Assembly: GCF_000730165.1 (NCBI RefSeq)
Contig: NZ_CP022111.1
Location: forward strand, 930,001-994,000
DNA length: 64,000 nt
Source of the DNA: Nitrospirillum viridazoti CBAmc
Lineage (GTDB): Bacteria > Pseudomonadota > Alphaproteobacteria > Azospirillales > Azospirillaceae
Direction of reading: 5' to 3'
Each line of letters starts with the position of its first letter. Within the stretch, counting starts at the first letter, position 1. Positions 1 through 64,000 of this stretch are shown in pieces. A program made the translations under genes and the position numbers. The notes beneath the pieces were generated by a model that made no database searches, was not told where the DNA came from, and saw only the letters and a list, made by a program, of their open reading frames with translations.

Positions 1-1071
1 ATGGCGTACGAGACCGGCCGCCGCATCGTCGACATGGCCTATGAGGATCTACGCCCGTCCAAGATCCTGTCGCGCGAAAGCTTCCTGAACGCCATCAAGC
101 TGGTGGGTGCGCTCGGCGGCTCTAGCAACGCGCAGCCGCACATCAACGCCATGGCCCGCCACGCCGGCGTGGAACTGACGGCCGACGACTGGCGCATCCA
201 CGGCTATGACGTACCGCTGTTGGTCAACATGCAGCCGGCGGGCAAATATTTGGGCGAACGCTTCCACCGCGCCGGCGGCGTGCCCGCCGTGATGTGGGAG
301 CTGCAGCAGGCGGGCAAGCTGTTCGACAAGGCGATGTCGGTCACCGGCCGCCCCATCGGCGAGAACCTGGAGGGCCGCGAGAGCCCGGACCGGGAGATGA
401 TCACGCCCTACAGCGCGCCCTTGAAGGAGCGTGCTGGCTTCCTGGTGCTGAAGGGCAACCTGTTCGACTTCGCCATCATGAAGACCAGCGTGATCTCGGA
501 AGAGTTCCGCCAGCGTTACCTGAGCGAGCCGGGCCGCGAGGGTGTGTATGAGGGCCGGGCCATCGTCTTCGACGGGCCGGACGATTACCACGAGCGCATC
601 AACGACCCGGCGCTGAACATCGACGAACGCTGCATCCTGGTGGTGCGCGGCGCCGGTCCGCTGGGCTTCCCCGGCTCGGCCGAGGTGGTGAACATGCAGC
701 CGCCCGACGCGCTGCTGAAGGCCGGCATCACCAGCCTGCCGACCATCGGCGACGGCCGCCAGTCCGGCACCTCGGACAGCCCGTCCATCCTGAACGCCTC
801 GCCGGAGAGTGCAGTAGGCGGAGGGCTGGCATGGCTGCGCACCGGCGACACCATCCGCATCGACCTGAACCAGGGTACCTGCGACATGCTGGTGGATGAT
901 GCCGAGATCCAGAAGCGCAAGGCCGATGGCATCCCGCCCACCCCGCCCAGCTACACGCCGTGGCAGGAGATGTACCGCCAGACCGTGGGCCAGCTGGATA
1001 GTGGCGGCTGCATGGAGCCGGCGTTGAAGTATCGGGGTGTCGTGGCCCATCCGCCACGGCACAACCATTGA
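1..1071 (+). CDS. IlvD/Edd-family sugar-acid dehydratase, C-terminal part (5' end outside window)
   Basis: Dehydratase of the dihydroxy-acid/sugar-acid dehydratase family, which removes water from a sugar acid such as L-arabonate or D-xylonate to give a 2-keto-3-deoxy acid. The 356 visible residues are the last ~60% of a ~570-590 aa protein, so the ATG at base 1 is internal. Family signatures seen are GGSSNAQPHINAMARHAGV, the active-site GDGRQSGTSDSPSILNASPE (the Ser is the proposed base) and the C-terminal DSGGCMEPALKYRGV. The long tail resembles the pentonate branch more than IlvD of branched-chain amino acid synthesis. The following sugar porter and aldose epimerase support a catabolic role. 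The exact substrate cannot be read from the sequence. Confidence 0.88.
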   Translation: MAYETGRRIVDMAYEDLRPSKILSRESFLNAIKLVGALGGSSNAQPHINAMARHAGVELTADDWRIHGYDVPLLVNMQPAGKYLGERFHRAGGVPAVMWELQQAGKLFDKAMSVTGRPIGENLEGRESPDREMITPYSAPLKERAGFLVLKGNLFDFAIMKTSVISEEFRQRYLSEPGREGVYEGRAIVFDGPDDYHERINDPALNIDERCILVVRGAGPLGFPGSAEVVNMQPPDALLKAGITSLPTIGDGRQSGTSDSPSILNASPESAVGGGLAWLRTGDTIRIDLNQGTCDMLVDDAEIQKRKADGIPPTPPSYTPWQEMYRQTVGQLDSGGCMEPALKYRGVVAHPPRHNH

Positions 1072-1134
1072 TCTGACGGATCCCCGGTGCCTGGCGACGT
1101 CATGTCCGGGTGCCGGCGGTGATCTGAGGTGCAA

Positions 1135-1175
1135 AGGCGTCCCCGTTCCAGGTGGAGCGGGGGCGCCTGGCTTTA
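1135..1175 (+). terminator. Possible terminator after the dehydratase gene
   Basis: Inverted repeat of 11 bp with one mismatch (arms 1135-1145 and 1158-1168, loop of 12), followed by GGCTTT. The U tract is short, so it may only attenuate read-through into the sugar porter gene. Confidence 0.4.
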
Positions 1176-1215
1176 GGACAAATGGCGGGCGACGTAGCCC
1201 GTCGGGGAGGAATGA

Positions 1216-2679
1216 ATGGGCAACAAGCAAGGCGCACTGTCGCTGACGACGGGCCTGACACTGATCGCCACCCTGGGCGGTCTGTTGTTCGGGTATGACA
1301 CCGCCGTCATTTCCGGCGCGATGGCCAGCATCGACATCAATTTCATCAAGCCGCTGAATCTGACGGAAACAGCGCATGACAGCCTTAAGGGCCTGACCAT
1401 TTCCAGCGCGCTGGCCGGCTGCGTCGTCGGTGGCCTCGTCGCGGGCAAGATGGCCGACCGTTTCGGCCGTAAGCCGACGCTGATCGTCGCCGCCTTGATG
1501 TTCCTCATCTGCTCGCTGGGATCGGCTTGGCCGGAGTTCGGTCTGGGCACCATCGGCCAGATGGGCCCGGACGCGCTGACGCCCTTCAACATCTACCGCA
1601 TCATCGGCGGCGTCGGTGTGGGCATCGCCTCGCTGGTTTCCCCCCTCTACATCGCCGAGATCGCGCCGGCCGAGTCCCGCGGCCGCCTCATCTCCTTCAA
1701 CCAGATCGCCATCGTCGGCGGCATGGTGGGCGTCTATTTCGTGAACTGGGCCATCGCCGGCCTCGGGGACGAAACCTGGCTGCATAGCACCGGCTGGCGC
1801 TGGATGTTCGCCTCCGAAGGGCTGCCCTCCATCCTGTTCGCCGTCCTGTTGCTGTTTGCCCCGGACACCCCCCGCTACCTGGTCATGCAGCGCCGTGACA
1901 ATGAGGCGTTGGACGTGCTGAAGCGTCTGGGCGGTGCCACCGACCCCAAGGTCACGCTGGTCGAGATCGAGGAAAGCCTGGTCGTGACCAACGAACGCCT
2001 GTTCGCGTTCGGCGGTCTGGTGGTGTTCGTCGGCATCCTGCTGTCGGTCTTCCAGCAGTTCGTGGGCATCAACGCCGTGCTCTACTATGCCCCGCAGATG
2101 TTCCAGAACATGGGCATGGATACCAATGCCTCGCTGTGGCAGACGGTCATCGTCGGCATCGCCAACGTCGCCTTCACCTTGGTCGCCACCGTTTCGGTTG
2201 ATCGCCTGGGGCGCAAGCCGCTGCTGATCGCGGGCGGCCTGGTGATGACCGTTTCCATGCTGGCGCTGGGCACGCTGTTCGCCACCGGCCAGGCGGGGCT
2301 GGCGGCGCTGGCCGCCATGCTGGTCTATATTGCCGGTTTCGCCTTCTCCTGGGGCCCGGTGGTCTGGATCCTGCTGGCCGAGATGTTCCCGAACGCCATC
2401 AAGGGCAAGGCGCTGGGTATCGCGGTCGCGGCGCAATGGATCGCCAACCTGCTGGTCACCTGGTCCTTTAACGTCATGGACGGCAATTCGGTCCTGAATG
2501 CCCATTTCCACCACGGCTTCGCCTATTGGATTTATGGCCTGTTCAGCCTACTGTCCGCCCTGTTCGTGTGGCGCTTCGTGCCGGAAACCAAGGGCCGCAG
2601 TCTGGAAGCCATCCAGGAACTGTGGACCCACAAGCCCCTGCATGACGCCGTGCAACAGGTGAGGGCGGCGCGGTCATGA
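1216..2679 (+). CDS. MFS sugar porter (sugar:H+ symporter family)
   Basis: Inner-membrane sugar transporter of the major facilitator sugar-porter family (XylE/AraE/GalP type), 487 aa with about 12 membrane segments. Signatures are GGLLFGYDTAVISGA in TM1, the loop RFGRKPTLI, the mid-protein PDTPRYLV (PESPR type), QQFVGINAVLYYAPQMF in TM7, DRLGRKPLLI and the terminal PETKGRSLEAIQ. The ATG at 1216 has GGGGAGGA 5 nt upstream. The stop overlaps the next start by 4 bp (ATGA), so it is translationally coupled to the aldose epimerase. Probably imports a pentose or hexose for the oxidative pathway whose dehydratase lies upstream; the sugar is unknown. Confidence 0.93.
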   Translation: MGNKQGALSLTTGLTLIATLGGLLFGYDTAVISGAMASIDINFIKPLNLTETAHDSLKGLTISSALAGCVVGGLVAGKMADRFGRKPTLIVAALMFLICSLGSAWPEFGLGTIGQMGPDALTPFNIYRIIGGVGVGIASLVSPLYIAEIAPAESRGRLISFNQIAIVGGMVGVYFVNWAIAGLGDETWLHSTGWRWMFASEGLPSILFAVLLLFAPDTPRYLVMQRRDNEALDVLKRLGGATDPKVTLVEIEESLVVTNERLFAFGGLVVFVGILLSVFQQFVGINAVLYYAPQMFQNMGMDTNASLWQTVIVGIANVAFTLVATVSVDRLGRKPLLIAGGLVMTVSMLALGTLFATGQAGLAALAAMLVYIAGFAFSWGPVVWILLAEMFPNAIKGKALGIAVAAQWIANLLVTWSFNVMDGNSVLNAHFHHGFAYWIYGLFSLLSALFVWRFVPETKGRSLEAIQELWTHKPLHDAVQQVRAARS

Positions 2680-3698
2680 TCCGATCCTTCGGGACAACCA
2701 GGGATGGCGCGCCGGTCCGGGCGGTGCCGCTCGGGCCGGCGGACGGCCTTCAGGCAGAGGTGCTGACCTACGGCGGCATCCTGCGACAGCTGTCGGTACC
2801 CGGCCCCAAGGGCCGGCGCAACCTGGTCCTGGGTCTGCCGGACGTGGCGGCCTATGAGAACGACCCGGCCTATCTGGGATGCCTGGTGGGCCGCTACGGC
2901 AACCGCATCGCCAACGCCCGCTACACGTATCAGGGCCGCACCGTGGAACTGGTGCCCAATGAGGGCGTCAACCAGCTGCACGGCGGGCCTGGCGCTTACG
3001 GCCGCAAGGTCTGGCGTCTGCAGGATTTCCAAGGTGGGGCGGACTCCCGGCTGGTGCTGGGCCTGACCTCCCCGGATGGGGAGAACGGCTTCCCCGGCAC
3101 CCTGGAGGTGACGGCGGAAATCACCATCAGTGGCGGTGACCTGACCCTGCGCTTCACCGCCATCGGTGACGCGGACACACCGGTCAGCCTGACCTGGCAC
3201 CCCTATTTCAACCTGGCGGGTGACCCGCAGGTGGCGGCCGATCGGCAGATGCTGCGCCTTCGGTCCCAGCATTTCCTGCCCGTGGGCCCCGGCTTGATTC
3301 CCACCGGCGCGCTGGAGCCGGTGGCCGGCACGGCCTTCGACTTCCGCCGGCCGCGTCTGGCGACGCCGCGCCACAACCATCCCCAAATCTTCCAGGCCGG
3401 TGGTTATGACCATTGCTTTGTCCTGGACCGGGAAGACACCTGGGACGAGGCGGCGGACTGGGCCGCCACGCTGTCCTCGCCCGACAGCGGCGTCAGCCTG
3501 CGCCTGCATACCGACCAGCCGTCGGTGCAATTCTACGGCGGCCAGGGGCTGGCATCCCAATACCCGGACCTGGGCACGGGTGTTTGCCTGGAGCCCCAGG
3601 CCTTCCCCGACGCGCCCAACCAGCCGTCCTTTCCGGACACCATGCTGAAGGCGGGTGACCGCTACAGCAGGATGATGCGTTTCAGCCTCAGCTGGTGA
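2676..3698 (+). CDS. galM: Aldose 1-epimerase (mutarotase)
   Basis: Cytoplasmic mutarotase interconverting alpha and beta anomers of aldoses, 340 aa, the usual family length. Recognisable are GRYGNRIANARY, the substrate-binding histidine in NQLHGGPGAYGRKVW, the second histidine in TWHPYFNLAGD, and the catalytic glutamate region VCLEPQAFPDAPNQPSF. It begins within the stop of the sugar porter gene (ATGA overlap), so the two form an operon. Mutarotation would supply the anomer needed by a periplasmic or cytoplasmic aldose dehydrogenase in the non-phosphorylative pathway. Confidence 0.94.
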   Translation: MIRSFGTTRDGAPVRAVPLGPADGLQAEVLTYGGILRQLSVPGPKGRRNLVLGLPDVAAYENDPAYLGCLVGRYGNRIANARYTYQGRTVELVPNEGVNQLHGGPGAYGRKVWRLQDFQGGADSRLVLGLTSPDGENGFPGTLEVTAEITISGGDLTLRFTAIGDADTPVSLTWHPYFNLAGDPQVAADRQMLRLRSQHFLPVGPGLIPTGALEPVAGTAFDFRRPRLATPRHNHPQIFQAGGYDHCFVLDREDTWDEAADWAATLSSPDSGVSLRLHTDQPSVQFYGGQGLASQYPDLGTGVCLEPQAFPDAPNQPSFPDTMLKAGDRYSRMMRFSLSW

Positions 3699-3753
3699 GC
3701 CACCTGGCGGCATGTATTGACAAAGGGTGCCCATCAAGGCGTCATCGCCCGCG

Positions 3754-4350
3754 ATGGACACCCTTTTTCTTTGCACCGCCGCTGCCGTGGCTGTCTTCGC
3801 CGCCACCAACATCGATGACCTTTTCATCCTGGTGGCGCTGTTCGCCGGGGGGCGATGGCGTGCCCGGGACATCGCGGCGGGACAATTCATGGGTATCGCC
3901 GTCCTGGTGGCCGCCGGATTGACGGGGGCCCTGGCCGCCCTGGTGGTGGACCCGGTCTGGCTGGGATTCCTGGGGGTGGCGCCGGTCCTGCTGGGCGTAC
4001 GCCTGCTATGGCTGGGCGGAGGTGAGGGGGAAGGCGACGCGCCTGCCGCCCAGGGCGGCGCGTGGGCCGTCGCCGCTGTCACGGTGGCTGGGGGCGGGGA
4101 CAATATCGGTGCCTACGTGCCGCTTTTCGCCGCCCAGGACGCCAGCCAGATCGTCGTGACCGTGGCAGTGTTCGCTGTGCTGACGGGCGCCTGGGTGGCC
4201 TTGGCCCATTGGCTTGCCACCCACCCGTCGGCCGGGCCGCCGGTGCGGCGCTGGGGCGGCCGGCTGCTGCCCTGGGTGTTGATCGGCATCGGCGGTTGGG
4301 TGATCGCCGATGCGGGAACGTTCGCGCTGGTCCGATCCTGGTTGGGTTGA
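3754..4350 (+). CDS. CadD-like cadmium-resistance/transport family membrane protein
   Basis: Small polytopic membrane protein (198 aa from the ATG at 3754) of the cadmium-resistance transporter family. It shows TNIDDLFILVALFAGG in the first segment, an acidic pair typical of the family, and GGGDNIGAYVPLFAAQ in the middle. About five to six hydrophobic segments are visible. A GTG at 3727 would add nine residues but has its purine stretch directly abutting, so 3754 is preferred. Only 28-55 bp follow the galM stop, so it could be co-transcribed. The true substrate (metal or amine) is not proven for most members. Confidence 0.78.
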   Translation: MDTLFLCTAAAVAVFAATNIDDLFILVALFAGGRWRARDIAAGQFMGIAVLVAAGLTGALAALVVDPVWLGFLGVAPVLLGVRLLWLGGGEGEGDAPAAQGGAWAVAAVTVAGGGDNIGAYVPLFAAQDASQIVVTVAVFAVLTGAWVALAHWLATHPSAGPPVRRWGGRLLPWVLIGIGGWVIADAGTFALVRSWLG

Positions 4351-4419
4351 GTTTGCTTGTTCAGCCAATGATGATATGGCCTATGCGGGCGTGCTTAGGA
4401 TGTTCGGCGGCGTTTCGGC

Positions 4420-6468
4420 TTACGCGTAGGGACCCAGCCGGCCCAGGTTGGCGGCAGCCTTGTCGTAGCCGGGATTGAGGCGCAGGGCGGTGCGCCAGGC
4501 ATCCGCCGCCTCCGCGCGCCGCCCCAAGGCCAGCAACACGGCCCCCAGGCTGTTCCATGCCTCGAAGAAGCCGGGCTCCGCCGCCAGCACTTGACGCAGC
4601 AGCGGTTCGGCCTCCTCCGACCGGCCGGTCTGGTGCAGCAGCAGGCCCAGCAGGTGCAGGGTGTCGCCCCGCGCCTGGGCGTCCGCCGGCCCGTCTGCCA
4701 GCAGGCGGCGATAGGCGGCCTCCGCCTCGTCCCTCCGGCCGGCCTGGTGCAGGGCCAGCGCCCCGTTCAGCGTCGTGGGCAGCGTCGGGGGTGGGGAGGC
4801 CGCCGCCGGGCCCACCGCCAAAGCCGCCAGGGCGTGAACCATGCGTTGGATCACATCGGCCAGGGTCTCTTCCTCCCTGGGCGCGGGGAAAATGCGCATG
4901 GCGGGGTACCAGGGGCGGACCATGGTGCCCAGCCCGCTCCAATCCTGGCTGGGTGTGGAGATGCGCCAGGTGGGCACACCCAGACCGGCCGCGATCTCCC
5001 CCACCGACGTGGGGGCGGTGAGCACCAGATCTAGGGTGGAGATGAGGGCAGCCGCCCCTTCCAGGTCGTCGCGCTGGTCCAGGTCCGGCCAGTCGGCGAT
5101 GTCCAGGCCACGGGCGCGCGCCTGGGGTATTTCGATGGCGGCGATGTCGCGGTTGTACTGCAGGCTGACCAGATGGATGCCCGGCACTTGGGCCAGGGGC
5201 AGCCAGTCGGCCAGGGTGGTGTAACTGATGGCCCGCTCCGCCGTCAGCAGGCCGCTGGTCCAGCACAGCCCCACCTTCAGTCCCGGCCCCAAGGCCGCCA
5301 CCCGCCCTGCCCACAGGGTGGAACGCTCGGGATCGGGCTTCAGGAAGGGGCGGGCGGCCTGGAAGCTGGCCAAGGTGGGACGGCAATAGCGTGCCAGGCT
5401 GCCGGTGGGCAGTTGCGTCGTGGCCGTGGCGGTGCGCGGGTCGGCCGAGGTATCCCGCGACCCGCTACGGGCCACCGCCGCCGGGCGACCTACCACCGTA
5501 ATGGGGGCGAACGACCGGGCGAACAGGGACACCAGCCGCTCGTCGCATTCCAGCAGGATGTCGGTGCCGGCGGCGCGTACGGCGTCGCTCAGGCCGGCGG
5601 CCAGGTCGGGCACTTGGCTGGCGAACAGGATTTCATCGCCCAGGCCTTGCTCCCCCCACAGCAGCAGCCGGCGGCCCAACAGGCTGTCCCCTTGCCACAC
5701 CGGCACCGGGAAGGACCGGCGCACGGAGGGAAAGTGGCTGACCTTCCATCGGCTTTCATGCAGGGTCCAGGCCTCCGCCCCCGGTCCCCGCAGCAGCAGA
5801 AGGCGGGCCAGGTTGTAGCGGGCGTCGTGGGCTAGCTGTTCGCTTGTTCCAGGCTGGGCCAGCAGGCGGCGCAATTCATCCACCGCCACCGCCTGCTGCT
5901 CCAGCGCCTTGTGCGCCAGCGCCAGGTTCATGCGGGTGCCGCCGTTGGCGGGATCCAGGGAGACCGCCTGGCGCAGGGCCGCGCGCGCCGCGTGCATGGC
6001 CTGTTGGTCGAACAGCATCTTGCCCAGGTTGGCATAGGCGCCGGCGAAGGTGGGATCCAGGGCGATGGCGCGGCGCCAGTGGGCCTCCGCCACCAGGGGC
6101 TGGCCATTGTGGCGGGCCACCAGGGCCAGTCCGTTCTCGGCATCGGCGGCGAGGTCGGCCGGCAGGCTGGGCAGGGCGGCCAGATGGGCATAGGCGGTGC
6201 CGGCCTCCTCCATGCGGCCCGCCTGCCGCCGCTGCTCCGCCACGTTGGCCCAGGCGGGGGCGTAGGCCGGCAGCAGGAACGCCGCCTGCTCGGCGGCGGC
6301 CAGCGCGTCGTCCGCCTGGCCCAGGGCGGCTGCGGCCACGCTCAAGGCCAGCCAGCCGGCGCCATCGTGCGGCCAGCGCGCCACCACCTCCCGGTACAGG
6401 GTGGCCGCATCGGCCATGCGGCCGGCGGCCAGGGCGGCCTGCGCCCGGCCCAGCAGAGGCGTGGTCAT
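4420..6468 (-). CDS. TPR protein with central glycosyltransferase-like domain
   Basis: A 682-residue protein with three parts. The N-terminal ~240 residues are tetratricopeptide repeats (for example DAATLYREVVARWPHDGAGW). A central region contains LLLWGEQGLGDEILFASQVP and LISTLDLVLTAPTSVGEIAAGLGVPTW, typical of the GT-B fold domains fused to TPRs in flagellar/motility-associated proteins. The C-terminal ~110 residues are again TPRs (ALHQAGRRDEAEAAYRRLLADGP). The ATG at 6468 overlaps the TGA of the upstream HD-domain gene (ATGA), so the two are coupled. It may be a protein or flagellin glycosylation enzyme or a scaffold; the activity is not shown by the sequence. Confidence 0.72.
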   Translation of the reverse strand: MTTPLLGRAQAALAAGRMADAATLYREVVARWPHDGAGWLALSVAAAALGQADDALAAAEQAAFLLPAYAPAWANVAEQRRQAGRMEEAGTAYAHLAALPSLPADLAADAENGLALVARHNGQPLVAEAHWRRAIALDPTFAGAYANLGKMLFDQQAMHAARAALRQAVSLDPANGGTRMNLALAHKALEQQAVAVDELRRLLAQPGTSEQLAHDARYNLARLLLLRGPGAEAWTLHESRWKVSHFPSVRRSFPVPVWQGDSLLGRRLLLWGEQGLGDEILFASQVPDLAAGLSDAVRAAGTDILLECDERLVSLFARSFAPITVVGRPAAVARSGSRDTSADPRTATATTQLPTGSLARYCRPTLASFQAARPFLKPDPERSTLWAGRVAALGPGLKVGLCWTSGLLTAERAISYTTLADWLPLAQVPGIHLVSLQYNRDIAAIEIPQARARGLDIADWPDLDQRDDLEGAAALISTLDLVLTAPTSVGEIAAGLGVPTWRISTPSQDWSGLGTMVRPWYPAMRIFPAPREEETLADVIQRMVHALAALAVGPAAASPPPTLPTTLNGALALHQAGRRDEAEAAYRRLLADGPADAQARGDTLHLLGLLLHQTGRSEEAEPLLRQVLAAEPGFFEAWNSLGAVLLALGRRAEAADAWRTALRLNPGYDKAAANLGRLGPYA

Positions 6469-7097
6469 CCCCGGCCGTCCCGCTTCCGCAGCAGGACCCG
6501 CAGCGCGGCCAGGAAGCGCTCCGCCGCCACGTCGGCCGGCCAGGGCTCCCAAGGTATGCCGGCGTATTCCTGGTGCAGGGGATCGTCGTCCAGGGGTTGA
6601 TAGGGAATCTTGAGCGTGCGGCGGATTTCGTCCCGCGACCAGCCAACCACGTGCAGCGCCTCGCTGGCGGCGGCGATGCGATCGGCCCGCTTATGGTTCT
6701 TCTTGGTGGTCAGGTTCCAGGCCGGGATCTGGTACCTCAGGGTGATCGCCCCCTCCAGCCGTGCGGCCAGGGCCTTATACTCCGGTCCCAGGAAGGGCTT
6801 CAGCGGTGAAATGGCGTCGAAGCCCAGCAGGCCCTCGTCGGCGTCGTGCAGCAGCTCCCGCAACTCCGCCGCCGGGCTCAGCGGCTTTTCGGCCTGGGCG
6901 CGCGACAGGGCCAGCACGGTCAGGGAATGCTGGGCGACCGACAGGGGCAGGGGCCAGCGGGAATGCCCGCCCCAGCGGTAGGTGCGGGCCAGGCCCATGG
7001 CTAGGTCCTCGTCATCCCAGTCCAGGGGCGTGGGCGCCAGCAGGTTCAGATGGCGCCGCGATGGCAACCTGACCCAGGCCCGTGCCTCACCGCTCAT
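6465..7097 (-). CDS. HD-domain phosphohydrolase-like protein
   Basis: A 210-aa cytoplasmic protein resembling the YfbR-type HD superfamily. It carries a histidine in SVAQHSLTVLALS and the paired LLHDADEGLLGFD, matching the H...HD...D metal-binding pattern of nucleotide phosphohydrolases. The start at 7097 (MSGEARAW) is chosen because the open frame upstream is poor protein. Its stop overlaps the start of the TPR/glycosyltransferase-like gene by 4 bp. The substrate (perhaps a dNMP or other nucleotide) is an inference from family only. Confidence 0.75.
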   Translation of the reverse strand: MSGEARAWVRLPSRRHLNLLAPTPLDWDDEDLAMGLARTYRWGGHSRWPLPLSVAQHSLTVLALSRAQAEKPLSPAAELRELLHDADEGLLGFDAISPLKPFLGPEYKALAARLEGAITLRYQIPAWNLTTKKNHKRADRIAAASEALHVVGWSRDEIRRTLKIPYQPLDDDPLHQEYAGIPWEPWPADVAAERFLAALRVLLRKRDGRG

Positions 7098-7156
7098 GCC
7101 TGCCGCCTCCCTCCACCGCCATCCTGTAACAGATAGCGCGTCGGATGGGGTCAGGG

Positions 7157-8410
7157 CTAGGTCCGGATCAGGTCGCGCGTGGCGGCGGGGGTGTCCCCGC
7201 CGGGGAAGACGGCCTTGTCCAGGGCCCCGGTGTCCAGGCCGAAATGATCCCGCAGGATGCCTTTCATCACGGCGCGCAGATCCTGCGTGGGCGCCAGGTC
7301 GCGGCCCTGGTAGAGGCGATCGTTGGCCAGGCCGGGCCAATCGGCCAGCACGCGCCCGCCCTGCACGGCGCCGCCCGCCAGGAGGGCGGCCGTGGCCGTG
7401 CCGTGGTCGGTGCCGCCGGTGCCGTTGGGCCGGGCGGTGCGCCCGAACTCCGTCACCACAGCCACCACCGTCTGCCGCCAGGCGGGGCCCAGGCTGGCGC
7501 GCAAGGCCACCAGCACCTTGGACAGGTTGCCCAGGGCGCCGGCCAGCCGGCCGGCGGTCGTGCCCTGCTGGGCATGGGTGTCCCAACCCTGCAGGTCCAT
7601 GACGGCGACGCGCGGGCCGTTCGTGTCGGCCAGCAGGCGGCCGGTCGCGGTACCCAGCTGCGCCGGGTCCAGGCGCACGGCCTTGGGTCTGGGGGCGCCG
7701 TCCATCATCGCCCCGTCCATGGCGCCATCGGCGTCGGTATTGAGGGCATGGTCGGCCATGCTCGCCGAGCCCAGGCCGGCCTTCAGGGCATTCGCCAGCA
7801 TGGGATCGTCGGCGTACAACGCCACCACCCGGTCCAGGAAATCCCCGTCCGCCTCCTTCAGTGGCGATGGCGACCAGGAGGCGACGGGGGCGGCCCCGCG
7901 CAGCACCAGGGGCACGCCTTGGCCAACGGCCAGGCCCAGGCGCCGCCCGCCGGTGTCGCCACCCAGCTGCGCCAGGGCCCGGTTCAGCCAGCCGCTGGCC
8001 ACACCGTGCGGTGTCACCGTTCCGTTCTCCAGCAGATCCTGAGCGTCGAAATGGCTGCGGTCTCGGTAGGGGGTGGCGACGGCGTGGGCCACCAGCAACT
8101 GGCCTTCCTTGTACCAGGGATGGATGTCCGCCAAGGCCGGGTTCAGGCCGAAGAAGCCATCCAAGTCCAGCACGCCGCCCTGGGCGTTGGGATCCGGCAG
8201 GGCCAGGCGGCCGCGCAGGGCCGCATAGTCGCGGTCGGCATAAGGGGCGACGGCGGCCAGGCCGTCCATGCCGCCGCGCAGCACGATCAGGATGAAGCGC
8301 TGCTCGCCCACCGTGCGGGCGAAGCTCACCTGCGGCAGCAGCGACAGCGCCGCGGCGCCGCCCAGGCCGGCCAGCAGGTGGCGACGGTTAAAGGGAAGAA
8401 AGGCGGTCAT
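7157..8410 (-). CDS. DUF1501 family secreted protein (Tat signal)
   Basis: A 417-aa protein with an N-terminal twin-arginine signal (FNRRHLLAGLGGAAALS, ending near SFA), so it is exported folded by the Tat system, whose genes lie at 28.8-30.6 kb. Family features include LRGGMDGLAAVAPY near the N-terminus and WDTHAQQGTTAGRLAGAL and TDHGTATAALLAGG towards the C-terminus; the fold is related to the alkaline phosphatase/sulfatase superfamily. The ATG at 8410 has AAGGAG 8 nt upstream; an in-frame GTG at 8419 is too close to it. It follows the DUF1800 gene by 13 bp. This pairing is very common, but the function is unknown. Confidence 0.9.
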   Translation of the reverse strand: MTAFLPFNRRHLLAGLGGAAALSLLPQVSFARTVGEQRFILIVLRGGMDGLAAVAPYADRDYAALRGRLALPDPNAQGGVLDLDGFFGLNPALADIHPWYKEGQLLVAHAVATPYRDRSHFDAQDLLENGTVTPHGVASGWLNRALAQLGGDTGGRRLGLAVGQGVPLVLRGAAPVASWSPSPLKEADGDFLDRVVALYADDPMLANALKAGLGSASMADHALNTDADGAMDGAMMDGAPRPKAVRLDPAQLGTATGRLLADTNGPRVAVMDLQGWDTHAQQGTTAGRLAGALGNLSKVLVALRASLGPAWRQTVVAVVTEFGRTARPNGTGGTDHGTATAALLAGGAVQGGRVLADWPGLANDRLYQGRDLAPTQDLRAVMKGILRDHFGLDTGALDKAVFPGGDTPAATRDLIRT

Positions 8411-8423
8411 GATGGGCACTCCT

Positions 8424-9791
8424 TCAGCGCCGCTGGAATTCGGGGGCGGAGATCAGCAGGGCCAGGCCCTCGGCGGCGCTGGGGGCGCGGGCCACGGCCT
8501 GGCGGGTGGCGTCACCCGCGAACGGGCCCAGTGCCTGCTCCGCGATCCGGCGGGGGTCGATGCGGTCGCCCAGCTTTTCCCCCACGGTCAAGGCCCAGTC
8601 GACCCGCTGCACCATGGCTTCAGGCCCCACCCAGTCGGCGGCCTGGTCCGGCCAGCCGGCGGGCGAGGGGGCGGCGAAGGGCATCTGACCCAGCAAGGCC
8701 AGGGAGCGCAGGGCGGGCTCGGCGCGCGCCGCCTTCATGTCGGTGTCGCCGTCGTCCACCGCCGGGTGGATGTCCGTCCCCAAGGCGCGGCCGGTGGAGA
8801 CCACCAGTTCCGTCGGCGTTTTCACCTTGCGGGCCTCGGGTGCCCAGGCGGCATCCTGGTGCAACAGGGTGCGGGTGACCTCTCCCAGATGGCCGTCGCT
8901 GTCGTGGTAGCTTTTCTCCAGCGCCGCCACCACGGCTGGCGGCGGATCGTCGGCAATGAAGTGCCGGGCCAGCTTGGTGGCGACATGGCGGGCCGTGGCC
9001 GGATGGCGGGCCAGGCGCTGCAGGGCCAGCAGGCCTTCGCCCATGCCATCCTCGCTGTAGCGCTGGCCCAACAGGATCTTGTCGCCCGGCTCATGCAGGT
9101 TGGCGCGGAACAGGAAGGTGCCGGTATCTCGATCCCGCTCCGCCGCGACGCTCCAGCCCGTCAGCACGCGGGCCAGCTCGCGCACGTCGGTCTGGCTGTA
9201 GCCCCCGTCAACGCCCAGGGTATGCAACTCCAGCAATTCGCGGCCCAGATTCTCGTTCAGGCCGCGCTGCCGCCGGATGCCCGCCACGCTATCCGGCCCC
9301 GCGGACACGGCATTGTCCAGATAGGCCAGCATGACCGGGTGGCGGGTCACGGCCAGCAGCATGTCGGCGAACCGGCCGGTGACGTGCGGGCGGATGGCCT
9401 CGTTCTCGTAGGGAACCACAGCGGCAGCGACGATGGGCCGGCTGGTCGAGACGGTGAAGTGGTTGGACCAGAAATGCACCAGCCGTTCGCGCAGGGGCGC
9501 GTCGGTGGCGATCGCGGCCCGGGTGCGCCGTGCGGCGTCGTCGCGATAGGCGGCGCGCAGCGCCTCGCGGAGGGGTTTGCGCGCCTCCTCGTCCTTTTCC
9601 TTGCGGGCGGCGTAGGTCGCGGCCAGGCGGGTGGCGCTGTCCTCCACCCCATGCAGATCCGGCGGCAAGCCGGGGTCCCGCGCCAGCTGCGCTTCCAACC
9701 AGCCGCGGGGATCGGATTGGGCCGCCGTGATGTCGCCGGGGCGGGCGCCCAGGCCGAATCGGTTGGTGGCGATGGCCGCTTGCAGGGTCAT
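8424..9791 (-). CDS. DUF1800 family protein
   Basis: A 455-aa protein with the family's opening AIATNRFGLGARPGD, the central LVHFWSNHF and RGLNENLGRELLELHTLG, the VLTGWSVA segment and the HPATARHVATKLARHF stretch. The start at 9791 (MTLQAAIATNRF) fits the family; the open frame upstream is not protein-like. It is the first gene of a two-gene unit with the DUF1501 gene. The two families nearly always occur together and are presumed to act together outside the cytoplasm. The biochemical role is unknown, and no signal peptide is obvious here. Confidence 0.9.
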   Translation of the reverse strand: MTLQAAIATNRFGLGARPGDITAAQSDPRGWLEAQLARDPGLPPDLHGVEDSATRLAATYAARKEKDEEARKPLREALRAAYRDDAARRTRAAIATDAPLRERLVHFWSNHFTVSTSRPIVAAAVVPYENEAIRPHVTGRFADMLLAVTRHPVMLAYLDNAVSAGPDSVAGIRRQRGLNENLGRELLELHTLGVDGGYSQTDVRELARVLTGWSVAAERDRDTGTFLFRANLHEPGDKILLGQRYSEDGMGEGLLALQRLARHPATARHVATKLARHFIADDPPPAVVAALEKSYHDSDGHLGEVTRTLLHQDAAWAPEARKVKTPTELVVSTGRALGTDIHPAVDDGDTDMKAARAEPALRSLALLGQMPFAAPSPAGWPDQAADWVGPEAMVQRVDWALTVGEKLGDRIDPRRIAEQALGPFAGDATRQAVARAPSAAEGLALLISAPEFQRR

Positions 9792-10029
9792 GCGGATGGT
9801 CCTCGAACAGGCCGATTTCGGGATCGGCGTCCCGGTGTTTCCACGCCTGTGCTTCAGCGCCGCGTTTGGCGCCAGGGGAAACATCCCGTCTTGCCCCTGG
9901 TACGACCCATGCCGGCCGGACCCTGCAATGCCCGCGATGACCGAAGAATGGCGGGCCCACCGGCGTCGTCAGCCTTCCATCGCCGCGCCGGGGGTGTCAG
10001 CATTGGGTGTAGGCAAGGCGGGGGCGGGC

Positions 10030-11295
10030 ATGGCTTCGGGGCGGGGCCGGCGTCGGCGGCGGGGGCTGGGGGGCCTTCTCGCCACGGTCGGCGTAGTTTT
10101 CGGATTAGGAATGGCGCGGGCGGGCGTGCCGCCGGGAGCGGAGGCCGGCCAGAAGGCGCCACCGCCGGCCCATCTGTCGCCCGCCAACGTGTCGCGGGAC
10201 AACCTGTCGCGGGACAACTGGTCGCCGGTGTCGGTGTCGCGCGACGGGCGGGTGGGACCCTATGTTCCCCTGGCGCGGGCGGCGCATCCCTGGCGGATTT
10301 GTGCCCTGCTGCCGGGCACGCAGGACAAGTTCTGGTGGGGCGTATCCTGGGGGCTGGTGCGCGAGGCTGAGCGGCAGGGTGTGGTCATAGGCGTCTACCA
10401 GGCCGGTGGCTATGACAAGCTGGATGTGCAGAAGGCGCAATTGGACACCTGCCGCACGCTGAAGCCCGACGCCTACATCGTGGCCGCCATCACCAGCGAT
10501 GGGTTGGACGCGCAAGTCGCCGCCATCGCCGACGGTGGCCGGCCATTGATCGACCTTATCAACGGCATGGCATCCCCTTACGTCACCGCGCACATCCTGG
10601 GGAATTTTCGCGAGAACGCCCGCTTTGGCGCCAACTATATCTTGGAACACCGCGCGGACTGGGAAAAGGCGGCCGGCCGGCCGCTGAAGGTGGGATGGCT
10701 GCCGGGGCCTAAAGGAGCCGAATGGGCGGACGCCATGGAGGCGTCCGCGCTGGATGCCTTGCGCCGCGCGGGCGTGGAGGTCATCCACGGCGGCTATGGC
10801 GCCACCGGGATGTCGACGCAGATGGATTTGGTGCGCGCCCTGTTTGACCGGGTGCCGGATGTCGACGTGGTCTTCGGCAACGCCGTGGCCATCCAGGCGG
10901 CGGCGAACTACCTGCGCTCCCGTCACGACGGCGGCACCCACCTGGTGGCGACCTACGCCACCGACGGCATCACCGATTTGGTCCGCGACGGCACCATCGA
11001 GCTGGCGGTATCCGACTCCCCCATCGTGCAGGCGCGCATTGCGGTGGATTTGGCCGTGCGCGCGTTGGAGGGACGGCCCCACGGCGTATGGAACGTCATG
11101 ACGGTGGACCGGCTGGACCGGGCGCGGCTGGCCGGCTATGACCTGTCCCGCATCGCCGTGCCGGAGGGGGCGCGGTTTCAGCTGCGCCCCCTGTCGCCTC
11201 TGGGCCCGCCCCTGGGGCCACCCCTGGGGCCAAGCGTGCCGCCTGGCCCGTTGCCTGCCGGCGTGGGCGGTCCGCCACCCGGCTGGGGATCATGA
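10030..11295 (+). CDS. TorT-like periplasmic binding protein
   Basis: A periplasmic binding protein of the type I sugar-binding fold, most like TorT, the co-sensor of TMAO-respiration two-component systems. Typical stretches are ICALLPGTQDKFWWGVSWGL, KPDAYIVAAITSDGLD, GWLPGPKGAEWADAME and VDVVFGNAVAIQAAANYL. The ATG at 10030 gives a good signal peptide (RGRRRRRGL then a hydrophobic run ending ARA). Starts at 9928 or 9937 would bury it. A low-complexity segment follows the signal (repeats of SRDNLSRDNW), and the tail is Pro/Gly-rich (LGPPLGPPLGPS). No TorS/TorR kinase-regulator pair is adjacent, so its partner must be elsewhere. Confidence 0.8.
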   Translation: MASGRGRRRRRGLGGLLATVGVVFGLGMARAGVPPGAEAGQKAPPPAHLSPANVSRDNLSRDNWSPVSVSRDGRVGPYVPLARAAHPWRICALLPGTQDKFWWGVSWGLVREAERQGVVIGVYQAGGYDKLDVQKAQLDTCRTLKPDAYIVAAITSDGLDAQVAAIADGGRPLIDLINGMASPYVTAHILGNFRENARFGANYILEHRADWEKAAGRPLKVGWLPGPKGAEWADAMEASALDALRRAGVEVIHGGYGATGMSTQMDLVRALFDRVPDVDVVFGNAVAIQAAANYLRSRHDGGTHLVATYATDGITDLVRDGTIELAVSDSPIVQARIAVDLAVRALEGRPHGVWNVMTVDRLDRARLAGYDLSRIAVPEGARFQLRPLSPLGPPLGPPLGPSVPPGPLPAGVGGPPPGWGS

Positions 11296-11343
11296 AAAGC
11301 CGCTTCACGGTTAAGGTTGGAGTGTGAAAGCGGCCAAATGAAA

Positions 11344-11367
11344 AAGGCGGGCGCCAGGGCCCGCCTT
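11344..11367 (-). terminator. Bidirectional terminator between torT-like gene and mucR
   Basis: Perfect 9-bp inverted repeat (arms 11344-11352 and 11359-11367, AAGGCGGGC type, 6-nt loop). Read on the minus strand it is followed by TTTTTCATTT, a good U tract for ending mucR. Read on the plus strand the tail is weaker. Confidence 0.7.
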
Positions 11368-11398
11368 CTCCATGACTGAGGCACTAAGCCGCGGCGCC

Positions 11399-11878
11399 TT
11401 ATTCGGCGGCGGCGCTGCTGCTGCGGCGGCGCTTGCCGCTGGGCTTGTCCTCGGTGCGGGAGCGCTGGCCCAGCCCGATGGCCTTGGCCAAGCCCGAACG
11501 CTGCTCGGCATAGTTGGGGGCGACCATGGGATAATCGGACGGCAGGCCCCACTTCACGCGGTATTCCTCCGGCGACAGGCCGTAGGCGGTGCGCAGGTGG
11601 CGCTTCAGCATCTTCAGCTTGCGGCCATCTTCCAGGCACACGATGTAGTCGGGGGTGACCGACTTGCGGATCGGAACGGCCGGGGTCAAGGGTTCCGCCG
11701 GGGTGGCGACCACTTCCTCGGGCGTGACCAGTCGACGCAGGGTGTCGTGCACCTGCTTGATCAGATCGGGCAGGGCGGCCGGGGCCAGCGTGTTACCGGC
11801 AACATAGCTCGTGACGATCTTTCCGGTCAGGGCGATGATCTGCAGGTCGTCATTGGAATCGGATATCGGTTGTGTCAT
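11399..11878 (-). CDS. mucR: MucR/Ros-family transcriptional regulator
   Basis: A 159-aa DNA-binding regulator of the alphaproteobacterial MucR/Ros family, which represses exopolysaccharide, motility or cell-cycle genes by binding AT-rich targets. The zinc-finger-like region is DYIVCLEDGRKLKMLKRHL (residues ~77-95), followed by GLSPEEYRVKWGLPSDYPMV. Against the Ros C-x2-C-x9-H-x4-H arrangement it keeps Cys81 and His94, but the second Cys position is Asp84 and the last His position is Tyr99. So metal binding is probably lost or altered, as known for some zinc-free Ros homologues. The tail is basic (GKRRRSS). Usually autoregulated through an AT-rich upstream region, which is present. Confidence 0.93.
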   Translation of the reverse strand: MTQPISDSNDDLQIIALTGKIVTSYVAGNTLAPAALPDLIKQVHDTLRRLVTPEEVVATPAEPLTPAVPIRKSVTPDYIVCLEDGRKLKMLKRHLRTAYGLSPEEYRVKWGLPSDYPMVAPNYAEQRSGLAKAIGLGQRSRTEDKPSGKRRRSSSAAAE

Positions 11879-12183
11879 GTCCAGCCCTGGCGTTGTTTGT
11901 CACTTGTTGCAGGTTTTGTTGGACGGACTATAACCGAATTTATCTTGTTTGTATTGAAAAGAAGTGGTTTCCCCCTTGGAATTGCAGAAATGGGGGAAAA
12001 CTTGGGGGGCTAGAGTAATGGGCGGTCCAGTTACCCACCCCATTAAGGCGAAAACCCGAGAGAATCGGAAGCTGTAACCCGTTACATGCTCAGGAGCGGA
12101 AGTCGCCTTTATGGCGACTCCCAATCCGTTTCAAACGCTTCGCTGGGAAAAGTTGAATGGCGCGTTAACCACGGTTCAACGGC
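11879..12183. other. Intergenic region with AT-rich mucR upstream DNA
   Basis: About 305 bp without a gene. The stretch 11905-12000, just upstream of mucR, is clearly poorer in GC than its surroundings, with several T/A runs. That is the kind of sequence MucR proteins bind, so it may hold the mucR promoter and an autoregulatory target. A perfect 7-bp hairpin (AGTCGCC at 12101-12107 with GGCGACT at 12113-12119) lies downstream of the DUF815 gene without a U tract. No coding signal was seen. Confidence 0.45.
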
Positions 12184-13125
12184 TCAGGCACCAGGCTTCA
12201 GGTGCTGCCCGGTGGTGTCTTGCCCAGCGATGTCTTGAATGAACTGCCAGGCCACGCGGCCGGAGCGGTTGCCCCGCGTTACCGCCCATTCCACGGCGCG
12301 GGCGTGCAACTCTTCAGAGGGCAGGGTTAGGCCCAATGCCGCAGCATAGCCGTCAACCATGGCAAAATAGGTATCCTGGTCGCAATTGTGGAAGCCCAGC
12401 CACAGGCCAAAGCGATCCGACAGGCTGACCTTCTCCTCCACCGCTTCAGACGGGTTGATGGCCGTCGATCGCTCATTGTCGATCATATCCCGGGGCATCA
12501 GGTGGCGGCGGTTGGAGGTGGCGTAGAACACCACGTTGGCCGGACGACCCTCCACCCCGCCTTCCAGCACCGCCTTCAACGATTTGTAATGGGCGTCATC
12601 GTTGGTGAAGGACAGGTCGTCGCAGAACAGGACGAAGCGGCGACCGCTGTCGCGCACGGCGGCCAGCAGGCGGGGCAGGGACGGAATGTCCTCGCGGTGG
12701 ATTTCCACGAGCGCCAGGGGGCCGTGGCCAGGAGCGGCACCGGCGGCCTCATTCACCGCCGCATGCACTGATTTCACCAGCGAGCTTTTGCCCATGCCGC
12801 GTGCGCCCCACAGCAGGGCGTTGTTGGCGGGCAGGCCCTGGGCGAAGCGGCGGGTGTTTTCCAACAGGATGTCGCGCTGGCGCTGCACCCCCTGCAGCAG
12901 GCCGATGTCCACCTTGGAAACCTCGGGCACAGGCGACAGGCGATCCCCCTCCGCATGCCAGACGAAGGCGTCGGCGGCCTGGAAATCGATGGGGGCCGGC
13001 GGGGGCGGTGCCAGCCGGTCCAACGCGTCGGCGATGCGGGTTAGGAGCGGCAGCAAGGCGGAATCGGTGCTTATGGGGGCGATCACAGGGCTTGTTTCCT
13101 TCTGTCCATTTCTTATCGCGCCCAT
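12184..13125 (-). CDS. DUF815 family AAA-type ATPase
   Basis: A 313-aa P-loop ATPase of the DUF815 family. Walker A is GARGMGKSSLVKS (about residues 108-120), Walker B is RRFVLFCDDLSF, and FYATSNRRHLMPRDM is the conserved sensor-like stretch. The C-terminal part (RAVEWAVTRGNRSGRVAWQF) is the small helical lid. The ATG at 13125 is taken; a GTG at 13086 preceded by AAGGAAA is an alternative start. It is divergent from yajC, an arrangement frequent in alphaproteobacteria. Function unknown; probably a cytoplasmic remodelling or regulatory ATPase. Confidence 0.88.
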   Translation of the reverse strand: MGAIRNGQKETSPVIAPISTDSALLPLLTRIADALDRLAPPPPAPIDFQAADAFVWHAEGDRLSPVPEVSKVDIGLLQGVQRQRDILLENTRRFAQGLPANNALLWGARGMGKSSLVKSVHAAVNEAAGAAPGHGPLALVEIHREDIPSLPRLLAAVRDSGRRFVLFCDDLSFTNDDAHYKSLKAVLEGGVEGRPANVVFYATSNRRHLMPRDMIDNERSTAINPSEAVEEKVSLSDRFGLWLGFHNCDQDTYFAMVDGYAAALGLTLPSEELHARAVEWAVTRGNRSGRVAWQFIQDIAGQDTTGQHLKPGA

Positions 13126-13339
13126 CCCTTTCTTCCCCGCCAGCGGCGGCGGGGGTGGGCGGCGGCCTGCCTATTCAACCGGGGAACGGTACGGGGATGG
13201 CCGCCGGGCGGCAACCCGCACCGATGGAGGGTCTGAGATTGGGTTGCAACATGGCCGGCGGTCGGTATAGTCGCGCCCAAACGTGGGCATGCCCGCCCCG
13301 TTGGCTTTTGTTATTCCCGCACGCTGGAGCAATCGTCCC

Positions 13340-13690
13340 ATGTTCGTGTCCACCGCCCAGGCCCAGACCACCGGCGGCGCCGGCCCCGTCGATGCCGGCT
13401 CGCTGATGCAGATCCTGCCCTTCGTGGCGGTGTTCCTGGTCATGTACTTCTTCCTGATGCGGCCGCAGCAGAAGAAGATGAAGGAACACAAGAACATGCT
13501 GGAGTCGCTGCGCCGTGGCGACAAGGTCGTCACCGGCGGTGGCATCATCGGCACCGTGGTGAAGGTTGGCGACAACGACGAGGTCACCATCGACGCCGGC
13601 GAAGGCGTGAAGTTCCGCGTCCTGCGCAGCACCATCACCACCGTGCTGGCCAAGACCGAACCAGCCAAGACCGAGACCGACTCCAAGTGA
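13340..13690 (+). CDS. yajC: YajC, accessory subunit of the Sec translocase
   Basis: A 116-aa inner-membrane protein with one transmembrane segment (QILPFVAVFLVMYFFLM, residues ~22-38). The characteristic MRPQQKKMKEHKNMLESLRRGD and VVTGGGIIGTVVKV follow. YajC associates with SecDF and stimulates Sec-dependent export. The start at 13340 (MFVSTAQAQ) has GGAG at 13325-13329 and fits the family; the longer frame from 13283 would add a spurious leader. In most alphaproteobacteria secD and secF follow directly. Here the next gene, 117 bp on, is the Mth938-domain gene, and a hairpin lies between. Confidence 0.95.
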   Translation: MFVSTAQAQTTGGAGPVDAGSLMQILPFVAVFLVMYFFLMRPQQKKMKEHKNMLESLRRGDKVVTGGGIIGTVVKVGDNDEVTIDAGEGVKFRVLRSTITTVLAKTEPAKTETDSK

Positions 13691-13734
13691 GCCAAGGCGG
13701 GTCGGGTTTGAAACCGATGCCGCTGCACGCCAGG

Positions 13735-13786
13735 TAAAAGGCCCGGCACCCGCATCCCCCAAGGGGCGAGTGTCAGGCCTTTTTCA
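13735..13786 (+). terminator. Terminator-like hairpin after yajC
   Basis: Imperfect long inverted repeat: AAAAGGCC near 13736 pairs with GGCCTTTTT near 13777, with further partial pairing inside. The run of T on the right suits a rho-independent terminator for yajC. Confidence 0.5.
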
Positions 13787-13807
13787 TTGTGGGAGGGCTG
13801 GAAGCCC

Positions 13808-14185
13808 ATGGACATCACCCCCCTGATCCCGGCAGACCGCCAAGTCATCGACGCCTACGGCCCCGGCCGCTTCCGCGTCAGCAACGTGGTCTATGAGACG
13901 CCCATCATCGTCTTCCCCGACCGCACCATCCCCTGGACCGTCGATGGGTTCGCCGGTCTGCAGCCGGATGATTTCGCGGCCCTGATCGCCGAACAGCCGT
14001 CGCTGGAGATCGTGCTGCTGGGCACCGGGCCCACCATGCAGCTGTTCACCTCCACCCTGCGCCGTGCCGTCAAGGAACGCGGCCTGGGCGGCATCGACGC
14101 CATGGACACGGGTGCCGCCTGCCGCACCTATAATGTGTTGCTGGCGGAAGGCCGCCGCGTCGCCGCGGCTTTGCTGCCGGCTTGA
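13808..14185 (+). CDS. Mth938-like domain protein (NDUFAF3-type)
   Basis: A 125-aa protein of the Mth938/DUF498 family, homologous to the mitochondrial complex I assembly factor NDUFAF3. Family features are the strand VVYETPIIVFPD, EIVLLGTGPTMQLF and the C-terminal GIDAMDTGAACRTYNVLLAEGR. The ATG at 13808 is preceded by GGAGGG with 10 nt spacing. In related bacteria this gene sits between secF and an NDUFAF6-type squalene/phytoene-synthase-like gene. Here secDF is missing and the NDUFAF6-type gene is 9.7 kb downstream. A role in complex I biogenesis is inferred from the family only. Confidence 0.85.
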   Translation: MDITPLIPADRQVIDAYGPGRFRVSNVVYETPIIVFPDRTIPWTVDGFAGLQPDDFAALIAEQPSLEIVLLGTGPTMQLFTSTLRRAVKERGLGGIDAMDTGAACRTYNVLLAEGRRVAAALLPA

Positions 14186-14213
14186 GCGCCCCCGGAATTC
14201 AGGCGAACAAAAA

Positions 14214-14239
14214 CCCCGGCCCTCGCAAGAAGGCCGGGG
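14214..14239. terminator. Bidirectional terminator between Mth938 gene and sodB
   Basis: Perfect 8-bp stem (CCCCGGCC at 14214-14221, GGCCGGGG at 14232-14239) with a 10-nt loop, placed between two convergent genes. The minus-strand read is followed by TTTTTGTT, a good terminator for sodB. Confidence 0.75.
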
Positions 14240-14296
14240 TTCGTATTTGAGCTTCCGCCCTGGACTTTTCAGCCCAGGGTCATCGGCCGAGGTTCG

Positions 14297-14893
14297 TCAG
14301 CCCAGGTTCTGGGCCGCGAATTCCCAGTTGGCCAGCGTGTCGACGAAGGCCTTCAGGAAATCGGGGCGACGGTTGCGGTAGTCGATGTAGTAGGCGTGTT
14401 CCCACACGTCGGCGGTGATCAGCGGCTTCAGGCCGTGGGCCAGCGGCGTGTCGGCGTTGGCCGACTTCGTGATCTTCAGCTTGCCTTCCTTGGTGTCTTC
14501 CACCAGCCAGGCCCAGCCGCTGCCGAACTGGCCGATGCCGGCGTCAACGAAGGCCTTCTTGAAGGCCTCGACGCTGCCGAAGTCGGAAATGATGCGCTTC
14601 TCCAGCTCACCGGGGATGGCCGAGGCCTTCGGCGTCAGGCTGTTCCAGAAGAAGGTGTGGTTCCAGTGCTGGCCGGCGTTGTTGAAGATGGCCTGGGACT
14701 CGGCCTTGCCGGCGGTCGCCTTGACGATGTCCTCCAGGCTCTGGCCCTCGAACGCGGTACCGGCGATCAGCTCGTTCAGCTTGGTCACGTAGGCGTTGTG
14801 GTGCTTACCGTGGTGGAAATCCAGCGTCTCGGACGACATGTAGGGCTGCAGGGCGTCCTTGGCGTAGGGCAGAGGGGCAAGTTCGAAAGCCAT
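14297..14893 (-). CDS. sodB: Superoxide dismutase, Fe type
   Basis: A 198-aa cytoplasmic superoxide dismutase converting superoxide to oxygen and hydrogen peroxide. The four metal ligands are visible: His27 ([12 protein letters not shown]), His79 ([13 protein letters not shown]), and Asp and His in [14 protein letters not shown]. Gln75 just before the second ligand is the Fe-type signature; Mn enzymes carry Gly there. Length and C-terminus ([17 protein letters not shown]) are normal. It is a single-gene unit, convergent with the Mth938 gene and bounded by a terminator hairpin. Confidence 0.95.
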
Positions 14894-15142
14894 GGTTTTC
14901 CTCGTCTTCTACGGGGTTATTCGGGAGTGGGCCGACGCGGCCGTCATGCGGGGGCCGGCGGTCCACCGGGACCGTTATTCTTCAACGAAATCATGCCCCG
15001 GCGGGGACGCCCGGGCATGTGGGCGCGATCACATCAGGGCAGCCGCCCGCGCCCTGGTTTGCGCACCCGGAGCAAGGGGGTAACACGAACATTCCCATCC
15101 CGGGAAGCGAATAGAACCGGTTTGGGGGCGGAAAGATTAACC

Positions 15143-16111
15143 TTATTGTTGCGGCTGCCGTTCCGGGCCGGGGGTGTCCTGATCACTCTCCCCGCCCGGG
15201 TCGATGGGCGGGCCGGAGGGTGGGGCGGGCGCCATGCCCGCCATGCTGCGGGCCAGCGCCAGCCGGGCGCGCACCACCACCCAGCCGCGGGCGAGCGGGC
15301 CCAGGCTGATGCCCTGGGCCAGGGGGTCGCGGCGGCGCAGGCGTCCGGCCATCAGTCGCGCGGCATGCAGCAGAACGGCCGTTTCCATGCGCAGGCCGGG
15401 ATCGCGTAAAGCGCCCGGCAGGGCGCGGGCATGGTCCAGCTGGCGGTCGATGCGGTCCAGCATGCGGTCCAGCACGACGCGCACGGCCGGGGTCGCCCGG
15501 TGCTCCACCAGGTGCTCCGGGCTGGCGCCCACGGCGTCGAACCAATCCAAGGGGAAGTAGCAGCGGCCCAGCCTCACCCAATCGTCCCGGCATTCCTGCA
15601 CAACCCGCAGCAGGCGGATGGCCGTGCACAGCGCGTCCGTGGCGGCCAGCGCGTCGGCGCTTTCGCCGTAGAGCTCCAGGATATGGTGCCCTACCGGGTT
15701 GGCCGCCAGCCGGCAGGCCATCAGCACATCGCCCCAGGTTCGTGCCCGGTACCCCTCCGCATCGCGCCGGAAGGCCTGCAGCAATTGCCGGGCGTGGAGG
15801 GAGGACCCGCCGGTGATGGCCAGGCTGGCCTTCAGTTCCAAGGCGGGGCTGAGCCATGAGGACACGCCGCCGCCGCTGACCAATGCCCGTTCCAGCGCGT
15901 CCAGTTGGGCGACCTTGGCCTCCGGCTCCAGGTTGGCGTCGCCCGTGATGTCGTGCGCCAGCTTCAGGAACGAAGCGAAGGCCGCCGCGTGGCGCCGCAT
16001 GGCCTTGGGCACCCGCCGCAGGGCCGAGGCGTAGCCCCCCTGGACGGGCGGGCGGCGGGGGGCCGCGCGCGTGCGTCCGATATGGGCGGTCTTGATACGG
16101 AAGTCGGCCAT
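15143..16111 (-). CDS. HpnC-like squalene/phytoene synthase family protein
   Basis: A 322-aa protein of the trans-isoprenyl diphosphate head-to-head synthase family, closest to HpnC of hopanoid pathways. It keeps a DxxxD motif as DITGD (residues ~54-58, in KLAHDITGDANLEPEAK). A second acidic motif is in VVQECRDDWVRLGRCYFP (ExxxD), followed by the conserved GRxYxP-type end. So it could be catalytic, unlike the second family member at 23920. However, no hpnD/hpnE or shc gene is next to it. The Pro-rich C-terminal tail (after ~residue 300) is unusual. Product, squalene-pathway intermediate or other, is not established. Confidence 0.7.
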   Translation of the reverse strand: MADFRIKTAHIGRTRAAPRRPPVQGGYASALRRVPKAMRRHAAAFASFLKLAHDITGDANLEPEAKVAQLDALERALVSGGGVSSWLSPALELKASLAITGGSSLHARQLLQAFRRDAEGYRARTWGDVLMACRLAANPVGHHILELYGESADALAATDALCTAIRLLRVVQECRDDWVRLGRCYFPLDWFDAVGASPEHLVEHRATPAVRVVLDRMLDRIDRQLDHARALPGALRDPGLRMETAVLLHAARLMAGRLRRRDPLAQGISLGPLARGWVVVRARLALARSMAGMAPAPPSGPPIDPGGESDQDTPGPERQPQQ

Positions 16112-16270
16112 GGGCGGTCTTCTGTCCGGGCAGCGAAGGACGCGGGATGGAATAGGGACACAGAGTGCCAGAGCTTGGCCGCCGGATGAAGCTTGCGTTT
16201 GGCAGAGGCCGAAGTGGGTGGAAGGGGCAGGGGCACGGGGCCGCCTTGACGGATCCGGTCCGCTTGCCTA

Positions 16271-16305
16271 ATATACGAACATCGAAGATATATTCGATAT
16301 ACGAA
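16271..16305 (+). promoter_or_regulatory. Operator-like element A upstream of the VOC gene (putative IclR site)
   Basis: AT-rich 35-bp element 22 bp before the VOC start. It contains ATACG at 16273-16277, a central GAA...TTC palindrome, and the inverted repeat TTCGATATACGAA at 16293-16305. The two ACG steps are 26 bp apart. The same layout with the same spacing occurs at 19941-19975 and 23740-23774, in promoters around the IclR gene. Confidence 0.65.
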
Positions 16306-16326
16306 AATAAAAGAGGGAGGGTGGGC

Positions 16327-16890
16327 ATGACTGTCCAGGCTGGAACGGCGGGGGCCGGGTTGCCGCTGCGGCTGCACCACAACGCCTATGTCACGGCGGA
16401 TATGGAGGCGACGCGCCGCTTTTATGAGGATCTGGTGGGCATGCCGCTGGTGGCCACATATTGCGAGACCGACCATCTATTCGGCGCCGACCGGGTTTAT
16501 TGCCACTGCTTCTTCGCGCTCAACGATGGCGGAGCCCTGGCCTTCTTCCAGTTCGCCAGCCCCGAGGACCAGGCCCTGTTCGGTCCGGCCATGCCGCCCT
16601 CGCCCTTCCATCACATCGCGCTCAAGGTGGATGCCGCCACGCAAGCCGCCGTCCACGGCCGCTTCCGCGACGCCGGCGTGCCCGAGCCGTCGGACGACTG
16701 CTATTTCCTGGACCATGGATATTGCCAGTCGCTGTACGTGCGCGACCCCAACGGCCTGATCGTGGAGCTGACGGTGGACGCGCCCGGCATCGAGGACACG
16801 GATGAGGAGCGCAAGCGCAACGCGCATGCCGACCTTGCCCGCTGGCTGGGCGGCGACCACCGTTCCAACAACCTTTACCGCCCGCAATAA
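16327..16890 (+). CDS. VOC-family protein (extradiol dioxygenase/glyoxalase type)
   Basis: A 187-aa vicinal-oxygen-chelate protein with two beta-alpha-beta-beta-beta modules. The usual H/H/E metal triad is visible: His18 in RLHHNAYVTADMEATRRFYE, a histidine in PFHHIALKVDAATQ, and Glu in YVRDPNGLIVELTVD. Such proteins are extradiol dioxygenases, lyases or isomerases; the one here cannot be assigned to a substrate. The ATG at 16327 has GGGAGGG 5 nt upstream. First gene of a three-gene run (VOC, citryl-CoA-lyase-like, CoA-transferase) and preceded by operator element A, so it is probably under the nearby IclR regulator. Confidence 0.85.
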   Translation: MTVQAGTAGAGLPLRLHHNAYVTADMEATRRFYEDLVGMPLVATYCETDHLFGADRVYCHCFFALNDGGALAFFQFASPEDQALFGPAMPPSPFHHIALKVDAATQAAVHGRFRDAGVPEPSDDCYFLDHGYCQSLYVRDPNGLIVELTVDAPGIEDTDEERKRNAHADLARWLGGDHRSNNLYRPQ

Positions 16891-16953
16891 CCGGCTTCAC
16901 CCCAGCCGACGCCAGGGGGACGGCCGTCGCCGCCCTTCAAAGGAAAGTCATTG

Positions 16954-17766
16954 ATGAAGATCGGACCTGACACGACGCCGACCACGGCCATTTCCGGCTC
17001 CAACGCCGAGACCATCATCGTCCGGGGCCATGACCTCGTTCAGGATCTGATCGGCACGGTCAGCTTCACGGACCATGTGTGGCTGCTGGTCTGCGGCACG
17101 CTGCCCAGCCCGGAGCAGCGGCGGGTGCTGGACGCCGCCCTGGTCGCCATCGCCGAGCATGGCTTGGTGCCCAGCGTGCAGGCGGCGCGCATGACCCTGG
17201 CGGCCGCGCCGGAGGCCCTGCAAGGCGCCGTCGCTGCCGGCCTGCTGGGCTGCGGCTCCGTTATTCTGGGCAGTGCCGAGGCGGCGGGCCGCTTCCAGAG
17301 CCAGGTGCTGGACGTGGCCAGGGGCAACGACGGTGACCTGGACGCTGCCATCACCGCCACCGTGCGGGCCTATCGCGCGGAGAAGCGGGCCATTCCGGGG
17401 TATGGCCATCCCTTGCACAAGGACGGCGATCCCCGCGCTCTGCGCCTGTTCACCCTGGCGGAGGAGGCGTCGCTGGCGGGCCCGCACATGGAGGTGGCGC
17501 GCCGGGCGGAACACCTGCTGCCCGACCTGGTGGGCAAGCCGCTGAAGATGAACGTGTCGGCCGCCATTCCAGCCGTGCTGCTGGACGCGGGATTCCCGCT
17601 GCTGGCGGTCAAGGGCGTGCCCCTGCTGGCGCGCACCGCCAGCCTGGTGGCCCATTTGCTGGAGGAGCAGCGGCACCCCATCGGCTTCCGCATGTCGCAC
17701 GCGGCCAGCGGCGCCATCCGGTATGACGGGCCGGCGCCGGACGGTTTTGTCGCCGATGAGAATTGA
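16954..17766 (+). CDS. Citrate-synthase-fold citryl-CoA lyase-like protein
   Basis: A 270-aa short member of the citrate synthase superfamily. Kept are EHGLVPSVQAARMTL, the histidine motif GYGHPLHKDGDPRA and the aspartate region AAIPAVLLDAGFPLLAVKG. The first catalytic histidine of citrate synthases (GPLHGGA type) is replaced by GCGSVILGSAEAA, which points to a lyase of an acyl-CoA adduct rather than a synthase. The ATG at 16954 follows AAAGGAAAG. Downstream of the VOC gene (63 bp) and upstream of a CoA-transferase (36 bp), so the pair could activate and cleave a hydroxy-acid CoA ester. The substrate is not known. Confidence 0.78.
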   Translation: MKIGPDTTPTTAISGSNAETIIVRGHDLVQDLIGTVSFTDHVWLLVCGTLPSPEQRRVLDAALVAIAEHGLVPSVQAARMTLAAAPEALQGAVAAGLLGCGSVILGSAEAAGRFQSQVLDVARGNDGDLDAAITATVRAYRAEKRAIPGYGHPLHKDGDPRALRLFTLAEEASLAGPHMEVARRAEHLLPDLVGKPLKMNVSAAIPAVLLDAGFPLLAVKGVPLLARTASLVAHLLEEQRHPIGFRMSHAASGAIRYDGPAPDGFVADEN

Positions 17767-17802
17767 GTGGATGAGAACGGATAGTCGAAAGGTTGCAGGC
17801 TG

Positions 17803-18957
17803 ATGGTTGAGGTGCTGAAAGGCATACGGGTGGTGGAGCAGGGGACGTTCATCACGGGTCCCTGTGCCGCCATGCTGCTGGCGGACCTGGGGGCGGACGT
17901 CATCAAGATCGAATCGCCCGAGGGCGGCGACCCCTACCGCACCTTCAAGGACGGGCACTACAGTGCCCACTTTCAGGCCTACAACCATGCCAAGCGCAGC
18001 CTGTGCCTGGATCTGAAGAAGGCGGAGGACCGCACGCTGTTCCACGGGCTGGTCAGCAGCGCCGACGTCTATATCCAGAACTTCCGCCCCGGCGTCGCCG
18101 GCCGCATCGGTGCCGGCTGGGACGACTTGTCGGCGGTGAATCCCAAGCTGGTCTATTGCTCCATCAGTGGCTTCGGCCCGGACGGGCCCTACAGCCGCCG
18201 GCCCAGCTATGACAGCGTGACCCAGGCACTGAGCGGCTTCCTCAGTGTCGCCATCGACCCCGCCAACCCGCGCCTGCTGGGCCCCGCCCTGGCCGACGCC
18301 ATCACCGGCCTATATGCCGCCCTGGGCATCCTGGGCGCGCTGGTGGAACGGGGACGGACGGGCGTGGGCCGCCTGCTGGAAATCTCCATGCTGGAGGCGA
18401 TGATGCACTTCGCCATCGAGCCGTTCGCCGGGTATTTCGCCCTGGGCGAGGTGCCGACGGGCATGGATCGGCCCCGCCTGGCCCAGGCCATGATCCTGAC
18501 CTGTGGCGACGGCAAGCACGTAGCCGTGCATATGTCGTCGCTGGAGAAGTTCTGGGACGCGCTGGTGGCCGGCATCGGCGGGCAGGCCCTGACCCAAGAT
18601 CCGCGCTTCGCCACCCGCCTAGCCCGCATCGACCATTATCCACAGTTGGTGGCGGCGTTGAACGCCATCTTCGCGACCCGGCCGCGGGCGGAGTGGGTGG
18701 CGCTGCTGAGCGATACGGACCTGCCCTTTGCCCCGGTGAATTCCATCGCCGACACCGCCGCGGATCCACAGGTGGAGCACCTGAAGATGCTGGTGCCCGT
18801 GGCCAAGCGGATCGAGGGGGCAAGCCGCCTGGTACGCTCGCCCTTCGCCTATGGTGGCGCCCGCGACGATGCGGTGGTGGCGGCCCCGCTGTTGGGCCAG
18901 CACAGCGCCGGCATCCGCGCAGCCCTGGTCGAGAACCCCGGCACCTGGCCCGGGTGA
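17803..18957 (+). CDS. Class III (CaiB/BaiF) CoA-transferase
   Basis: A 384-aa family III CoA-transferase, moving CoA between an acyl-CoA and a free acid in the cytoplasm. Signatures are IRVVEQGTFITGPCAAMLLADLGADVIKIE at the N-terminus (split here: IRVVEQGTFITGP then CAAMLLADLGADVIK), NFRPGVAGRIGAGWDDLSAV, SGFGPDGPYSRRPSYD, and the catalytic aspartate at residue 165 (ALADAITGLYAALG). Last gene of the VOC/citryl-CoA-lyase-like run; its stop lies 20 bp from the convergent iclR stop. Likely activates the acid substrate of the locus. No clear ribosome binding site, but the start fits the family. Confidence 0.9.
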   Translation: MVEVLKGIRVVEQGTFITGPCAAMLLADLGADVIKIESPEGGDPYRTFKDGHYSAHFQAYNHAKRSLCLDLKKAEDRTLFHGLVSSADVYIQNFRPGVAGRIGAGWDDLSAVNPKLVYCSISGFGPDGPYSRRPSYDSVTQALSGFLSVAIDPANPRLLGPALADAITGLYAALGILGALVERGRTGVGRLLEISMLEAMMHFAIEPFAGYFALGEVPTGMDRPRLAQAMILTCGDGKHVAVHMSSLEKFWDALVAGIGGQALTQDPRFATRLARIDHYPQLVAALNAIFATRPRAEWVALLSDTDLPFAPVNSIADTAADPQVEHLKMLVPVAKRIEGASRLVRSPFAYGGARDDAVVAAPLLGQHSAGIRAALVENPGTWPG

Positions 18958-18977
18958 TCAGCGCCGACGCATCAGCG

Positions 18978-19817
18978 TCAGCGGCCCAGGGCCACCGTGT
19001 CGGCCACGGGCAGCAGCCCGTTACCCGAGGGCAGGCGGCGCAGTTCGCGGGAAATCTGGTCGGCCACACCGCGCAGATGGTCCAGGCGCTCGGCCACCAG
19101 CTGGTCCTTGGCATAGCGCTTGGAATGGCTGGCGGAATTCAGGGTGGCGATGGTGCGCCCACCCTGGTCTTTCAGCGGCACGGCCAGGGAGACGACGCCG
19201 TAGGCCAGTTCATCCTCAACCGCGCAGTAGCCGTCCTTGCGCACCTGGGTGATCAGGTCGAACAGTTGGTCCCGGTCCACCACGGTTTTCTCGGTGATGG
19301 GCGCGATGGCCGCCTTGTCCAGGAAGGCGCGCAGCATGGGGTCGGGCAGGGCCGCCAGCAGTACGCGGCCCATCGCCGTGGCGAATGCGGGGAAGCGGCT
19401 GCCGACATGCGCCTCCAGCCGCACCAGGGTACGGACGGAGGCGCGGGCGACATAGATGATGTCCTCCCCGTCCAGCACGCTGATGGACGCGCTGTCCGAC
19501 GTGGCGTTGGCCAGTTCCGTCAGCGGCACGGACGCCAGGCGCTCTATATCCAGGGCCTCTAGATAGGCGGCCCCCAGGTCCAGCACCTTGGGCCGCAGGA
19601 AGAAGCGGCGCTTGACCGAGCCGACATAGCCCAGGGATTGCAGGGTCAGAAGGCAGCGGCGCGCGGTTGCCGGCGCCAGGCCGGTGATGGTGGCGATCTC
19701 GCTGAGCGACAGGCTGGGATGGTCGTGGTTGAAGGCCAGCAGCACGCTGAGGCCTTTGGCCAGCCCGGCCATCTCTTCGCGGCGGCCTTCGCCCTCCGTG
19801 CCCGCGTCCTCATCCAT
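18978..19817 (-). CDS. IclR-family transcriptional regulator (PcaR/PobR-like)
   Basis: A 279-aa regulator. The N-terminal winged helix-turn-helix is at residues ~18-75 (LSLSEIATITGLAPATARRC), and the rest is the IclR effector domain (LVRLEAHVGSRFPAFATAMGRVLLA, DDELAYG-like VEDELAYGVVSLAVPL). It is most like the PcaR/PcaU/PobR group that controls aromatic-acid catabolism. The ATG at 19817 is preferred because GAAGGA lies 8 nt upstream; TTG at 19841 and ATG at 19826 are weaker. Divergent from the hydrolase gene, with operator element B in the shared 185 bp. Proposed regulator of the three promoters with the shared element and of itself. Confidence 0.88.
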   Translation of the reverse strand: MDEDAGTEGEGRREEMAGLAKGLSVLLAFNHDHPSLSLSEIATITGLAPATARRCLLTLQSLGYVGSVKRRFFLRPKVLDLGAAYLEALDIERLASVPLTELANATSDSASISVLDGEDIIYVARASVRTLVRLEAHVGSRFPAFATAMGRVLLAALPDPMLRAFLDKAAIAPITEKTVVDRDQLFDLITQVRKDGYCAVEDELAYGVVSLAVPLKDQGGRTIATLNSASHSKRYAKDQLVAERLDHLRGVADQISRELRRLPSGNGLLPVADTVALGR

Positions 19818-19940
19818 GCCGCGCATCCTTCGCTGCTTCAAATCATGCCAACCAGGCGGCGGGAGGGTCGGCTTGGCCGCTTGTCCTTGTCAAGCGACGG
19901 CAAGGGCCGCGGCAATTGCGCCGCCGGATGGGTGCTGCTA

Positions 19941-19975
19941 CCATACGATATTAGAAAAAGAATTCGATAAACGAA
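19941..19975 (+). promoter_or_regulatory. Operator-like element B between iclR and hydrolase genes
   Basis: Contains ATACG at 19943-19947 and TTCGATAAACGAA at 19963-19975, with 26 bp between the ACG steps, as in elements A and C. Located 27 bp upstream of the hydrolase start and 123 bp upstream of the iclR start. It could control both divergent genes. Confidence 0.65.
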
Positions 19976-20002
19976 TTTTAGGTCGCAGGGAGAGCGATAT
20001 CC

Positions 20003-20731
20003 ATGGCATCCGATCCTGTCCCCCAGCCTACCCTGGTCCTGCTGCCCGGTTTGCTGTGCGACCGCACCGTCTGGGAACCGCAGATTGCGGCCCTATCTTC
20101 CCGCCGGATGATCCAGGTGGCGGACTTCTGGGGCCAGGACAGCTTCGACGCCATGGCCGACGGGGTGTTGGCCCACGCCCCGCCCCGGTTCGCGCTGGCC
20201 GGTCATTCCATGGGCGGCCGGGTGGCGCTGGAGATCATGCGCAAGGCGCCGGAACGGGTCGAGCGGTTGGCCCTGCTGAGCACGGGCGTACATCCCGTGC
20301 TGCCCAATGAGGCGGCGCAGCGGGAGGAACTGATCCGCTTCGCCTGGGAACAGGGCATGACAGCGCTGGCCCGCCGCTGGCTGCCGCCGGTGCTGCATCC
20401 CGATCGCCGCGGCAATGCGGAGCTGGTGGGGCGGTTGGCGGCGATGTGGTGCCGGGCCACCCCCGCCATCCATGAGGGGCAGATCCGGGCGGCGCTGAAT
20501 CGCCGGGACGCACGTGATGTGCTTCCCACATTGACGTGTCCCCCCTTGGCCTGTCCCACCCTGGTCTTGGGTGGGGAGGATGACCCGTGGAGCCCGCCCG
20601 CGCAGCAGGCCGCCGTCGCCGAGGCCATTCCCGAGGGCCGCTTGGCCATCATCCCCCGCTGCGGCCATATGGTGACGCTGGAGACGCCCGAGGCCACCAC
20701 CACCCTATTGGTGGATTGGCTGTCGCGCTGA
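20003..20731 (+). CDS. Alpha/beta-fold hydrolase
   Basis: A 242-aa alpha/beta hydrolase. The oxyanion region is [16 protein letters not shown], the nucleophile elbow is [11 protein letters not shown] (serine near residue 73), the acid is likely the aspartate in [13 protein letters not shown], and the catalytic histidine is in [14 protein letters not shown]. Together these are a complete Ser-Asp-His triad. GGGAG precedes the ATG. First of two genes with wrbA (46 bp apart), transcribed away from iclR and downstream of operator element B. Probably hydrolyses an ester or lactone intermediate or an imported ester of the locus; the substrate is unknown. Confidence 0.88.
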
Positions 20732-20777
20732 CCGACCCAGCCTTGATCCCATCCTCAACACCATGGAGAACACCGCC

Positions 20778-21383
20778 ATGACCAAGGTCCTGGTCCTCTA
20801 TTACAGCACCTACGGCCATGTGGAGACGCTGGCCTATGCCATCGCCGACGGGGCCCGCGATGTCGCCGGCACCGAGGTCACGGTCAAGCGCGTGCCGGAG
20901 CTGATGCCGCCGGACGTGGCGGCCAAGGCGCATGCCAAGCTGGACCAGAAGGCCCCCCTGGCCGATCCGGCGGAACTGGGGCACTACGACGCCGTGATCA
21001 TCGGTGCGCCCACCCGCTTCGGCAACATGGCAGCACAGATGCGCAATTTTCTGGATCAGACGGGGCCGCTGTGGGCCCAGGGGGCGCTGGTCGGCAAGGT
21101 GGGCGCCGCCTTCACCTCCACCGCCAGCCAGCATGGCGGCCAGGAAACCACCCTGACCTCCATCCACACCACGTTGCTGCATCACGGCATGGTGATCTGT
21201 GGCGTACCCTATTCCGAGCCGGGCCTGACGGTGATGGATGAGGTCACGGGCGGCACACCCTATGGCGCCAGCACCATCGCCGGCCCCAAGGGCGAGCGCC
21301 AGCCCAGCGCCAACGAACTGACTATCGCCCGCGCCCAGGGCCGTTTCGTGGCTGGCGTGGCCGCCAAGCAGGCCGCGCAATAA
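20778..21383 (+). CDS. wrbA: NAD(P)H:quinone oxidoreductase, type IV
   Basis: A 201-aa flavodoxin-like FMN protein reducing quinones by two electrons in the cytoplasm. Signatures are the FMN loop [47 protein letters not shown] and the C-terminal [18 protein letters not shown]. The ATG at 20778 ([10 protein letters not shown]) has GGAGAA upstream; an ATG at 20763 gives five extra residues. Follows the hydrolase gene and is probably in its operon. In a catabolic locus it could detoxify quinones formed from catechol- or hydroquinone-type intermediates. Confidence 0.93.
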
Positions 21384-21423
21384 AAAGCGGCCGCCTCGGA
21401 GGTCGATCCGGGACGGCCCCAAT

Positions 21424-21453
21424 ATCCCGGCCGGCGGTGGCGACGGCCGGGAT
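21424..21453. terminator. Hairpin between convergent wrbA and TonB-receptor genes
   Basis: Perfect 10-bp inverted repeat, ATCCCGGCCG (21424-21433) with CGGCCGGGAT (21444-21453), in the 81-bp convergent gap. No T run, so an atypical terminator. Confidence 0.5.
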
Positions 21454-21464
21454 GGAGGTGGGGT

Positions 21465-23720
21465 TTAAAACCAGAAGGTCGCCTCCGCCCCGAAGCGGCG
21501 GGGCAGGGCCTTGAAGACGAAGCCGCCGGGCGAATATTCGGCGTTGTAGCGCTTGTCGAAGACGTTCTTTGCCCACAGGGCCACGGACCAGTCATCACGG
21601 GTGTAGGTGGTGCGCACGTCCACCAAATCCACCGGGTCGCGCACGGTGGAGTTCTGCGGATCCCAATAGGTATCGCCGATGCGCTGGTATTCCAGGCGGG
21701 AGACCAGGGATGAACTTTTGCCGAAGTCCCAGGTGTGCTGGAGGGCGGCGTTGATGGTGTACTTGGAAACGCCGGGCGCCTGGTTGCCGATGACCGTGCG
21801 ATCGGTGGCTTCCGTGATGTTGCTGTCGGTGTAGCCCGCCCCGATGCTGGCCTGCAGGCTGTCCGTCAGGTGGGCGGTCAGGCCGGCGTCGGCGCCCTTG
21901 TATTCCACCAGGCCGAGGTTGCCCAGGTTCTGGGTGGAGTTGGCGGCCAGGAAGACAAAGAAATAGGGATTGTGGGAACGGGTGTAGAAGCCGGCGCCCT
22001 CCACCTCCAGCCGGTGGTCGAACAGGGTCTTCTTGAAGCCCAGTTCGTAGGTGTCCGCCCATTCCGCCTGGAACAGGTCGGATACGCCCAGGATGCCGTT
22101 GGCCGCGGCCACGGCGCCCACGCCCGTCTGGTTGAAGCCGCCGCTGCGGAAGCCGCGCCCCCAGTCGGCATATAGGATGGTGGTCGTGTCCGGCTTGTAG
22201 CGCAGCACGATCTTGGGCTGGGCCCGGTCGAAGGTGCGCTCACGCACCTCGCCGCTGACCCCCTGGGGGAAGCCCGGGATGTTGGGCAGGAAGGCGGTGG
22301 GGGTCAGGGTGGTGTTGCGCCGGTTGTCGCTGTCGTAGCGCAGCGACAGCGCCAGCTCCAGCTGGTCGGTCAGTTCCGCCGTCAGGTCGCCGTACAGCGC
22401 CCAGGCCATGTTGTCCTGGCTGTCGGCCAGGAAGGTGGCCTGCGGGTTCAGCGGGTTGGTACTGGGGCTGCGGTAGACGGGGAAGACGCCGTTGCCGGTG
22501 TCCACCATGTTGCCGGTGGAGATGTAGCGGTCGGTATGGATGAGATAGCCGCCAACGATCCAGCGCAGGAAGCCCTCGTTGGGCGAGGTCAGGCGGAAGT
22601 CCTCGCTGACCGCCTTCACGTCCAGGAACTGGCTCTGGTTCATGTCGAAGCCCAGCAGCCCCTTGAAGAAGGATTCGTTGATGGGCAGGAAGTCGAAGGC
22701 GTCGCCGGTGACGATCTCGCGCACCACGTCATAGGCCGTGACCGAGGTGGCGGTGGCGAAGCCCAGGTTCCAGTCGACCTTGACCGAAGCGTCCAGCAGA
22801 CGGCGGTTGTCGATGCCGGCGTTGTTGACCCGCACCGGCAGGCTGGTGTCGTTCACGTCGCTGACGATGTTGTAGTAGAAGCCGCGCGTATCCAGTTCCG
22901 ACATGGAAAAGCGCGTGTCCACGGTCAGATCCTCGGTGGGCGTGAACAGCAGCTTCAGCCGGCCTGAGGTCTGCTTGACCGGGTTGGCCTCGGTATCCAG
23001 GTAGGTGTTCTTGATGGTGCCGTCGTTGCTGGTGTGGCTGATGGAACCGATGAACTTCAGCTTGCCAGGGACGATGGCGCCGCTGGCCGTGGCCTGCTCG
23101 GTATAGCCGGGGCCGTTCTCCACCCCCGCCTTGACCTTGAACTCATAGGTGTCGGTGGGTTCCTTGGTGGTGATCAGGATGGCGCCGCCGATGGCGTTGC
23201 GGCCGTAAAGGCCGCCCTGCGGACCCTTCAGCACTTCGATCCCCGAAATGTCGAACAGGTCCTGGTTGAACTGGGACGGGTTCACCTGCTGCACCCCGTC
23301 CACCACCACGGCGGTCGACGGCTCGCTGTTGCGCGCCTGGCCGATGCCGCGCACGACGACGAAGGCCGTGCCCACGTTCTGGGTTTCCACCAGCGTGACG
23401 TTGGGCGTCATGGCGATGAAGTCGCGGGGCGCGGTGATGCCCGCCGCCTCGATCTGCGCCTCGGTGAAGGCCGTCACCGCCGCCGGCACGTCCGTCAGCT
23501 TTTCCGCGCGCTTGCGGGCGATGACCAGGATGTCCTCCAACTGGCCAACGGCGCTGTTGTCGCTCGCGGCGTTGGTCTGGCCTAGGGCGCTGCCGCCGGA
23601 AAGCAGAGCGGCCGTCAGTGCCAGCCGCGAGGTCGTCCGGGTGAAGGCGGAGCGCGCCTTGCGGCGGCGCAGGTGGTGGTCAGGTGTCAGGCGATCCCCG
23701 TGCACGGCCGCTGGCGGCAT
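21465..23720 (-). CDS. TonB-dependent outer-membrane receptor
   Basis: A 751-aa outer-membrane receptor importing a ligand with energy from TonB. After a long leader (signal core LALTAALLSGGSALGQ) come a TonB-box-like EDILVIARKR, the plug domain (LTDVPAAVTAFTEAQIEAAG, IEVLKGPQGGLYGRNAIGGA) and the barrel, ending in the aromatic residues ATFWF. It resembles the large group of receptors from sphingomonads and Rhodospirillales that import plant compounds or aromatics rather than siderophore receptors. The ATG at 23720 has GGGGAGG 6 nt upstream. Operator element C lies 20 bp upstream, tying it to the IclR locus. The ligand is unknown. Confidence 0.92.
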   Translation of the reverse strand: MPPAAVHGDRLTPDHHLRRRKARSAFTRTTSRLALTAALLSGGSALGQTNAASDNSAVGQLEDILVIARKRAEKLTDVPAAVTAFTEAQIEAAGITAPRDFIAMTPNVTLVETQNVGTAFVVVRGIGQARNSEPSTAVVVDGVQQVNPSQFNQDLFDISGIEVLKGPQGGLYGRNAIGGAILITTKEPTDTYEFKVKAGVENGPGYTEQATASGAIVPGKLKFIGSISHTSNDGTIKNTYLDTEANPVKQTSGRLKLLFTPTEDLTVDTRFSMSELDTRGFYYNIVSDVNDTSLPVRVNNAGIDNRRLLDASVKVDWNLGFATATSVTAYDVVREIVTGDAFDFLPINESFFKGLLGFDMNQSQFLDVKAVSEDFRLTSPNEGFLRWIVGGYLIHTDRYISTGNMVDTGNGVFPVYRSPSTNPLNPQATFLADSQDNMAWALYGDLTAELTDQLELALSLRYDSDNRRNTTLTPTAFLPNIPGFPQGVSGEVRERTFDRAQPKIVLRYKPDTTTILYADWGRGFRSGGFNQTGVGAVAAANGILGVSDLFQAEWADTYELGFKKTLFDHRLEVEGAGFYTRSHNPYFFVFLAANSTQNLGNLGLVEYKGADAGLTAHLTDSLQASIGAGYTDSNITEATDRTVIGNQAPGVSKYTINAALQHTWDFGKSSSLVSRLEYQRIGDTYWDPQNSTVRDPVDLVDVRTTYTRDDWSVALWAKNVFDKRYNAEYSPGGFVFKALPRRFGAEATFWF

Positions 23721-23739
23721 CGTTGTCCTCCCCGTTTTT

Positions 23740-23774
23740 TTCGTATAACGAAAATATTTTCTATAAACGTATCT
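23740..23774 (-). promoter_or_regulatory. Operator-like element C upstream of the TonB receptor gene
   Basis: On the minus strand: ATACG (23772-23768), then the inverted repeat TTCGTTATACGAA, which reads TTCGTATAACGAA on the plus strand at 23740-23752. The ACG steps are again 26 bp apart, as in elements A and B. It lies directly before the ribosome binding site of the receptor gene, where bound protein would block transcription. Confidence 0.65.
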
Positions 23775-23919
23775 TAGCATTCTGGCGAAGATCGTCAAGA
23801 CGCCGGCCCCGGCACGACGCCGGCCGGTTATCGTCCTTTGGGAGGGAGGCGGGGTGGTGAAGGTGGCGCTGGTCAGGGGCGGGGCGGGCGGTTCATAAAG
23901 GCGGCCTCTTTCCCGCCGG

Positions 23920-24789
23920 ATGCGCAGCGCCATGGCCCCCTCAGCCCAGCCCACCCTGTCCTATTGCCTGGACACCGTCCGCCGTCAGGATCCGGACCGC
24001 TTCCTGACCCTGCTGTTCGCCCCGGCGGACAGGCGGGAAGATTTGGCCGCGCTGTACGCCTTCAACCACGAGGTGGCGAAGACGCGGGAGGTGGTGACCG
24101 AGCCCATGTTGGGCCAGATCCGCCTGCAATGGTGGCGCGACAGCATCGCCGGCATCTATGAGGGCGAGCCCCGCCGGCACGAGGTGGTGCAGCCCCTGGC
24201 CCAGGCGGCGCAGCGCCACGGCCTGGATCGCGCGCAGTTGGAATTGCTGGTGGACGCGCGCGAGGCCGACATGGACGACGCGGCGCCAGCGGATCTCGCC
24301 TGCCTGGTGAGCTATGCCGAGGTGACGTCCGCTCCGCTGGTGCGCCTGGCGTTGCAGATCCTCGGCGTCGCGCCGGAGGGGGCTGCCGCGACGGTGGCGG
24401 CCCATGTCGGTCGGGGCTGGGCCCTGGCTGGTATCCTGCGCGCCGTGCCTTTCCTGGCCCGCGCCCATCGCTCGCGCATGCCGGCCGATCTCATGCTGAA
24501 GCATGGCGCGGATGAGGCCGCTCTGTTCGAGCTGAAGCCCCAGCCCGGCCTGGCCGTCGTGGCCGAGGAGATCGCGGATGCGGCACAGGCCGAGCTGACA
24601 GCCGCCCGGCGCCTGCGCGGTCAGCTTCCGCGCGCCGCCGTACCCGCCCTGCTACCGGCCCGCCTGGCCAGCCTGTCGCTGGCCCGCCTGGCCAAGGCCA
24701 GCCACGATCCGTTGGCCCCGGAGCTGCTGCGCCCCGATGGCCTACGGGCCGCTCGGCTGGCCTGGGCGGCATTTAGCGGCAGGTGGTGA
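23920..24789 (+). CDS. Squalene/phytoene synthase-like protein, NDUFAF6 type
   Basis: A 289-aa protein with the isoprenoid-synthase fold. The first Asp-rich motif of real synthases is replaced by LYAFNHEVAKTREVVTEP, the pattern of the NDUFAF6 group, whose mitochondrial members act in complex I assembly and are thought not to be catalytic. Other matches are GQIRLQWWRDSIAGIYEG and GWALAGILRAVPFLA. An ATG at 23932 is a possible alternative start. It ends 18 bp from the convergent trmFO stop. In related genomes it follows the Mth938 gene; here the two are separated by sodB, the HpnC-like gene and the IclR locus. Confidence 0.8.
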   Translation: MRSAMAPSAQPTLSYCLDTVRRQDPDRFLTLLFAPADRREDLAALYAFNHEVAKTREVVTEPMLGQIRLQWWRDSIAGIYEGEPRRHEVVQPLAQAAQRHGLDRAQLELLVDAREADMDDAAPADLACLVSYAEVTSAPLVRLALQILGVAPEGAAATVAAHVGRGWALAGILRAVPFLARAHRSRMPADLMLKHGADEAALFELKPQPGLAVVAEEIADAAQAELTAARRLRGQLPRAAVPALLPARLASLSLARLAKASHDPLAPELLRPDGLRAARLAWAAFSGRW

Positions 24790-24807
24790 CAGGGTCTCTT
24801 ACCCCAG

Positions 24808-26175
24808 TCAGTCCGCCCCCAGCCAGCCAGCCAAGTCGTTGAGCGCCCGGCGCGTGTAGGCCAGCTTGCGCTCCTTGCCGCGCAGCTCGCGGCCGCGCGC
24901 GTCGCGCTCCTCGGGCGAGGGGAACAGGCCGAAGTTCACGTTCATGGGTTGGAAGGTCTCGGCCTCCGCCCCGCCGGTGATGTGGCTCAGCAGGGCGCCC
25001 AAGGCGGTGGTGACGGGCGGGGTGGGCAGTGTGGTCCCCAAGCGTTCGGCGGCGGCGAAACGGCCGGCCATCAGGCCCACCGAGGCGCTTTCCACATAGC
25101 CTTCGCAGCCGGTGATCTGCCCGGCGAAACGCAGGCGCGAGGCGGCCTTCAGCCTCAGGGTCGGATCCAGAAGGCGGGGGCTGTTCAGGAAGGTGTTGCG
25201 GTGCAGGCCGCCCAGGCGCGCGAACTCCGCGTTCTCCAGGCCCGGGATCATGCGGAAGACCCGCGTCTGGTCGGCGTACTTCATCTTGGTCTGGAAGCCG
25301 ACCAAATTGTACAGCGTGCCCAAGGCGTTGTCCTGGCGCAGCTGCACAACGGCATAGGGCCGGCGCTCGTCATGCGGGTTGGTCAGGCCCACTGGCTTCA
25401 TCGGGCCATAGCGCAGGGTGTCCAGGCCCCGCTCCGCCATGACCTCGATGGGCAGGCAGCCCTCGAAATAGGGCGTGTCCTTTTCCCATTCCTTGAACTC
25501 AGTCTTGGGGGCCTCGATCAGGGCCTGGATGAAGGCCTCGTATTGAGCCTTGTCCATGGCGCAGTTGATGTAGTCCTTGCCCGTGCCGCCGGGGCCGACC
25601 TTGTCGTAGCGCGACTGGAACCAGGCCTTGCTGAGGTCGATGCTGTCGAAATGGACGATGGGGGCGATGGCGTCGAAGAAGGACAGCTGCGCCTCCCCCG
25701 TCAGGTCCAGCACGGCCTGCGCCAGGGCGGGTGAGGTCAAGGGGCCGGTGGCGACGATGACGCTGTCCCATTCCTCGGGCGGCAGGCCCGCCACCTCGTC
25801 CCGCACCACGGTCACCAGCGGGTGGGCGGTCAGCTTGGCGGTGACCGCCAGGGCGAACGCGTCGCGGTCCACGGCCAGCGCGCCGCCGGCCGGCACCTTG
25901 TGCTCATCGGCGCAGGCCAGGATGAGGGAGCCACAGCGCCGCATCTCCTCATGCAGCAGGCCCACCGCGTTATACTCATGATCGTCGGAACGGAAGGAGT
26001 TGGAGCAGACCAGCTCGGCGAAATGCTCGGTCTGGTGCGCCTCCGTCCCCCGCACGGGCCGCATCTCATGCAGCACCACGGGCACGCCGGCCTGCACCAG
26101 CTGCCAAGCGGCCTCGCTGCCGGCCATGCCGCCGCCAATGACGTGCACGGGAGGGATGGTGGGGGTGTCGCTCAT
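24808..26175 (-). CDS. trmFO: TrmFO, folate/FAD-dependent tRNA (uracil-54-C5) methyltransferase
   Basis: A 455-aa flavoprotein forming ribothymidine at position 54 of the tRNA T-loop, using methylene-tetrahydrofolate as carbon donor. Signatures are the FAD-binding [32 protein letters not shown], the [12 protein letters not shown] catalytic-Cys region, [18 protein letters not shown] and the C-terminal [16 protein letters not shown]. Full length with a normal start. Its upstream region is cut by the insertion sequence that begins 88 bp before its start, so promoter changes are possible. Confidence 0.96.
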
Positions 26176-26252
26176 GACCAGATCTTGCCTTCAACAAAAC
26201 TGAAACCGTGTGGGGCCAGAGACGCCAGCCGGCGCCGTCCGTCAAGCCCTGG

Positions 26253-26262
26253 GACGTGGGGT
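26253..26262. repeat. Target-site duplication, left copy
   Basis: GACGTGGGGT, identical to 27494-27503 on the other side of the insertion sequence. A 10-bp duplication is in the range known for ISAs1-type elements. Confidence 0.8.
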
Positions 26263-27493
26263 CACGGCAATCGCTTGAAGCGGGTCTTGACAAGACGGGG
26301 CTTTCGGAGCGGTGGCGATCTGTGATTCGTAGGAGGCTCCATTGATCTGGAGTTCTCGATGGCCGGTTCGCTTCTCGACCATTTTGCGGCGCTCAGCGAT
26401 CCGCGGCAATCCTGGAAGGTCATTTATCCACTGCCGGAGATTCTGCTTGTGGTGCTCTGCGCAACGATCGCGGGGGCTGAGGATTTCGTCGAGATTCGGC
26501 GCTGGGGCACGATGAACCGGGATTTCCTGCGGCGGTTTTTGCCCTATGCGGGCGGGATTCCGAGCCACGATACGCTGAACGACATCCTCAACGCGCTCGA
26601 CGGCGATCTTTTTGCGCGATGCTTCGGCGACTGGGTCGAGGGGCTGCGCGAGGCCGAGCCCGACATCGTCGCGATCGACGGTAAGACCTCGCGGCGGACG
26701 CATGACCGGGCGAAGGATCGCAATCCGCTGCATCTCGTTTCAGCCTGGGCCAGCCGGCAGCGCTTGGTGCTGGGCCAGCAAGCTTGCGAGGCCAAGTCGA
26801 ATGAGATTACGGCCATTCCGTTGCTGCTCGACCGCTTGGCGTTGACCGGGGCGCTCGTCACCATCGATGCGATGGGCTGCCAGACCAAGATCGCCCAGAA
26901 GATTCTCGATAAAGGCGCCGATTACCTGCTGGCCATCAAAGAGAACTGGCCCAACCTGCACAGCGAGGTCATCCGCCACTTCGACGATCTGCCTGCCGCC
27001 GACACGTTCGACACGACCGATGGCGAGCACGGCCGCATCGAGGTGCGCCGCCATGTCGTCAGCCACGAAGTTGACTGGCTTACCACAGACCGCCGCTTCC
27101 CCGGCGAGCCCCGCTTCCCCGGCCTCAAGGCCATCGCCATGGTCGAAGCCGAGATCGAGCGTGACGGCAAAACCAGCCGGGAACGCCGATACTACCTGTC
27201 ATCTCAAAAACTCGACACGCGCCTCTTCGCTCATGCCGTCCGAGCCCACTGGCATATCGAAAACCGGCTCCACTGGGTCCTCGATGTCGTCTTCCATGAA
27301 GACTTGAGCCGTCTCAGATCCGGCAACGGCCCCCACAACATGGCAACCATCCGACACATGGCCTTGAACCTCCTGCGCGGCGCAAAGGATAAGCACAGCC
27401 TCAAAGTCCGAAGAAAATCCGCCGCATGGGATACCCAATACCTTCACGCCGTCATCACACAGTCCGCATAACCCCCTTCAAGCGATTCCCCTG
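26263..27493 (+). mobile_element. ISAs1-family insertion sequence, complete
   Basis: About 1231 bp with one transposase gene, terminal inverted repeats and a 10-bp target duplication. The left end begins CACGGCAATCGCTTGAAG and the right end (reverse complement) begins CAGGGGAATCGCTTGAAG, so 16 of the first 18 bases agree. After the shared block a further GGGT follows on both sides with one mismatch. Clean ends, a full transposase and an intact duplication point to a recent, possibly still active, insertion between trmFO and the ArsR operon. Confidence 0.9.
26359..27471 (+). CDS. ISAs1-family transposase
   Basis: A 370-aa DDE transposase. The N-terminal DUF-like domain is LLDHFAALSDPRQSWKVIYP. 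The catalytic parts include DIVAIDGKTSRRTHDR (first Asp), ALVTIDAMGCQTKIAQKI (second Asp), DYLLAIKENWPNLHSEV, and the C-terminal HWHIENRLHWVLDVVFHED (YREK-like Glu region). Family length is normal and no frameshift is seen. GGAG sits 6 nt before the ATG. Base composition is slightly lower in GC than the neighbouring genes. Confidence 0.95.
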   Translation: MAGSLLDHFAALSDPRQSWKVIYPLPEILLVVLCATIAGAEDFVEIRRWGTMNRDFLRRFLPYAGGIPSHDTLNDILNALDGDLFARCFGDWVEGLREAEPDIVAIDGKTSRRTHDRAKDRNPLHLVSAWASRQRLVLGQQACEAKSNEITAIPLLLDRLALTGALVTIDAMGCQTKIAQKILDKGADYLLAIKENWPNLHSEVIRHFDDLPAADTFDTTDGEHGRIEVRRHVVSHEVDWLTTDRRFPGEPRFPGLKAIAMVEAEIERDGKTSRERRYYLSSQKLDTRLFAHAVRAHWHIENRLHWVLDVVFHEDLSRLRSGNGPHNMATIRHMALNLLRGAKDKHSLKVRRKSAAWDTQYLHAVITQSA

Positions 27494-27503
27494 GACGTGG
27501 GGT
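27494..27503. repeat. Target-site duplication, right copy
   Basis: GACGTGGGGT, the partner of 26253-26262, directly after the right terminal inverted repeat. Confidence 0.8.
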
Positions 27504-27531
27504 CGATGCGGGCGCCGGAAAAGGCGCTTGC

Positions 27532-27568
27532 AATTCGCTGACACCTGTAAGAATTTACTGACACATGT
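27532..27568 (+). promoter_or_regulatory. Direct-repeat element upstream of the ArsR operon
   Basis: AATTCGCTGACACCTGT (27532-27548) and AATTTACTGACACATGT (27552-27568) agree at 14 of 17 positions and repeat with a 20-bp period, close to two helical turns. Placed 17 bp before the proposed TTG start of the ArsR-type gene, so probably its operator. Confidence 0.5.
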
Positions 27569-27584
27569 CCGATGGGGTTTGCGC

Positions 27585-27899
27585 TTGTCCATTTCCGGAG
27601 ACGATCTGCTGACGATGCTGTCGGCGTTGGCTAATCCGCACCGGCTGCGGATCCTGGCCACGCTGAAGGCCGAGGGTCGCAGCTATGTTAGCCAGCTGGC
27701 GCGGCAGGTCGGTATCAGCCGGCCGCTGTTGCACCTGCACCTGCAGAAGCTGGAAGAGGCGGGGCTGGTCACCAGCCAGTTGGAGTTGTCGCCGGACGGC
27801 AAGGCGCTGAACTTCTTCGCGGTGGCGGATTTCGCAGTGCATCTGACGCCGGACCTACTGGTCCAGGCGGCGGCGACGCTCAGTGCCAAGACCGAATAA
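27585..27899 (+). CDS. ArsR-type winged-helix regulator
   Basis: A ~104-aa winged-helix DNA-binding protein: MLSALANPHRLRILATLKAE is the first helix pair, and SYVSQLARQVGISRPLLHLH is the recognition part, with a wing at LVTSQLELSPDGKALNFF. No metal-binding cysteine motif of metal-sensing ArsR proteins is seen, so it probably senses something else. The start is uncertain: TTG at 27585 has GGGG 7 nt upstream, ATG at 27615 lacks a well-spaced site, and the frame upstream runs into the insertion sequence. First gene of a three-gene unit with two membrane proteins. Confidence 0.8.
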   Translation: MSISGDDLLTMLSALANPHRLRILATLKAEGRSYVSQLARQVGISRPLLHLHLQKLEEAGLVTSQLELSPDGKALNFFAVADFAVHLTPDLLVQAAATLSAKTE

Positions 27900-27924
27900 G
27901 ACCTTGAACTGAAGGAACAAAAGA

Positions 27925-28182
27925 ATGTCGCCCAGTATCTATCTTCTTACCTTGCTGCTGTTCTTCGGCACCTTCGTGCTGATCTTCGGCTTCAAGTACT
28001 TCTCCGCCGCCGTGGCGGCTCGCGCCAAGCTGGAGACCGAGGCCGGCTATCGCGCCCTGGCCGAGCGGGCGATCGCGGCCCAGGCGGAGACCCGGGCCGC
28101 CCTGGCGGCGCTGACGGGCGACATGGCCAAGCTGGCCGCCAGCCTTGCTGCGGTGGAACGCATCCTACGCGAAGTGGAATAG
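27925..28182 (+). CDS. Small membrane protein with coiled-coil tail
   Basis: An 85-aa protein with one N-terminal membrane segment (LLTLLLFFGTFVLIFGFKYF, residues ~8-27). An Ala/Leu/Glu-rich helical tail (residues ~30-84) has heptad-like spacing, so it probably forms a coiled coil in the cytoplasm. GAAGGA precedes the ATG by 9 nt. Follows the ArsR-type regulator by 25 bp and precedes a polytopic membrane protein. I do not recognise a named family. It could be a partner or sensor element for the next gene. Confidence 0.7.
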   Translation: MSPSIYLLTLLLFFGTFVLIFGFKYFSAAVAARAKLETEAGYRALAERAIAAQAETRAALAALTGDMAKLAASLAAVERILREVE

Positions 28183-28231
28183 GGCCCGGTCGCCGGGCGT
28201 GCCCATCAAAATCAAAACAGGGGACAGGGAA

Positions 28232-28636
28232 ATGACGATATCGGTGTTTCGGCTTTATCTGTTGCGGGCGGGCTATCTGTTGATCGCGCTGGCCATGGGC
28301 GGGCTGACCTGGCCCGAGATCCTGGACCCGGCGGCGGACTGGAGCTTCAACCAGGGCGTGGTCCGTTGCATGTTGGGGGCGTTGACGTTGCTGTGCCTGC
28401 TGGGTGTGCGCTATCCACTGCAGATGCTGCCCCTGCTGATGTTCGAATTGACGTGGAAGATGATCTGGCTGGCGCGGGTGGCGCTGCCGGCCTGGATGTC
28501 CGGTCACATCGACGACGGCATGGCGGAAAACATCTTCGCGGTGGGTATCGGTGCCATCTACTGGTTCATCATCCCCTGGCGCTATGTCATTGACCGCTAT
28601 GTGACCCAGTCCGGTGACCGCTGGGCGTGGCGCTGA
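28232..28636 (+). CDS. Polytopic membrane protein of unknown function
   Basis: A 134-aa protein with about four hydrophobic segments (AGYLLIALAMGGLTW, CMLGALTLLCLLGV, LMFELTWKMIWLARVAL and IFAVGIGAIYWFIIPW). Ends in a short basic tail. The ATG at 28232 has ACAGGGAA just upstream, and the preceding 49 bp are non-coding. Third gene of the ArsR-regulated unit. Family not recognised; no catalytic motif seen. Possibly a small transporter or stress-envelope protein induced when the ArsR-type repressor is released. Confidence 0.7.
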   Translation: MTISVFRLYLLRAGYLLIALAMGGLTWPEILDPAADWSFNQGVVRCMLGALTLLCLLGVRYPLQMLPLLMFELTWKMIWLARVALPAWMSGHIDDGMAENIFAVGIGAIYWFIIPWRYVIDRYVTQSGDRWAWR

Positions 28637-28801
28637 TGCGACGGGATGACCGGCGCCGGGCGGGGGGCTTACATCGGGCGCCGGTCGTCCCCACCTCTAG
28701 GAGGCCAAGCATTGCGGCGGGCGGCACCGCCATGCCATAGTGCCGCGCCTTCACGGGCGTCGTTATCGACCTACACCTTATTCAGGACACGGGACCCACC
28801 C

Positions 28802-29029
28802 ATGGGCTCTTTTAGCATCTGGCACTGGCTGATCGTTCTTTTCATCGCCCTGCTGCTGTTCGGCAACCGCCTGCCCCGTATGATGGGTGACTTCGGCAAG
28901 GGCATTAAGAACTTCAAGGCCGGCCTGAACGAACAGGAAGAAGGCGGCGCCTCGGCGCCCCGCTCGATCGATGGCCACACGGACGCCTCGACGACCTCCG
29001 CGCCCAAGGACACCGTTTCCAAGGGCTGA
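28802..29029 (+). CDS. tatA: TatA, twin-arginine translocase pore subunit
   Basis: A 75-aa protein with the TatA pattern: a short N-terminal membrane helix ([15 protein letters not shown]), the hinge NRLPRMM, and the amphipathic helix [14 protein letters not shown], then a polar tail. TatA oligomers form the variable pore for folded proteins such as the DUF1501 protein in this window. First gene of tatABC; the tatB start is 132 bp downstream. Confidence 0.95.
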
Positions 29030-29161
29030 ACCGGTTCGGGGTCAGGCGGACGCCGGGCCCCGCTGGACGGATCCGTCGCGCCGGAACGGCCGGGGTGCAA
29101 CCGCGCCCGCAGCCGTTGTGGGCCGACGTCGGGGAATTGTCGGGAATAAGGCACGCCGCCC

Positions 29162-29731
29162 ATGTTCGACATCGCATGGTCCGAACTCGCGCTCATCGGT
29201 GTGGTGGCGCTGGTCGTCATCGGACCCAAGGACCTGCCGGTGGCGCTCTATACCGCCGGGAAGTGGATGCGCAAGGCGCGCCTGCTGGCCCGTGATTTCC
29301 AGTCCCACCTGGATGACATGGTGCGCCAGGCCGAGCTTGAGGATCTGCGCAAGCAGGCCCAGAAGGTGGCACAATTCGACCTGACGGCCGAGGTCACCAA
29401 GATGGTGGACCCCACCGACAGCGTGCGCCAGGCCCTGGAGATCAACCCTACCGCGTCGCTGACGGCGACCGAAGTCACGCCCGCGCCGACCGCCGCACCC
29501 GAGGGAGCCTCAGAGGGGAGCCCTGAGGGAACCATCGAAACCCAGCCCAAGGTCGAGACGGCGGAAGCCGAGCTGCCGGCCATCGGCTCCCCCGCCATGC
29601 CCCTGATTCTGCCTGAATCGACGCCGGAGGCGGCGGCCGAGCCTGTGCCGGTGGCCCCAGTGGCATCGGCGGCCCCGGCGCCGCACGCCGAACACGCTGG
29701 CGCCGATGCGCCGGCCCTGACCAAATCCTGA
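29162..29731 (+). CDS. tatB: TatB, twin-arginine translocase receptor subunit
   Basis: A 189-aa protein: MFDIAWSELALIGVVALVVIG is split by the family's conserved Glu in SELALIG and followed by PKDLPVALYTAGKWM and an amphipathic region (ARLLARDFQSHLDDM). TatB works with TatC in signal-peptide recognition. The Ala/Pro/Glu-rich tail after residue ~105 is low-complexity and longer than in many homologues. tatC follows 16 bp on. Confidence 0.95.
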   Translation: MFDIAWSELALIGVVALVVIGPKDLPVALYTAGKWMRKARLLARDFQSHLDDMVRQAELEDLRKQAQKVAQFDLTAEVTKMVDPTDSVRQALEINPTASLTATEVTPAPTAAPEGASEGSPEGTIETQPKVETAEAELPAIGSPAMPLILPESTPEAAAEPVPVAPVASAAPAPHAEHAGADAPALTKS

Positions 29732-29747
29732 TAGGGCCAGCGCCCCC

Positions 29748-30581
29748 ATGGCCGATCCCACCCAAGACGAAATCGACGCTTCGCGCATGCCGCTGCTGGA
29801 TCACCTGATCGAGCTGCGCAACCGCCTGATCATTTCCTTGTCCGCCCTGCTGGTCGCGTTCCTGGTCTGCTACCAGTTCGCCGCCCGCATCTACGGCTGG
29901 CTGCTGGTCCCCATGGTCAAGGCCTGGGGTGAACATGCGCCGGAGCATAAGTTGATCTTCACCGCGCCCACCGAGGCCTTCTTCACCTATGTGAAGGTGT
30001 CCTTGTGGGCGGCAGCGCTGATCGCCTTCCCCATCATCGCCCAGCAGATCTGGAAGTTCGTGGCGCCCGGCCTGTACAAGCATGAGCGCAAGGCTTTCCT
30101 GCCCTTCCTATTGGCGACGCCGGTGCTGTTTTTGCTCGGCACCTGCATGGTTTATTTCTTCGTGATGCCCACGGCGCTCAGCTTCTTCCTCAGCTTTGAG
30201 CAGAAGGGCGGGGCAGGGGTTGTTCCCATCGTGGCCGAGACGCGGGTGGAACAATACCTGTCCTTCGCCATGTCGCTGATCTTCGCCTTCGGCATCGCTT
30301 TCCAGATGCCGGTTCTGCTCAGCCTGCTGGTGCGGGTCGGCATTCTGACCGCTGATCAGCTGGCGTCTAAGCGCCGCTATGCCATTGTGCTGATCTTCGT
30401 GCTGGCCGCCATCCTGACGCCGCCCGACCCCATCAGCCAGACCACCCTGGCGGCACCCATGATCGTCCTGTACGAGGTGTCGGTGTTCGCCCCCCGCCGT
30501 ATCGAGCGCAGCCGGGCGCGGGAGTTGGCGAAGGCGGAAGCCGAAGAGAAGGCCGCGAACGGCGAGGGCACGCCCGGCTGA
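29748..30581 (+). CDS. tatC: TatC, twin-arginine translocase core subunit
   Basis: A 277-aa inner-membrane protein with six transmembrane segments that binds Tat signal peptides. Seen: SRMPLLDHLIELRNRL at the N-terminus, FTAPTEAFFTYVKVSLWAA, PIIAQQIWKFVAPGLYKHER, and FGIAFQMPVLLSLLVRVG. The hydrophilic tail is Ala/Glu/Lys-rich. It completes the tatABC operon directly upstream of serS. Confidence 0.96.
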   Translation: MADPTQDEIDASRMPLLDHLIELRNRLIISLSALLVAFLVCYQFAARIYGWLLVPMVKAWGEHAPEHKLIFTAPTEAFFTYVKVSLWAAALIAFPIIAQQIWKFVAPGLYKHERKAFLPFLLATPVLFLLGTCMVYFFVMPTALSFFLSFEQKGGAGVVPIVAETRVEQYLSFAMSLIFAFGIAFQMPVLLSLLVRVGILTADQLASKRRYAIVLIFVLAAILTPPDPISQTTLAAPMIVLYEVSVFAPRRIERSRARELAKAEAEEKAANGEGTPG

Positions 30582-30695
30582 TGCCGGGCCTTGCTCCAGG
30601 GGTGGGGCCAAAATGGCGGGGCGGGCTGGACCCCGGTGGGGCTTCCCGCTTATAAGTCGGTGACCAATGTCTAACCGTCTTCCAAGAAGCCTGCC

Positions 30696-31967
30696 ATGCA
30701 TGACCTCCGCGTTCTCCGCGACAATCCCGAAGCCTTTGACGGCGGCTTGGCCCGCCGCGGGTTGCCGCCCCAGTCCGCCGTCGTGCTGGACCTGGACGCC
30801 CGCCGCCGCGCGGCCCAGACGGCGCTGCAGGACATGCAGGCCCGCCGGAACGAGGCGTCGAAGCTGATCGGCGCCTACAAGAAGGACGGCAAGGACGCAC
30901 AGCCGCTGATGGACGAGGTCGCCAGCCTCAAGGAAGGCATGGCGGAGGCCGAGGCCACCGAGAAGGCGCTGTCGGAAGAGCTGGACCGCCTGCTGTCGAC
31001 CATCCCCAACCTGCCGGCCACCGACGTGCCGCAGGGCAAGGACGAGCACGACAATGTGGAGCGCCACCGCGTCGGCACGCCATCCGTGATCGAAAACGCC
31101 AAGGAGCATTTCGACCTGGGCGAGGCCCTGGGCTTCATGGATTTCAGCGCCGCCGCCAAGCTGTCGGGCGCCCGTTTCACCGTGCTGAAGGGGCCGCTGG
31201 CCCGGCTGGAGCGCGCGCTGGGCGACTTCATGTTGGACACCCACACCCGGGAGTTCGGCTATACAGAGGTGTCGCCGCCCCTGATGGTGCGGGACGAGGC
31301 CGCGTACGGCACTGGCCAGTTGCCCAAGTTCGCCGAGGATCTGTTCCAGACCAACACCGGCCACTGGCTGATCCCCACGGCGGAGGTGCCGCTGACCAAC
31401 CTGGTGGCCGACAGCATCCTGGACGCGGAAGAACTGCCCCTGCGCATGACGGCCCGCACACCCTGCTTCCGTGCCGAGGCGGGTGCCGCCGGCCGCGACA
31501 CCCGCGGCATGATTCGCCAACACCAGTTCTACAAGGTGGAGATGGTCAGCGTGACCACGCCCGATCAGTCGGCCGCCGAGCATGAGCGCATGACCGAGGC
31601 GGCGGAAACGGTGCTGAAGCGCCTGGGTCTGCCCTTCCGCACCGTCACCCTGTGCACCGGCGACATGGGTTTCAGCGCCGCCAAGACCTACGACATCGAA
31701 GTTTGGCTGCCGGGCCAGAACATGTATCGCGAGATCAGCAGCTGCTCCAACTGCGGGGACTTCCAGGCCCGCCGCATGAAGGCCCGCTGGCGCAACAAGG
31801 GCGACAAGAACACACAGTTCGTCCACACCCTGAACGGTTCGGGCGTGGCAGTGGGCCGCGCTTTGCTGGCCGTGATGGAGAATTATCAGGAGGCCGACGG
31901 CTCCATCCGCGTGCCCGAGGTTCTGGTCCCCTACATGAACGGGCTGGAGCGCATCGTCCGTGGCTGA
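30696..31967 (+). CDS. serS: Serine--tRNA ligase
   Basis: A 423-aa class II synthetase charging tRNA-Ser. The N-terminal coiled-coil arm that holds the tRNA long variable arm is visible at residues ~25-100. Class II motif 2 is [20 protein letters not shown] and motif 3 is [19 protein letters not shown] Ser-binding TAE-like [10 protein letters not shown] is also present. Length is normal. The 114-bp gap after tatC suggests its own promoter. The serS-surE-pcm-nlpD order is conserved in many proteobacteria. Confidence 0.97.
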
Positions 31968-31977
31968 GGGCACGCCG

Positions 31978-32760
31978 ATGCGGGCCCCGGGGGAAGACCG
32001 CCCCCTGCGCATCCTGATCAGCAATGACGATGGCATCCACGCCCCCGGCCTGGCGGCGCTGGAGCGCATCGCGCGCCAGCTGACCGACGATGTCTGGGTG
32101 GTGGCGCCGGAGGCGGAGCAGTCCGCCGCCAGCCATTCACTCACCATCCACCGCCCGTTGCGCATGAAGCGGGTGGCCGACCGGCGCTATACCGTCGACG
32201 GCACGCCCACCGACTGTGTGCTGCTGGCCGTGAACCAGTTGATGGCCGACCAGCGACCGGACGTGGTGCTGTCTGGCGTGAACCACGGCCAGAATCTGGG
32301 CGAGGACGTGACCTACTCGGGCACCGTCGCCGCCGCCATGGAGGCAACCCTCCTGGGCGTCCGGGCCTTCGCCTTCAGCTTGCGCCTGCGCGACGGCCGC
32401 GATCCCGACTGGGCCACGGCCGAGCGCTGGGGGCCGGAGGTGGTGCGCAAGGGCCTGGCCGTGGAGTGGCCGCGCCATGTCCTGCTGAATGTGAACTTCC
32501 CGGCGGTGGATCCGGACAAGGTGGCCGGCATCCACGTGGTGCGCCATGCCAACCGCAAGGCCGGCGACGATTTGTTCGAGCGCATGGACCCCCGAGGCCG
32601 TCCCTATATCTGGATTGGCGCCGCGCGGGGATTGAACGAGGTGCCGGAAGACACCGATGTCCACGTGGTGGAGGCGCTGGGCGGCATTTCCGTCACGCCC
32701 ATCCACCTGGACTTGACGCACTACGAGACCTTGAAGCGGCTGGAGGGGGTATTCGGGTGA
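31978..32760 (+). CDS. surE: SurE, 5'/3'-nucleotidase (survival protein)
   Basis: A 260-aa metal-dependent nucleoside monophosphate phosphatase. The metal-binding N-terminus is ILISNDDGIHAPGL, the Ser/Asn site is AEQSAASHSLT, and SGVNHGQNLGEDVTYSGTV is the conserved core. The ATG at 31978 has GAGGG 8 nt upstream; a GTG at 31960 would overlap serS. The stop overlaps the GTG of pcm by 4 bp (GTGA), so the two are coupled. Confidence 0.95.
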   Translation: MRAPGEDRPLRILISNDDGIHAPGLAALERIARQLTDDVWVVAPEAEQSAASHSLTIHRPLRMKRVADRRYTVDGTPTDCVLLAVNQLMADQRPDVVLSGVNHGQNLGEDVTYSGTVAAAMEATLLGVRAFAFSLRLRDGRDPDWATAERWGPEVVRKGLAVEWPRHVLLNVNFPAVDPDKVAGIHVVRHANRKAGDDLFERMDPRGRPYIWIGAARGLNEVPEDTDVHVVEALGGISVTPIHLDLTHYETLKRLEGVFG

Positions 32761-33521
32761 GCAGTGCTGCGCGCAAGATCCGTCTGTTGATGCTGTTGCG
32801 CCGCAATGGCGTGAACAGCACGGACGTTTTGCGCGCCATGGAGCTGATCCCGCGGGAGGTGTTCGTGCCCCCCACCTTCCACGACCAGGCTTATGAGGAC
32901 ACGGCGCTGCCCATCGGCCATGGGCAGACCATCAGCCAGCCCATGGTGGTGGGGCTGATGACCCAGGCCCTGCAGCTGAGCGACCGGCTCAAGGTGCTGG
33001 AGATCGGCACCGGGTCTGGCTATCAGGCGGCAGTGCTGGCCAAGATCGCCCGCCGGGTCTACACCATCGAGCGCCACCGACCCTTGCTGGCGGAGGCGGA
33101 GGGGCGTTTCCAGGCCCTGCGCCTGCATAACATCACCGCACGCCATGGCGACGGTATGCGCGGCTGGCCCCAGGCGGCGCCCTTCGAGCGCATCCTGGTG
33201 ACGGCGGGAGGCGGCATGGATCCGCCGCCCGACCTGATGGACCAGCTTGCGGTGGGGGGCATCATGGTCATACCCTTGGGCGCCGACCGCCGCAGCCTGC
33301 ATGTCGTGCGCCTGCGTAAGACGGAGACGGGGGTGGAGCGTGAGCAGCTGTGGCCGGTACGGTTCGTGCCCCTGTTACCCGAAGTCCCTGTTGAGCCAGG
33401 GCGAGCCGAACCCGGACGGGGACAGGCCGCACCGGGGCAGGGGGGGATGGAGCGGGGTGATATGCCTCCGCCGGCCCTAATTCCGCCCGACTTTTCCGAC
33501 GTAATCCATCAGCGGGCGTGA
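32757..33521 (+). CDS. pcm: Protein-L-isoaspartate O-methyltransferase
   Basis: A 254-aa SAM-dependent enzyme that methylates isoaspartyl residues in aged proteins. Motifs are TISQPMVVGLMTQAL (active-site region), the SAM loop VLEIGTGSGYQAAVLA, YTIERHRPLLAEA and ILVTAGGGMDPPPDLMDQLA. The GTG start at 32757 overlaps the surE stop. A Pro/Gly-rich stretch before the C-terminus (PVEPGRAEPGRGQAAPGQGG) is an insertion compared with E. coli Pcm. It overlaps the nlpD-like start by about 1-4 bp. Confidence 0.95.
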   Translation: MSSAARKIRLLMLLRRNGVNSTDVLRAMELIPREVFVPPTFHDQAYEDTALPIGHGQTISQPMVVGLMTQALQLSDRLKVLEIGTGSGYQAAVLAKIARRVYTIERHRPLLAEAEGRFQALRLHNITARHGDGMRGWPQAAPFERILVTAGGGMDPPPDLMDQLAVGGIMVIPLGADRRSLHVVRLRKTETGVEREQLWPVRFVPLLPEVPVEPGRAEPGRGQAAPGQGGMERGDMPPPALIPPDFSDVIHQRA

Positions 33522-34918
33522 TGCCTTCCCTCGAACGACAAAGCGCGATGGCCTTGAAGACTTTCCACCGGATGACCGGTGCCGCCGCCCTTCCGACCAT
33601 GACCCTCGATTCCACGAGCGGCTTGTCCCGGCTGCTGATGCAGGGGGCCCTGGCGGGCGTCCTGGCATTCGGCCTGTCGGCCTGCGCCACCCGGTCGGAG
33701 CCGCCGGCGCCGGTGGTCACGCCACCGCCCACGCCGGCCAACGTCATCTTCGTATCGAAGGGGGAGACGATCTATGACGTGGCCAAGCGTTACAACATTC
33801 CGCTGCGCGACTTGATCGACGAGAATCGCCTGCAGCCGCCCTACACGGTCACGGCCGGGCAGCGCCTGGTGGTGCCCACGCCGCACACCTACGTCATCAA
33901 GCCGGGCGACACCCTGTACGGCATCGCCCGGACCTTCAACGTCGACAGCAGCGAACTGGCGCGCCTGAACAGCTTGGCGCCGCCCTACCTGCTGCGCGTG
34001 GGCCAGACCCTGAACCTGCCGCATGCCGGTCCAGCCCCGGCCTGGACGCCGCCGGGCGGCGCACCCACGGTCGCGGAGGCGCCCCCGCCGGCGGCCGCGC
34101 CGCGGCCGGGCGTTACCAGCGCCGGCCGCGCGCCCGTCTCGGTCGCCCCCGCACCGCAGGTATCGGCCGCCCCGCCGCCCGTCACGGTGGCCCCGCGCCG
34201 CACGGTGGAAAGCCAGGAACTGGCGGCCCCGTCGGCCTCGGCCCCGGCGGCGGCCCCGCTGCCCACGGGCACCACCGGCGCCGCCATCCCGCCGGGCGCC
34301 ACGGCCGCGCCCGCCGCGCGCTGGGCCCCCGTGACGCCAGGCTCCTCGTCCGAGCCCACCAGTGCGCCGTCCTCCGCCGCCCCCGCCATTTCCTCAGCGC
34401 CAACCACGCGTACCCCCGGCTCTGCCACTCCGCCGGCCGTGGTCGCCGCCGGCCCCTCGGTACCGCCGCCGTCCGCCATGCCCGCCACGCCGGCGCCTGA
34501 AGCTCCAGCCCCCGCCCCGAAGGGCGGCGCGCGCTTCCTGTGGCCGGTGACGGGGCAGGTGATCTCCACCCACGGGGCCAAGCCCGGCGGCCAGTACAAC
34601 GACGGCATCAACATTGCCGCCCCCACGGGCACACCGGTGGTGGCCGCCGACGCCGGCGTGGTGAAGTATGCCGGCAACCAGTTGCGCGGCTTCGGCAACC
34701 TGGTGCTGATCCAGCACGCCGACGGCATGGTGACGGCTTACGCCCAACTGGACCAGATCATGGTGGAAGCCAACGCCAAGGTGGCGCGCGGGCAGCGCAT
34801 CGGTACCGTGGGCGCCACCGGCAACGTCACCAGCCCGCAGCTGCACTTTGAAGTACGGCAGGGCAATAAGGTCTTGGATCCCATGGATGTTTTGGATCCG
34901 GGCAAAGGTGTCCGCTAG
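33521..34918 (+). CDS. nlpD: NlpD-like lipoprotein: two LysM domains plus degenerate M23 domain
   Basis: A ~465-aa outer-membrane lipoprotein. Lipobox LSAC (Cys about residue 55) follows a hydrophobic signal. Two LysM peptidoglycan-binding domains come next (VIFVSKGETIYDVAKRYNI and TYVIKPGDTLYGIARTFNV). A ~170-residue Pro/Ala linker follows, then an M23 (LytM) domain. In that domain the zinc ligands are lost: NDGINIAAP instead of H..D, TAYAQL instead of a histidine, and SPQLHFEVR lacking the first H. So, like E. coli NlpD/EnvC, it should activate cell-wall amidases rather than cut. The start is uncertain (33521, 33548 or 33599). Confidence 0.88.
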   Translation: MPSLERQSAMALKTFHRMTGAAALPTMTLDSTSGLSRLLMQGALAGVLAFGLSACATRSEPPAPVVTPPPTPANVIFVSKGETIYDVAKRYNIPLRDLIDENRLQPPYTVTAGQRLVVPTPHTYVIKPGDTLYGIARTFNVDSSELARLNSLAPPYLLRVGQTLNLPHAGPAPAWTPPGGAPTVAEAPPPAAAPRPGVTSAGRAPVSVAPAPQVSAAPPPVTVAPRRTVESQELAAPSASAPAAAPLPTGTTGAAIPPGATAAPAARWAPVTPGSSSEPTSAPSSAAPAISSAPTTRTPGSATPPAVVAAGPSVPPPSAMPATPAPEAPAPAPKGGARFLWPVTGQVISTHGAKPGGQYNDGINIAAPTGTPVVAADAGVVKYAGNQLRGFGNLVLIQHADGMVTAYAQLDQIMVEANAKVARGQRIGTVGATGNVTSPQLHFEVRQGNKVLDPMDVLDPGKGVR

Positions 34919-34958
34919 CCCGGTCATCCCTGCCTAGCGGGACTCGGGAATAGAGGTG

Positions 34959-34988
34959 GGGCGGCAGATTTTGCCGCCCTTGCCTTTT
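34959..34988 (+). terminator. Intrinsic terminator after nlpD
   Basis: Perfect 8-bp stem (GGGCGGCA at 34959-34966 with TGCCGCCC at 34972-34979) and a 5-nt loop, followed by TTGCCTTTT. It ends the serS-surE-pcm-nlpD run and separates it from the flagellar operon. Confidence 0.75.
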
Positions 34989-35042
34989 CCGGCAGTTTGC
35001 AAAAATACGAATAATTCCAACGCCCTAATTTGCCGGACCAAG

Positions 35043-35058
35043 TGGCCCGGGGTTTGCG
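35043..35058 (+). promoter_or_regulatory. Sigma-54-type promoter upstream of flgK
   Basis: TGGCCCG-N4-TTGCG matches the -24/-12 consensus, with GG (35044-35045) and GC (35056-35057) separated by exactly 10 bp. It lies 71 bp before the flgK start. Late flagellar genes are commonly sigma-54 dependent in alphaproteobacteria. Confidence 0.7.
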
Positions 35059-35128
35059 TAGTGGGGGACGGATCGGCCATGGGGGTCGGTCCCCTGCGCG
35101 GAAGTCCCCGCCACCGAGGCCCGGTCCC

Positions 35129-36538
35129 ATGAGTTTGTTCAGCGCGCTGAATTCGGCCGCCAACAGCCTGAATGTCATTCAGGCCGGCATCCAGGTCGTT
35201 TCAGACAACATGAACAACGCCAACAGCCCGGATCGTACGAAACATACCGTTTCGCAAACGACCGATCCGTTGAGCGGCGTCACCATCTCGCAGTATTCGC
35301 GATCGGTGGACGTGGCCCTGCAGGCTCAGCTTCAGGGGACGACGTCGGAGAACGGGATGCAGCAGGTGCTGTCCCAGTACATGAGCCAGATCGGCGGCAT
35401 GCTGGGCACCACCAGTTCCACCAATTCCAGTGACAGCGCTACGCCCAAGCTGACCCAGGCGTTCCAGGATTTCACCTCCGCCCTGCAGGATCTGTCGGCT
35501 ACGCCTGAGAATGCCGTGGCACAGAACCAGGTGGTGCAGAAGGCCCAGGCCCTGGTGCAGACCATCCACACCCTGTCGGCGGGGGTGGACCAGATGGTGG
35601 TCCAGGCCAAGGGGGACATCACCCAGACGGTGAAGTCGATCAACACCGATCTGACCCAGATCGACCAGTTGAACGCCACCATCTCCCAGCTGAAGGCCGC
35701 CAACCAGCCGACCGCCGATTTCGAGGACCAGCGCGACGCCACGTTGCGCGACCTGTCCTCGATGATCAACATCCGCACCACGCAGCGCGACGACGGCTCC
35801 ATCGCCGTCTTCACGCCCACGGGCTCCACGCTGGTGGACGGCACCGCCACCCAGCTGAGCTATGACGGCAAAGTGATCTCAGGCGCCGGCGGCGCCGACA
35901 TCACCGCCGCCATCAGCGGCGGCAAGCTGGGCGGCCTGCTGGACATGGTGGCCGACAGCTCGCCAGCCCCGGCCAGCGGCGACGCCACAACCGAAGTCTT
36001 CCGCAAGCTGAAGTCGCAGCTGGACGCCGTGGCCGGTGCCCTGACCGGCACGACGCAGGCGGGCCAGCCCACCAGCATCACCGACGCCTACAACAAGGCC
36101 AGCCCCACCAACGACGGCGAACTGGCCAGCGGCCTGTTCTCGGGCAGCGACGCCGGTACCCTGGCGGTGAACAAGGACCTGCTGAACGGCACCAAGACCA
36201 TCAAGCAGTCGGCCGTGAACGCCATGGTCAGCGCCATGACCGCGACCGGCCGCACCATGACGGCCGATGGCCTGACCCTCACCAACGTCAGCTACGGCGG
36301 CATGGCCGACCAGGTGTCCAGCAACTGGTCCACCATCCAGTCCAACGTCAACACCCAGGCCACCACCACCTCATCCTTCATGACCAGCCTGCAGACGCGC
36401 TACGCCAGCTCGACGGGCGTCAACATGGATGAGGAGGTCGCGAACCTGCAGGTACTCCAGCGCAACTATTCGGCCACCGCTCGCGTGATCTCGGTCATCG
36501 GGCAGATGTTCGACACCCTGACGCAGGCCGTGACATGA
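35129..36538 (+). CDS. flgK: FlgK, flagellar hook-associated protein 1
   Basis: A 469-aa hook-filament junction protein, exported by the flagellar type III system. The N-terminal flagellar-rod signature is SALNSAANSLNVIQAGIQVV, with NMNNANSPDRTKHTVSQ, and the C-terminal heptad region has GVNMDEEVANLQVLQRNYSA. It is shorter than E. coli FlgK (about 547) because the central variable domain is small. The stop overlaps the flgL start by 4 bp. Confidence 0.94.
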   Translation: MSLFSALNSAANSLNVIQAGIQVVSDNMNNANSPDRTKHTVSQTTDPLSGVTISQYSRSVDVALQAQLQGTTSENGMQQVLSQYMSQIGGMLGTTSSTNSSDSATPKLTQAFQDFTSALQDLSATPENAVAQNQVVQKAQALVQTIHTLSAGVDQMVVQAKGDITQTVKSINTDLTQIDQLNATISQLKAANQPTADFEDQRDATLRDLSSMINIRTTQRDDGSIAVFTPTGSTLVDGTATQLSYDGKVISGAGGADITAAISGGKLGGLLDMVADSSPAPASGDATTEVFRKLKSQLDAVAGALTGTTQAGQPTSITDAYNKASPTNDGELASGLFSGSDAGTLAVNKDLLNGTKTIKQSAVNAMVSAMTATGRTMTADGLTLTNVSYGGMADQVSSNWSTIQSNVNTQATTTSSFMTSLQTRYASSTGVNMDEEVANLQVLQRNYSATARVISVIGQMFDTLTQAVT

Positions 36539-38682
36539 CCATCTCCCGTGTAAGCACCTACGGCAGCTACCTGTCGATGCTGAACGGCATCAATGGGAAC
36601 TCGACGTCGCTGGCCGAGCTGCAGCAGCAGTTCAACACCGGCATCAAGTCGCAGGACCTGTCCGCCTACGGCACCCAGGCCAACCAGCTGCTGGCCCTGA
36701 AGGCCCAGTACGCCCAGCGCACCGGCTATTCCAGCGCCATCACCGCAGCCACGACCCAGGTGAACGCGACGGAGACGGCGCTGTCGTCGATGCAGAAAAT
36801 CGTCTCCAATCTGTTGAGCTCGGCCAACATCCCGGCTGGCGCCGGCAATCCCACCATTTCGGCGGTCACCTCGTCCAACAGTGGCAACCTGGGCCTGTCG
36901 GTGGACACGACCAAGTCCGTGTTCAACGCCGCCGCCACCTATACGGTCAGCGCCGTTCCCTCCAATTCCGGGAAGATCGGCAGCTATGACGTGACCGTCA
37001 GCGACGGTATGGGCGGCGTGTCGACCAAGACGCTGAACCTCACCACCATCCCGCCCGATGACGGCCAGCAGACCTTCGAAATGACGGGCGGGCCGGGTGA
37101 CGGGTCCACCATTGCGCTGGACATCAACCAGCTGAAGGGCACGGGCAGCGCCACGTTCAGCGTAGGGTATCCCGACCTGTCGGCGCCCAAGGCGCTGTTG
37201 CAGGGCGCCCTGACCCAACTGTCCAGCCTGCTGAACACCAAGGCCGGTGACCGCTACATCTTCGCCGGCAGCCGGTACGACACGCAGCCCGTGGGTGACT
37301 TGTCGGCGACCAAGCAGGTCACCAAGATGACCTTCAAGGGTACGTTGGGCGTGGCGGGCGACACGTACGAGATGTATGTGGGCGATAAGCGCTACACCTA
37401 TACCACCACGGGCAGCGAGACCAGCCCGTCCGACATCCTCAACGGCCTGGCGTCGCAGGTCAACGGGCCCAACCAGACGGCCATCCTCAACGGCCAGAAG
37501 CCGAACCCGCCGGTGGTCGCTTCGGTGTCCGGCAACGTGATGACGCTGACCGGCATGGACGCGGGCTACACCTTCACCGCCCAGTCCAACGTCTACAGCC
37601 AGCCCGGCTACAACAATACCGAGAGTGGTGCCGCCACACCGGCCGCGGCCTATACGCCGGCGACGAACGACGGACAGGACGCCATCTACGCCCAGTTCAT
37701 GACCCAGCCGGCCATCGCGGCCGATCCCACCGCCGTACCCCCGGTCACGGGTCAGCAGCAGATCGACCAGGTGAACCTGAGCGGCGCCAGCGTGGACGTC
37801 GGTGACGTGTTCACCATCACCATGGGCAATCGCAATACCGTCAACGTCACAAGCGACGATGCCAATCCGGCCAACAACATCTCATACGACAAGGTGAGCG
37901 GGCCGACGACATACAGCTACGTCATGACGGCGGGCGACATCGCTGCGGCCAAGGCCGACCCGAACGGCCCCATGAACTACGTGGCCAACAAGCTGGCCGG
38001 CGTGATCAACACCGACCCGCAGCGCTCGGCCGATGCGGTGGTCACGGCCAATCCGCCGCTGGGCGCGCAGCTGACGCTGACCGGCACCGGGACGCAGCGC
38101 TTCGCCACCACGGCGACGGTGCAGAACAATACCAACCAGAACAGCTTCACCACCAACACGCTGGACCCCTTCCAGGATGCCAGCTCGTTCAGCACCACCA
38201 TCACCAGCCCGCCCAGCCTGGCGGTCTACGACACGCAGTACACCAGCGGCGCGCAGAGCACGGCCGCCTTCGCCAGCAGCACGCTGAACGTGGACGACAG
38301 CACCACCGCGACCTACGGCGTCAGTTCCAACGACCCCGCCATCCAGAACCTGATCATCGGCATCAAGCAGATGCTGTCCGCGGTCAGCAACCCGGGCAGT
38401 TACACGGCGATGATGAGCACCGCGCGTTCCACCATCGTGCAGGCCCAGGGGCAGATCCGCCAGCTGGACGCCAGCACGGTGAACGCGCAGAGCGTCCTGG
38501 GCACGGCGGCGACCAACCACAAGAACGCCATGGACGATATCCAGAACCAGATCGCCAACATCCAGAACGTCGATCCGACGACTGTGGCCGCACAATTGCA
38601 AGCGGCTTTGAACCAACAGCAGGGCGCCTACACGGTTGCCGGCAAAATCGCTTCCCTTTCCCTTGTCAACTTCCTGAGCTGA
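36535..38682 (+). CDS. flgL: FlgL, flagellar hook-associated protein 3 (unusually long)
   Basis: A 715-aa junction protein between hook and filament, more than twice the ~317 aa of E. coli FlgL. The N-terminal coiled coil (ISRVSTYGSYLSMLNG, LQQQFNTGIKSQDLSAYG) and the C-terminal helices (residues ~600-715, QLDASTVNAQSVLGTAATNH) are canonical. Between are inserted modules. One (about residues 272-350, GDTYEMYVGDKRYTYTTT) resembles the repeated modules of the hook protein downstream. Another is at about 421-535. TAGDRYIFAGSRYDTQPV is the family's own core. Coupled to flgK by a 4-bp overlap. Confidence 0.9.
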   Translation: MTISRVSTYGSYLSMLNGINGNSTSLAELQQQFNTGIKSQDLSAYGTQANQLLALKAQYAQRTGYSSAITAATTQVNATETALSSMQKIVSNLLSSANIPAGAGNPTISAVTSSNSGNLGLSVDTTKSVFNAAATYTVSAVPSNSGKIGSYDVTVSDGMGGVSTKTLNLTTIPPDDGQQTFEMTGGPGDGSTIALDINQLKGTGSATFSVGYPDLSAPKALLQGALTQLSSLLNTKAGDRYIFAGSRYDTQPVGDLSATKQVTKMTFKGTLGVAGDTYEMYVGDKRYTYTTTGSETSPSDILNGLASQVNGPNQTAILNGQKPNPPVVASVSGNVMTLTGMDAGYTFTAQSNVYSQPGYNNTESGAATPAAAYTPATNDGQDAIYAQFMTQPAIAADPTAVPPVTGQQQIDQVNLSGASVDVGDVFTITMGNRNTVNVTSDDANPANNISYDKVSGPTTYSYVMTAGDIAAAKADPNGPMNYVANKLAGVINTDPQRSADAVVTANPPLGAQLTLTGTGTQRFATTATVQNNTNQNSFTTNTLDPFQDASSFSTTITSPPSLAVYDTQYTSGAQSTAAFASSTLNVDDSTTATYGVSSNDPAIQNLIIGIKQMLSAVSNPGSYTAMMSTARSTIVQAQGQIRQLDASTVNAQSVLGTAATNHKNAMDDIQNQIANIQNVDPTTVAAQLQAALNQQQGAYTVAGKIASLSLVNFLS

Positions 38683-38694
38683 GGAGACCTTGCC

Positions 38695-38976
38695 ATGAAC
38701 GCCTATACGCCTGCAGAAGCCTTCGCCGTCGCCACCGTCGCCGCCGCTCCGGTGAACGACGAGGCCCAGCGCGCCCGCCTGTTCGACCAGTTCAACGCCT
38801 ATTGGGTGAACGCCGCCAGCGAGGGCGTGCCCTACGACACCATCGGCACCATGTCCGTGATGGCCTCCATCTACGGCATCCTGGCCAAGTACGGTAAGAC
38901 CACCACCGCCGAATACCTGGAAATCCTGGCTGAGAGCGTGCGCTCCGGTGAGTTTTCGGTGAAGCAGGGCGCCTGA
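38695..38976 (+). CDS. Small protein of unknown function in the flagellar operon
   Basis: A 93-aa soluble, acidic, Ala-rich protein with predicted helices (AQRARLFDQFNAYWVN, AEYLEILAESVRSGEFS). It starts 12 bp after flgL with GAGGAG upstream and is followed by a strong terminator, so it is the last gene of flgK-flgL-orf. I do not recognise a family. Position suggests a role with late flagellar proteins, for example as a chaperone or regulator, but no export or chaperone motif is visible. Confidence 0.7.
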   Translation: MNAYTPAEAFAVATVAAAPVNDEAQRARLFDQFNAYWVNAASEGVPYDTIGTMSVMASIYGILAKYGKTTTAEYLEILAESVRSGEFSVKQGA

Positions 38977-39037
38977 TCCGACAGACGTTCTCCGACGCGT
39001 CAGGGTCCAAAAGGGACCCGCAGGAACGGACCAGGAA

Positions 39038-39083
39038 AAGGCCGGGCCGGTCTCCCCAAAAGGGGGAAGACCAGCCCGGCCTT
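39038..39083 (+). terminator. Strong terminator after the flgKL operon
   Basis: Long stem of about 19-20 bp with one mismatch and one bulge (arms near 39038-39057 and 39063-39083; AAGGCCGGGC pairs with GCCCGGCCTT). Followed by CCTTGCTTTT, a weak U tract. Confidence 0.75.
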
Positions 39084-39354
39084 CCTTGCTTTTGGGCTGC
39101 GGTTTACCGGCCCGGAACCGAAGCGACGCCTACCGGGAAGAAACGGCCGGGTTGGGGTAGCCGGTAGGAAAAAACGGCCCGGTGCTCCGCTGCCGCGGCA
39201 CATCCTGCCAGGCGGTGCGACGCGCGACGTGATGGCGGTGGTGGGGCCCATTTTTCAAGAATATCCAATAATAACAATAATCTATTGAGCACTCCCCAGG
39301 GAGAAGCGCCCCCTGCCGGGGGAAATGGTGGGTGCCACGCCAATCTTCGCAAAC

Positions 39355-39370
39355 TGGCATCTATCTTGCT
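39355..39370 (+). promoter_or_regulatory. Sigma-54-type promoter upstream of the hook gene
   Basis: TGGCATC-N4-TTGCT, with GG (39356-39357) and GC (39368-39369) 10 bp apart. This is a near-perfect -24/-12 element placed 48 bp before the hook gene start. Confidence 0.8.
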
Positions 39371-39417
39371 TTCCTTGAGATCCAGATACGCAACCGCTCT
39401 TCCTGGGAGCCAGCACC

Positions 39418-42135
39418 ATGAGCATTTTCGGCTCGATGTCCGTCGGCATTTCCGGTTTGCAGGCGCAGTCCACCGCGCTCAGCAACATCTCCGACAACAT
39501 CGCGAACGCCCAGACGACGGGCTTCAAGCGCATCGACACATCGTTCGAATCCCTGGTTATCTCGGCCAGCAACACGCAGTACCAGGCGGGCGGTGTCCAG
39601 GCCTCGCCCAACTACGTCAACAACGTGTCGGGCACCATCTCGACCTCGGACACGCCGACCAATATCGCCATCCGCGGCAACGGCTTCTTCAGCGTCAGCA
39701 AGCTGACGACGGTGAACGGCACGACCACCGCGTCGACCGAGCGCTTCTACACCCGTGACGGCAGCTTCTCGCTGAACTCCAGCCGCACCCTGGTCAACAA
39801 TTCCGGTTTCGCGCTGAACGGCTTCTCCTACGACAGCACCACGGGCCTATACGCCACCTCCGCCACGCCGGTGCAGGTGCAGTCGGACATCGACAGCCCG
39901 GTGCCGACCAAGGAAATCGACCTGAAGGCGAACCTGCCGACCGACCCGTCGGGCGGCATCACGCCCACCCAGATCCAGGTCTACGACAGCGCAGGCACGG
40001 CCCACAACCTGAACCTGTCCTGGCGTCAGGGCAATACCGACGGCACTTGGCAGCTGGGCGTCACCGCCGACGGCAGCCAGGGGTCGCAACCCATCCAATC
40101 GCTGCTGAACACCGGCTTCCCCGCCGCTATCACCGAAAGCAGCCTGCTGACCGGCAAGAACGACCGCGCCCAGGTCGACGACGTGACCTTCGCCACGGCG
40201 GCGGTGGCGCCGGCCTACGGCTTCAACGTCGGCGACAGCTATTCCGTGGTGGTCAACGGCACCACGTACAGCCAGAACATCACCACGGCCAACGCCGCGC
40301 AATTCAGCGGCATGAAGGACATCGCCCAGGCCCTGGCCGACAAGATCAACGGCGCCGATACCTCCTCCGGCGTGCTGGCCACGGTCACGTCGACGGGCGC
40401 CTTGCGCTTGGCAGCCAAGACGCCCGGCACGCCATTCACGCTGGACCAGAGCGTGAACGCCGGTGCCATCACCACGCACACTTCGACCGATACGTTGGTG
40501 CAGACCGCCACCGCGACGACGCCGGAAATCCACACCTCGACCTTTGTCGGCAACACCATCAACATCGATGACGTTTACAGCATGAACGTCAACGGCACGA
40601 CCTACTCGGTCACGGTGACGCCGCAGAACCTCGGCTCCCTGTCGAACATCAACGGCGTGGTGCAGAAACTGGCGTCGCTGATCAATGTCGACACCGGCAC
40701 CACGGGCCTCACCGCCACGCCGTCCAACGGTACGGTGACCGTGAAGGGTGGCAACGGCGTCACCTTCACCCAGAGCTCCTCCGCCGTGGACTCCGCCGGC
40801 CTGACCAACACGGCGACGCAGTCGACTTACGTCGGCAACACCACCGGGTCGAAAGAGGTGGAGAAGATCAGCATCACCGGGCAGCCCGGTGACGTGGGCA
40901 CCAGCTACAGCTTCACCGTCCAGTCGCCGCAGGCCAAGTCGGTGCTGCCGGTCGAACAGCTGAATGCCGGCGCGCCCACCACCTACACCTACGACTTCGC
41001 AACGCCCTATGGCGCCACCACGGCGCCGCAGGTGGGCCAGTTGTACAGCGTCTCGCTGGGGTCTTCGACCTACAACATCCAGATGACCAATTCCAACATC
41101 GCCAACTATCCGGATGTGCAGTCGGTGATCACCGACCTGGCGTCCCGGGTCACGGCCGACACCAACTCACCCTTCACGGTGCAGTCGTCGGCGGGCGGTG
41201 TCCTGACACTGCAGACCAAGGCCAACGACGCCACGCTGTCCACCACCCAGAACCTGCCGCCCAGCTTCTCCCAGGCCATCACCTATACGACCGACGGCAC
41301 CGAGACCAGCCTGGCCGACATCAGCGGCAAGATCGCGGCCAAGATCAACGCCATCTCCGGCATCCCGGTGCAGGCAACCTCGTCCGGCGGCACCATCACC
41401 CTGACCGGCAACACCGACGCCGCCGCCTTCTACACCAGCATCCCGGGCGGTTCCAGCGCCTCCACGCCGGGCGTGGTGGTCGGTAAGACGCCGGGTCACA
41501 TCAACCTGACCTTCGGCGGCACCTTGTCCGATGGCACCACAGCGCAGGCGGGCACGCTGAGCCACATGGACACCTCGTCCATTGGTACCGGCAACGCCAC
41601 CGTCAGCGCCGACCAGAGCGCCAACGCCGCAGCCCAGGTGGGCTTCGACTTCGACTTCGGCTACGGCCTGCAGCACATCGTGTTGAACCTGGGCAACTTC
41701 GGCCAGTCCTCCGGTCTGACCCAGTTCGACGGCACCAACATCAACGTCACCTCCAAGGTGCAGGACGGCAGCCCGGCCGGCACCTTCAAGGACGTGCAGA
41801 TCAACGCCGACGGCACCGTGCTGGCCAACTACGACAACGGCCGCCAGCGGACCATCGCCAAGGTTCCGATCGTGCTGTTCAACAACCCGGACGCCCTGTC
41901 GCGCTCCACCGGCAACGTCTTCACCGAGACCGTGGACAGCGGCAAGGCCCGCTTCAACGACACGGGCGTGAACGGCGCCGGCGACATCGCCTCCAGCAGC
42001 CTGGAAGGCTCCAACGTCGACATCGCGTCGGAATTCACCCAGCTGATCGTGGCGCAGCGGTCCTACACCGCCAACACCAAGGTCATCACCACCGCCGACG
42101 ACCTGCTGCAGGACACCATCAACCTGAAGCGGTAA
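39418..42135 (+). CDS. flgE: FlgE flagellar hook protein (unusually long)
   Basis: A 905-aa hook subunit, compared with ~402 in E. coli. The N-terminal flagellar-basal-body/rod signature is SVGISGLQAQSTALSNISDN with IANAQTTGFKR. The C-terminal part is SNVDIASEFTQLIVAQRSYT with ANTKVITTADDLLQDT, both canonical. Residues ~271-680 hold about four related modules beginning GDSYSVVVNGTTY, DDVYSMNVNGTTY, GQLYSVSLGSSTY and YTTDGTETSLADISGK, each with a LA..IN-like helix and a strand-rich end, like flagellin hook IN motifs. Ala/Thr/Ser-rich. Own sigma-54-type promoter. Confidence 0.92.
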   Translation: MSIFGSMSVGISGLQAQSTALSNISDNIANAQTTGFKRIDTSFESLVISASNTQYQAGGVQASPNYVNNVSGTISTSDTPTNIAIRGNGFFSVSKLTTVNGTTTASTERFYTRDGSFSLNSSRTLVNNSGFALNGFSYDSTTGLYATSATPVQVQSDIDSPVPTKEIDLKANLPTDPSGGITPTQIQVYDSAGTAHNLNLSWRQGNTDGTWQLGVTADGSQGSQPIQSLLNTGFPAAITESSLLTGKNDRAQVDDVTFATAAVAPAYGFNVGDSYSVVVNGTTYSQNITTANAAQFSGMKDIAQALADKINGADTSSGVLATVTSTGALRLAAKTPGTPFTLDQSVNAGAITTHTSTDTLVQTATATTPEIHTSTFVGNTINIDDVYSMNVNGTTYSVTVTPQNLGSLSNINGVVQKLASLINVDTGTTGLTATPSNGTVTVKGGNGVTFTQSSSAVDSAGLTNTATQSTYVGNTTGSKEVEKISITGQPGDVGTSYSFTVQSPQAKSVLPVEQLNAGAPTTYTYDFATPYGATTAPQVGQLYSVSLGSSTYNIQMTNSNIANYPDVQSVITDLASRVTADTNSPFTVQSSAGGVLTLQTKANDATLSTTQNLPPSFSQAITYTTDGTETSLADISGKIAAKINAISGIPVQATSSGGTITLTGNTDAAAFYTSIPGGSSASTPGVVVGKTPGHINLTFGGTLSDGTTAQAGTLSHMDTSSIGTGNATVSADQSANAAAQVGFDFDFGYGLQHIVLNLGNFGQSSGLTQFDGTNINVTSKVQDGSPAGTFKDVQINADGTVLANYDNGRQRTIAKVPIVLFNNPDALSRSTGNVFTETVDSGKARFNDTGVNGAGDIASSSLEGSNVDIASEFTQLIVAQRSYTANTKVITTADDLLQDTINLKR

Positions 42136-42217
42136 GGCGTAGCGTCCTGACGGTCCCGGCGTGGCAGATTGCCGCTGTCCGGGGCCCGAAGGGCAGACGC
42201 ATCAGGTGGTTAGGTAG

Positions 42218-42255
42218 AGCCGTCCCGCGTCCTCGGCAGGATGCGGGCGGCTTTG
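42218..42255 (+). terminator. Terminator after flgE
   Basis: AGCCGTCCCGC (42218-42228) pairs with GCGGGCGGCT (42243-42252) with one bulge, then TTGTCTT. Moderate support. Confidence 0.55.
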
Positions 42256-42321
42256 TCTTGCGCCGGCGGACGGTTGGTGCTGAAGTATTTGCATTATTAA
42301 GAATAATGCGACCGCTTCGGC

Positions 42322-43116
42322 ATGTCCGCCCTTGGTGGCATTTCCGCGTCGCCCGTCTGGGCACGCGCCCTGACGGGCCCAACCCCTGCCGTCGCCGCGG
42401 TGGGGCAAGGGGCGGCTGTGACCGCCGCAAGCCCATCTGGGCAGGCGCCCAACCCTTACAGTGTCCGGGGCCAGGCTCAGGCCAAGCAGTCCGGCGGCGC
42501 CCAGGCGGCTGGCAACGGCACGGCCAGCGATGGCACCAAGCTGAGCGATGCCCAGCAGCAGCAGGTTGACAAGCTCAAGACCGTGGACCGGGCGGTGCGG
42601 GCGCATGAGGCGGCGCACAAGGCGGCGGGCGGGCCCTACGCGGGGTCGGAATCCTTCACCTTCACCACCGGCCCCGATGGGCAGCACTACGCCACGGCAG
42701 GTGAGGTCGCCATCGACATCGGCTCGATCCAGGGCGACCCCCAGGCCACCATCACCAAGCTGGAAACGGTGCGCCGCGCCGCCTTGGCGCCGGCTGATCC
42801 CTCCGGTCAGGATCGCGCCGTGGCTGCCCAGGCCCAGGCCGGCATTGTCGCCGCCCAAGGGGAAGAGGCTAAGCAGAAAACGCAAGCCGATGGCGGCACG
42901 TCCAGTAGCGGGACGGCCAATGGCGACACGACTGGCAGCGGTGGCGCTTCGGATTCCGGCGGTACAGCCGGTGTGGAGGCAGGTCGGGTGGGAACCGGCG
43001 GCGTCACCATTCGGCAGGGGGCCGCCGCCTACCGGAAAAGCCAGGGGGCGCTGGATGCCAGCATTGTGCAGGCCGCCCAGGCCGCCGCCGCCCAGCCCCT
43101 GGCGCTGATCGCCTGA
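42322..43116 (+). CDS. SprA-related putative metalloprotease
   Basis: A 264-aa protein. A disordered Ala/Gly/Gln-rich N-terminus (~80 residues) is followed by the HExxH motif HEAAH at residues 95-99 (RAVRAHEAAHKAAGG). Then comes FTTGPDGQHYATAGEVAIDI and DPQATITKLETVRRAALAPADPS, the hallmark of the SprA-related putative metalloprotease family. Lies right after the hook gene and before flaF, so it may act on or with flagellar or envelope proteins. No signal peptide is seen, and catalysis is not shown for this family. The start at 42322 lacks a clear ribosome binding site. Confidence 0.75.
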   Translation: MSALGGISASPVWARALTGPTPAVAAVGQGAAVTAASPSGQAPNPYSVRGQAQAKQSGGAQAAGNGTASDGTKLSDAQQQQVDKLKTVDRAVRAHEAAHKAAGGPYAGSESFTFTTGPDGQHYATAGEVAIDIGSIQGDPQATITKLETVRRAALAPADPSGQDRAVAAQAQAGIVAAQGEEAKQKTQADGGTSSSGTANGDTTGSGGASDSGGTAGVEAGRVGTGGVTIRQGAAAYRKSQGALDASIVQAAQAAAAQPLALIA

Positions 43117-43170
43117 AACGCGAATGGCCAGCGACGGGTGTCGCTGGCCGAACGTCGGAAAAGAACGGTC

Positions 43171-43530
43171 TTATTTGGCGTCGCTGTACCGCAGGGCACA
43201 GATCTTGGTCGCCATGTCCGCCATGACGGCACCGCCCTCATTCTTGGCCAGCGTGGCAGCGTCGGCGCACTTGTGCTGATCGATCAGGCTGTCCACCCGC
43301 TGAGCCACATTGGTCAGGCGCGCCTTGGTCGCGGCGGTCATGCCCTTGGGCTCCACGATTGGCGGATGACCGTAAGGCGTGGAGGCGTCATAACTGAAAA
43401 CCGGGTTGACGGCGGCGAGGCCCCCACCGGGGCTCCAGTAGGGAGTGGCGGCACCCGTGGTCGCCGCGGCGGAGGCGGCGCCCGCCAAAATGATAAAGGT
43501 CACCGCCAGCACGCCGGTCATTGTCTTCAT
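43171..43530 (-). CDS. Small secreted protein of unknown function
   Basis: A 119-aa protein with a Sec signal peptide (MKTMTGVLAVTFIILAGAA, cleavage after ASA). The mature part is helical in its second half (AATKARLTNVAQRVDSLIDQ) and has two cysteines (in HKCADAA and TKICALR) that may form a disulfide in the periplasm. GGGAGG stands 5 nt before the ATG. Convergent with the metalloprotease-like gene, with 54 bp between stops. No family recognised. Confidence 0.7.
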   Translation of the reverse strand: MKTMTGVLAVTFIILAGAASAAATTGAATPYWSPGGGLAAVNPVFSYDASTPYGHPPIVEPKGMTAATKARLTNVAQRVDSLIDQHKCADAATLAKNEGGAVMADMATKICALRYSDAK

Positions 43531-43633
43531 ACCAACCTCCCGCCGCTATGATGAAATCCTTGCCCAGGGTGTGCCGATTGCAACCCTTAGGGTGTGTTTA
43601 TCATCACACCTTTGCCAGGAATTCCAAATTAAA

Positions 43634-43660
43634 AAGCCGGCCATCGGTGATGGCCGGCTT
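43634..43660 (-). terminator. Intrinsic terminator of the unknown gene at 43691-44422
   Basis: Perfect 12-bp stem with a 3-nt loop (AAGCCGGCCATC and GATGGCCGGCTT); the minus-strand read is followed by TTTAATTT. Confidence 0.85.
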
Positions 43661-43690
43661 CTTGGCGTTCCTGCAGGCGGAAAGGCCTGT

Positions 43691-44422
43691 TCAGGCAAAC
43701 AGATCCATCATGCTGCCCATCAGCTTCTGCGTGCCCGTTTGGCCGATGGTCCAATTCTTCATGGTGGTGATCTGGTCGCTCAGTGCGCCAGAGATCGCGG
43801 CGGCGCTGGAGGAGATCGCCGCGGTGGAGGACGCGGCCTTGATCGTCGTGGTGTAGTCCTTGGAATAGTCGCCCGCAGCGACCTGGACACCGTAGTTCAC
43901 CTTCTCGGTCAGCTTGACGCCCGTGGCGCGCGATATCTTCAGCACATAGGTGCCAGAGTCCAGGGACTGCTGCCCGTTGACCATGGCGTTGTAGGCGTCA
44001 TACGCCTTGCCGGATTTGCTGTCGCTATCCGCCATGACCACGCCGGTCTTGGTCATGACCTGAACCCGTGTCTGATCCAGGTTCAGTTGCCCGAGGTTGA
44101 TGGCGCCTTTGCGGGAGAGCTTGAAGCTGAGGTAATCGGCCTGGTCCCCGGCGGCAAGGCTGCCGAAGGCGTTCACGCGCGTCTGGCCCTTGATCACCGT
44201 GCCGATGTCGGTGGCCGAGGCGACGGTGTTGTATTGCGACTTCGACACGGACTTGGTGAAGTCCTGCGGGGTGCCGATGGCATTGGACGTTTGGGCCGAG
44301 CCCTGGGCGGCGATGGCATCGTTCTGGGCCGCCAACTGCGACTGGATTTGCGCCAGCTGCGCGAACACCGAGGCGTTCGAGCTGGCGCCGGCCGAGGTTG
44401 CGGTTGTTGCGACGTTGCTCAC
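43691..44422 (-). CDS. Unknown protein beside flaF, possible flagellar-regulon member
   Basis: A ~243-aa, Ala/Ser/Thr-rich protein. The first ~50 residues are Gln/Ala-rich helix (VFAQLAQIQSQLAAQNDAIA). The middle has a beta-rich domain (LAAGDQADYLSFKLSRKGAI, LDSGTYVLKISRATG) that looks like a pre-peptidase C-terminal (PPC)-like fold. The end is a Ser/Ala-rich helix and KLMGSMMDLFA. No signal peptide, so if external it would need a flagellar or other type of export. GTG at 44422 (AGGGA 8 nt upstream) is favoured over ATG at 44452. A sigma-54-like element lies 91 bp upstream. Confidence 0.65.
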   Translation of the reverse strand: MSNVATTATSAGASSNASVFAQLAQIQSQLAAQNDAIAAQGSAQTSNAIGTPQDFTKSVSKSQYNTVASATDIGTVIKGQTRVNAFGSLAAGDQADYLSFKLSRKGAINLGQLNLDQTRVQVMTKTGVVMADSDSKSGKAYDAYNAMVNGQQSLDSGTYVLKISRATGVKLTEKVNYGVQVAAGDYSKDYTTTIKAASSTAAISSSAAAISGALSDQITTMKNWTIGQTGTQKLMGSMMDLFA

Positions 44423-44512
44423 GGGAACGATCCCTATTGCCGGTTCCCGCATCCACGCGGGAGAGAGTGGTCCTGACTACCTTGCATTAGTCTGCGGAAT
44501 GAAAGCATAAAA

Positions 44513-44529
44513 TGCAAGATATTTACCGC
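44513..44529 (-). promoter_or_regulatory. Sigma-54-like promoter for the unknown gene
   Basis: On the minus strand CGGTAAATATCTTGCA: GG and GC are 10 bp apart and the TTGCA half is perfect, but the -24 half matches only at GG. Partial match. Confidence 0.4.
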
Positions 44530-44582
44530 GATAACCTTCGCGACGTCTCATTTTTCGCGCCCGCTTTGGCGCCGCCGACCGT

Positions 44583-45089
44583 TTAAATCGATATGTTGAA
44601 CTTGCCCACACCACCTGCCGCCACGCCCGGCGCCATGCCGGGACGCTGCGCCCCAGGGCCGGCGGCCGGCGGGGCCATCATGGGCGCCCGCGGGGCCATT
44701 CCGGCGGGTGCGGGGGCAGGTGCGGCCGCGTCGGCGGGACGCTGCGACAGACCGGCGGCGATGTTGCGATTGATGTCGATCAGCGAGTGCAGCTTGGTGA
44801 CGTCCAGGTCGCCCAGCCGTTCAAAGGTCTGGCGGTCGACGATCAGGGACAACACCAGGATCTTCTCGCGCAAATCCTTGGGCAGGGGGCAGTCGGGCTC
44901 CGCCATCGAGGATTGGAAGATGGTCCACAGGCGCTGGTTCAGCGACAACGCCTGGCGCAGGGGTTCGGGATTCTCGGGCGTCTGCGCCGCCAGCATCAGC
45001 CGACGCGCAGCTTCCGTCAGGCCCCAGGCTTCGATGTCGCGGGGATTGTCCGACGCGGGACGGTTGGTATATCCGGCCGAAGGCTTCAT
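44583..45089 (-). CDS. flaF: FlaF, flagellin synthesis regulator
   Basis: A 168-aa protein with the FlaF domain in the first ~115 residues: NPRDIEAWGLTEAARRLML, ALSLNQRLWTIFQSSM, LREKILVLSLIVDRQTF and LIDINRNIAAGLSQ. FlaF works with FlbT in controlling flagellin production and export in alphaproteobacteria. A Pro/Ala/Met/Gly-rich tail of ~50 residues (APAPAPAGMAPRAPMMAPP) is added to the usual ~113-aa protein. flbT and the flagellin gene are not in the window next to it. Confidence 0.88.
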   Translation of the reverse strand: MKPSAGYTNRPASDNPRDIEAWGLTEAARRLMLAAQTPENPEPLRQALSLNQRLWTIFQSSMAEPDCPLPKDLREKILVLSLIVDRQTFERLGDLDVTKLHSLIDINRNIAAGLSQRPADAAAPAPAPAGMAPRAPMMAPPAAGPGAQRPGMAPGVAAGGVGKFNISI

Positions 45090-45568
45090 CAGATCACGTG
45101 ATCCCTGGCTAACTCGTTTCCGGGTGGCGGGTCCGCGACACCGTCCGGCGCGCCGGCCCAGGATTGTTTTCCCGCAGGCTGGTCAACGACGGACGGGACG
45201 GTGCCGATGCCGCCCTCTACCTTTACCGGAAGGGTCCCATCCTCTAGGGAACGCCTACCGGGCCCTCTCATTCCCGACCGCCCAGCGGGCGGTTCCACAT
45301 CATCGGCTACCTCTTTGTGGCTACCCTAAGCGGGGTCGCACGCACGAGGCGTATGCCAATAATGCCGACTTGCAAGTATCCCATACTCATTTGGGACCAG
45401 CAACCCGGCAACAAATGCCGGCCTGCGCCCATTCCCGGGCCCTGCACCTGCTAGTGTTGCAAGGGGTGGGCCAGGAATTGGGGGCAGCCGCCGCCGTCCT
45501 CGAGAGACGTGTTTAAGGTAAAAAGGTAAAGATATTTTGAAGCTCGTGCCCGGGGATTGGGCGGTGGC
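45090..45568. other. Long intergenic region between flaF and the ABC efflux operon
   Basis: About 479 bp. Contains a perfect 7-bp hairpin ACCGCCC-AGC-GGGCGGT (45277-45293) and a less GC-rich stretch (45330-45420) with an imperfect palindrome CCCATACTCATTTGGG. Both flanking genes are on the minus strand, so the flaF promoter should lie here. No convincing sigma-54 element or small gene was found. Confidence 0.4.
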
Positions 45569-46786
45569 TCAAGGCGTGCCGTAGGCCTCCACGATGGGAA
45601 TGCGCGCCGCGCGCCAGGCGGGGAACACGCCGCCCACCAGGCCCACCACCAGGGCCAGGATGACGCCCTGCAGGGCCACCGCCGGTGTCAGGTGGAAGGT
45701 GAAGACGATCTGGGAAAAGCTGGCGCCCGACAGGGTGGAGCCTGTCAGCCCGTCGAACAGCACCCAGGTGACCAGCGTGCCGACGAACCCACCCACCAGC
45801 GCCAGCACCAAGCTTTCCAGCAGCGTCCCGATGAAGGAGGAGGTGCCGCTGAAGCCGATGCAGCGCAGGGTGGCGATTTCCTGCGCGCGGGCCGCCACCG
45901 AGCTGTACATGGTGTTCAGGGCGCCGGCCAGGGCGCCGAACGCCATGGCAATGGCCAGCGGCCAGCCCAGCTTCTGGATCAGGTCGGAGGTGCGGCTGGC
46001 CTGCTGCGCGTAATAGTCGGCCTCCGTCGTCACGTCCAGCTTCAGCTGCGGGTCGTTGGCGGCATAGTCCGACAAGGCCTTCAGGGCGTCGGGGCCCGTC
46101 AGGCGGGCACGGATGGACTGGAAGACGTTCTGGCGGTGGAACAGGTCCTGCACCTCGGGCGTGTCGGCCCACAGTTCGGATTCAAAGACGCTGCCGCCCA
46201 ATTCAAAGGCGCCGACCACCAGCCAATTGCTGTTACCCAGCTTGACGGTATCCCCCACGTCCACGCCCGCGAAATCCTTCTGCAGGGCCCGGCCCACCAT
46301 CAGCTCATTGGTGCCGGGCTTGAACGCGCGGCCCTCCACGATCTTCAGGCCGGGCCGCACGGCGATGCCGGCGGGCCCCAGGCCCCGCAGGGTGAGGTTG
46401 GAGCGGGGGGCCTTCTTCAGGTTGCCGTCGGCCGGCACGGCCGTCTTCTTGACGCCATCGACGATGACGTAGAGCTCGGGCGACACCAGGGGCTTGCCGT
46501 CCGCGTCCTTCATGACGCCCGGCGCCTCCTCGATCAGGCGCGCCTGATCGCGGGTGACGCCGCTGTTCAGTTCCGCCTGCGACCCCGCCCGCATCAGGAT
46601 GGCCATGTCCTTGGTGCCCGTGCCGCGCAGGGTCTGCTGGAAGCCCGCCGCCATGGCCAGGAAGGCCAGGAGCACGGTCACCACCAGCCCCACCGCCACC
46701 ACCGTGGAGAAGGAGGCCCAGAAGCGTTGCGGAATGCTTTTGATGCAGATGGTGGTGACCACCGCGATCTCGTTGAACACGCGCAT
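45569..46786 (-). CDS. ABC transporter permease (MacB/FtsX family), second permease
   Basis: A 405-aa inner-membrane protein with four membrane segments, one N-terminal (STVVAVGLVVTVLLAFLAMA) and three near the C-terminus, and a ~220-residue periplasmic domain between. The C-terminal FtsX motif includes AQEIATLRCIGFSGTSSFIG and GGVFPAWRAARIPIVEAYG. Last gene of a four-gene unit (adaptor, ATPase, permease, permease) on the minus strand. The two different permeases probably form a heterodimer, a DevBCA/MacAB-like exporter. Confidence 0.88.
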   Translation of the reverse strand: MRVFNEIAVVTTICIKSIPQRFWASFSTVVAVGLVVTVLLAFLAMAAGFQQTLRGTGTKDMAILMRAGSQAELNSGVTRDQARLIEEAPGVMKDADGKPLVSPELYVIVDGVKKTAVPADGNLKKAPRSNLTLRGLGPAGIAVRPGLKIVEGRAFKPGTNELMVGRALQKDFAGVDVGDTVKLGNSNWLVVGAFELGGSVFESELWADTPEVQDLFHRQNVFQSIRARLTGPDALKALSDYAANDPQLKLDVTTEADYYAQQASRTSDLIQKLGWPLAIAMAFGALAGALNTMYSSVAARAQEIATLRCIGFSGTSSFIGTLLESLVLALVGGFVGTLVTWVLFDGLTGSTLSGASFSQIVFTFHLTPAVALQGVILALVVGLVGGVFPAWRAARIPIVEAYGTP

Positions 46787-46811
46787 GACGTTGTTTCCTT
46801 CCGAGGGCGGG

Positions 46812-47971
46812 TCACAGACGCCCGAGGGCGGTGACGATGTTCAGGCGCAGCGCGTTCCAGGCCGGCAGGAAGCCGGTCACCACCCCGAGAAGCAGCATGA
46901 AGGCCACGCCCAGGCCGGCAACGGGCAGGGTCAACGCCAGTCCCGGGATGGCGCCCGACGCGAGCTTGGATAGCAGCGTCACCAGCAAGCCGGCGACCAA
47001 GAGCCCGGGCACGCCGCCCAGCAGGGACAGCAGCACGGATTCCCCCAACACCTGGCGCCAGATGCGCCAGGACGGGAAGCCGAGGGTCTTCAGCACCGCG
47101 ATCTCCTTGGTGCGCTCGCGCACCGCCATCACCATGGTGTTCCCTACGATCATCAGGATGGTGGCGAAGGCCGCCCCCACCACCAGGGTGATGATCAGGG
47201 CGATGTTGCCCAACTGGGCCAGGAAGGCCTTGCCGAACGCCTTTTCCGACTGGGTGTTGGTTTCCGCCGTGGAGTTGGCGAACAGGTCGTCGATGGTAGC
47301 GGCCACCTTGTCATTCACCGCGGCGCTGTCCGTCTCCAGCGTGATCCAGCCAACCGTGTCCTTACCGAACGTCTTGCTTTCATTGAAGTTTTCGTACTGG
47401 AAGATGATGAAGCTGGTGTTGAAGGATTCCTTTGCCGCGTAGGCGATGCCAGCCACGGTCAGCTCCCAGGTGTGGCTGCCGTCCGTCTTGTTGGTGAAGA
47501 TGTTGGAATTGATGGGAATGCGGTCCCCCACCTTCCAGCCGTACTTCGTGGCGATGGCCTCACCCACCACCATGCTGGTGCGGTCGTGGATGAAGGCGTC
47601 GCGCGCGGCTGGATCGATGCGCAGGTCGTCGCGATAGATCCGCAGATAGCTTTCGGGATCGACGGCGAAGGTGCCGATCTGGTTGCGCGCGTCCTGGTAA
47701 TAACCGCCGAACCAGTTGGCGAAGGTGAGGTTTTTCACGCCCTTGATGGCCGCGATCTTGCCGACATAGGCATAGGGCAGGGGCTGGATGAAGGTGATCT
47801 TGTTCACCACCACCAGCCGGTTGTCGGCCGACGAATCCACGCCGTGTTCGAAGGCGTAGTGGATGCTGCCCAGCACGCCATAGATGACGAAGGCCACGAA
47901 GATGGCCAGCATCATGAGGAAGGTGCGCAGCTTGCGGCGGAACAGGTTGCGCCAGAGCAGGTAGAGATCAC

Positions 47972-47975
<4 letters not shown>
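46812..47975 (-). CDS. ABC transporter permease (MacB/FtsX family), first permease
   Basis: A 387-aa permease of the same family as its downstream neighbour: N-terminal segment LRTFLMMLAIFVAFVIYGVL, a large periplasmic MacB-PCD domain, and the C-terminal FtsX part (MAVRERTKEIAVLKTLGFPS, GFLPAWNALRLNIVTALGR). Its start overlaps the ATPase stop by 4 bp and it precedes the second permease by 25 bp. Substrate unknown. Confidence 0.88.
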
Positions 47976-48667
<692 letters not shown>

Positions 48668-48728
48668 GGCATCAGGCTCCCGATTGTGGTCGTGGGGCGA
48701 TGGGGATGGGGTGGGCAGGGTGGCCGGA

Positions 48729-49793
48729 TCAGCCGCCCTTGCCCTCGTTCAGAAAGGTCACCTTGGCCGCCATGTTGGGCAGGATGCGCGGATCCTTGGC
48801 CGCTATGGCCACCCGCACCTTGATGGTGGCCTTCTCCCGGCTGGCGGTGGGGATGATGGCCAAGACCGAGGCGGGCACCTTCCAGTCGGGATAGGCGTCC
48901 AGCGTCGCCTCCACCTTCTGGCCGGGGCGGACGCGGGCGATGTTGGCCTCGTTCACCTCCACCTCGAATTCCAGGCTGTCCATGTCGACCAGGGTGCACA
49001 CGCCCGTGCGGGTGAAGCCGCCGGACGACATGGGGGAGATGATTTCACCCGGCTGGGCATTTTTTTCCGTGACCACGCCGGTGAAGGGGGCGCGGACCTG
49101 GTAGCGGTCCACCATTTCCGCGTCATAGGCGACGGTGGCGCGGGCGGCGTTCACGTCGGCCTTGGACTTCACCAACTGGGCTCGCAGCGAGGCGGCGCGG
49201 GCATCCGCCTTGATCAGGTCGGCCTCGCTGGAGAACTGGCGGCCGGTCAGGGCGCGCGTGCGCTCCAGCGTCTTTTCCGCGTCCACCAGGTCTGCCTGGT
49301 TGGCCACTACGGCGGCCTCGGCCGAGGCCTGGCGGGCCCGGGCCAGATCCAGGTCGCTGCGGGCCAGCACGTCGTCCAAGGTGGCCAGCACCTGGCCCTT
49401 TTGCACCAGCATGCCTTCCTGCACCAGGACCTCACGCACGCGGCCGGTGACATCGGCGGAGACCGTGGCCACCCGCCGGGCGACGACATAGCCGGAGCCG
49501 ATGAGGTTGCCGCTGCGCACCTCCGACACCGGGGCGGCGGGTGCCGGCTGGGCCGGGCCGGCGGCGGTGGATGCAGGCTTGGCGGAAACGGCGACCGGCG
49601 CCGGATCGGCACCGCCGAAGCGGCTGAGCAGGCCGGTAGACCAGGCGATCCCCGCGGCGACCACCACGACGGCGGCGCCGGCGCCCAGGCCCAAGATAAG
49701 GCCCCGCCCACCACCACCGCCCCGCCGCGCCGGTGACGGCGCCGTCCGGTCAATGGCGATGGACCGCAAAAGCTCCGCTTTGTCCCGCTGCAC
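48729..49793 (-). CDS. Periplasmic adaptor (membrane-fusion protein, HlyD/RND family)
   Basis: A 354-aa adaptor linking the inner-membrane ABC permeases to an outer-membrane channel. One N-terminal membrane segment ([20 protein letters not shown], residues ~31-50), the lipoyl half motifs ([20 protein letters not shown] and [20 protein letters not shown]), a long coiled-coil hairpin between them ([20 protein letters not shown]), and a beta-barrel domain. GTG at 49793 with GGGGGA 5 nt upstream is taken as the start; the frame beyond it is not protein-like. First gene of the efflux operon. The outer-membrane partner is not encoded here. Confidence 0.86.
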
Positions 49794-49929
49794 CTTGGTC
49801 CCCCGACTGGCACAATCCCCAATGGCATCATAGCGCGTGAGGCACGCTGTCGCACCACAAATGGTTGATCTAAAAGGCAGGGTGCAAGCGAGGGCCACTT
49901 CCGACAAGGCGAAGGGGGCCAGAAATGGC

Positions 49930-49962
49930 GAAGGGCCGGCGGATCGCTCCAGCCGGCCCTTC
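49930..49962 (-). terminator. Terminator-like hairpin after cysNC
   Basis: Perfect 11-bp inverted repeat, GAAGGGCCGGC (49930-49940) and GCCGGCCCTTC (49952-49962), just downstream of the cysNC stop. No long U tract. Confidence 0.6.
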
Positions 49963-49984
49963 ATTCAGGAACAAGCGGTCGTCG

Positions 49985-51922
49985 TCAGATGGCGGCGCCG
50001 TCCACCAGGTCGGCATCCTCATCGAAGCGGGACAGCAGCGTGAAGATGTGGTTGGCCGCCTGCTCGGCGGTCATGGCCTGGGTGTCGATGCGCACGTCGG
50101 GCGACTCCGGCGGCTCATAGGGGCTGTCGATGCCGGTGAAGTTCGGGATCTTGCCGGCGCGCGCCTTGGCGTACAGGCCCTTCACGTCGCGGTCCTCAGC
50201 CACCGCCAGGGGCGTGTCCACGAACACCTCCAGGAACTCACCCGGGCCCAGCAGCTCACGGGCCATGCGCCGTTCCGCGCGGTAGGGGGAGATGAAGGAG
50301 ACCAGGACGATCAGTCCGGCGTCGACCATCAGCTTGGACACCTCGGCCACGCGGCGGATGTTCTCCACCCGGTCGGCGTCGGTGAAGCTCAGGTCGCGGT
50401 TCAGGCCGTGGCGGACATTGTCGCCGTCCAGCAGCATAGTGTGGCGGCCATGGGCGTGCAGTTTCTTTTCCACCAGATTGGCGATGGTGGACTTGCCGGC
50501 GCCGGACAGGCCGGTGAACCACAGCACGCGCGGACGCTGACCCTTCATCTGCGAGCGGGCGCGCTTGTCCACGTCCAGCACCTGCCAAGGCACAGTGCGC
50601 ACGATGGCGGACCGGATAAGGCCGGCGGCCACCGTCTCATTGGTCAGGCGGTCGATGAGGATGAAACCGCCCGTGTCGCGATTGTTGCGATAGACGTCGA
50701 AGGCGATGGCCTGGTCCAGGCTCAGGGTCGCCAGCCCCACCTCGTTGAGGCTCAGCGTCTTGGTCGCCAGCTGTTCCAGGGTATTGACGTTGATCTTGTG
50801 CTTCAGCGTCGCCACGGTGGCCGGCACCGACTTGGTGCCCAGCTTCAAGATGTAGGGTCGGCCGGGCAGCAGCGGCGCCTCCGACATCCATACCAGCGTC
50901 GCCTCCATCTGGTCGGCCGCCTCGGCGACCTCATCCAGGGTGGAGAGGATGTCGCCACGGCTGATGTCGATCTCGTCCGTCAGGGTGAGGGTGACGGATT
51001 GCCCGGCCACGGCCAGGGGCAGGTCGCCGTCATGGGTGACGATGCGGGCTACCCGGCTTTCCTGCCCCGAGGGCAGGACGCGGATGCGGTCGCCCGGGCG
51101 CACCGTGCCGGCGGCGATGGTGCCGGCATAGCCACGGAAGTCCAGGTTGGGACGGTTCACCCATTGCACCGGCAGGCGGAAAGGCTGGCTGGCGCGCAGA
51201 TCCGCGACCTCGACCGTCTCCAGATGACCGATCAGCGTGGGGCCCAGGTACCAGGGCATGGCGTCGGTCAAGGTGGTGACGTTGTCGCCCTTCAGTGCCG
51301 ACAGCGGGATGGCCTGGATGTCGGTCAGGTCCAGCTGGCGGGCGAAGGCGCGGTATTCCGCGACCACGCGGTCGAAGACGGCCTGGTCATAGCCCATCAG
51401 GTCCATCTTGTTGACGGCCAGCACGATCTTGCGGATGCCGAGCAGGGACACCAGGAAGCTGTGGCGCCGCGTCTGGGGCAGCACGCCCTTGCGCGCGTCG
51501 ATCAGGATAATGGCAAGGTCGGCGGTGGACGCGCCGGTGACCATGTTGCGCGTGTACTGCTCATGACCGGGCGTGTCGGCCACGATGAACTTGCGCCGGT
51601 CGGTGTTGAAGAAGCGGTAGGCGACGTCGATGGTGATACCTTGCTCCCGCTCCGCCGACAGTCCGTCGACCAGCAGCGCGAAGTCCAGGTCGCCGCCCTG
51701 GGTGCCCACCTTGCGGCTGTCCGCCTCCAAGGTCGCCAGCTGGTCTTCGAACAACATCTTGCTGTCGTACAGCAGGCGGCCGATCAGGGTGCTCTTGCCG
51801 TCGTCGACGCTGCCGCAGGTGATGAAGCGCAGCAGGCTTTTGGACTGCTGAGCCGCGAGGTAGCGCTCGATTTCGGACACGCCCGGCTCCAGCGTTTCGG
51901 GCAGGGGGGTATCGGGGGCCAT
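49985..51922 (-). CDS. cysNC: Bifunctional sulfate adenylyltransferase subunit 1/APS kinase (CysN-CysC fusion)
   Basis: A 645-aa fusion. The N-terminal ~440 residues are CysN, a GTPase driving sulfate adenylylation: [34 protein letters not shown] and [10 protein letters not shown]. The C-terminal ~200 residues are APS kinase Cys[21 protein letters not shown] with [20 protein letters not shown] and [10 protein letters not shown]. Together with CysD it turns sulfate into PAPS. The domain order is that of NodQ-type proteins. The start at 51922 overlaps the cysD stop by one base, so the two are coupled. Confidence 0.96.
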
Positions 51923-52923
51923 CAGAAGTACCCTTCCTGCTTCTTCTGTTCCATGGAGGCGCCGCCGTCTCGGTCGATCACGCGGCCCTGGCGCTCCGAC
52001 GTGCGGGCCAGCAGCATCTCGCGGATGATGGCGGGCAGGCTGTCGGCGTCGCTGTCGATGGCGCCGGTCAGCGGGTAGCACCCCAGGGTGCGGAAACGCA
52101 CGCGCCGCATCTGCGGCACCTCCCCTGGCTTCATGGGCAGGCGGTCGTCATCGACCATGATCAGGGCGCCGTCACGCTCCACCACCGGCCGTTCGGCGGC
52201 GAAGTACAGCGGTACGATGGGGATGTTTTCCAGGTAGATGTATTCCCAGATGTCCAGCTCGGTCCAGTTGGACAGGGGGAAAACGCGGATGCTCTCGCCC
52301 TTGTTCTTGCGCGCGTTGTACAGTTGCCAGAGCTCGGGGCGCTGATTCTTTGGGTCCCAGCGGTGCTGCTCGTTGCGGAAGCTGAAGATGCGCTCCTTGG
52401 CGCGGCTCTTCTCCTCGTCGCGGCGCGCGCCGCCGAACGCGGCGTCGAAGCCGTAACGGTCCAGCGCCTGCTTCAGCGCTTCCGTCTTCATCACCTGGGT
52501 ATGGATGGCGGAGCCGTGGGTGAAGGGGCCGATGCCCCGCGCCAAGCCTTCCGGGTTGGTGTGCACCAGCAGGTCCAGGCCCAGATCCGCCGCCCTCTGG
52601 TCGCGGAAAGCGATCATCTCGCGGAACTTCCAGGTGGTGTCCACGTGCAGCAGGGGAAAGGGCGGCTTGGCCGGGTAGAAGGCTTTCATCGCCAAGTGCA
52701 GCATCACCGCGCTGTCCTTGCCGATGGAATAAAGCATCACCGGGTTCTGCGTTTCGGCTACCACCTCCCGCAGGATGTGGATGCTTTCCGCCTCAAGCCG
52801 CTGGAGATGGGTCAGCCGGGGGGGCGAAAGGGGGCCGGCAAGCGATACGGGAAGGGGGGAGGGGGGCTGTATGATGCTGTCCAACACTGCCGCGTCTTTC
52901 ACGTCAATCACTCTGTCCGTCAC
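51922..52923 (-). CDS. cysD: Sulfate adenylyltransferase subunit 2 (CysD)
   Basis: A 333-aa ATP-pyrophosphatase-type subunit that makes APS from ATP and sulfate. Features are the PP-loop [56 protein letters not shown] and the [20 protein letters not shown] tail. About 35 N-terminal residues (rich in Pro, before [12 protein letters not shown]) are extra compared with the usual ~300 aa. The GTG at 52923 has no clear ribosome binding site, so the true start may be further in. The 268-bp AT-richer gap upstream (52924-53191) probably holds its promoter. Confidence 0.94.
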
Positions 52924-53191
52924 GCCTAGGCCGCCGTCTTATACGGCTAACAGTCTAATCCGCCTGCGGTTGCACGCCAACGGACACGCTGCTGGTCGGC
53001 TGATTCCTCAATACCCTGTCAACAGACGTATAAAGGAAACTTTCACAGCGGGCATTGCGATTATGGAATTGCTGTGAGGGCGAAAAATACCTGGATGAAC
53101 GGGTAATAAATAACACACTAACAGTGTATTTTTCGTTAACGGTCGAAGACGGGCATAACTCCTAGGGAAACCTGGGTTACGGCCGGCCCGC

Positions 53192-56100
53192 TTAGTCCGC
53201 CGTTTCCAGGAAGCGTCGCCCCAGGGCCCGCCAAGATTGAGGCCCTATGGTGCCGATCAGGTCTCCCAGGGCCCGGGCGCGATCGGTGTCGCCGGCATCG
53301 CAGGCGGACTGAAGCTGGCGTGCGGCCTCCTCCAGCCGTCTTAATCCACAATTTCCCGCCGTGGAAATAAGGTCATGGGCCTGTTGCCCCAACGTGTGCA
53401 GGTCGGTCCTGTCACCCGCGGCCGCCAGGCTTGCCACTCTGTCCACCCGGGTCGCACCGTTGCCGATGAAATCGCGCACCAGCCGGTCAAAGGCGCCGGG
53501 GCCTGCCACCGGTTGCAGGCGGCCCAGGACCCCTTCTTCCAGCAGTGGCAGATCAGTCATGGCGTTCGCTGCCGCCGGCATCGGTTCGGGCACCGCAACG
53601 GCAACAGGCTCGGGGGCGGGGGCCTCCATCCCTGTGGCGGCGGATCCTCGGGCGCGGGACCAGTCGTCGACCATCTGCAGGATCTGCTGTTGGCGGAAGG
53701 GCTTGTAGACGCAATCGTCCATGCCGGCGGCGGCGTAGTCGGCGCTCATCCCCGCCATGGCGTTGGCGGTCATGGCCAGGATGGGAGTACGGCCCCGGCC
53801 TTCCGCCGCCTCCGCTGCCCGGATGCGGCGCGTAGCCTCCATACCGTCCATCACCGGCATCTGCACGTCCATGAGCACGATGTCGTAGCGGTCGCGGGCG
53901 CAGGCCGCCACCGCCTGCGCACCGTCCTCCACCACGGTGACCATGTAACCCGCCTTGCGCAGCATCAGGCTCGCCACCGCTTGGTTGGTGGGGTTGTCCT
54001 CCACCACCAGCACGCGGCGGCCCCGGCCGTCCGGCGTCGTTTCCGGCGCCGCCGCCGGCTGGGGGGCGCAGGGCGGCATCAGGCAGCCGAAGGCGCGCGC
54101 CACCGCTTCGTTCAGGGACAGGCGGCGGACAGGCTTGGCCAGCAGGGCGTCATAGCGGGCGTCGACCGTTGCCTGGTCCGGCTCGATGGAACTGACCAGG
54201 ATGACGCGCAGGTCCTGGAATCGGGCGTCGGCGCGCACCCTGGCCACCACCTCGGGCCCGTTGAGGCCCGGCATGCGGTTATCGATCAGCAGGATGTCAT
54301 AGGGATCGTCGCCACCCGCCGCCGACCACAGGCGCGCCAGCGCGGTTTCCCCGTCCGGCGCCTCATCCACGCGCAGGCCCAGGTCGAAGCTGAGGTTATG
54401 GGTCAGGATCAGGCGGTTCATGGCCAGGTCGTCGACCACCAGGGCGTGGCGGCCGCGCACGCTTTCCAGCGAGGGCAGGGGCGCGTCGGCCGGCTCCGCC
54501 GGGGCCAGCGGCAATTCGAACCAGAACAGGGACCCTTGGCCCGGCGTGCTCTCCACTCCGATGTCGCCCCCCATCAGGTCCACCAGCTGCTTGCAGATGG
54601 CCAGGCCCAGGCCGGTGCCACCGAAGCGCCGGGTGACGCTGGCGTCCGCCTGGGTGAATTTCTGGAACAGGCGCTGGGCCTGCTCGTCGCTGAGGCCGAT
54701 GCCGGTGTCCTGCACGGCGAAGCGCAGGCGCCGCGTGCCGGGCGCGGTGCCGGCCAGGCAGGTAACGATGATGCTGACCCAGCCGCGGTCGGTGAACTTG
54801 ACGGCGTTGCCGGCCAGGTTCAGCAGCAGCTGCCGCAGGCGGGTGGGATCGCCGCGCCAGTGCCGCCGCGCCTCTTCCACCACCAGCACGCCCAGCTCGA
54901 TACCCTTGTCGCGGGCACGGGGCGCCAGGATGGCGGCCACCCCCTCCACCAGATCACCCAGATCGAAGGACAGGTTCTCCAGGTCGACCTTGCCTGCCTC
55001 GAGCTTGGAGATGTCCAGGATGTCGTTGATGACGCCCAGCAGGGCATCGGCGCTGTCGCGGATGGTTTCGGCGTAGCCGCGCTGCTCGGTGGTGAGGCCG
55101 CTGGTGTCCAGCAGCAGCTGCACCATGCCCACCACGCCGTTCATGGGCGTGCGCACCTCATGGCTCATATTGGCCAGGAAGTCGTTCTTGGCGCGGTTGG
55201 CCTCTTCCGCCCGCCGCTTTTCCGCGGCCAGGGCGCGGGCACTCTCGCGCGCTGCCGTCACGTCCCAGTTCACGCCCACGATCTTGATGGCCTGGCCCTG
55301 GGCGTCGCGCTCCACCAAGCCGTTGGTCTTGATGTGGCGGACGGTGCCATCGGGCAGACGGATGCGGAACTCCGTATCCAGGGGTACCTCGCCGCGCACG
55401 GCCGCCTGCACCTCTGCCTGCATGCGGCCCAGATCCTCCGCATGACAGCGGGACTGCCAGGTGGCGAAGGTCAGGGGCCGTGACGTGTCCGGGTCTACGC
55501 CGTACATCTGGAACATGCGCTCGTCCCAGACCAGCTCCTGCGTCGCCAGATCGAATTCCCAGACGCCGATGCCGCCGGCCTGCGTCGCCAGGGTCAGCCG
55601 TTTGCCGGCGGCCATCAGCTTAGTGTTGATGGCGCTCAATTCCCGCGTCATGCCCTCGGCGATTGCCGTGGCACGGGCACGAACCAGGTGCAAATTGGCG
55701 GTCAATGCCGCCAGCATGAGCGAGATGAAGGCCAGGCTGGCGGCGGCCAGCGCGGCCCCCGCCTGGCCGGCGGTGGCGAAGCTGGCCGCCCGCGACCAGG
55801 CCAAGGTCAAGGCGTGACCGCCTTCATCCACGCGGCTCACTTGGTCGGGGGCGCCTAGGCCCGAGGCCTTGAGGCCCACGCGCGCGGCCAGCCGGCCCCC
55901 CAGGGTGTCGGGTGTGATCTTGCGGTACAGCAGGGCGTCGGGCCGCGTCTCGCCGCCGTCGTACACGGCGACGTCGACTTCCTCCACCATGTCGCGCAGC
56001 GCCTCGCGGAAGAACACCTCGGAAATGAAGGGGGCGTAGATCCAGCACTGCAGGGCGTGGCGGCGCTGCGCCACCGTGTCCAGCGGCTTGCCCGGGGTAT

Positions 56101-57613
56101 AGACGGGAATAAAATAGAGGAAGCCCGCGCGCCGCTGCGCGTCCTGCACCAGGATGATGCGCTTGGTCATGGCGGGCTGGCCGGTATCGCGGGCACGGAA
56201 GGCGGCGTCGCGGCGGTTGGCCTCCGTCGCCACGTTCAGCCCCAGGGCGGCCGCGTTGGCGCCCGCCGGCTCGACATAGGTGATGACGTCGTATTCCAGC
56301 GCGTCGGCGAAGTCGTCCAGCACCGGTTCGGTGGAGGCGGCGTGCAGCTTGAAGTCAGGCGCGCCATCGGCCCGGACACGCGCCAGGAAGGCCTCCAGCC
56401 CATCGGTGGGCACGGGATAGACGACGCCGATGCCGTTGATGCCGGGATAGCGGCCGTCGATGTTGATGGTGCTGGCGAACGCCCGCCACTGGTCGCGGCC
56501 CACGGGCAGGCCGGTGGCGTAGAGGGCGGCGCCGGATTCCAGCGCGTTGGAATAGACCAGCAGGCGTTCATGGATGCGCGCCATGGCACTGTCCACGATC
56601 TTGCCCAGGTGGGCCTCATCGCGGGAACGGGCGATGTCCGTCCGGTCCAGGAAGACGCCGGCGGCCACCAGGCAGCCCACCAGGAAGACACCGGATCCCA
56701 AGCGCGCCGACTGCGGGGGAATGTCGGAAAAGACGATGGCGGTCAGGGCGAACGTTGCCAGCATGGCCTGCATGTTCAGCAGGCTTTCGTTCAGGGTGGC
56801 ATCCATGAACGGGCCGATACCGGCGGTCGTGCCCAGCACATAGACCGTAGCCGCCGCCAGCACCACAAGGTGGGCCGCCGCCGGGCCGTAACGGCGGGCG
56901 GCCAGCAGGATGGCGGGATACAGCAGGAAGATGCCCAGCGCGGAGGCCGAGCCCAGCAGCGTCCGTGCCACGGGCAGGAAGGGCAGGGTCAGGGCCGCCA
57001 CCGTCAGCCCCAGCACGGGCATCAGGCCGCTGAACAGCGTGGCCCACACGTGGGCGGGGCGCCAGTCGGCGGCCTTGGCCTCCCGCAGGGCCACCAGCAG
57101 GGCGGTGACGATCAGGATGCCCAGCGCGTCGCCCGTCCACCAGGTGATCCAGATGGCGCCCAGGTTCACGTCCCAGGACAGGTTGCCCGCCACCAGCAGG
57201 GCGCTGACGCCGATGGTGGCGCTGCAGACGGGCGCCACGATGGCGGCCAGGCCATGGGCGGCAGCGCGGGAAACCTGCAGCCTTTCCTTGTCGATGCCAT
57301 CGACGCGCGTGAACAGCAGGGCGCCCAGCACCGCCTCGCCCGTGTTGCCCAGCGCGATGAAGGCCGCCGTCAAGGGCCCCACGCCAGGGGTGAGCAGGTT
57401 GGCGATGAAGGCGCCGATGAGGACGAAGGGCCAAGCGCTCCGGCCGAAGATCAGCAGGCCCGCCACAGCCAGGCCGGAGGCGGGCCACACCGGGCTGGCG
57501 CTCTCGCTCAGGCTGGCCAGGGCCAGGCCCAGGCGTGCCGTGCCCAGATATGCCGCCGCCAGGAGCAGGACCTTGAACGAAGTCGCCAGGGTGTGCCCCG
57601 GGAGTGGACGCAT
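53192..57613 (-). CDS. MASE1-CHASE-PAS hybrid sensor histidine kinase with two receiver domains and Hpt
   Basis: A ~1473-aa membrane sensor. N-terminal MASE1 domain (~8 segments, about residues 10-290), then a CHASE extracellular sensor (around IVDSAMARIHERLLVYSNAL and YVEPAGANAAALGLNV). A PAS domain (LVWDERMFQMYGVDPDTSRP) leads to HisKA with His818 (NDFLANMSHEVRTPMNG) and HATPase. REC1 follows with Asp1111 (LLIDNRMPGLNG), REC2 with Asp1249 (IVLMDVQMPVMDG) and Hpt with His1413 (QAHDLISTAGNCG). All phosphorelay residues are intact. The start at 57613 is favoured over 57679. No response regulator is adjacent, so its output is elsewhere. Confidence 0.9.
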   Translation of the reverse strand: MRPLPGHTLATSFKVLLLAAAYLGTARLGLALASLSESASPVWPASGLAVAGLLIFGRSAWPFVLIGAFIANLLTPGVGPLTAAFIALGNTGEAVLGALLFTRVDGIDKERLQVSRAAAHGLAAIVAPVCSATIGVSALLVAGNLSWDVNLGAIWITWWTGDALGILIVTALLVALREAKAADWRPAHVWATLFSGLMPVLGLTVAALTLPFLPVARTLLGSASALGIFLLYPAILLAARRYGPAAAHLVVLAAATVYVLGTTAGIGPFMDATLNESLLNMQAMLATFALTAIVFSDIPPQSARLGSGVFLVGCLVAAGVFLDRTDIARSRDEAHLGKIVDSAMARIHERLLVYSNALESGAALYATGLPVGRDQWRAFASTINIDGRYPGINGIGVVYPVPTDGLEAFLARVRADGAPDFKLHAASTEPVLDDFADALEYDVITYVEPAGANAAALGLNVATEANRRDAAFRARDTGQPAMTKRIILVQDAQRRAGFLYFIPVYTPGKPLDTVAQRRHALQCWIYAPFISEVFFREALRDMVEEVDVAVYDGGETRPDALLYRKITPDTLGGRLAARVGLKASGLGAPDQVSRVDEGGHALTLAWSRAASFATAGQAGAALAAASLAFISLMLAALTANLHLVRARATAIAEGMTRELSAINTKLMAAGKRLTLATQAGGIGVWEFDLATQELVWDERMFQMYGVDPDTSRPLTFATWQSRCHAEDLGRMQAEVQAAVRGEVPLDTEFRIRLPDGTVRHIKTNGLVERDAQGQAIKIVGVNWDVTAARESARALAAEKRRAEEANRAKNDFLANMSHEVRTPMNGVVGMVQLLLDTSGLTTEQRGYAETIRDSADALLGVINDILDISKLEAGKVDLENLSFDLGDLVEGVAAILAPRARDKGIELGVLVVEEARRHWRGDPTRLRQLLLNLAGNAVKFTDRGWVSIIVTCLAGTAPGTRRLRFAVQDTGIGLSDEQAQRLFQKFTQADASVTRRFGGTGLGLAICKQLVDLMGGDIGVESTPGQGSLFWFELPLAPAEPADAPLPSLESVRGRHALVVDDLAMNRLILTHNLSFDLGLRVDEAPDGETALARLWSAAGGDDPYDILLIDNRMPGLNGPEVVARVRADARFQDLRVILVSSIEPDQATVDARYDALLAKPVRRLSLNEAVARAFGCLMPPCAPQPAAAPETTPDGRGRRVLVVEDNPTNQAVASLMLRKAGYMVTVVEDGAQAVAACARDRYDIVLMDVQMPVMDGMEATRRIRAAEAAEGRGRTPILAMTANAMAGMSADYAAAGMDDCVYKPFRQQQILQMVDDWSRARGSAATGMEAPAPEPVAVAVPEPMPAAANAMTDLPLLEEGVLGRLQPVAGPGAFDRLVRDFIGNGATRVDRVASLAAAGDRTDLHTLGQQAHDLISTAGNCGLRRLEEAARQLQSACDAGDTDRARALGDLIGTIGPQSWRALGRRFLETAD

Positions 57614-57720
57614 GACGCCGCCTGTCTTCACGTGGGCGCTTTCGCCCGCACCCCTCACAACCGACAAGTCTAACGGCATGGGCCGGGTGATAGAAGCCGT
57701 GCAATCGGGGGGCGAAAAAA

Positions 57721-57747
57721 TAAGCCGGGCGTGGGCCGCCCGGCTTA
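57721..57747 (-). terminator. Intrinsic terminator of the ester hydrolase gene
   Basis: Perfect 11-bp stem (TAAGCCGGGCG and CGCCCGGCTTA), 5-nt loop; the minus-strand read continues TTTTTTCG. Confidence 0.85.
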
Positions 57748-57777
57748 AAAACAGGGGTTCGGCGGATGGTTCCGCGC

Positions 57778-59751
57778 CTAGTTGGCGGAAACCACCGGCA
57801 GATCGATGAAGCTGGCCTGCGCGCCCTGATGGAAGACGCGCTGCGTCGCCTTGCGATAGTCGCCCGGCTTGGCCAGGAAGATGTTGTCGACGAAGGTCTG
57901 CGGATTGCGGTCGTACAGCGGGAACCAGCTGGACTGCACCTGCACCATGATGCGGTGGCCGGGCAGGAAGACGTGGTTGGCGTTGGGCAGCTCGAAGCGA
58001 TAGCGCTGAACCTTGTCCGCCGGGATGGCGGTGGGGTGTTCCAGGCTGTCCCGGTAGCGGCCTCGGAAAATGTCCATGCCCACGGCCAGCTGATAGCCGC
58101 CCATCTCCGGCTGCGATGGCACCTCGTCGGGGTAGACGTCGATCAGCTTCACCACCCAATCGCTGTCGGTGCCGGAGGTGGAGGCGTAGAGGTTCACCAC
58201 CGGCGCGCCGCTGATCTTCATCGGCGCGGTCAGCACCTCACTGGTGTAGACCAGCACGTCGGTGCGGTCGGCCACGGCCCGCTGGTCGGTGACCAGCCAG
58301 CGCTTCCAGGCGTCGCCATCGCCGAAGCGCACGGGGCGCGGCACATAGGGCACGGGCTTGGCCGGGTCCGAGACGTACTCGTCATAGGCGGGGCCGCCCT
58401 TGGCCGGGGCGGTGAAGCCCAGGCCGCCGTTGGTCTGCAGGTACAGGGGCTTGGGCGTTGCGGCGCAGCCGGTGGCGCAGGACGTCGGCCATTTCTGCAG
58501 GCGGCGCCAGACGTTGGTGCCGCTTTCGAACACCAGCACCGGCGGCGTATCGGCCTTGGGCGCGCCGTCCTTCAGGTGTTCATCCAGGAAGGGCAGCATG
58601 GTGTTGCGGCGGAAATCCAGGGCGGTGTCGCCCTCGAACTTCAGCGGGCCCAGGGTGCTGCCGTCATAGTTCACGCCGCTGTGCCGCCAGGGACCCAGCA
58701 CCAGGTAGTTCAGGGTGTTGCTGGCATCCTTGGGCTCGATCGCCTCATAGGTGTGGACGGCACCGTACATGTCCTCCTGGTCCCACAGGCTGGCCACGAT
58801 CATGGTGGGCACGGTGGGGGTGCGGGCGCCCAGGATCACGTCCAGCGCCTGGTTCTGCCAATAGGCGTCATAGGCGGGGTGCTCGATCAGCTTGTGCCAG
58901 AAGGGCAGCTGCTCCAGCCCGTATTGCCGGGCGAAGCCGTCGGCGGAGCCGGCGCGCAGGAAGGCGTCGTAGTCGTCGTAGATGCCGCGCGGGATGTCGC
59001 TGCCTTCACCCCTCACCGTCGTCTGGTGCTGGAAATAGTCGAAGTTGGTCTGGCGGAAGGCGCCGTTGTGGAACCAGTCGTCACCCTTCCAGCCATCGAC
59101 CATGGGGCTCATGGGCACGGCCGCCTTCAGCGCCGGGTGCGGGTTCACCAGCGCCATCAGCACCGTGAACCCTTCATAGGAGGAACCCACCATGCCGACC
59201 TTGCCGTTGCTCTCCGGCACATTCTTCACCAGCCAGTCGATGGTGTCGTAGGCGTCGGTGGCGTGGTCGACCTCGCTGTCGTTCAGGGGGCCGCGCAGGG
59301 GCCGGGTCATGACGTAGTCGCCCTCCGACCCGTACTTGCCGCGGATATCCTGGAAGACGCGGATGTAGCCTTCGGCCACGAAGCTTTCATCCCCCATGGC
59401 CAGCGTCGCCTGCATGTGCGGGCTGGTGGACCGTTTGGCGCGCTTGGTGGCGTTGTAAGGCGTGCGCGTCAGCATGATGGGGGCGCTCTTGGCACCCACG
59501 GGGATGACGATGACGGTGTGCAGCTTCACGCCATCGCGCATGGGGATCATGACGTCGCGCTTGATGTAGTCGGCGCCCTGGATGGTGCTGTCGACCTTGG
59601 CCGGGATGTCGGGCGCCAGATAGGGGGTGGCCGGCGACGGCTGCGACGCCGTCTGGGCCAGGGCCGTCGTGGCCAGCAGCACGCCGATACCCACACCCGC
59701 GCCGGCGCGCGCCAACCCGCCGGCCATTCGTCCCACCTTGAACCACGCCAT
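57778..59751 (-). CDS. Alpha-amino-acid ester hydrolase (CocE/NonD family)
   Basis: A 657-aa secreted serine hydrolase of the CocE/NonD (S15-like) family. An N-terminal signal ends near TALAQ, then comes IKRDVMIPMRDGVKLHTV. The nucleophile is in GMVGSSYEGFTVLMAL, the acid in LWDQEDMYG and the histidine in LGPWRHSGVNYDG. The SPMVDGWKGDDWFHNGAFRQ stretch and the length match alpha-amino-acid ester hydrolases (known for acting on beta-lactam side-chain esters) more than cocaine esterase. The C-terminal jelly-roll domain is intact. Start at 59751 gives the signal peptide. Confidence 0.88.
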   Translation of the reverse strand: MAWFKVGRMAGGLARAGAGVGIGVLLATTALAQTASQPSPATPYLAPDIPAKVDSTIQGADYIKRDVMIPMRDGVKLHTVIVIPVGAKSAPIMLTRTPYNATKRAKRSTSPHMQATLAMGDESFVAEGYIRVFQDIRGKYGSEGDYVMTRPLRGPLNDSEVDHATDAYDTIDWLVKNVPESNGKVGMVGSSYEGFTVLMALVNPHPALKAAVPMSPMVDGWKGDDWFHNGAFRQTNFDYFQHQTTVRGEGSDIPRGIYDDYDAFLRAGSADGFARQYGLEQLPFWHKLIEHPAYDAYWQNQALDVILGARTPTVPTMIVASLWDQEDMYGAVHTYEAIEPKDASNTLNYLVLGPWRHSGVNYDGSTLGPLKFEGDTALDFRRNTMLPFLDEHLKDGAPKADTPPVLVFESGTNVWRRLQKWPTSCATGCAATPKPLYLQTNGGLGFTAPAKGGPAYDEYVSDPAKPVPYVPRPVRFGDGDAWKRWLVTDQRAVADRTDVLVYTSEVLTAPMKISGAPVVNLYASTSGTDSDWVVKLIDVYPDEVPSQPEMGGYQLAVGMDIFRGRYRDSLEHPTAIPADKVQRYRFELPNANHVFLPGHRIMVQVQSSWFPLYDRNPQTFVDNIFLAKPGDYRKATQRVFHQGAQASFIDLPVVSAN

Positions 59752-59949
59752 GAACCTTGCCCCTTTATCCGATATCCCATTTGGCCCATCCGCCGTGGGC
59801 GGGGTGAACGATACCGGGGTAGGCGCTCTGGTCAAATGGCGTTCGGTAACGGAACTGTTACAGAAAGGGCCCCGGACTCTTTAGGTGGAATTATTCCATA
59901 TTGATGCGCGCCATGATAGTATTGCGCCGCAACAAGGAGGTTCCTCGCC

Positions 59950-60354
59950 ATGCTGCTCAATCCCTTTGCCGATCCCACCAAGACCCTGACCCAGGACCTG
60001 CTGACGGAGTTCGAGACCATCCTGGGAAAGGGAGTCCTGGGCGCGCCGGTGGAAATCCCCGGCGGCCTGATCGTACCGGTGAACATCACCACCTTCGGTG
60101 TCGGCGTCTACGGCGGCAGCGTCTGGGGTGAGGCCGTCGGCGGCGGGGGCGGGGGCGGTGTCATTCCCGCCGCCGTGCTGGTGGTGCAGGACGGCAAGGT
60201 GACCTTCCACCCCATCGCGCCGGAAACCACCAAGGCCGCGGCGGAGCATGTGACCGCCATGGTCAGTAAGATGCGCGGGCCCCGCGCGCCGCAGCAGGGG
60301 GAGGTGACACCGGCTGCCCAGGCGGTGCCGGTCCCAGCCGCCGCCGACGCCTGA
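59950..60354 (+). CDS. GerW/YtfJ-like family protein
   Basis: A 134-aa protein with a Gly-rich centre (GEAVGGGGGGGVIPAAVLVV) flanked by VEIPGGLIVPVNITTFGVGV and QDGKVTFHPI. This is the pattern of the GerW/YtfJ family first known from Bacillus spores but found in many other bacteria. The last ~25 residues are Pro/Ala-rich. AAGGAGG lies 10 nt before the ATG. Transcribed divergently from the ester hydrolase gene and convergent with the sulfotransferase gene, 2 bp between stops. Role unknown outside spore formers. Confidence 0.72.
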   Translation: MLLNPFADPTKTLTQDLLTEFETILGKGVLGAPVEIPGGLIVPVNITTFGVGVYGGSVWGEAVGGGGGGGVIPAAVLVVQDGKVTFHPIAPETTKAAAEHVTAMVSKMRGPRAPQQGEVTPAAQAVPVPAAADA

Positions 60355-60356
60355 CC

Positions 60357-61193
60357 TCAGGCCGTGGCCGCCCTGTCCGGCGGCAGGTAATAGGCTGCCA
60401 GGAAGGACCAGAAGGCGTTGTCCATCAGGGACCGCGCCCGGTCCGGCAGGGCCTTGTACTTGCCCACCGCGCCATCGCCGATGTGGCTCCTGTGCCAGTG
60501 GGTGACGGGGTCGTAAAGGTTGGGATGCGCGTCCGTTCCGGCATTTTCCACGAAGCGGCCGGTATCCTCCATCTGGGCCAGGGTCCGCTCCACCGTCCGG
60601 GTCCGCAGGCCCTCGTGAATGGCGAGCAGCGCCGGGTCGGCTGCCGTCACGCCGATAAATCCGGCGATGCGGGCCACCGAGTCCGGATGGTCGTGGAAAC
60701 CGTCTTCATAGCGGAAAATCAGGGTGCGCCGGCCCTGGGCGACACAGGCCTGCACCCGGCGCACGCTGCGCAACACATAGGCGAAGGCCTCGTTGAAAGG
60801 CTGGTCAAAGCGCCGCATCAGTGAGGCGACACAGTCGCGCGGGTCCCGCAGGGTGATGATGGTGGCGATGTCCTCATGCGCGATGCGCAGCTGCATCATG
60901 GTGTCGGGGTGGTGGGTCTTCAGCACCACCGGCATCCTGGCCTTCTCCCCGATGCCGACATAGTCCGTCAAATCATTGGCATAGTCGGACCTGAAACCGG
61001 ACTCGCCATAAGCCTGAGTCAGCAATTGCCGCACCACATTGAACGACCAGGTGGAAGCACTGCCGGGCAGGCCAACGCAAATAATCGCAATATTGTCATC
61101 AGTAGTAGCGGTCGCGCCATTCTCTTGCATCATTGCAATAACCAAACTGCCAAAATCATTGTTACTGATGGAGTGACTGTGACTTATACGCAT
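60357..61193 (-). CDS. Sulfotransferase-family protein
   Basis: A ~278-aa PAPS-dependent sulfotransferase. The 5'-phosphosulfate loop is [16 protein letters not shown] (P-loop-like) and the 3'-phosphate site is [25 protein letters not shown] and [20 protein letters not shown] are further family stretches. It should transfer sulfate to a carbohydrate or lipid, with PAPS from CysD/CysNC 8 kb away. The start is uncertain: ATG 61193 gives a 20-residue polar leader and ATG 61130 starts just before the core. The 5' end and upstream DNA are lower in GC than the rest of the window. Confidence 0.78.
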
Positions 61194-61425
61194 GATGGCG
61201 GATATTTTGTCGCATCCGGTCGGAGAATACAGGTGGGGCATCTGGGGAGGTGCCGTATGGACCGGGGCCAAAATTTCCGGAACCATCGACGCTAAGGTGG
61301 TTGAACTAAGTCACTCGACTTCCCATTTGCGGCGGGTAGGGCTTCGGGGGGCGGTTCGCCCGCACCGGGGGGACACCGGGAAGCCTTGCCTCATATCGGG
61401 ATCAAGCCATCAGAGAGGGGCTGAC

Positions 61426-62490
61426 GTGATCAAGACCTTGGGATATGCGGCCTACAAGGCCAAGGAAGCCCTGGCGCCGTTCACCTTCGAACGCCGGGAC
61501 CCACGGGACCACGACGTGGTCATCGACATCCAGTATTGCGGCATCTGTCATTCGGACGTGCATCAGGCGCGGGAGGAGTGGGGCGGCAGCCTGTTCCCCA
61601 TGGTGCCGGGGCACGAGATCGCCGGCATCGTCACCCGGGTCGGCCCGGCGGTCACCAAGTACAAGGTGGGCGACCGGGTGGGCGTCGGCTGCTTCGTCGA
61701 TAGCTGCCGTGAGTGTGACTACTGCAAACAGGGCCTGGAACAGTTCTGCACCCAGGGGATGACCGGCACCTACAACGCGATGGAGCGTGACGGCAAGACG
61801 CTGAGCCAGGGCGGCTATTCCACCACCATCGTGGTGGACGAGAACTACGTCCTGCGCATTCCGGACACCCTGCCGCTGGATGCCGCCGCGCCACTGCTGT
61901 GCGCCGGCATCACGCTCTATTCCCCGCTGGCCCATTGGAAGGCCGGGCCGGGCAAGAAGGTGGCCATCATCGGCCTGGGCGGCCTGGGCCACATGGGGGT
62001 GAAGCTGGCCCACGCCATGGGGGCCGACGTCACGGTACTGAGCCAATCGCTGCGCAAGGAGGCCGACGGCCGGCGGCTGGGGGCCGACCATTTCTACGCC
62101 ACGTCGGACGAAGCGACCTTCACGAAGCTGGCGGGCACCTTCGACCTGATCATCAACACGGTGTCGGCGCCCATCGACTGGAACGCCTACCTGGGCCTGC
62201 TGAAGGTTGATGGTGCCCTGGTCGTGGTGGGCGTGCCGGAGGAACAGGTGCCGGTGGGCGCCTTCTCCCTGATCATGGGCCGCCGCAGCCTGGCCGGTTC
62301 CCTGATCGGCGGCATCCAGGAAACGCAGGAGATGTTGGATTTCTGCGCCAAGCACAACATCATCAGCGACATCGAGACCATCGCCATCAACCAGGTGAAC
62401 GAGGCTTATGACCGCGTCGTCGCCAGCGATGTGCGGTATCGTTTCGTAATCGATATGGCATCGTTGAAGACTGCTGAAGCCGGCTTCTAA
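61426..62490 (+). CDS. Zinc-dependent alcohol dehydrogenase (YahK/CAD type)
   Basis: A 354-aa medium-chain dehydrogenase reducing aldehydes with NADPH or NADH. The catalytic zinc site is [11 protein letters not shown] (Cys41) with PGHEIAGIV. The structural zinc has four cysteines in [16 protein letters not shown]. The Rossmann loop is [23 protein letters not shown] at 61426 with AGAGAGGGG 5 nt upstream is taken as start. Family members act on cinnamyl and other aldehydes; the substrate is not known. A single gene, followed by a clear terminator. Confidence 0.93.
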
Positions 62491-62513
62491 GGCCTTACGG
62501 TTCCGACTTTGGA

Positions 62514-62547
62514 CGGGCGGCGGGGCCATTCCGCCGCCCGCTTCATT
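62514..62547 (+). terminator. Intrinsic terminator after the alcohol dehydrogenase gene
   Basis: Perfect 10-bp stem CGGGCGGCGG (62514-62523) and CCGCCGCCCG (62531-62540), 7-nt loop, then CTTCATTTT. Confidence 0.8.
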
Positions 62548-62650
62548 TTGCTGAAATGGAATTTAGGTTGCGCCAGGCGCGTGCCGGTTGTGGCTGTTCC
62601 GAACGCGGACTACGCTCAAGGTCCTCGAATGGCTCTGAAGCGGTGACCCC

Positions 62651-63019
62651 ATGCGCCCTGGTATTCTGATCCTTGCCGGCGTGATCGCCGCGCTGTCTTC
62701 CGGGGCCTGGGCCCAGGGCACCAATAGTTCGGCCACCAGTCCGGCGGCCGGCCCTGCGGCACCGCCAGCGCTGAAAAAGGACGACCTGCCCCGTGACATC
62801 ATCGTCACCCCGCAAGTGCTGCCGACGCCGGAAGAAGAACAGGCCTACCACGATGCGGAATATGCCCGCCTCAAGGCCATGTTCGGCCCGCCGGAACTGC
62901 CGCCGATCTCGCGGGGGGACGCCATGAGCCGAGATGAGACACAGAACACCGGCACCGTGGCGGGGCCCAAGGCGGTCAATTGTCCTGATATCGCGGCCTG
63001 TTACGCCCCGCCGAAATAG
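62651..63019 (+). CDS. Small secreted protein of unknown function
   Basis: A 122-aa protein with a clear Sec signal peptide (ILILAGVIAALSSGAWA, cleavage after AWA). The mature part is Pro/Ala-rich, then DLPRDIIVTPQVLPTPEEEQ and a short helix (AYHDAEYARLKAMFG). Two cysteines near the end (NCPDIAACYAPPK) may form a disulfide. No family recognised. Convergent with the DUF3422 gene, 58 bp apart. Confidence 0.65.
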   Translation: MRPGILILAGVIAALSSGAWAQGTNSSATSPAAGPAAPPALKKDDLPRDIIVTPQVLPTPEEEQAYHDAEYARLKAMFGPPELPPISRGDAMSRDETQNTGTVAGPKAVNCPDIAACYAPPK

Positions 63020-63077
63020 GCCCAGACCAGGGGCGCCGGGCCAGGGCCGCCAGACTTCCTTGAACGTCAGAAAACCT

Positions 63078-64000
63078 TCAGTGCGGCATGTTGCGCCGCA
63101 GCCAGCGGGCGGCAATGGCCACCACGCCGGCGCAGACCGGCACGGCGATGGCCACGATGCGGCTGGTGGAAGGCCAGCCCTCCGTCTCCGGCAGGCCGTG
63201 CATCACCTTTTCCACCAGCGACACCAGGTAGTAGGTGATGCCCACGATGGACAGGGCCTCCACCGCCTCCTGGATGCGCACGTGCATGCTGGAATTGCGG
63301 TCCAGCGAGGTCAGCAGGGTGGCGCTCTGACTGGACAGGCCGACATCCACGCGGGTGCGCAGGCTGGCCTGGGCGCGTTCCATGCCGGCGGCCAGTTCCC
63401 CCTGAAGGCGGGCGGCGGCCTCCACCGTGCGGATGCCGGGCCGCAGGCGCCGCTTCAGGAACAGGCCCACGCGCTGCAGGCCGGGGATGCGATCCTCCCG
63501 CAGTTCGTCCAGCCGCTCGCTGACGATCTCGCCATAGGCCAGGCTGGCGCCGAAGCGCCAGCGGTTGCGCGTCACCAGATGGCCCAGGTCGACCGCCAGG
63601 TCGGTCAGGCTGTCCAGGATGGCGCGGTCCTCCGCCGGGGTCTTGCTGTCGCGGATGCGGCCGACGGTATCCTCCAGCCGGCGTTCCATGTCGGTCAGGA
63701 CCGCCATGGTCTCGCGCGCCTGGGGGAAAGCCAGGAAGGCGGCGGCGCGGTAGGTCTCGATCTCCAGGATGCGCTGCACCAGGCGGCCCAGCCGATCGTC
63801 GGTCAGGCCCCGGTTCTGAATCAGGGCGCGGCTGTAGCCGTCACCGTCAATATGGAAGTCCAGCGCCACCCAGGCCTCACCGCCATTGACCACGGCGCCG
63901 GCGCAGCTGCCGGTGGGGAAGCGGGCGGCGAGCGCCACGGGGTCCGGCTGCCCCTCCGCCTGCTCGACCTGCACGTTAACCGCCGCCAGGCGCCGGGCGC
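63078..64000 (-). CDS. DUF3422 family membrane protein, partial (5' end outside window)
   Basis: The C-terminal ~307 residues of a ~420-aa DUF3422 protein; the frame stays open to the window edge (reading ARLAAVNVQVEQ upstream). Features are RVNRGLTDDRLGRLVQRILE-like NRGLTDDRLGRLVQRILEIE, FLAFPQARETMAVLTDMERR, and two C-terminal membrane segments (VEALSIVGITYYLVSLVEKV and IVAIAVPVCAGVVAIAARWL). Widespread in proteobacteria; function unknown, likely anchored in the inner membrane. Confidence 0.85.
   Translation of the reverse strand, partial: ARRLAAVNVQVEQAEGQPDPVALAARFPTGSCAGAVVNGGEAWVALDFHIDGDGYSRALIQNRGLTDDRLGRLVQRILEIETYRAAAFLAFPQARETMAVLTDMERRLEDTVGRIRDSKTPAEDRAILDSLTDLAVDLGHLVTRNRWRFGASLAYGEIVSERLDELREDRIPGLQRVGLFLKRRLRPGIRTVEAAARLQGELAAGMERAQASLRTRVDVGLSSQSATLLTSLDRNSSMHVRIQEAVEALSIVGITYYLVSLVEKVMHGLPETEGWPSTSRIVAIAVPVCAGVVAIAARWLRRNMPH

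Follow-up and report, generated by a model that had tools for sequence, protein, structure and literature searches.

The window, a stretch of 64,000 nucleotides, contains a cluster of seven genes (Table 1): an operon for a VOC/glyoxalase-fold protein, a citryl-CoA-lyase-like protein and a CoA-transferase, an IclR-family regulator gene that is divergent from a second operon for a hydrolase and a WrbA-type oxidoreductase, and a gene for a TonB-dependent receptor. The initial annotation had aligned three elements without gaps upstream of the VOC gene, the hydrolase gene (divergent from iclR) and the TonB-receptor gene; all three were found where it had placed them, with the same genes behind them in the gene annotation, and its count of "seven or so" controlled genes is right at seven if iclR is included. 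In ungapped comparison elements 1 and 3 are identical at 27/35 positions and the other two pairs (1 and 2, 2 and 3) at 24/35 each, every element being the best match in the window, on either strand, to the other two; leaving aside their own reverse complements in shifted register, the window otherwise reaches at most 20/35 on both strands. The elements are AT-rich within a window of 67% G+C.

Table 1. Features of the locus, in window coordinates
Feature	Position	Strand	Remarks
Gain/loss module (regulator, operators, genes)	16192..23865 approx.		edges uncertain by tens of bases
Promoter-like TTGACG-17-TAATAT, VOC operon	16246..16274	+	-10 overlaps element 1; promoter scan
Element 1, tandem operator	16271..16305	+	21 bp before VOC ATG; sequence, scans
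Element 1 palindromes	16274-16286 and 16293-16305		
VOC/glyoxalase-fold metalloprotein, candidate ring-cleaving dioxygenase	16327..16890	+	
Citryl-CoA-lyase-like protein	16954..17766	+	NF004868 314.5 bits, cut-off 193
Family III (CaiB-type) CoA-transferase	17803..18957	+	
IclR-family regulator	18978..19817	-	nearest PcaR/PcaU/PobR subfamily, below its cut-off
Element 2, tandem operator	19941..19975	+	between hydrolase operon and divergent iclR
Element 2 palindromes	19944-19956 and 19963-19975		
Promoter-like TGGATA-17-TAAAAT, iclR direction	19975..20003	-	-10 abuts element 2; consensus match only
Alpha/beta hydrolase, PcaD-like	20003..20731	+	far below PcaD cut-off
WrbA-type NAD(P)H:quinone oxidoreductase	20763..21383	+	330.6 bits, cut-off 141
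TonB-dependent outer-membrane receptor	21465..23720	-	
Element 3, tandem operator	23740..23774	-	19 bp before TonB-receptor ATG
Element 3, 32-mer core	23771-23740	-	
Promoter-like TTGACG-16-TAAGAT, TonB receptor gene	23771..23798	-	-10 overlaps element 3; promoter scan

Each element is best read as a tandem pair of 13-bp palindromes, TWCG-N5-MGAA-N6-TTCG-N5-CGAA, and the palindrome centres are 19 bp apart in all three. The right palindromes of elements 1 to 3 agree with the WTT-11-AAW consensus of Suvorova and Gelfand 2021, as given in the available part of that paper (PMC8222616), at 15, 14 and 17 of 17 positions, and the left palindromes, which are degenerate in Nitrospirillum, at 11, 11 and 12 of 17. 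The boxes are of the WTTYCRYW3RYGRAAW type of IclR group-1 operators, more weakly so on the left, and the 19 nt between centres lies within the 18-22 nt of the tandem IclR sites that the same part of the paper reports for 94 orthologous groups, with the published "group 1, tandem" operator grammar matching the layout seen here. The initial annotation had described a half-site, a GAA...TTC core and one palindrome; the sequence features that it named are present, but this reading was rejected as relatives keep both palindromes intact and a test of pitch, given below, singles out 19 bp. The 26-bp spacing of the ACG steps in all three elements is a consequence of the tandem-palindrome layout.

The regulator belongs to the IclR family according to Pfam, with both the helix-turn-helix (PF09339, 52.7 bits against a cut-off of 22) and the IclR_C effector domain (PF01614, 132.8 against 24). 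It matches the NCBIfam model for PcaR/PcaU/PobR, TIGR02431, over nearly its full length with 270.8 bits, just under the cut-off of 284.75, and is therefore called PcaR/PcaU/PobR-like rather than filed as a member. The earlier comparison with PcaU and PobR holds as far as the DNA grammar is concerned, the protein itself falling just short of that subfamily.

A scan of the whole genome, which the initial annotation had suggested, returned matches that are not scattered: the shared 20-position consensus with up to 3 mismatches occurs three times in 7.38 Mb, all at this locus and identical with the three elements, and the reversed consensus, used as a control, has no match in the same genome. Within the window the tandem-palindrome pattern (up to 3 mismatches) has four matches against 0.13 expected, the fourth overlapping element 2. 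A looser genome scan with 16 fixed positions gave four places at up to 2 mismatches, three of which are the elements, and at up to 3 mismatches 13 places against 15 in the control, which is no excess. The element also turned up at the orthologous loci of relatives, the second place where the initial annotation had proposed to look: 36 of the 38 sites found in 20 other genomes fall in the locus of the IclR/lyase/CoA-transferase cluster.

When 80 loci were gathered by IclR homology alone (the best 80 of 303 relatives), the pitch of 19 bp yielded 101 near-perfect pairs of palindromes (at least 15/16), spread over 65 loci, whilst every other pitch from 11 to 40 yielded 0-3 pairs and 400 Markov-resampled copies contained none. 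The element scores at least 14/16 in 77 of these 80 loci; L129 reaches 13/16, and L083 and L096 have an IclR homologue and no element (best 12/16). The family loci L059-L063 contain the cluster with a weaker element (13-14/16). All 16 loci of IclR paralogues without another cluster gene within 1.5 kb, which served as a negative control, scored 10-12/16 only, whereas 14 equally sized loci with the cluster all reached 13-16 of 16. Both palindromes and their 19-bp pitch persist even where the IclR proteins share as little as about 41% identity.

In one sphingomonad family the exact motif is found in 20 of 249 genomes and lies at the cluster in 19 of these, the remaining one being a chance hit in a genome from which the IclR profile is absent (0/1); the reversed pattern has no match in the 249. 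Among 37 sphingomonad genomes with a citryl-CoA-lyase-like gene, an IclR gene, called by IclR profile at E <= 1e-40, is present in 19/19 with the exact operator and in 0/18 without it (Fisher p 1.1e-9, phylogeny ignored); the genomes compared are akin, so that such counts lack independence. If one mismatch at most is allowed, 3/20 cluster genomes have no site, and in a search of 82 genomes with a family-wide 33-bp pattern (up to 3 mismatches) the single 3-mismatch matches in G027, G032, G064 and G065 do not rise above the control, which gave 6 hits, and were left out of the support. As judged from these comparisons the operator follows the regulator and not the enzymes. Furthermore, operators and genes form one module on the sequence evidence, and three of seven genomes in the genus lack it between the two flanking squalene/phytoene-synthase genes; its G+C (0.669) does not differ from that of the window (0.670).

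Three promoter-like consensus matches were found against 1.0 (sd 1.2) expected, with imperfect hexamers (9/12); in the hydrolase direction at element 2 there is only a weak TTGCGC/TACCAT pair, picked out by eye and not found by the promoter scan. At 44/72 orthologous lyase operators TTGAC stands 22-36 bp upstream (controls 0-3 of 72), and at 23/30 TonB operators it lies inside the spacer at +14, the upstream TTGAC being mostly missing at CaiB (0/24), intradiol (1/12) and VOC (2/7) operators; L167 and L067-L069, the latter too near the window, are left out of these counts. Since the elements overlap core promoters, it is suggested that the regulator is a repressor, also of iclR itself.

We consider it very probable that the IclR protein would sit as paired dimers on the two tandem palindromes of each element, whose spacing of 19 bp is about two helical turns, and in covering the core promoters would repress three transcription units, VOC-lyase-CoA-transferase, hydrolase-WrbA and the TonB receptor, whilst through element 2 it would also control its own gene; a substrate or intermediate of the pathway, probably aromatic, would then free it from the DNA. 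The genome scan, the orthologous loci and the co-occurrence of operator and IclR gene (both present in 19 genomes and both missing in 18) together support the original reading of the locus as an IclR regulon, in which binding, repression and ligand induction are predicted.

The same regulator and operators could instead work as a ligand-dependent activator, or as both activator and repressor. PcaU, PobR and the PcaR of P. putida are activators, it is to the PcaR/PcaU/PobR model that the protein is closest, and hexamers matching at 9/12 would suit an activated promoter; however, the elements lie across the -10 or -35 region, not upstream of it, and the promoter-like site of the divergent iclR abuts element 2, so that activation is in our opinion unlikely. 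The genome holds six further matches to the IclR protein at E <= 0.001, from which it might be argued that another regulator binds the elements and that the IclR gene is a mere neighbour. This would seem very improbable, as the operator and this IclR clade co-occur, the 16 paralogue loci are without the element, the IclR gene and the operators are gained and lost as one module, and the grammar of the elements is that of IclR proteins in the available part of PMC8222616. There is next to no likelihood that AT-rich promoter sequence, or a repeat copied not long ago, accounts for the elements without any regulatory meaning, for although promoters are often AT-rich, as these elements are in their 67% G+C surroundings, plain AT-rich or copied sequence would lose the conserved pattern of two 13-bp palindromes at a 19-bp pitch, and both the pitch and the co-occurrence tests contradict it.

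The proposed repression by the IclR protein through tandem operators can be set beside several known systems. PcaR, PcaU and PobR have IclR group-1 motifs of the form GTNCG-N5-6-CGNAC, and PcaU and PobR, like the regulator described here, have a further box beyond one palindrome (available part of PMC8222616). The likeness extends to palindromic TTCG...CGAA-type boxes, to the protein, for which they are the nearest model, and to a catabolic setting, here with a PcaD-like hydrolase. In those systems a palindrome is joined by a single direct-repeat box, whereas the four boxes here make up two tandem palindromes; the present regulon moreover has a CoA-transferase and a citryl-CoA-lyase-like enzyme with no recognised pca gene, and the protein is below the TIGR02431 cut-off. 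PheR of Sphingobium SHPJ-2 is an IclR repressor of aromatic catabolism (the phenanthrene pathway), whose deletion raises TonB-receptor genes and whose footprint spans the transcription start, and it thus resembles the present case in IclR control over aromatic catabolism and TonB-receptor genes; its reported core motif is however GCAACG, and no tandem TTCG-N5-CGAA pair is noted in the available part of that report (PMC13273656).

As for the enzymes, residues H18, H96 and E147 of the VOC protein are invariant in 22 aligned sequences and form what we take to be the 2-His-1-carboxylate metal triad of the VOC fold, as in extradiol/VOC dioxygenases, with ring cleavage as a candidate activity beside those of glyoxalases, epimerases and thiol transferases. 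The best structure match is 9u42, titled homogentisate 1,2-dioxygenase, and glyoxalases and fosfomycin enzymes match too. The NF004868 score places the lyase among the citryl-CoA lyases (PRK06224.1-5), which is its predicted activity. The seven-gene module probably breaks down an aromatic compound, and we infer a pathway in which aromatic ring cleavage feeds the CoA-transferase and the lyase. Gallate, methoxyhydroquinones and homogentisate were considered as substrates, none being supported beyond the VOC structure match, and in the literature on cluster, pathway and operator no title or abstract among the matches listed describes the cluster.

More tentatively, and at somewhat under an even chance, the cluster may represent a widespread undescribed aromatic route governed by a single conserved IclR tandem operator, in which VOC, intradiol and LigB enzymes, three unrelated folds, would interchange as ring-cleaving dioxygenases, the CaiB-type CoA-transferase would activate the product and the citrate-synthase-fold lyase would split it in a citryl-CoA-type retro-Claisen reaction, replacing the beta-ketoadipate thiolase. 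Lineage and uptake type confound the exclusivity of VOC, intradiol and LigB in part, and several loci with none of the three are short contigs. In 75 loci with the lyase a TonB receptor occurs in 50 and TRAP in 16, never both, with neither in 9. The gene assignment across loci missed the VOC gene in L072, L073 and L088, where it is present, and its figure of 120/126 is partly circular, as the family names came from clustering the same loci; the counts for lyase, TonB, VOC, CaiB and IclR rest on the window's own proteins.

Searching with the operator leads to the cluster with no recourse to protein homology (in 19 of the 20 matched genomes among 249 of the sphingomonad family), and the operator thereby defines a regulon, probably that of a catabolic pathway, which is common to sphingomonads, Steroidobacteraceae, rhodobacters, rhizobia and Azospirillaceae. 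The match of operator and regulator among lyase-bearing genomes provides a clean natural experiment on the specificity of IclR proteins, and with ring-cleavage enzymes that seem to be exchangeable the question of the substrate becomes directly testable.

The three 35-bp elements lie where the initial annotation had placed them and are ungapped mutual best matches within the window, with pairwise identities of 27, 24 and 24 of 35 positions; the rest of the window reaches at most 20/35, shifted reverse complements of the elements aside. A 20-position consensus, derived from the three elements themselves, was run over the organism's own 7.38-Mb genome with up to three mismatches, and the matches were not scattered, there being three that are all the elements themselves, with none for the reversed consensus. 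Each element consists of two 13-bp palindromes, TWCG-N5-MGAA and TTCG-N5-CGAA, separated by N6 and with 19 bp between their centres. When compared with the published IclR motif WTTYCRYW3RYGRAAW, the right palindromes match 15, 14 and 17 of 17 positions and the left palindromes 11, 11 and 12. The features from which an anatomy of half-site, core and palindrome had been drawn are present, but the "ATACG half-site" is better read as the first palindrome's left arm, which is degenerate, and the "GAA...TTC core" as the inner arms of the two palindromes, a layout that also accounts for the 26-bp spacing of the ACG steps. Elsewhere, in L055 (also L056 and L058), a TonB receptor gene is preceded by three consecutive palindromes at 19-bp pitch, which suggests that there may be room for a third dimer.

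Elements of the window and related sites in other loci
Feature	Position	Strand	Gap to start codon (bp)	Promoter-like site (sigma-70-type scan)
Element 1	16271-16305	+	21	TTGACG-17-TAATAT, overlapping
Element 2	19941-19975	+	27	TGGATA-17-TAAAAT, abutting, iclR direction
Element 3	23740-23774	-	19	TTGACG-16-TAAGAT, overlapping
Nearest IclR paralogue, own genome (L065)	G000:C3:1477934-1478797
Triple palindrome	L055:11518-11568
Sites before MetE-like genes	L113:4012, L115:4061, L167:8757

The elements had been proposed as operators of a putative IclR regulon, to be sought at orthologous loci. Using an alignment of ten IclR sequences including that of the window, and not the motif, as query, we took the best 80 of 303 relatives, the closest named loci being those of N. 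amazonense BR 11880 and BR 12005 (IclR identity 100% and 99%). The citryl-CoA-lyase-like gene is found in 74 of these 80 loci, CaiB in 69, TonB in 52, VOC in 51 and WrbA in 40, and 77 carry the element with at least 14 of the 16 fixed positions of the palindrome pair, the exceptions being L083 and L096 (best 12/16) and L129 (13/16). Pairs of at least 15/16 number 101 at 19-bp pitch, in 65 loci, against 0-3 at each other pitch from 11 to 40, and none when the 80 loci were Markov-resampled five times over; a perfect TTCG-N-CGAA palindrome occurs 260 times with N5, against 15-85 times for each other spacer from 0 to 15. Where IclR paralogues of the same taxonomic family lack any other cluster gene within 1.5 kb, their 16 loci score only 10-12/16, compared with 13-16/16 for 14 cluster-bearing loci of equal size. 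The nearest paralogue in the organism's own genome (43% identical) has a related but distinct double-box upstream (13/16), possibly its own operator.

The exact motif alone was found in 20 of 249 genomes, a sample of a larger group, the family of Sphingomonas flavalba (L113), inferred to be Sphingomonadaceae; the reversed pattern gave no match in the same genomes. Nineteen of the 20 loci contain cluster IclR, lyase, CaiB, TonB or VOC genes, and the other (L166, G223) is a chance match without any cluster gene. The lyase gene (E <= 1e-30) occurs in 37 of the 249, and the 18 lyase genomes without the exact motif score at best 8-11/16 in the 850-900 bases upstream of it. An IclR profile (E <= 1e-40) detects the regulator in 19/19 operator genomes, 0/18 lyase-only genomes and 0/1 chance-match genome (Fisher p 1.1e-9, kinship ignored). 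The lyase-only sphingomonad genomes (G106, G112, G164 and 15 more; L171-L188) are without this IclR gene and the operator, and CaiB adjoins the lyase in 15 of the 18. In 20 further cluster genomes, 38 sites were found at up to one mismatch, against two for the reversed pattern; by coordinates 36 lie within the fetched IclR/lyase/CaiB loci, including an additional copy carried by the L121 genome, and two lie outside, one of them immediately upstream of a MetE-like gene (L167), whilst three of the 20 genomes have no site. Operator-like sites of 14-16/16 precede MetE-like (Meth_synt_2) genes in three loci, once ~34 kb away from the cluster; the MetE-like protein resembles cobalamin-independent methionine synthase.

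In the window the cluster lies between divergent squalene/phytoene-synthase genes 7.8 kb apart, a pair that is 183-243 bp apart in three genomes of the same genus (G060, G062, G064; L189, L190, L191). Similarity to these empty sites breaks off at about 16191-16202 and picks up again between 23840 and 23929; the module (~16192-23865) shows no G+C difference. Of seven genomes of the genus, four have the cluster and three lack it at this site. The three empty sites contain neither a tandem element nor a single TTCG-N5-CGAA palindrome, and a close orthologue of the IclR protein is missing from the three genomes, where matches get no better than E 4e-48, which is paralogue level, or there is none at 1e-40.

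A sigma-70-type scan of 15900-24200 found three promoter-like sites with 1.0 expected (sd 1.2), a count that taken alone is not significant; all three are in contact with the elements. In the orthologous loci (L067-L069 and L167 excluded from the counts) TTGAC lies 22-36 bp upstream of the element in 44/72 lyase-gene operators, against 0-3/72 in six control windows, and at exactly +14, within the spacer, in 23/30 TonB-receptor operators. Upstream TTGAC is mostly missing from CaiB (0/24), intradiol (1/12) and VOC (2/7) operators; nine CaiB operators have a TTGnn-16/18-TAnnnT pattern starting at +14, and 11 intradiol operators have one starting at +24. Operators that cover core promoters in this way favour a prediction of repression.

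From gene spacing we infer three predicted operons: VOC, lyase-like and CoA-transferase genes; hydrolase and WrbA; and the TonB receptor. The VOC residues H18, H96 and E147 are kept in 22/22 aligned sequences (that of the window and 21 picked from 44). Its predicted structure (mean pLDDT 88) best matches 9u42, titled as an Acinetobacter homogentisate 1,2-dioxygenase (E 4.4e-12, TM 0.68/0.75), and a profile search agrees (4.3e-24); as the next matches are glyoxalases and fosfomycin enzymes, the protein is only probably a ring-cleaving enzyme. Of VOC, intradiol dioxygenase and LigB dioxygenase, 81 loci (L067-L146, L168) have only VOC in 45 cases, only the intradiol enzyme in 12 and only LigB in six; three loci combine VOC with intradiol or LigB and 15 have none of them, though another assignment places VOC in three of these 15. 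That these enzymes rarely share a locus, although the clusters around them are of one kind, suggests non-orthologous replacement at the predicted ring-cleavage step, a reading qualified by the fact that the enzyme type follows lineage. The TonB receptor and a TRAP transporter also replace each other (50 and 16 of 75 loci, never together).

PheR (PMC13273656) is an IclR repressor of aromatic catabolism, but a different one. Among the titles and abstracts listed in the literature on cluster or operator, none describes the cluster, and its pathway is not matched there. The operator grammar itself is already known, since PMC8222616 describes group-1 IclR motifs as well as, for 94 orthologous groups, tandem sites whose centres lie 18-22 nt from one another.
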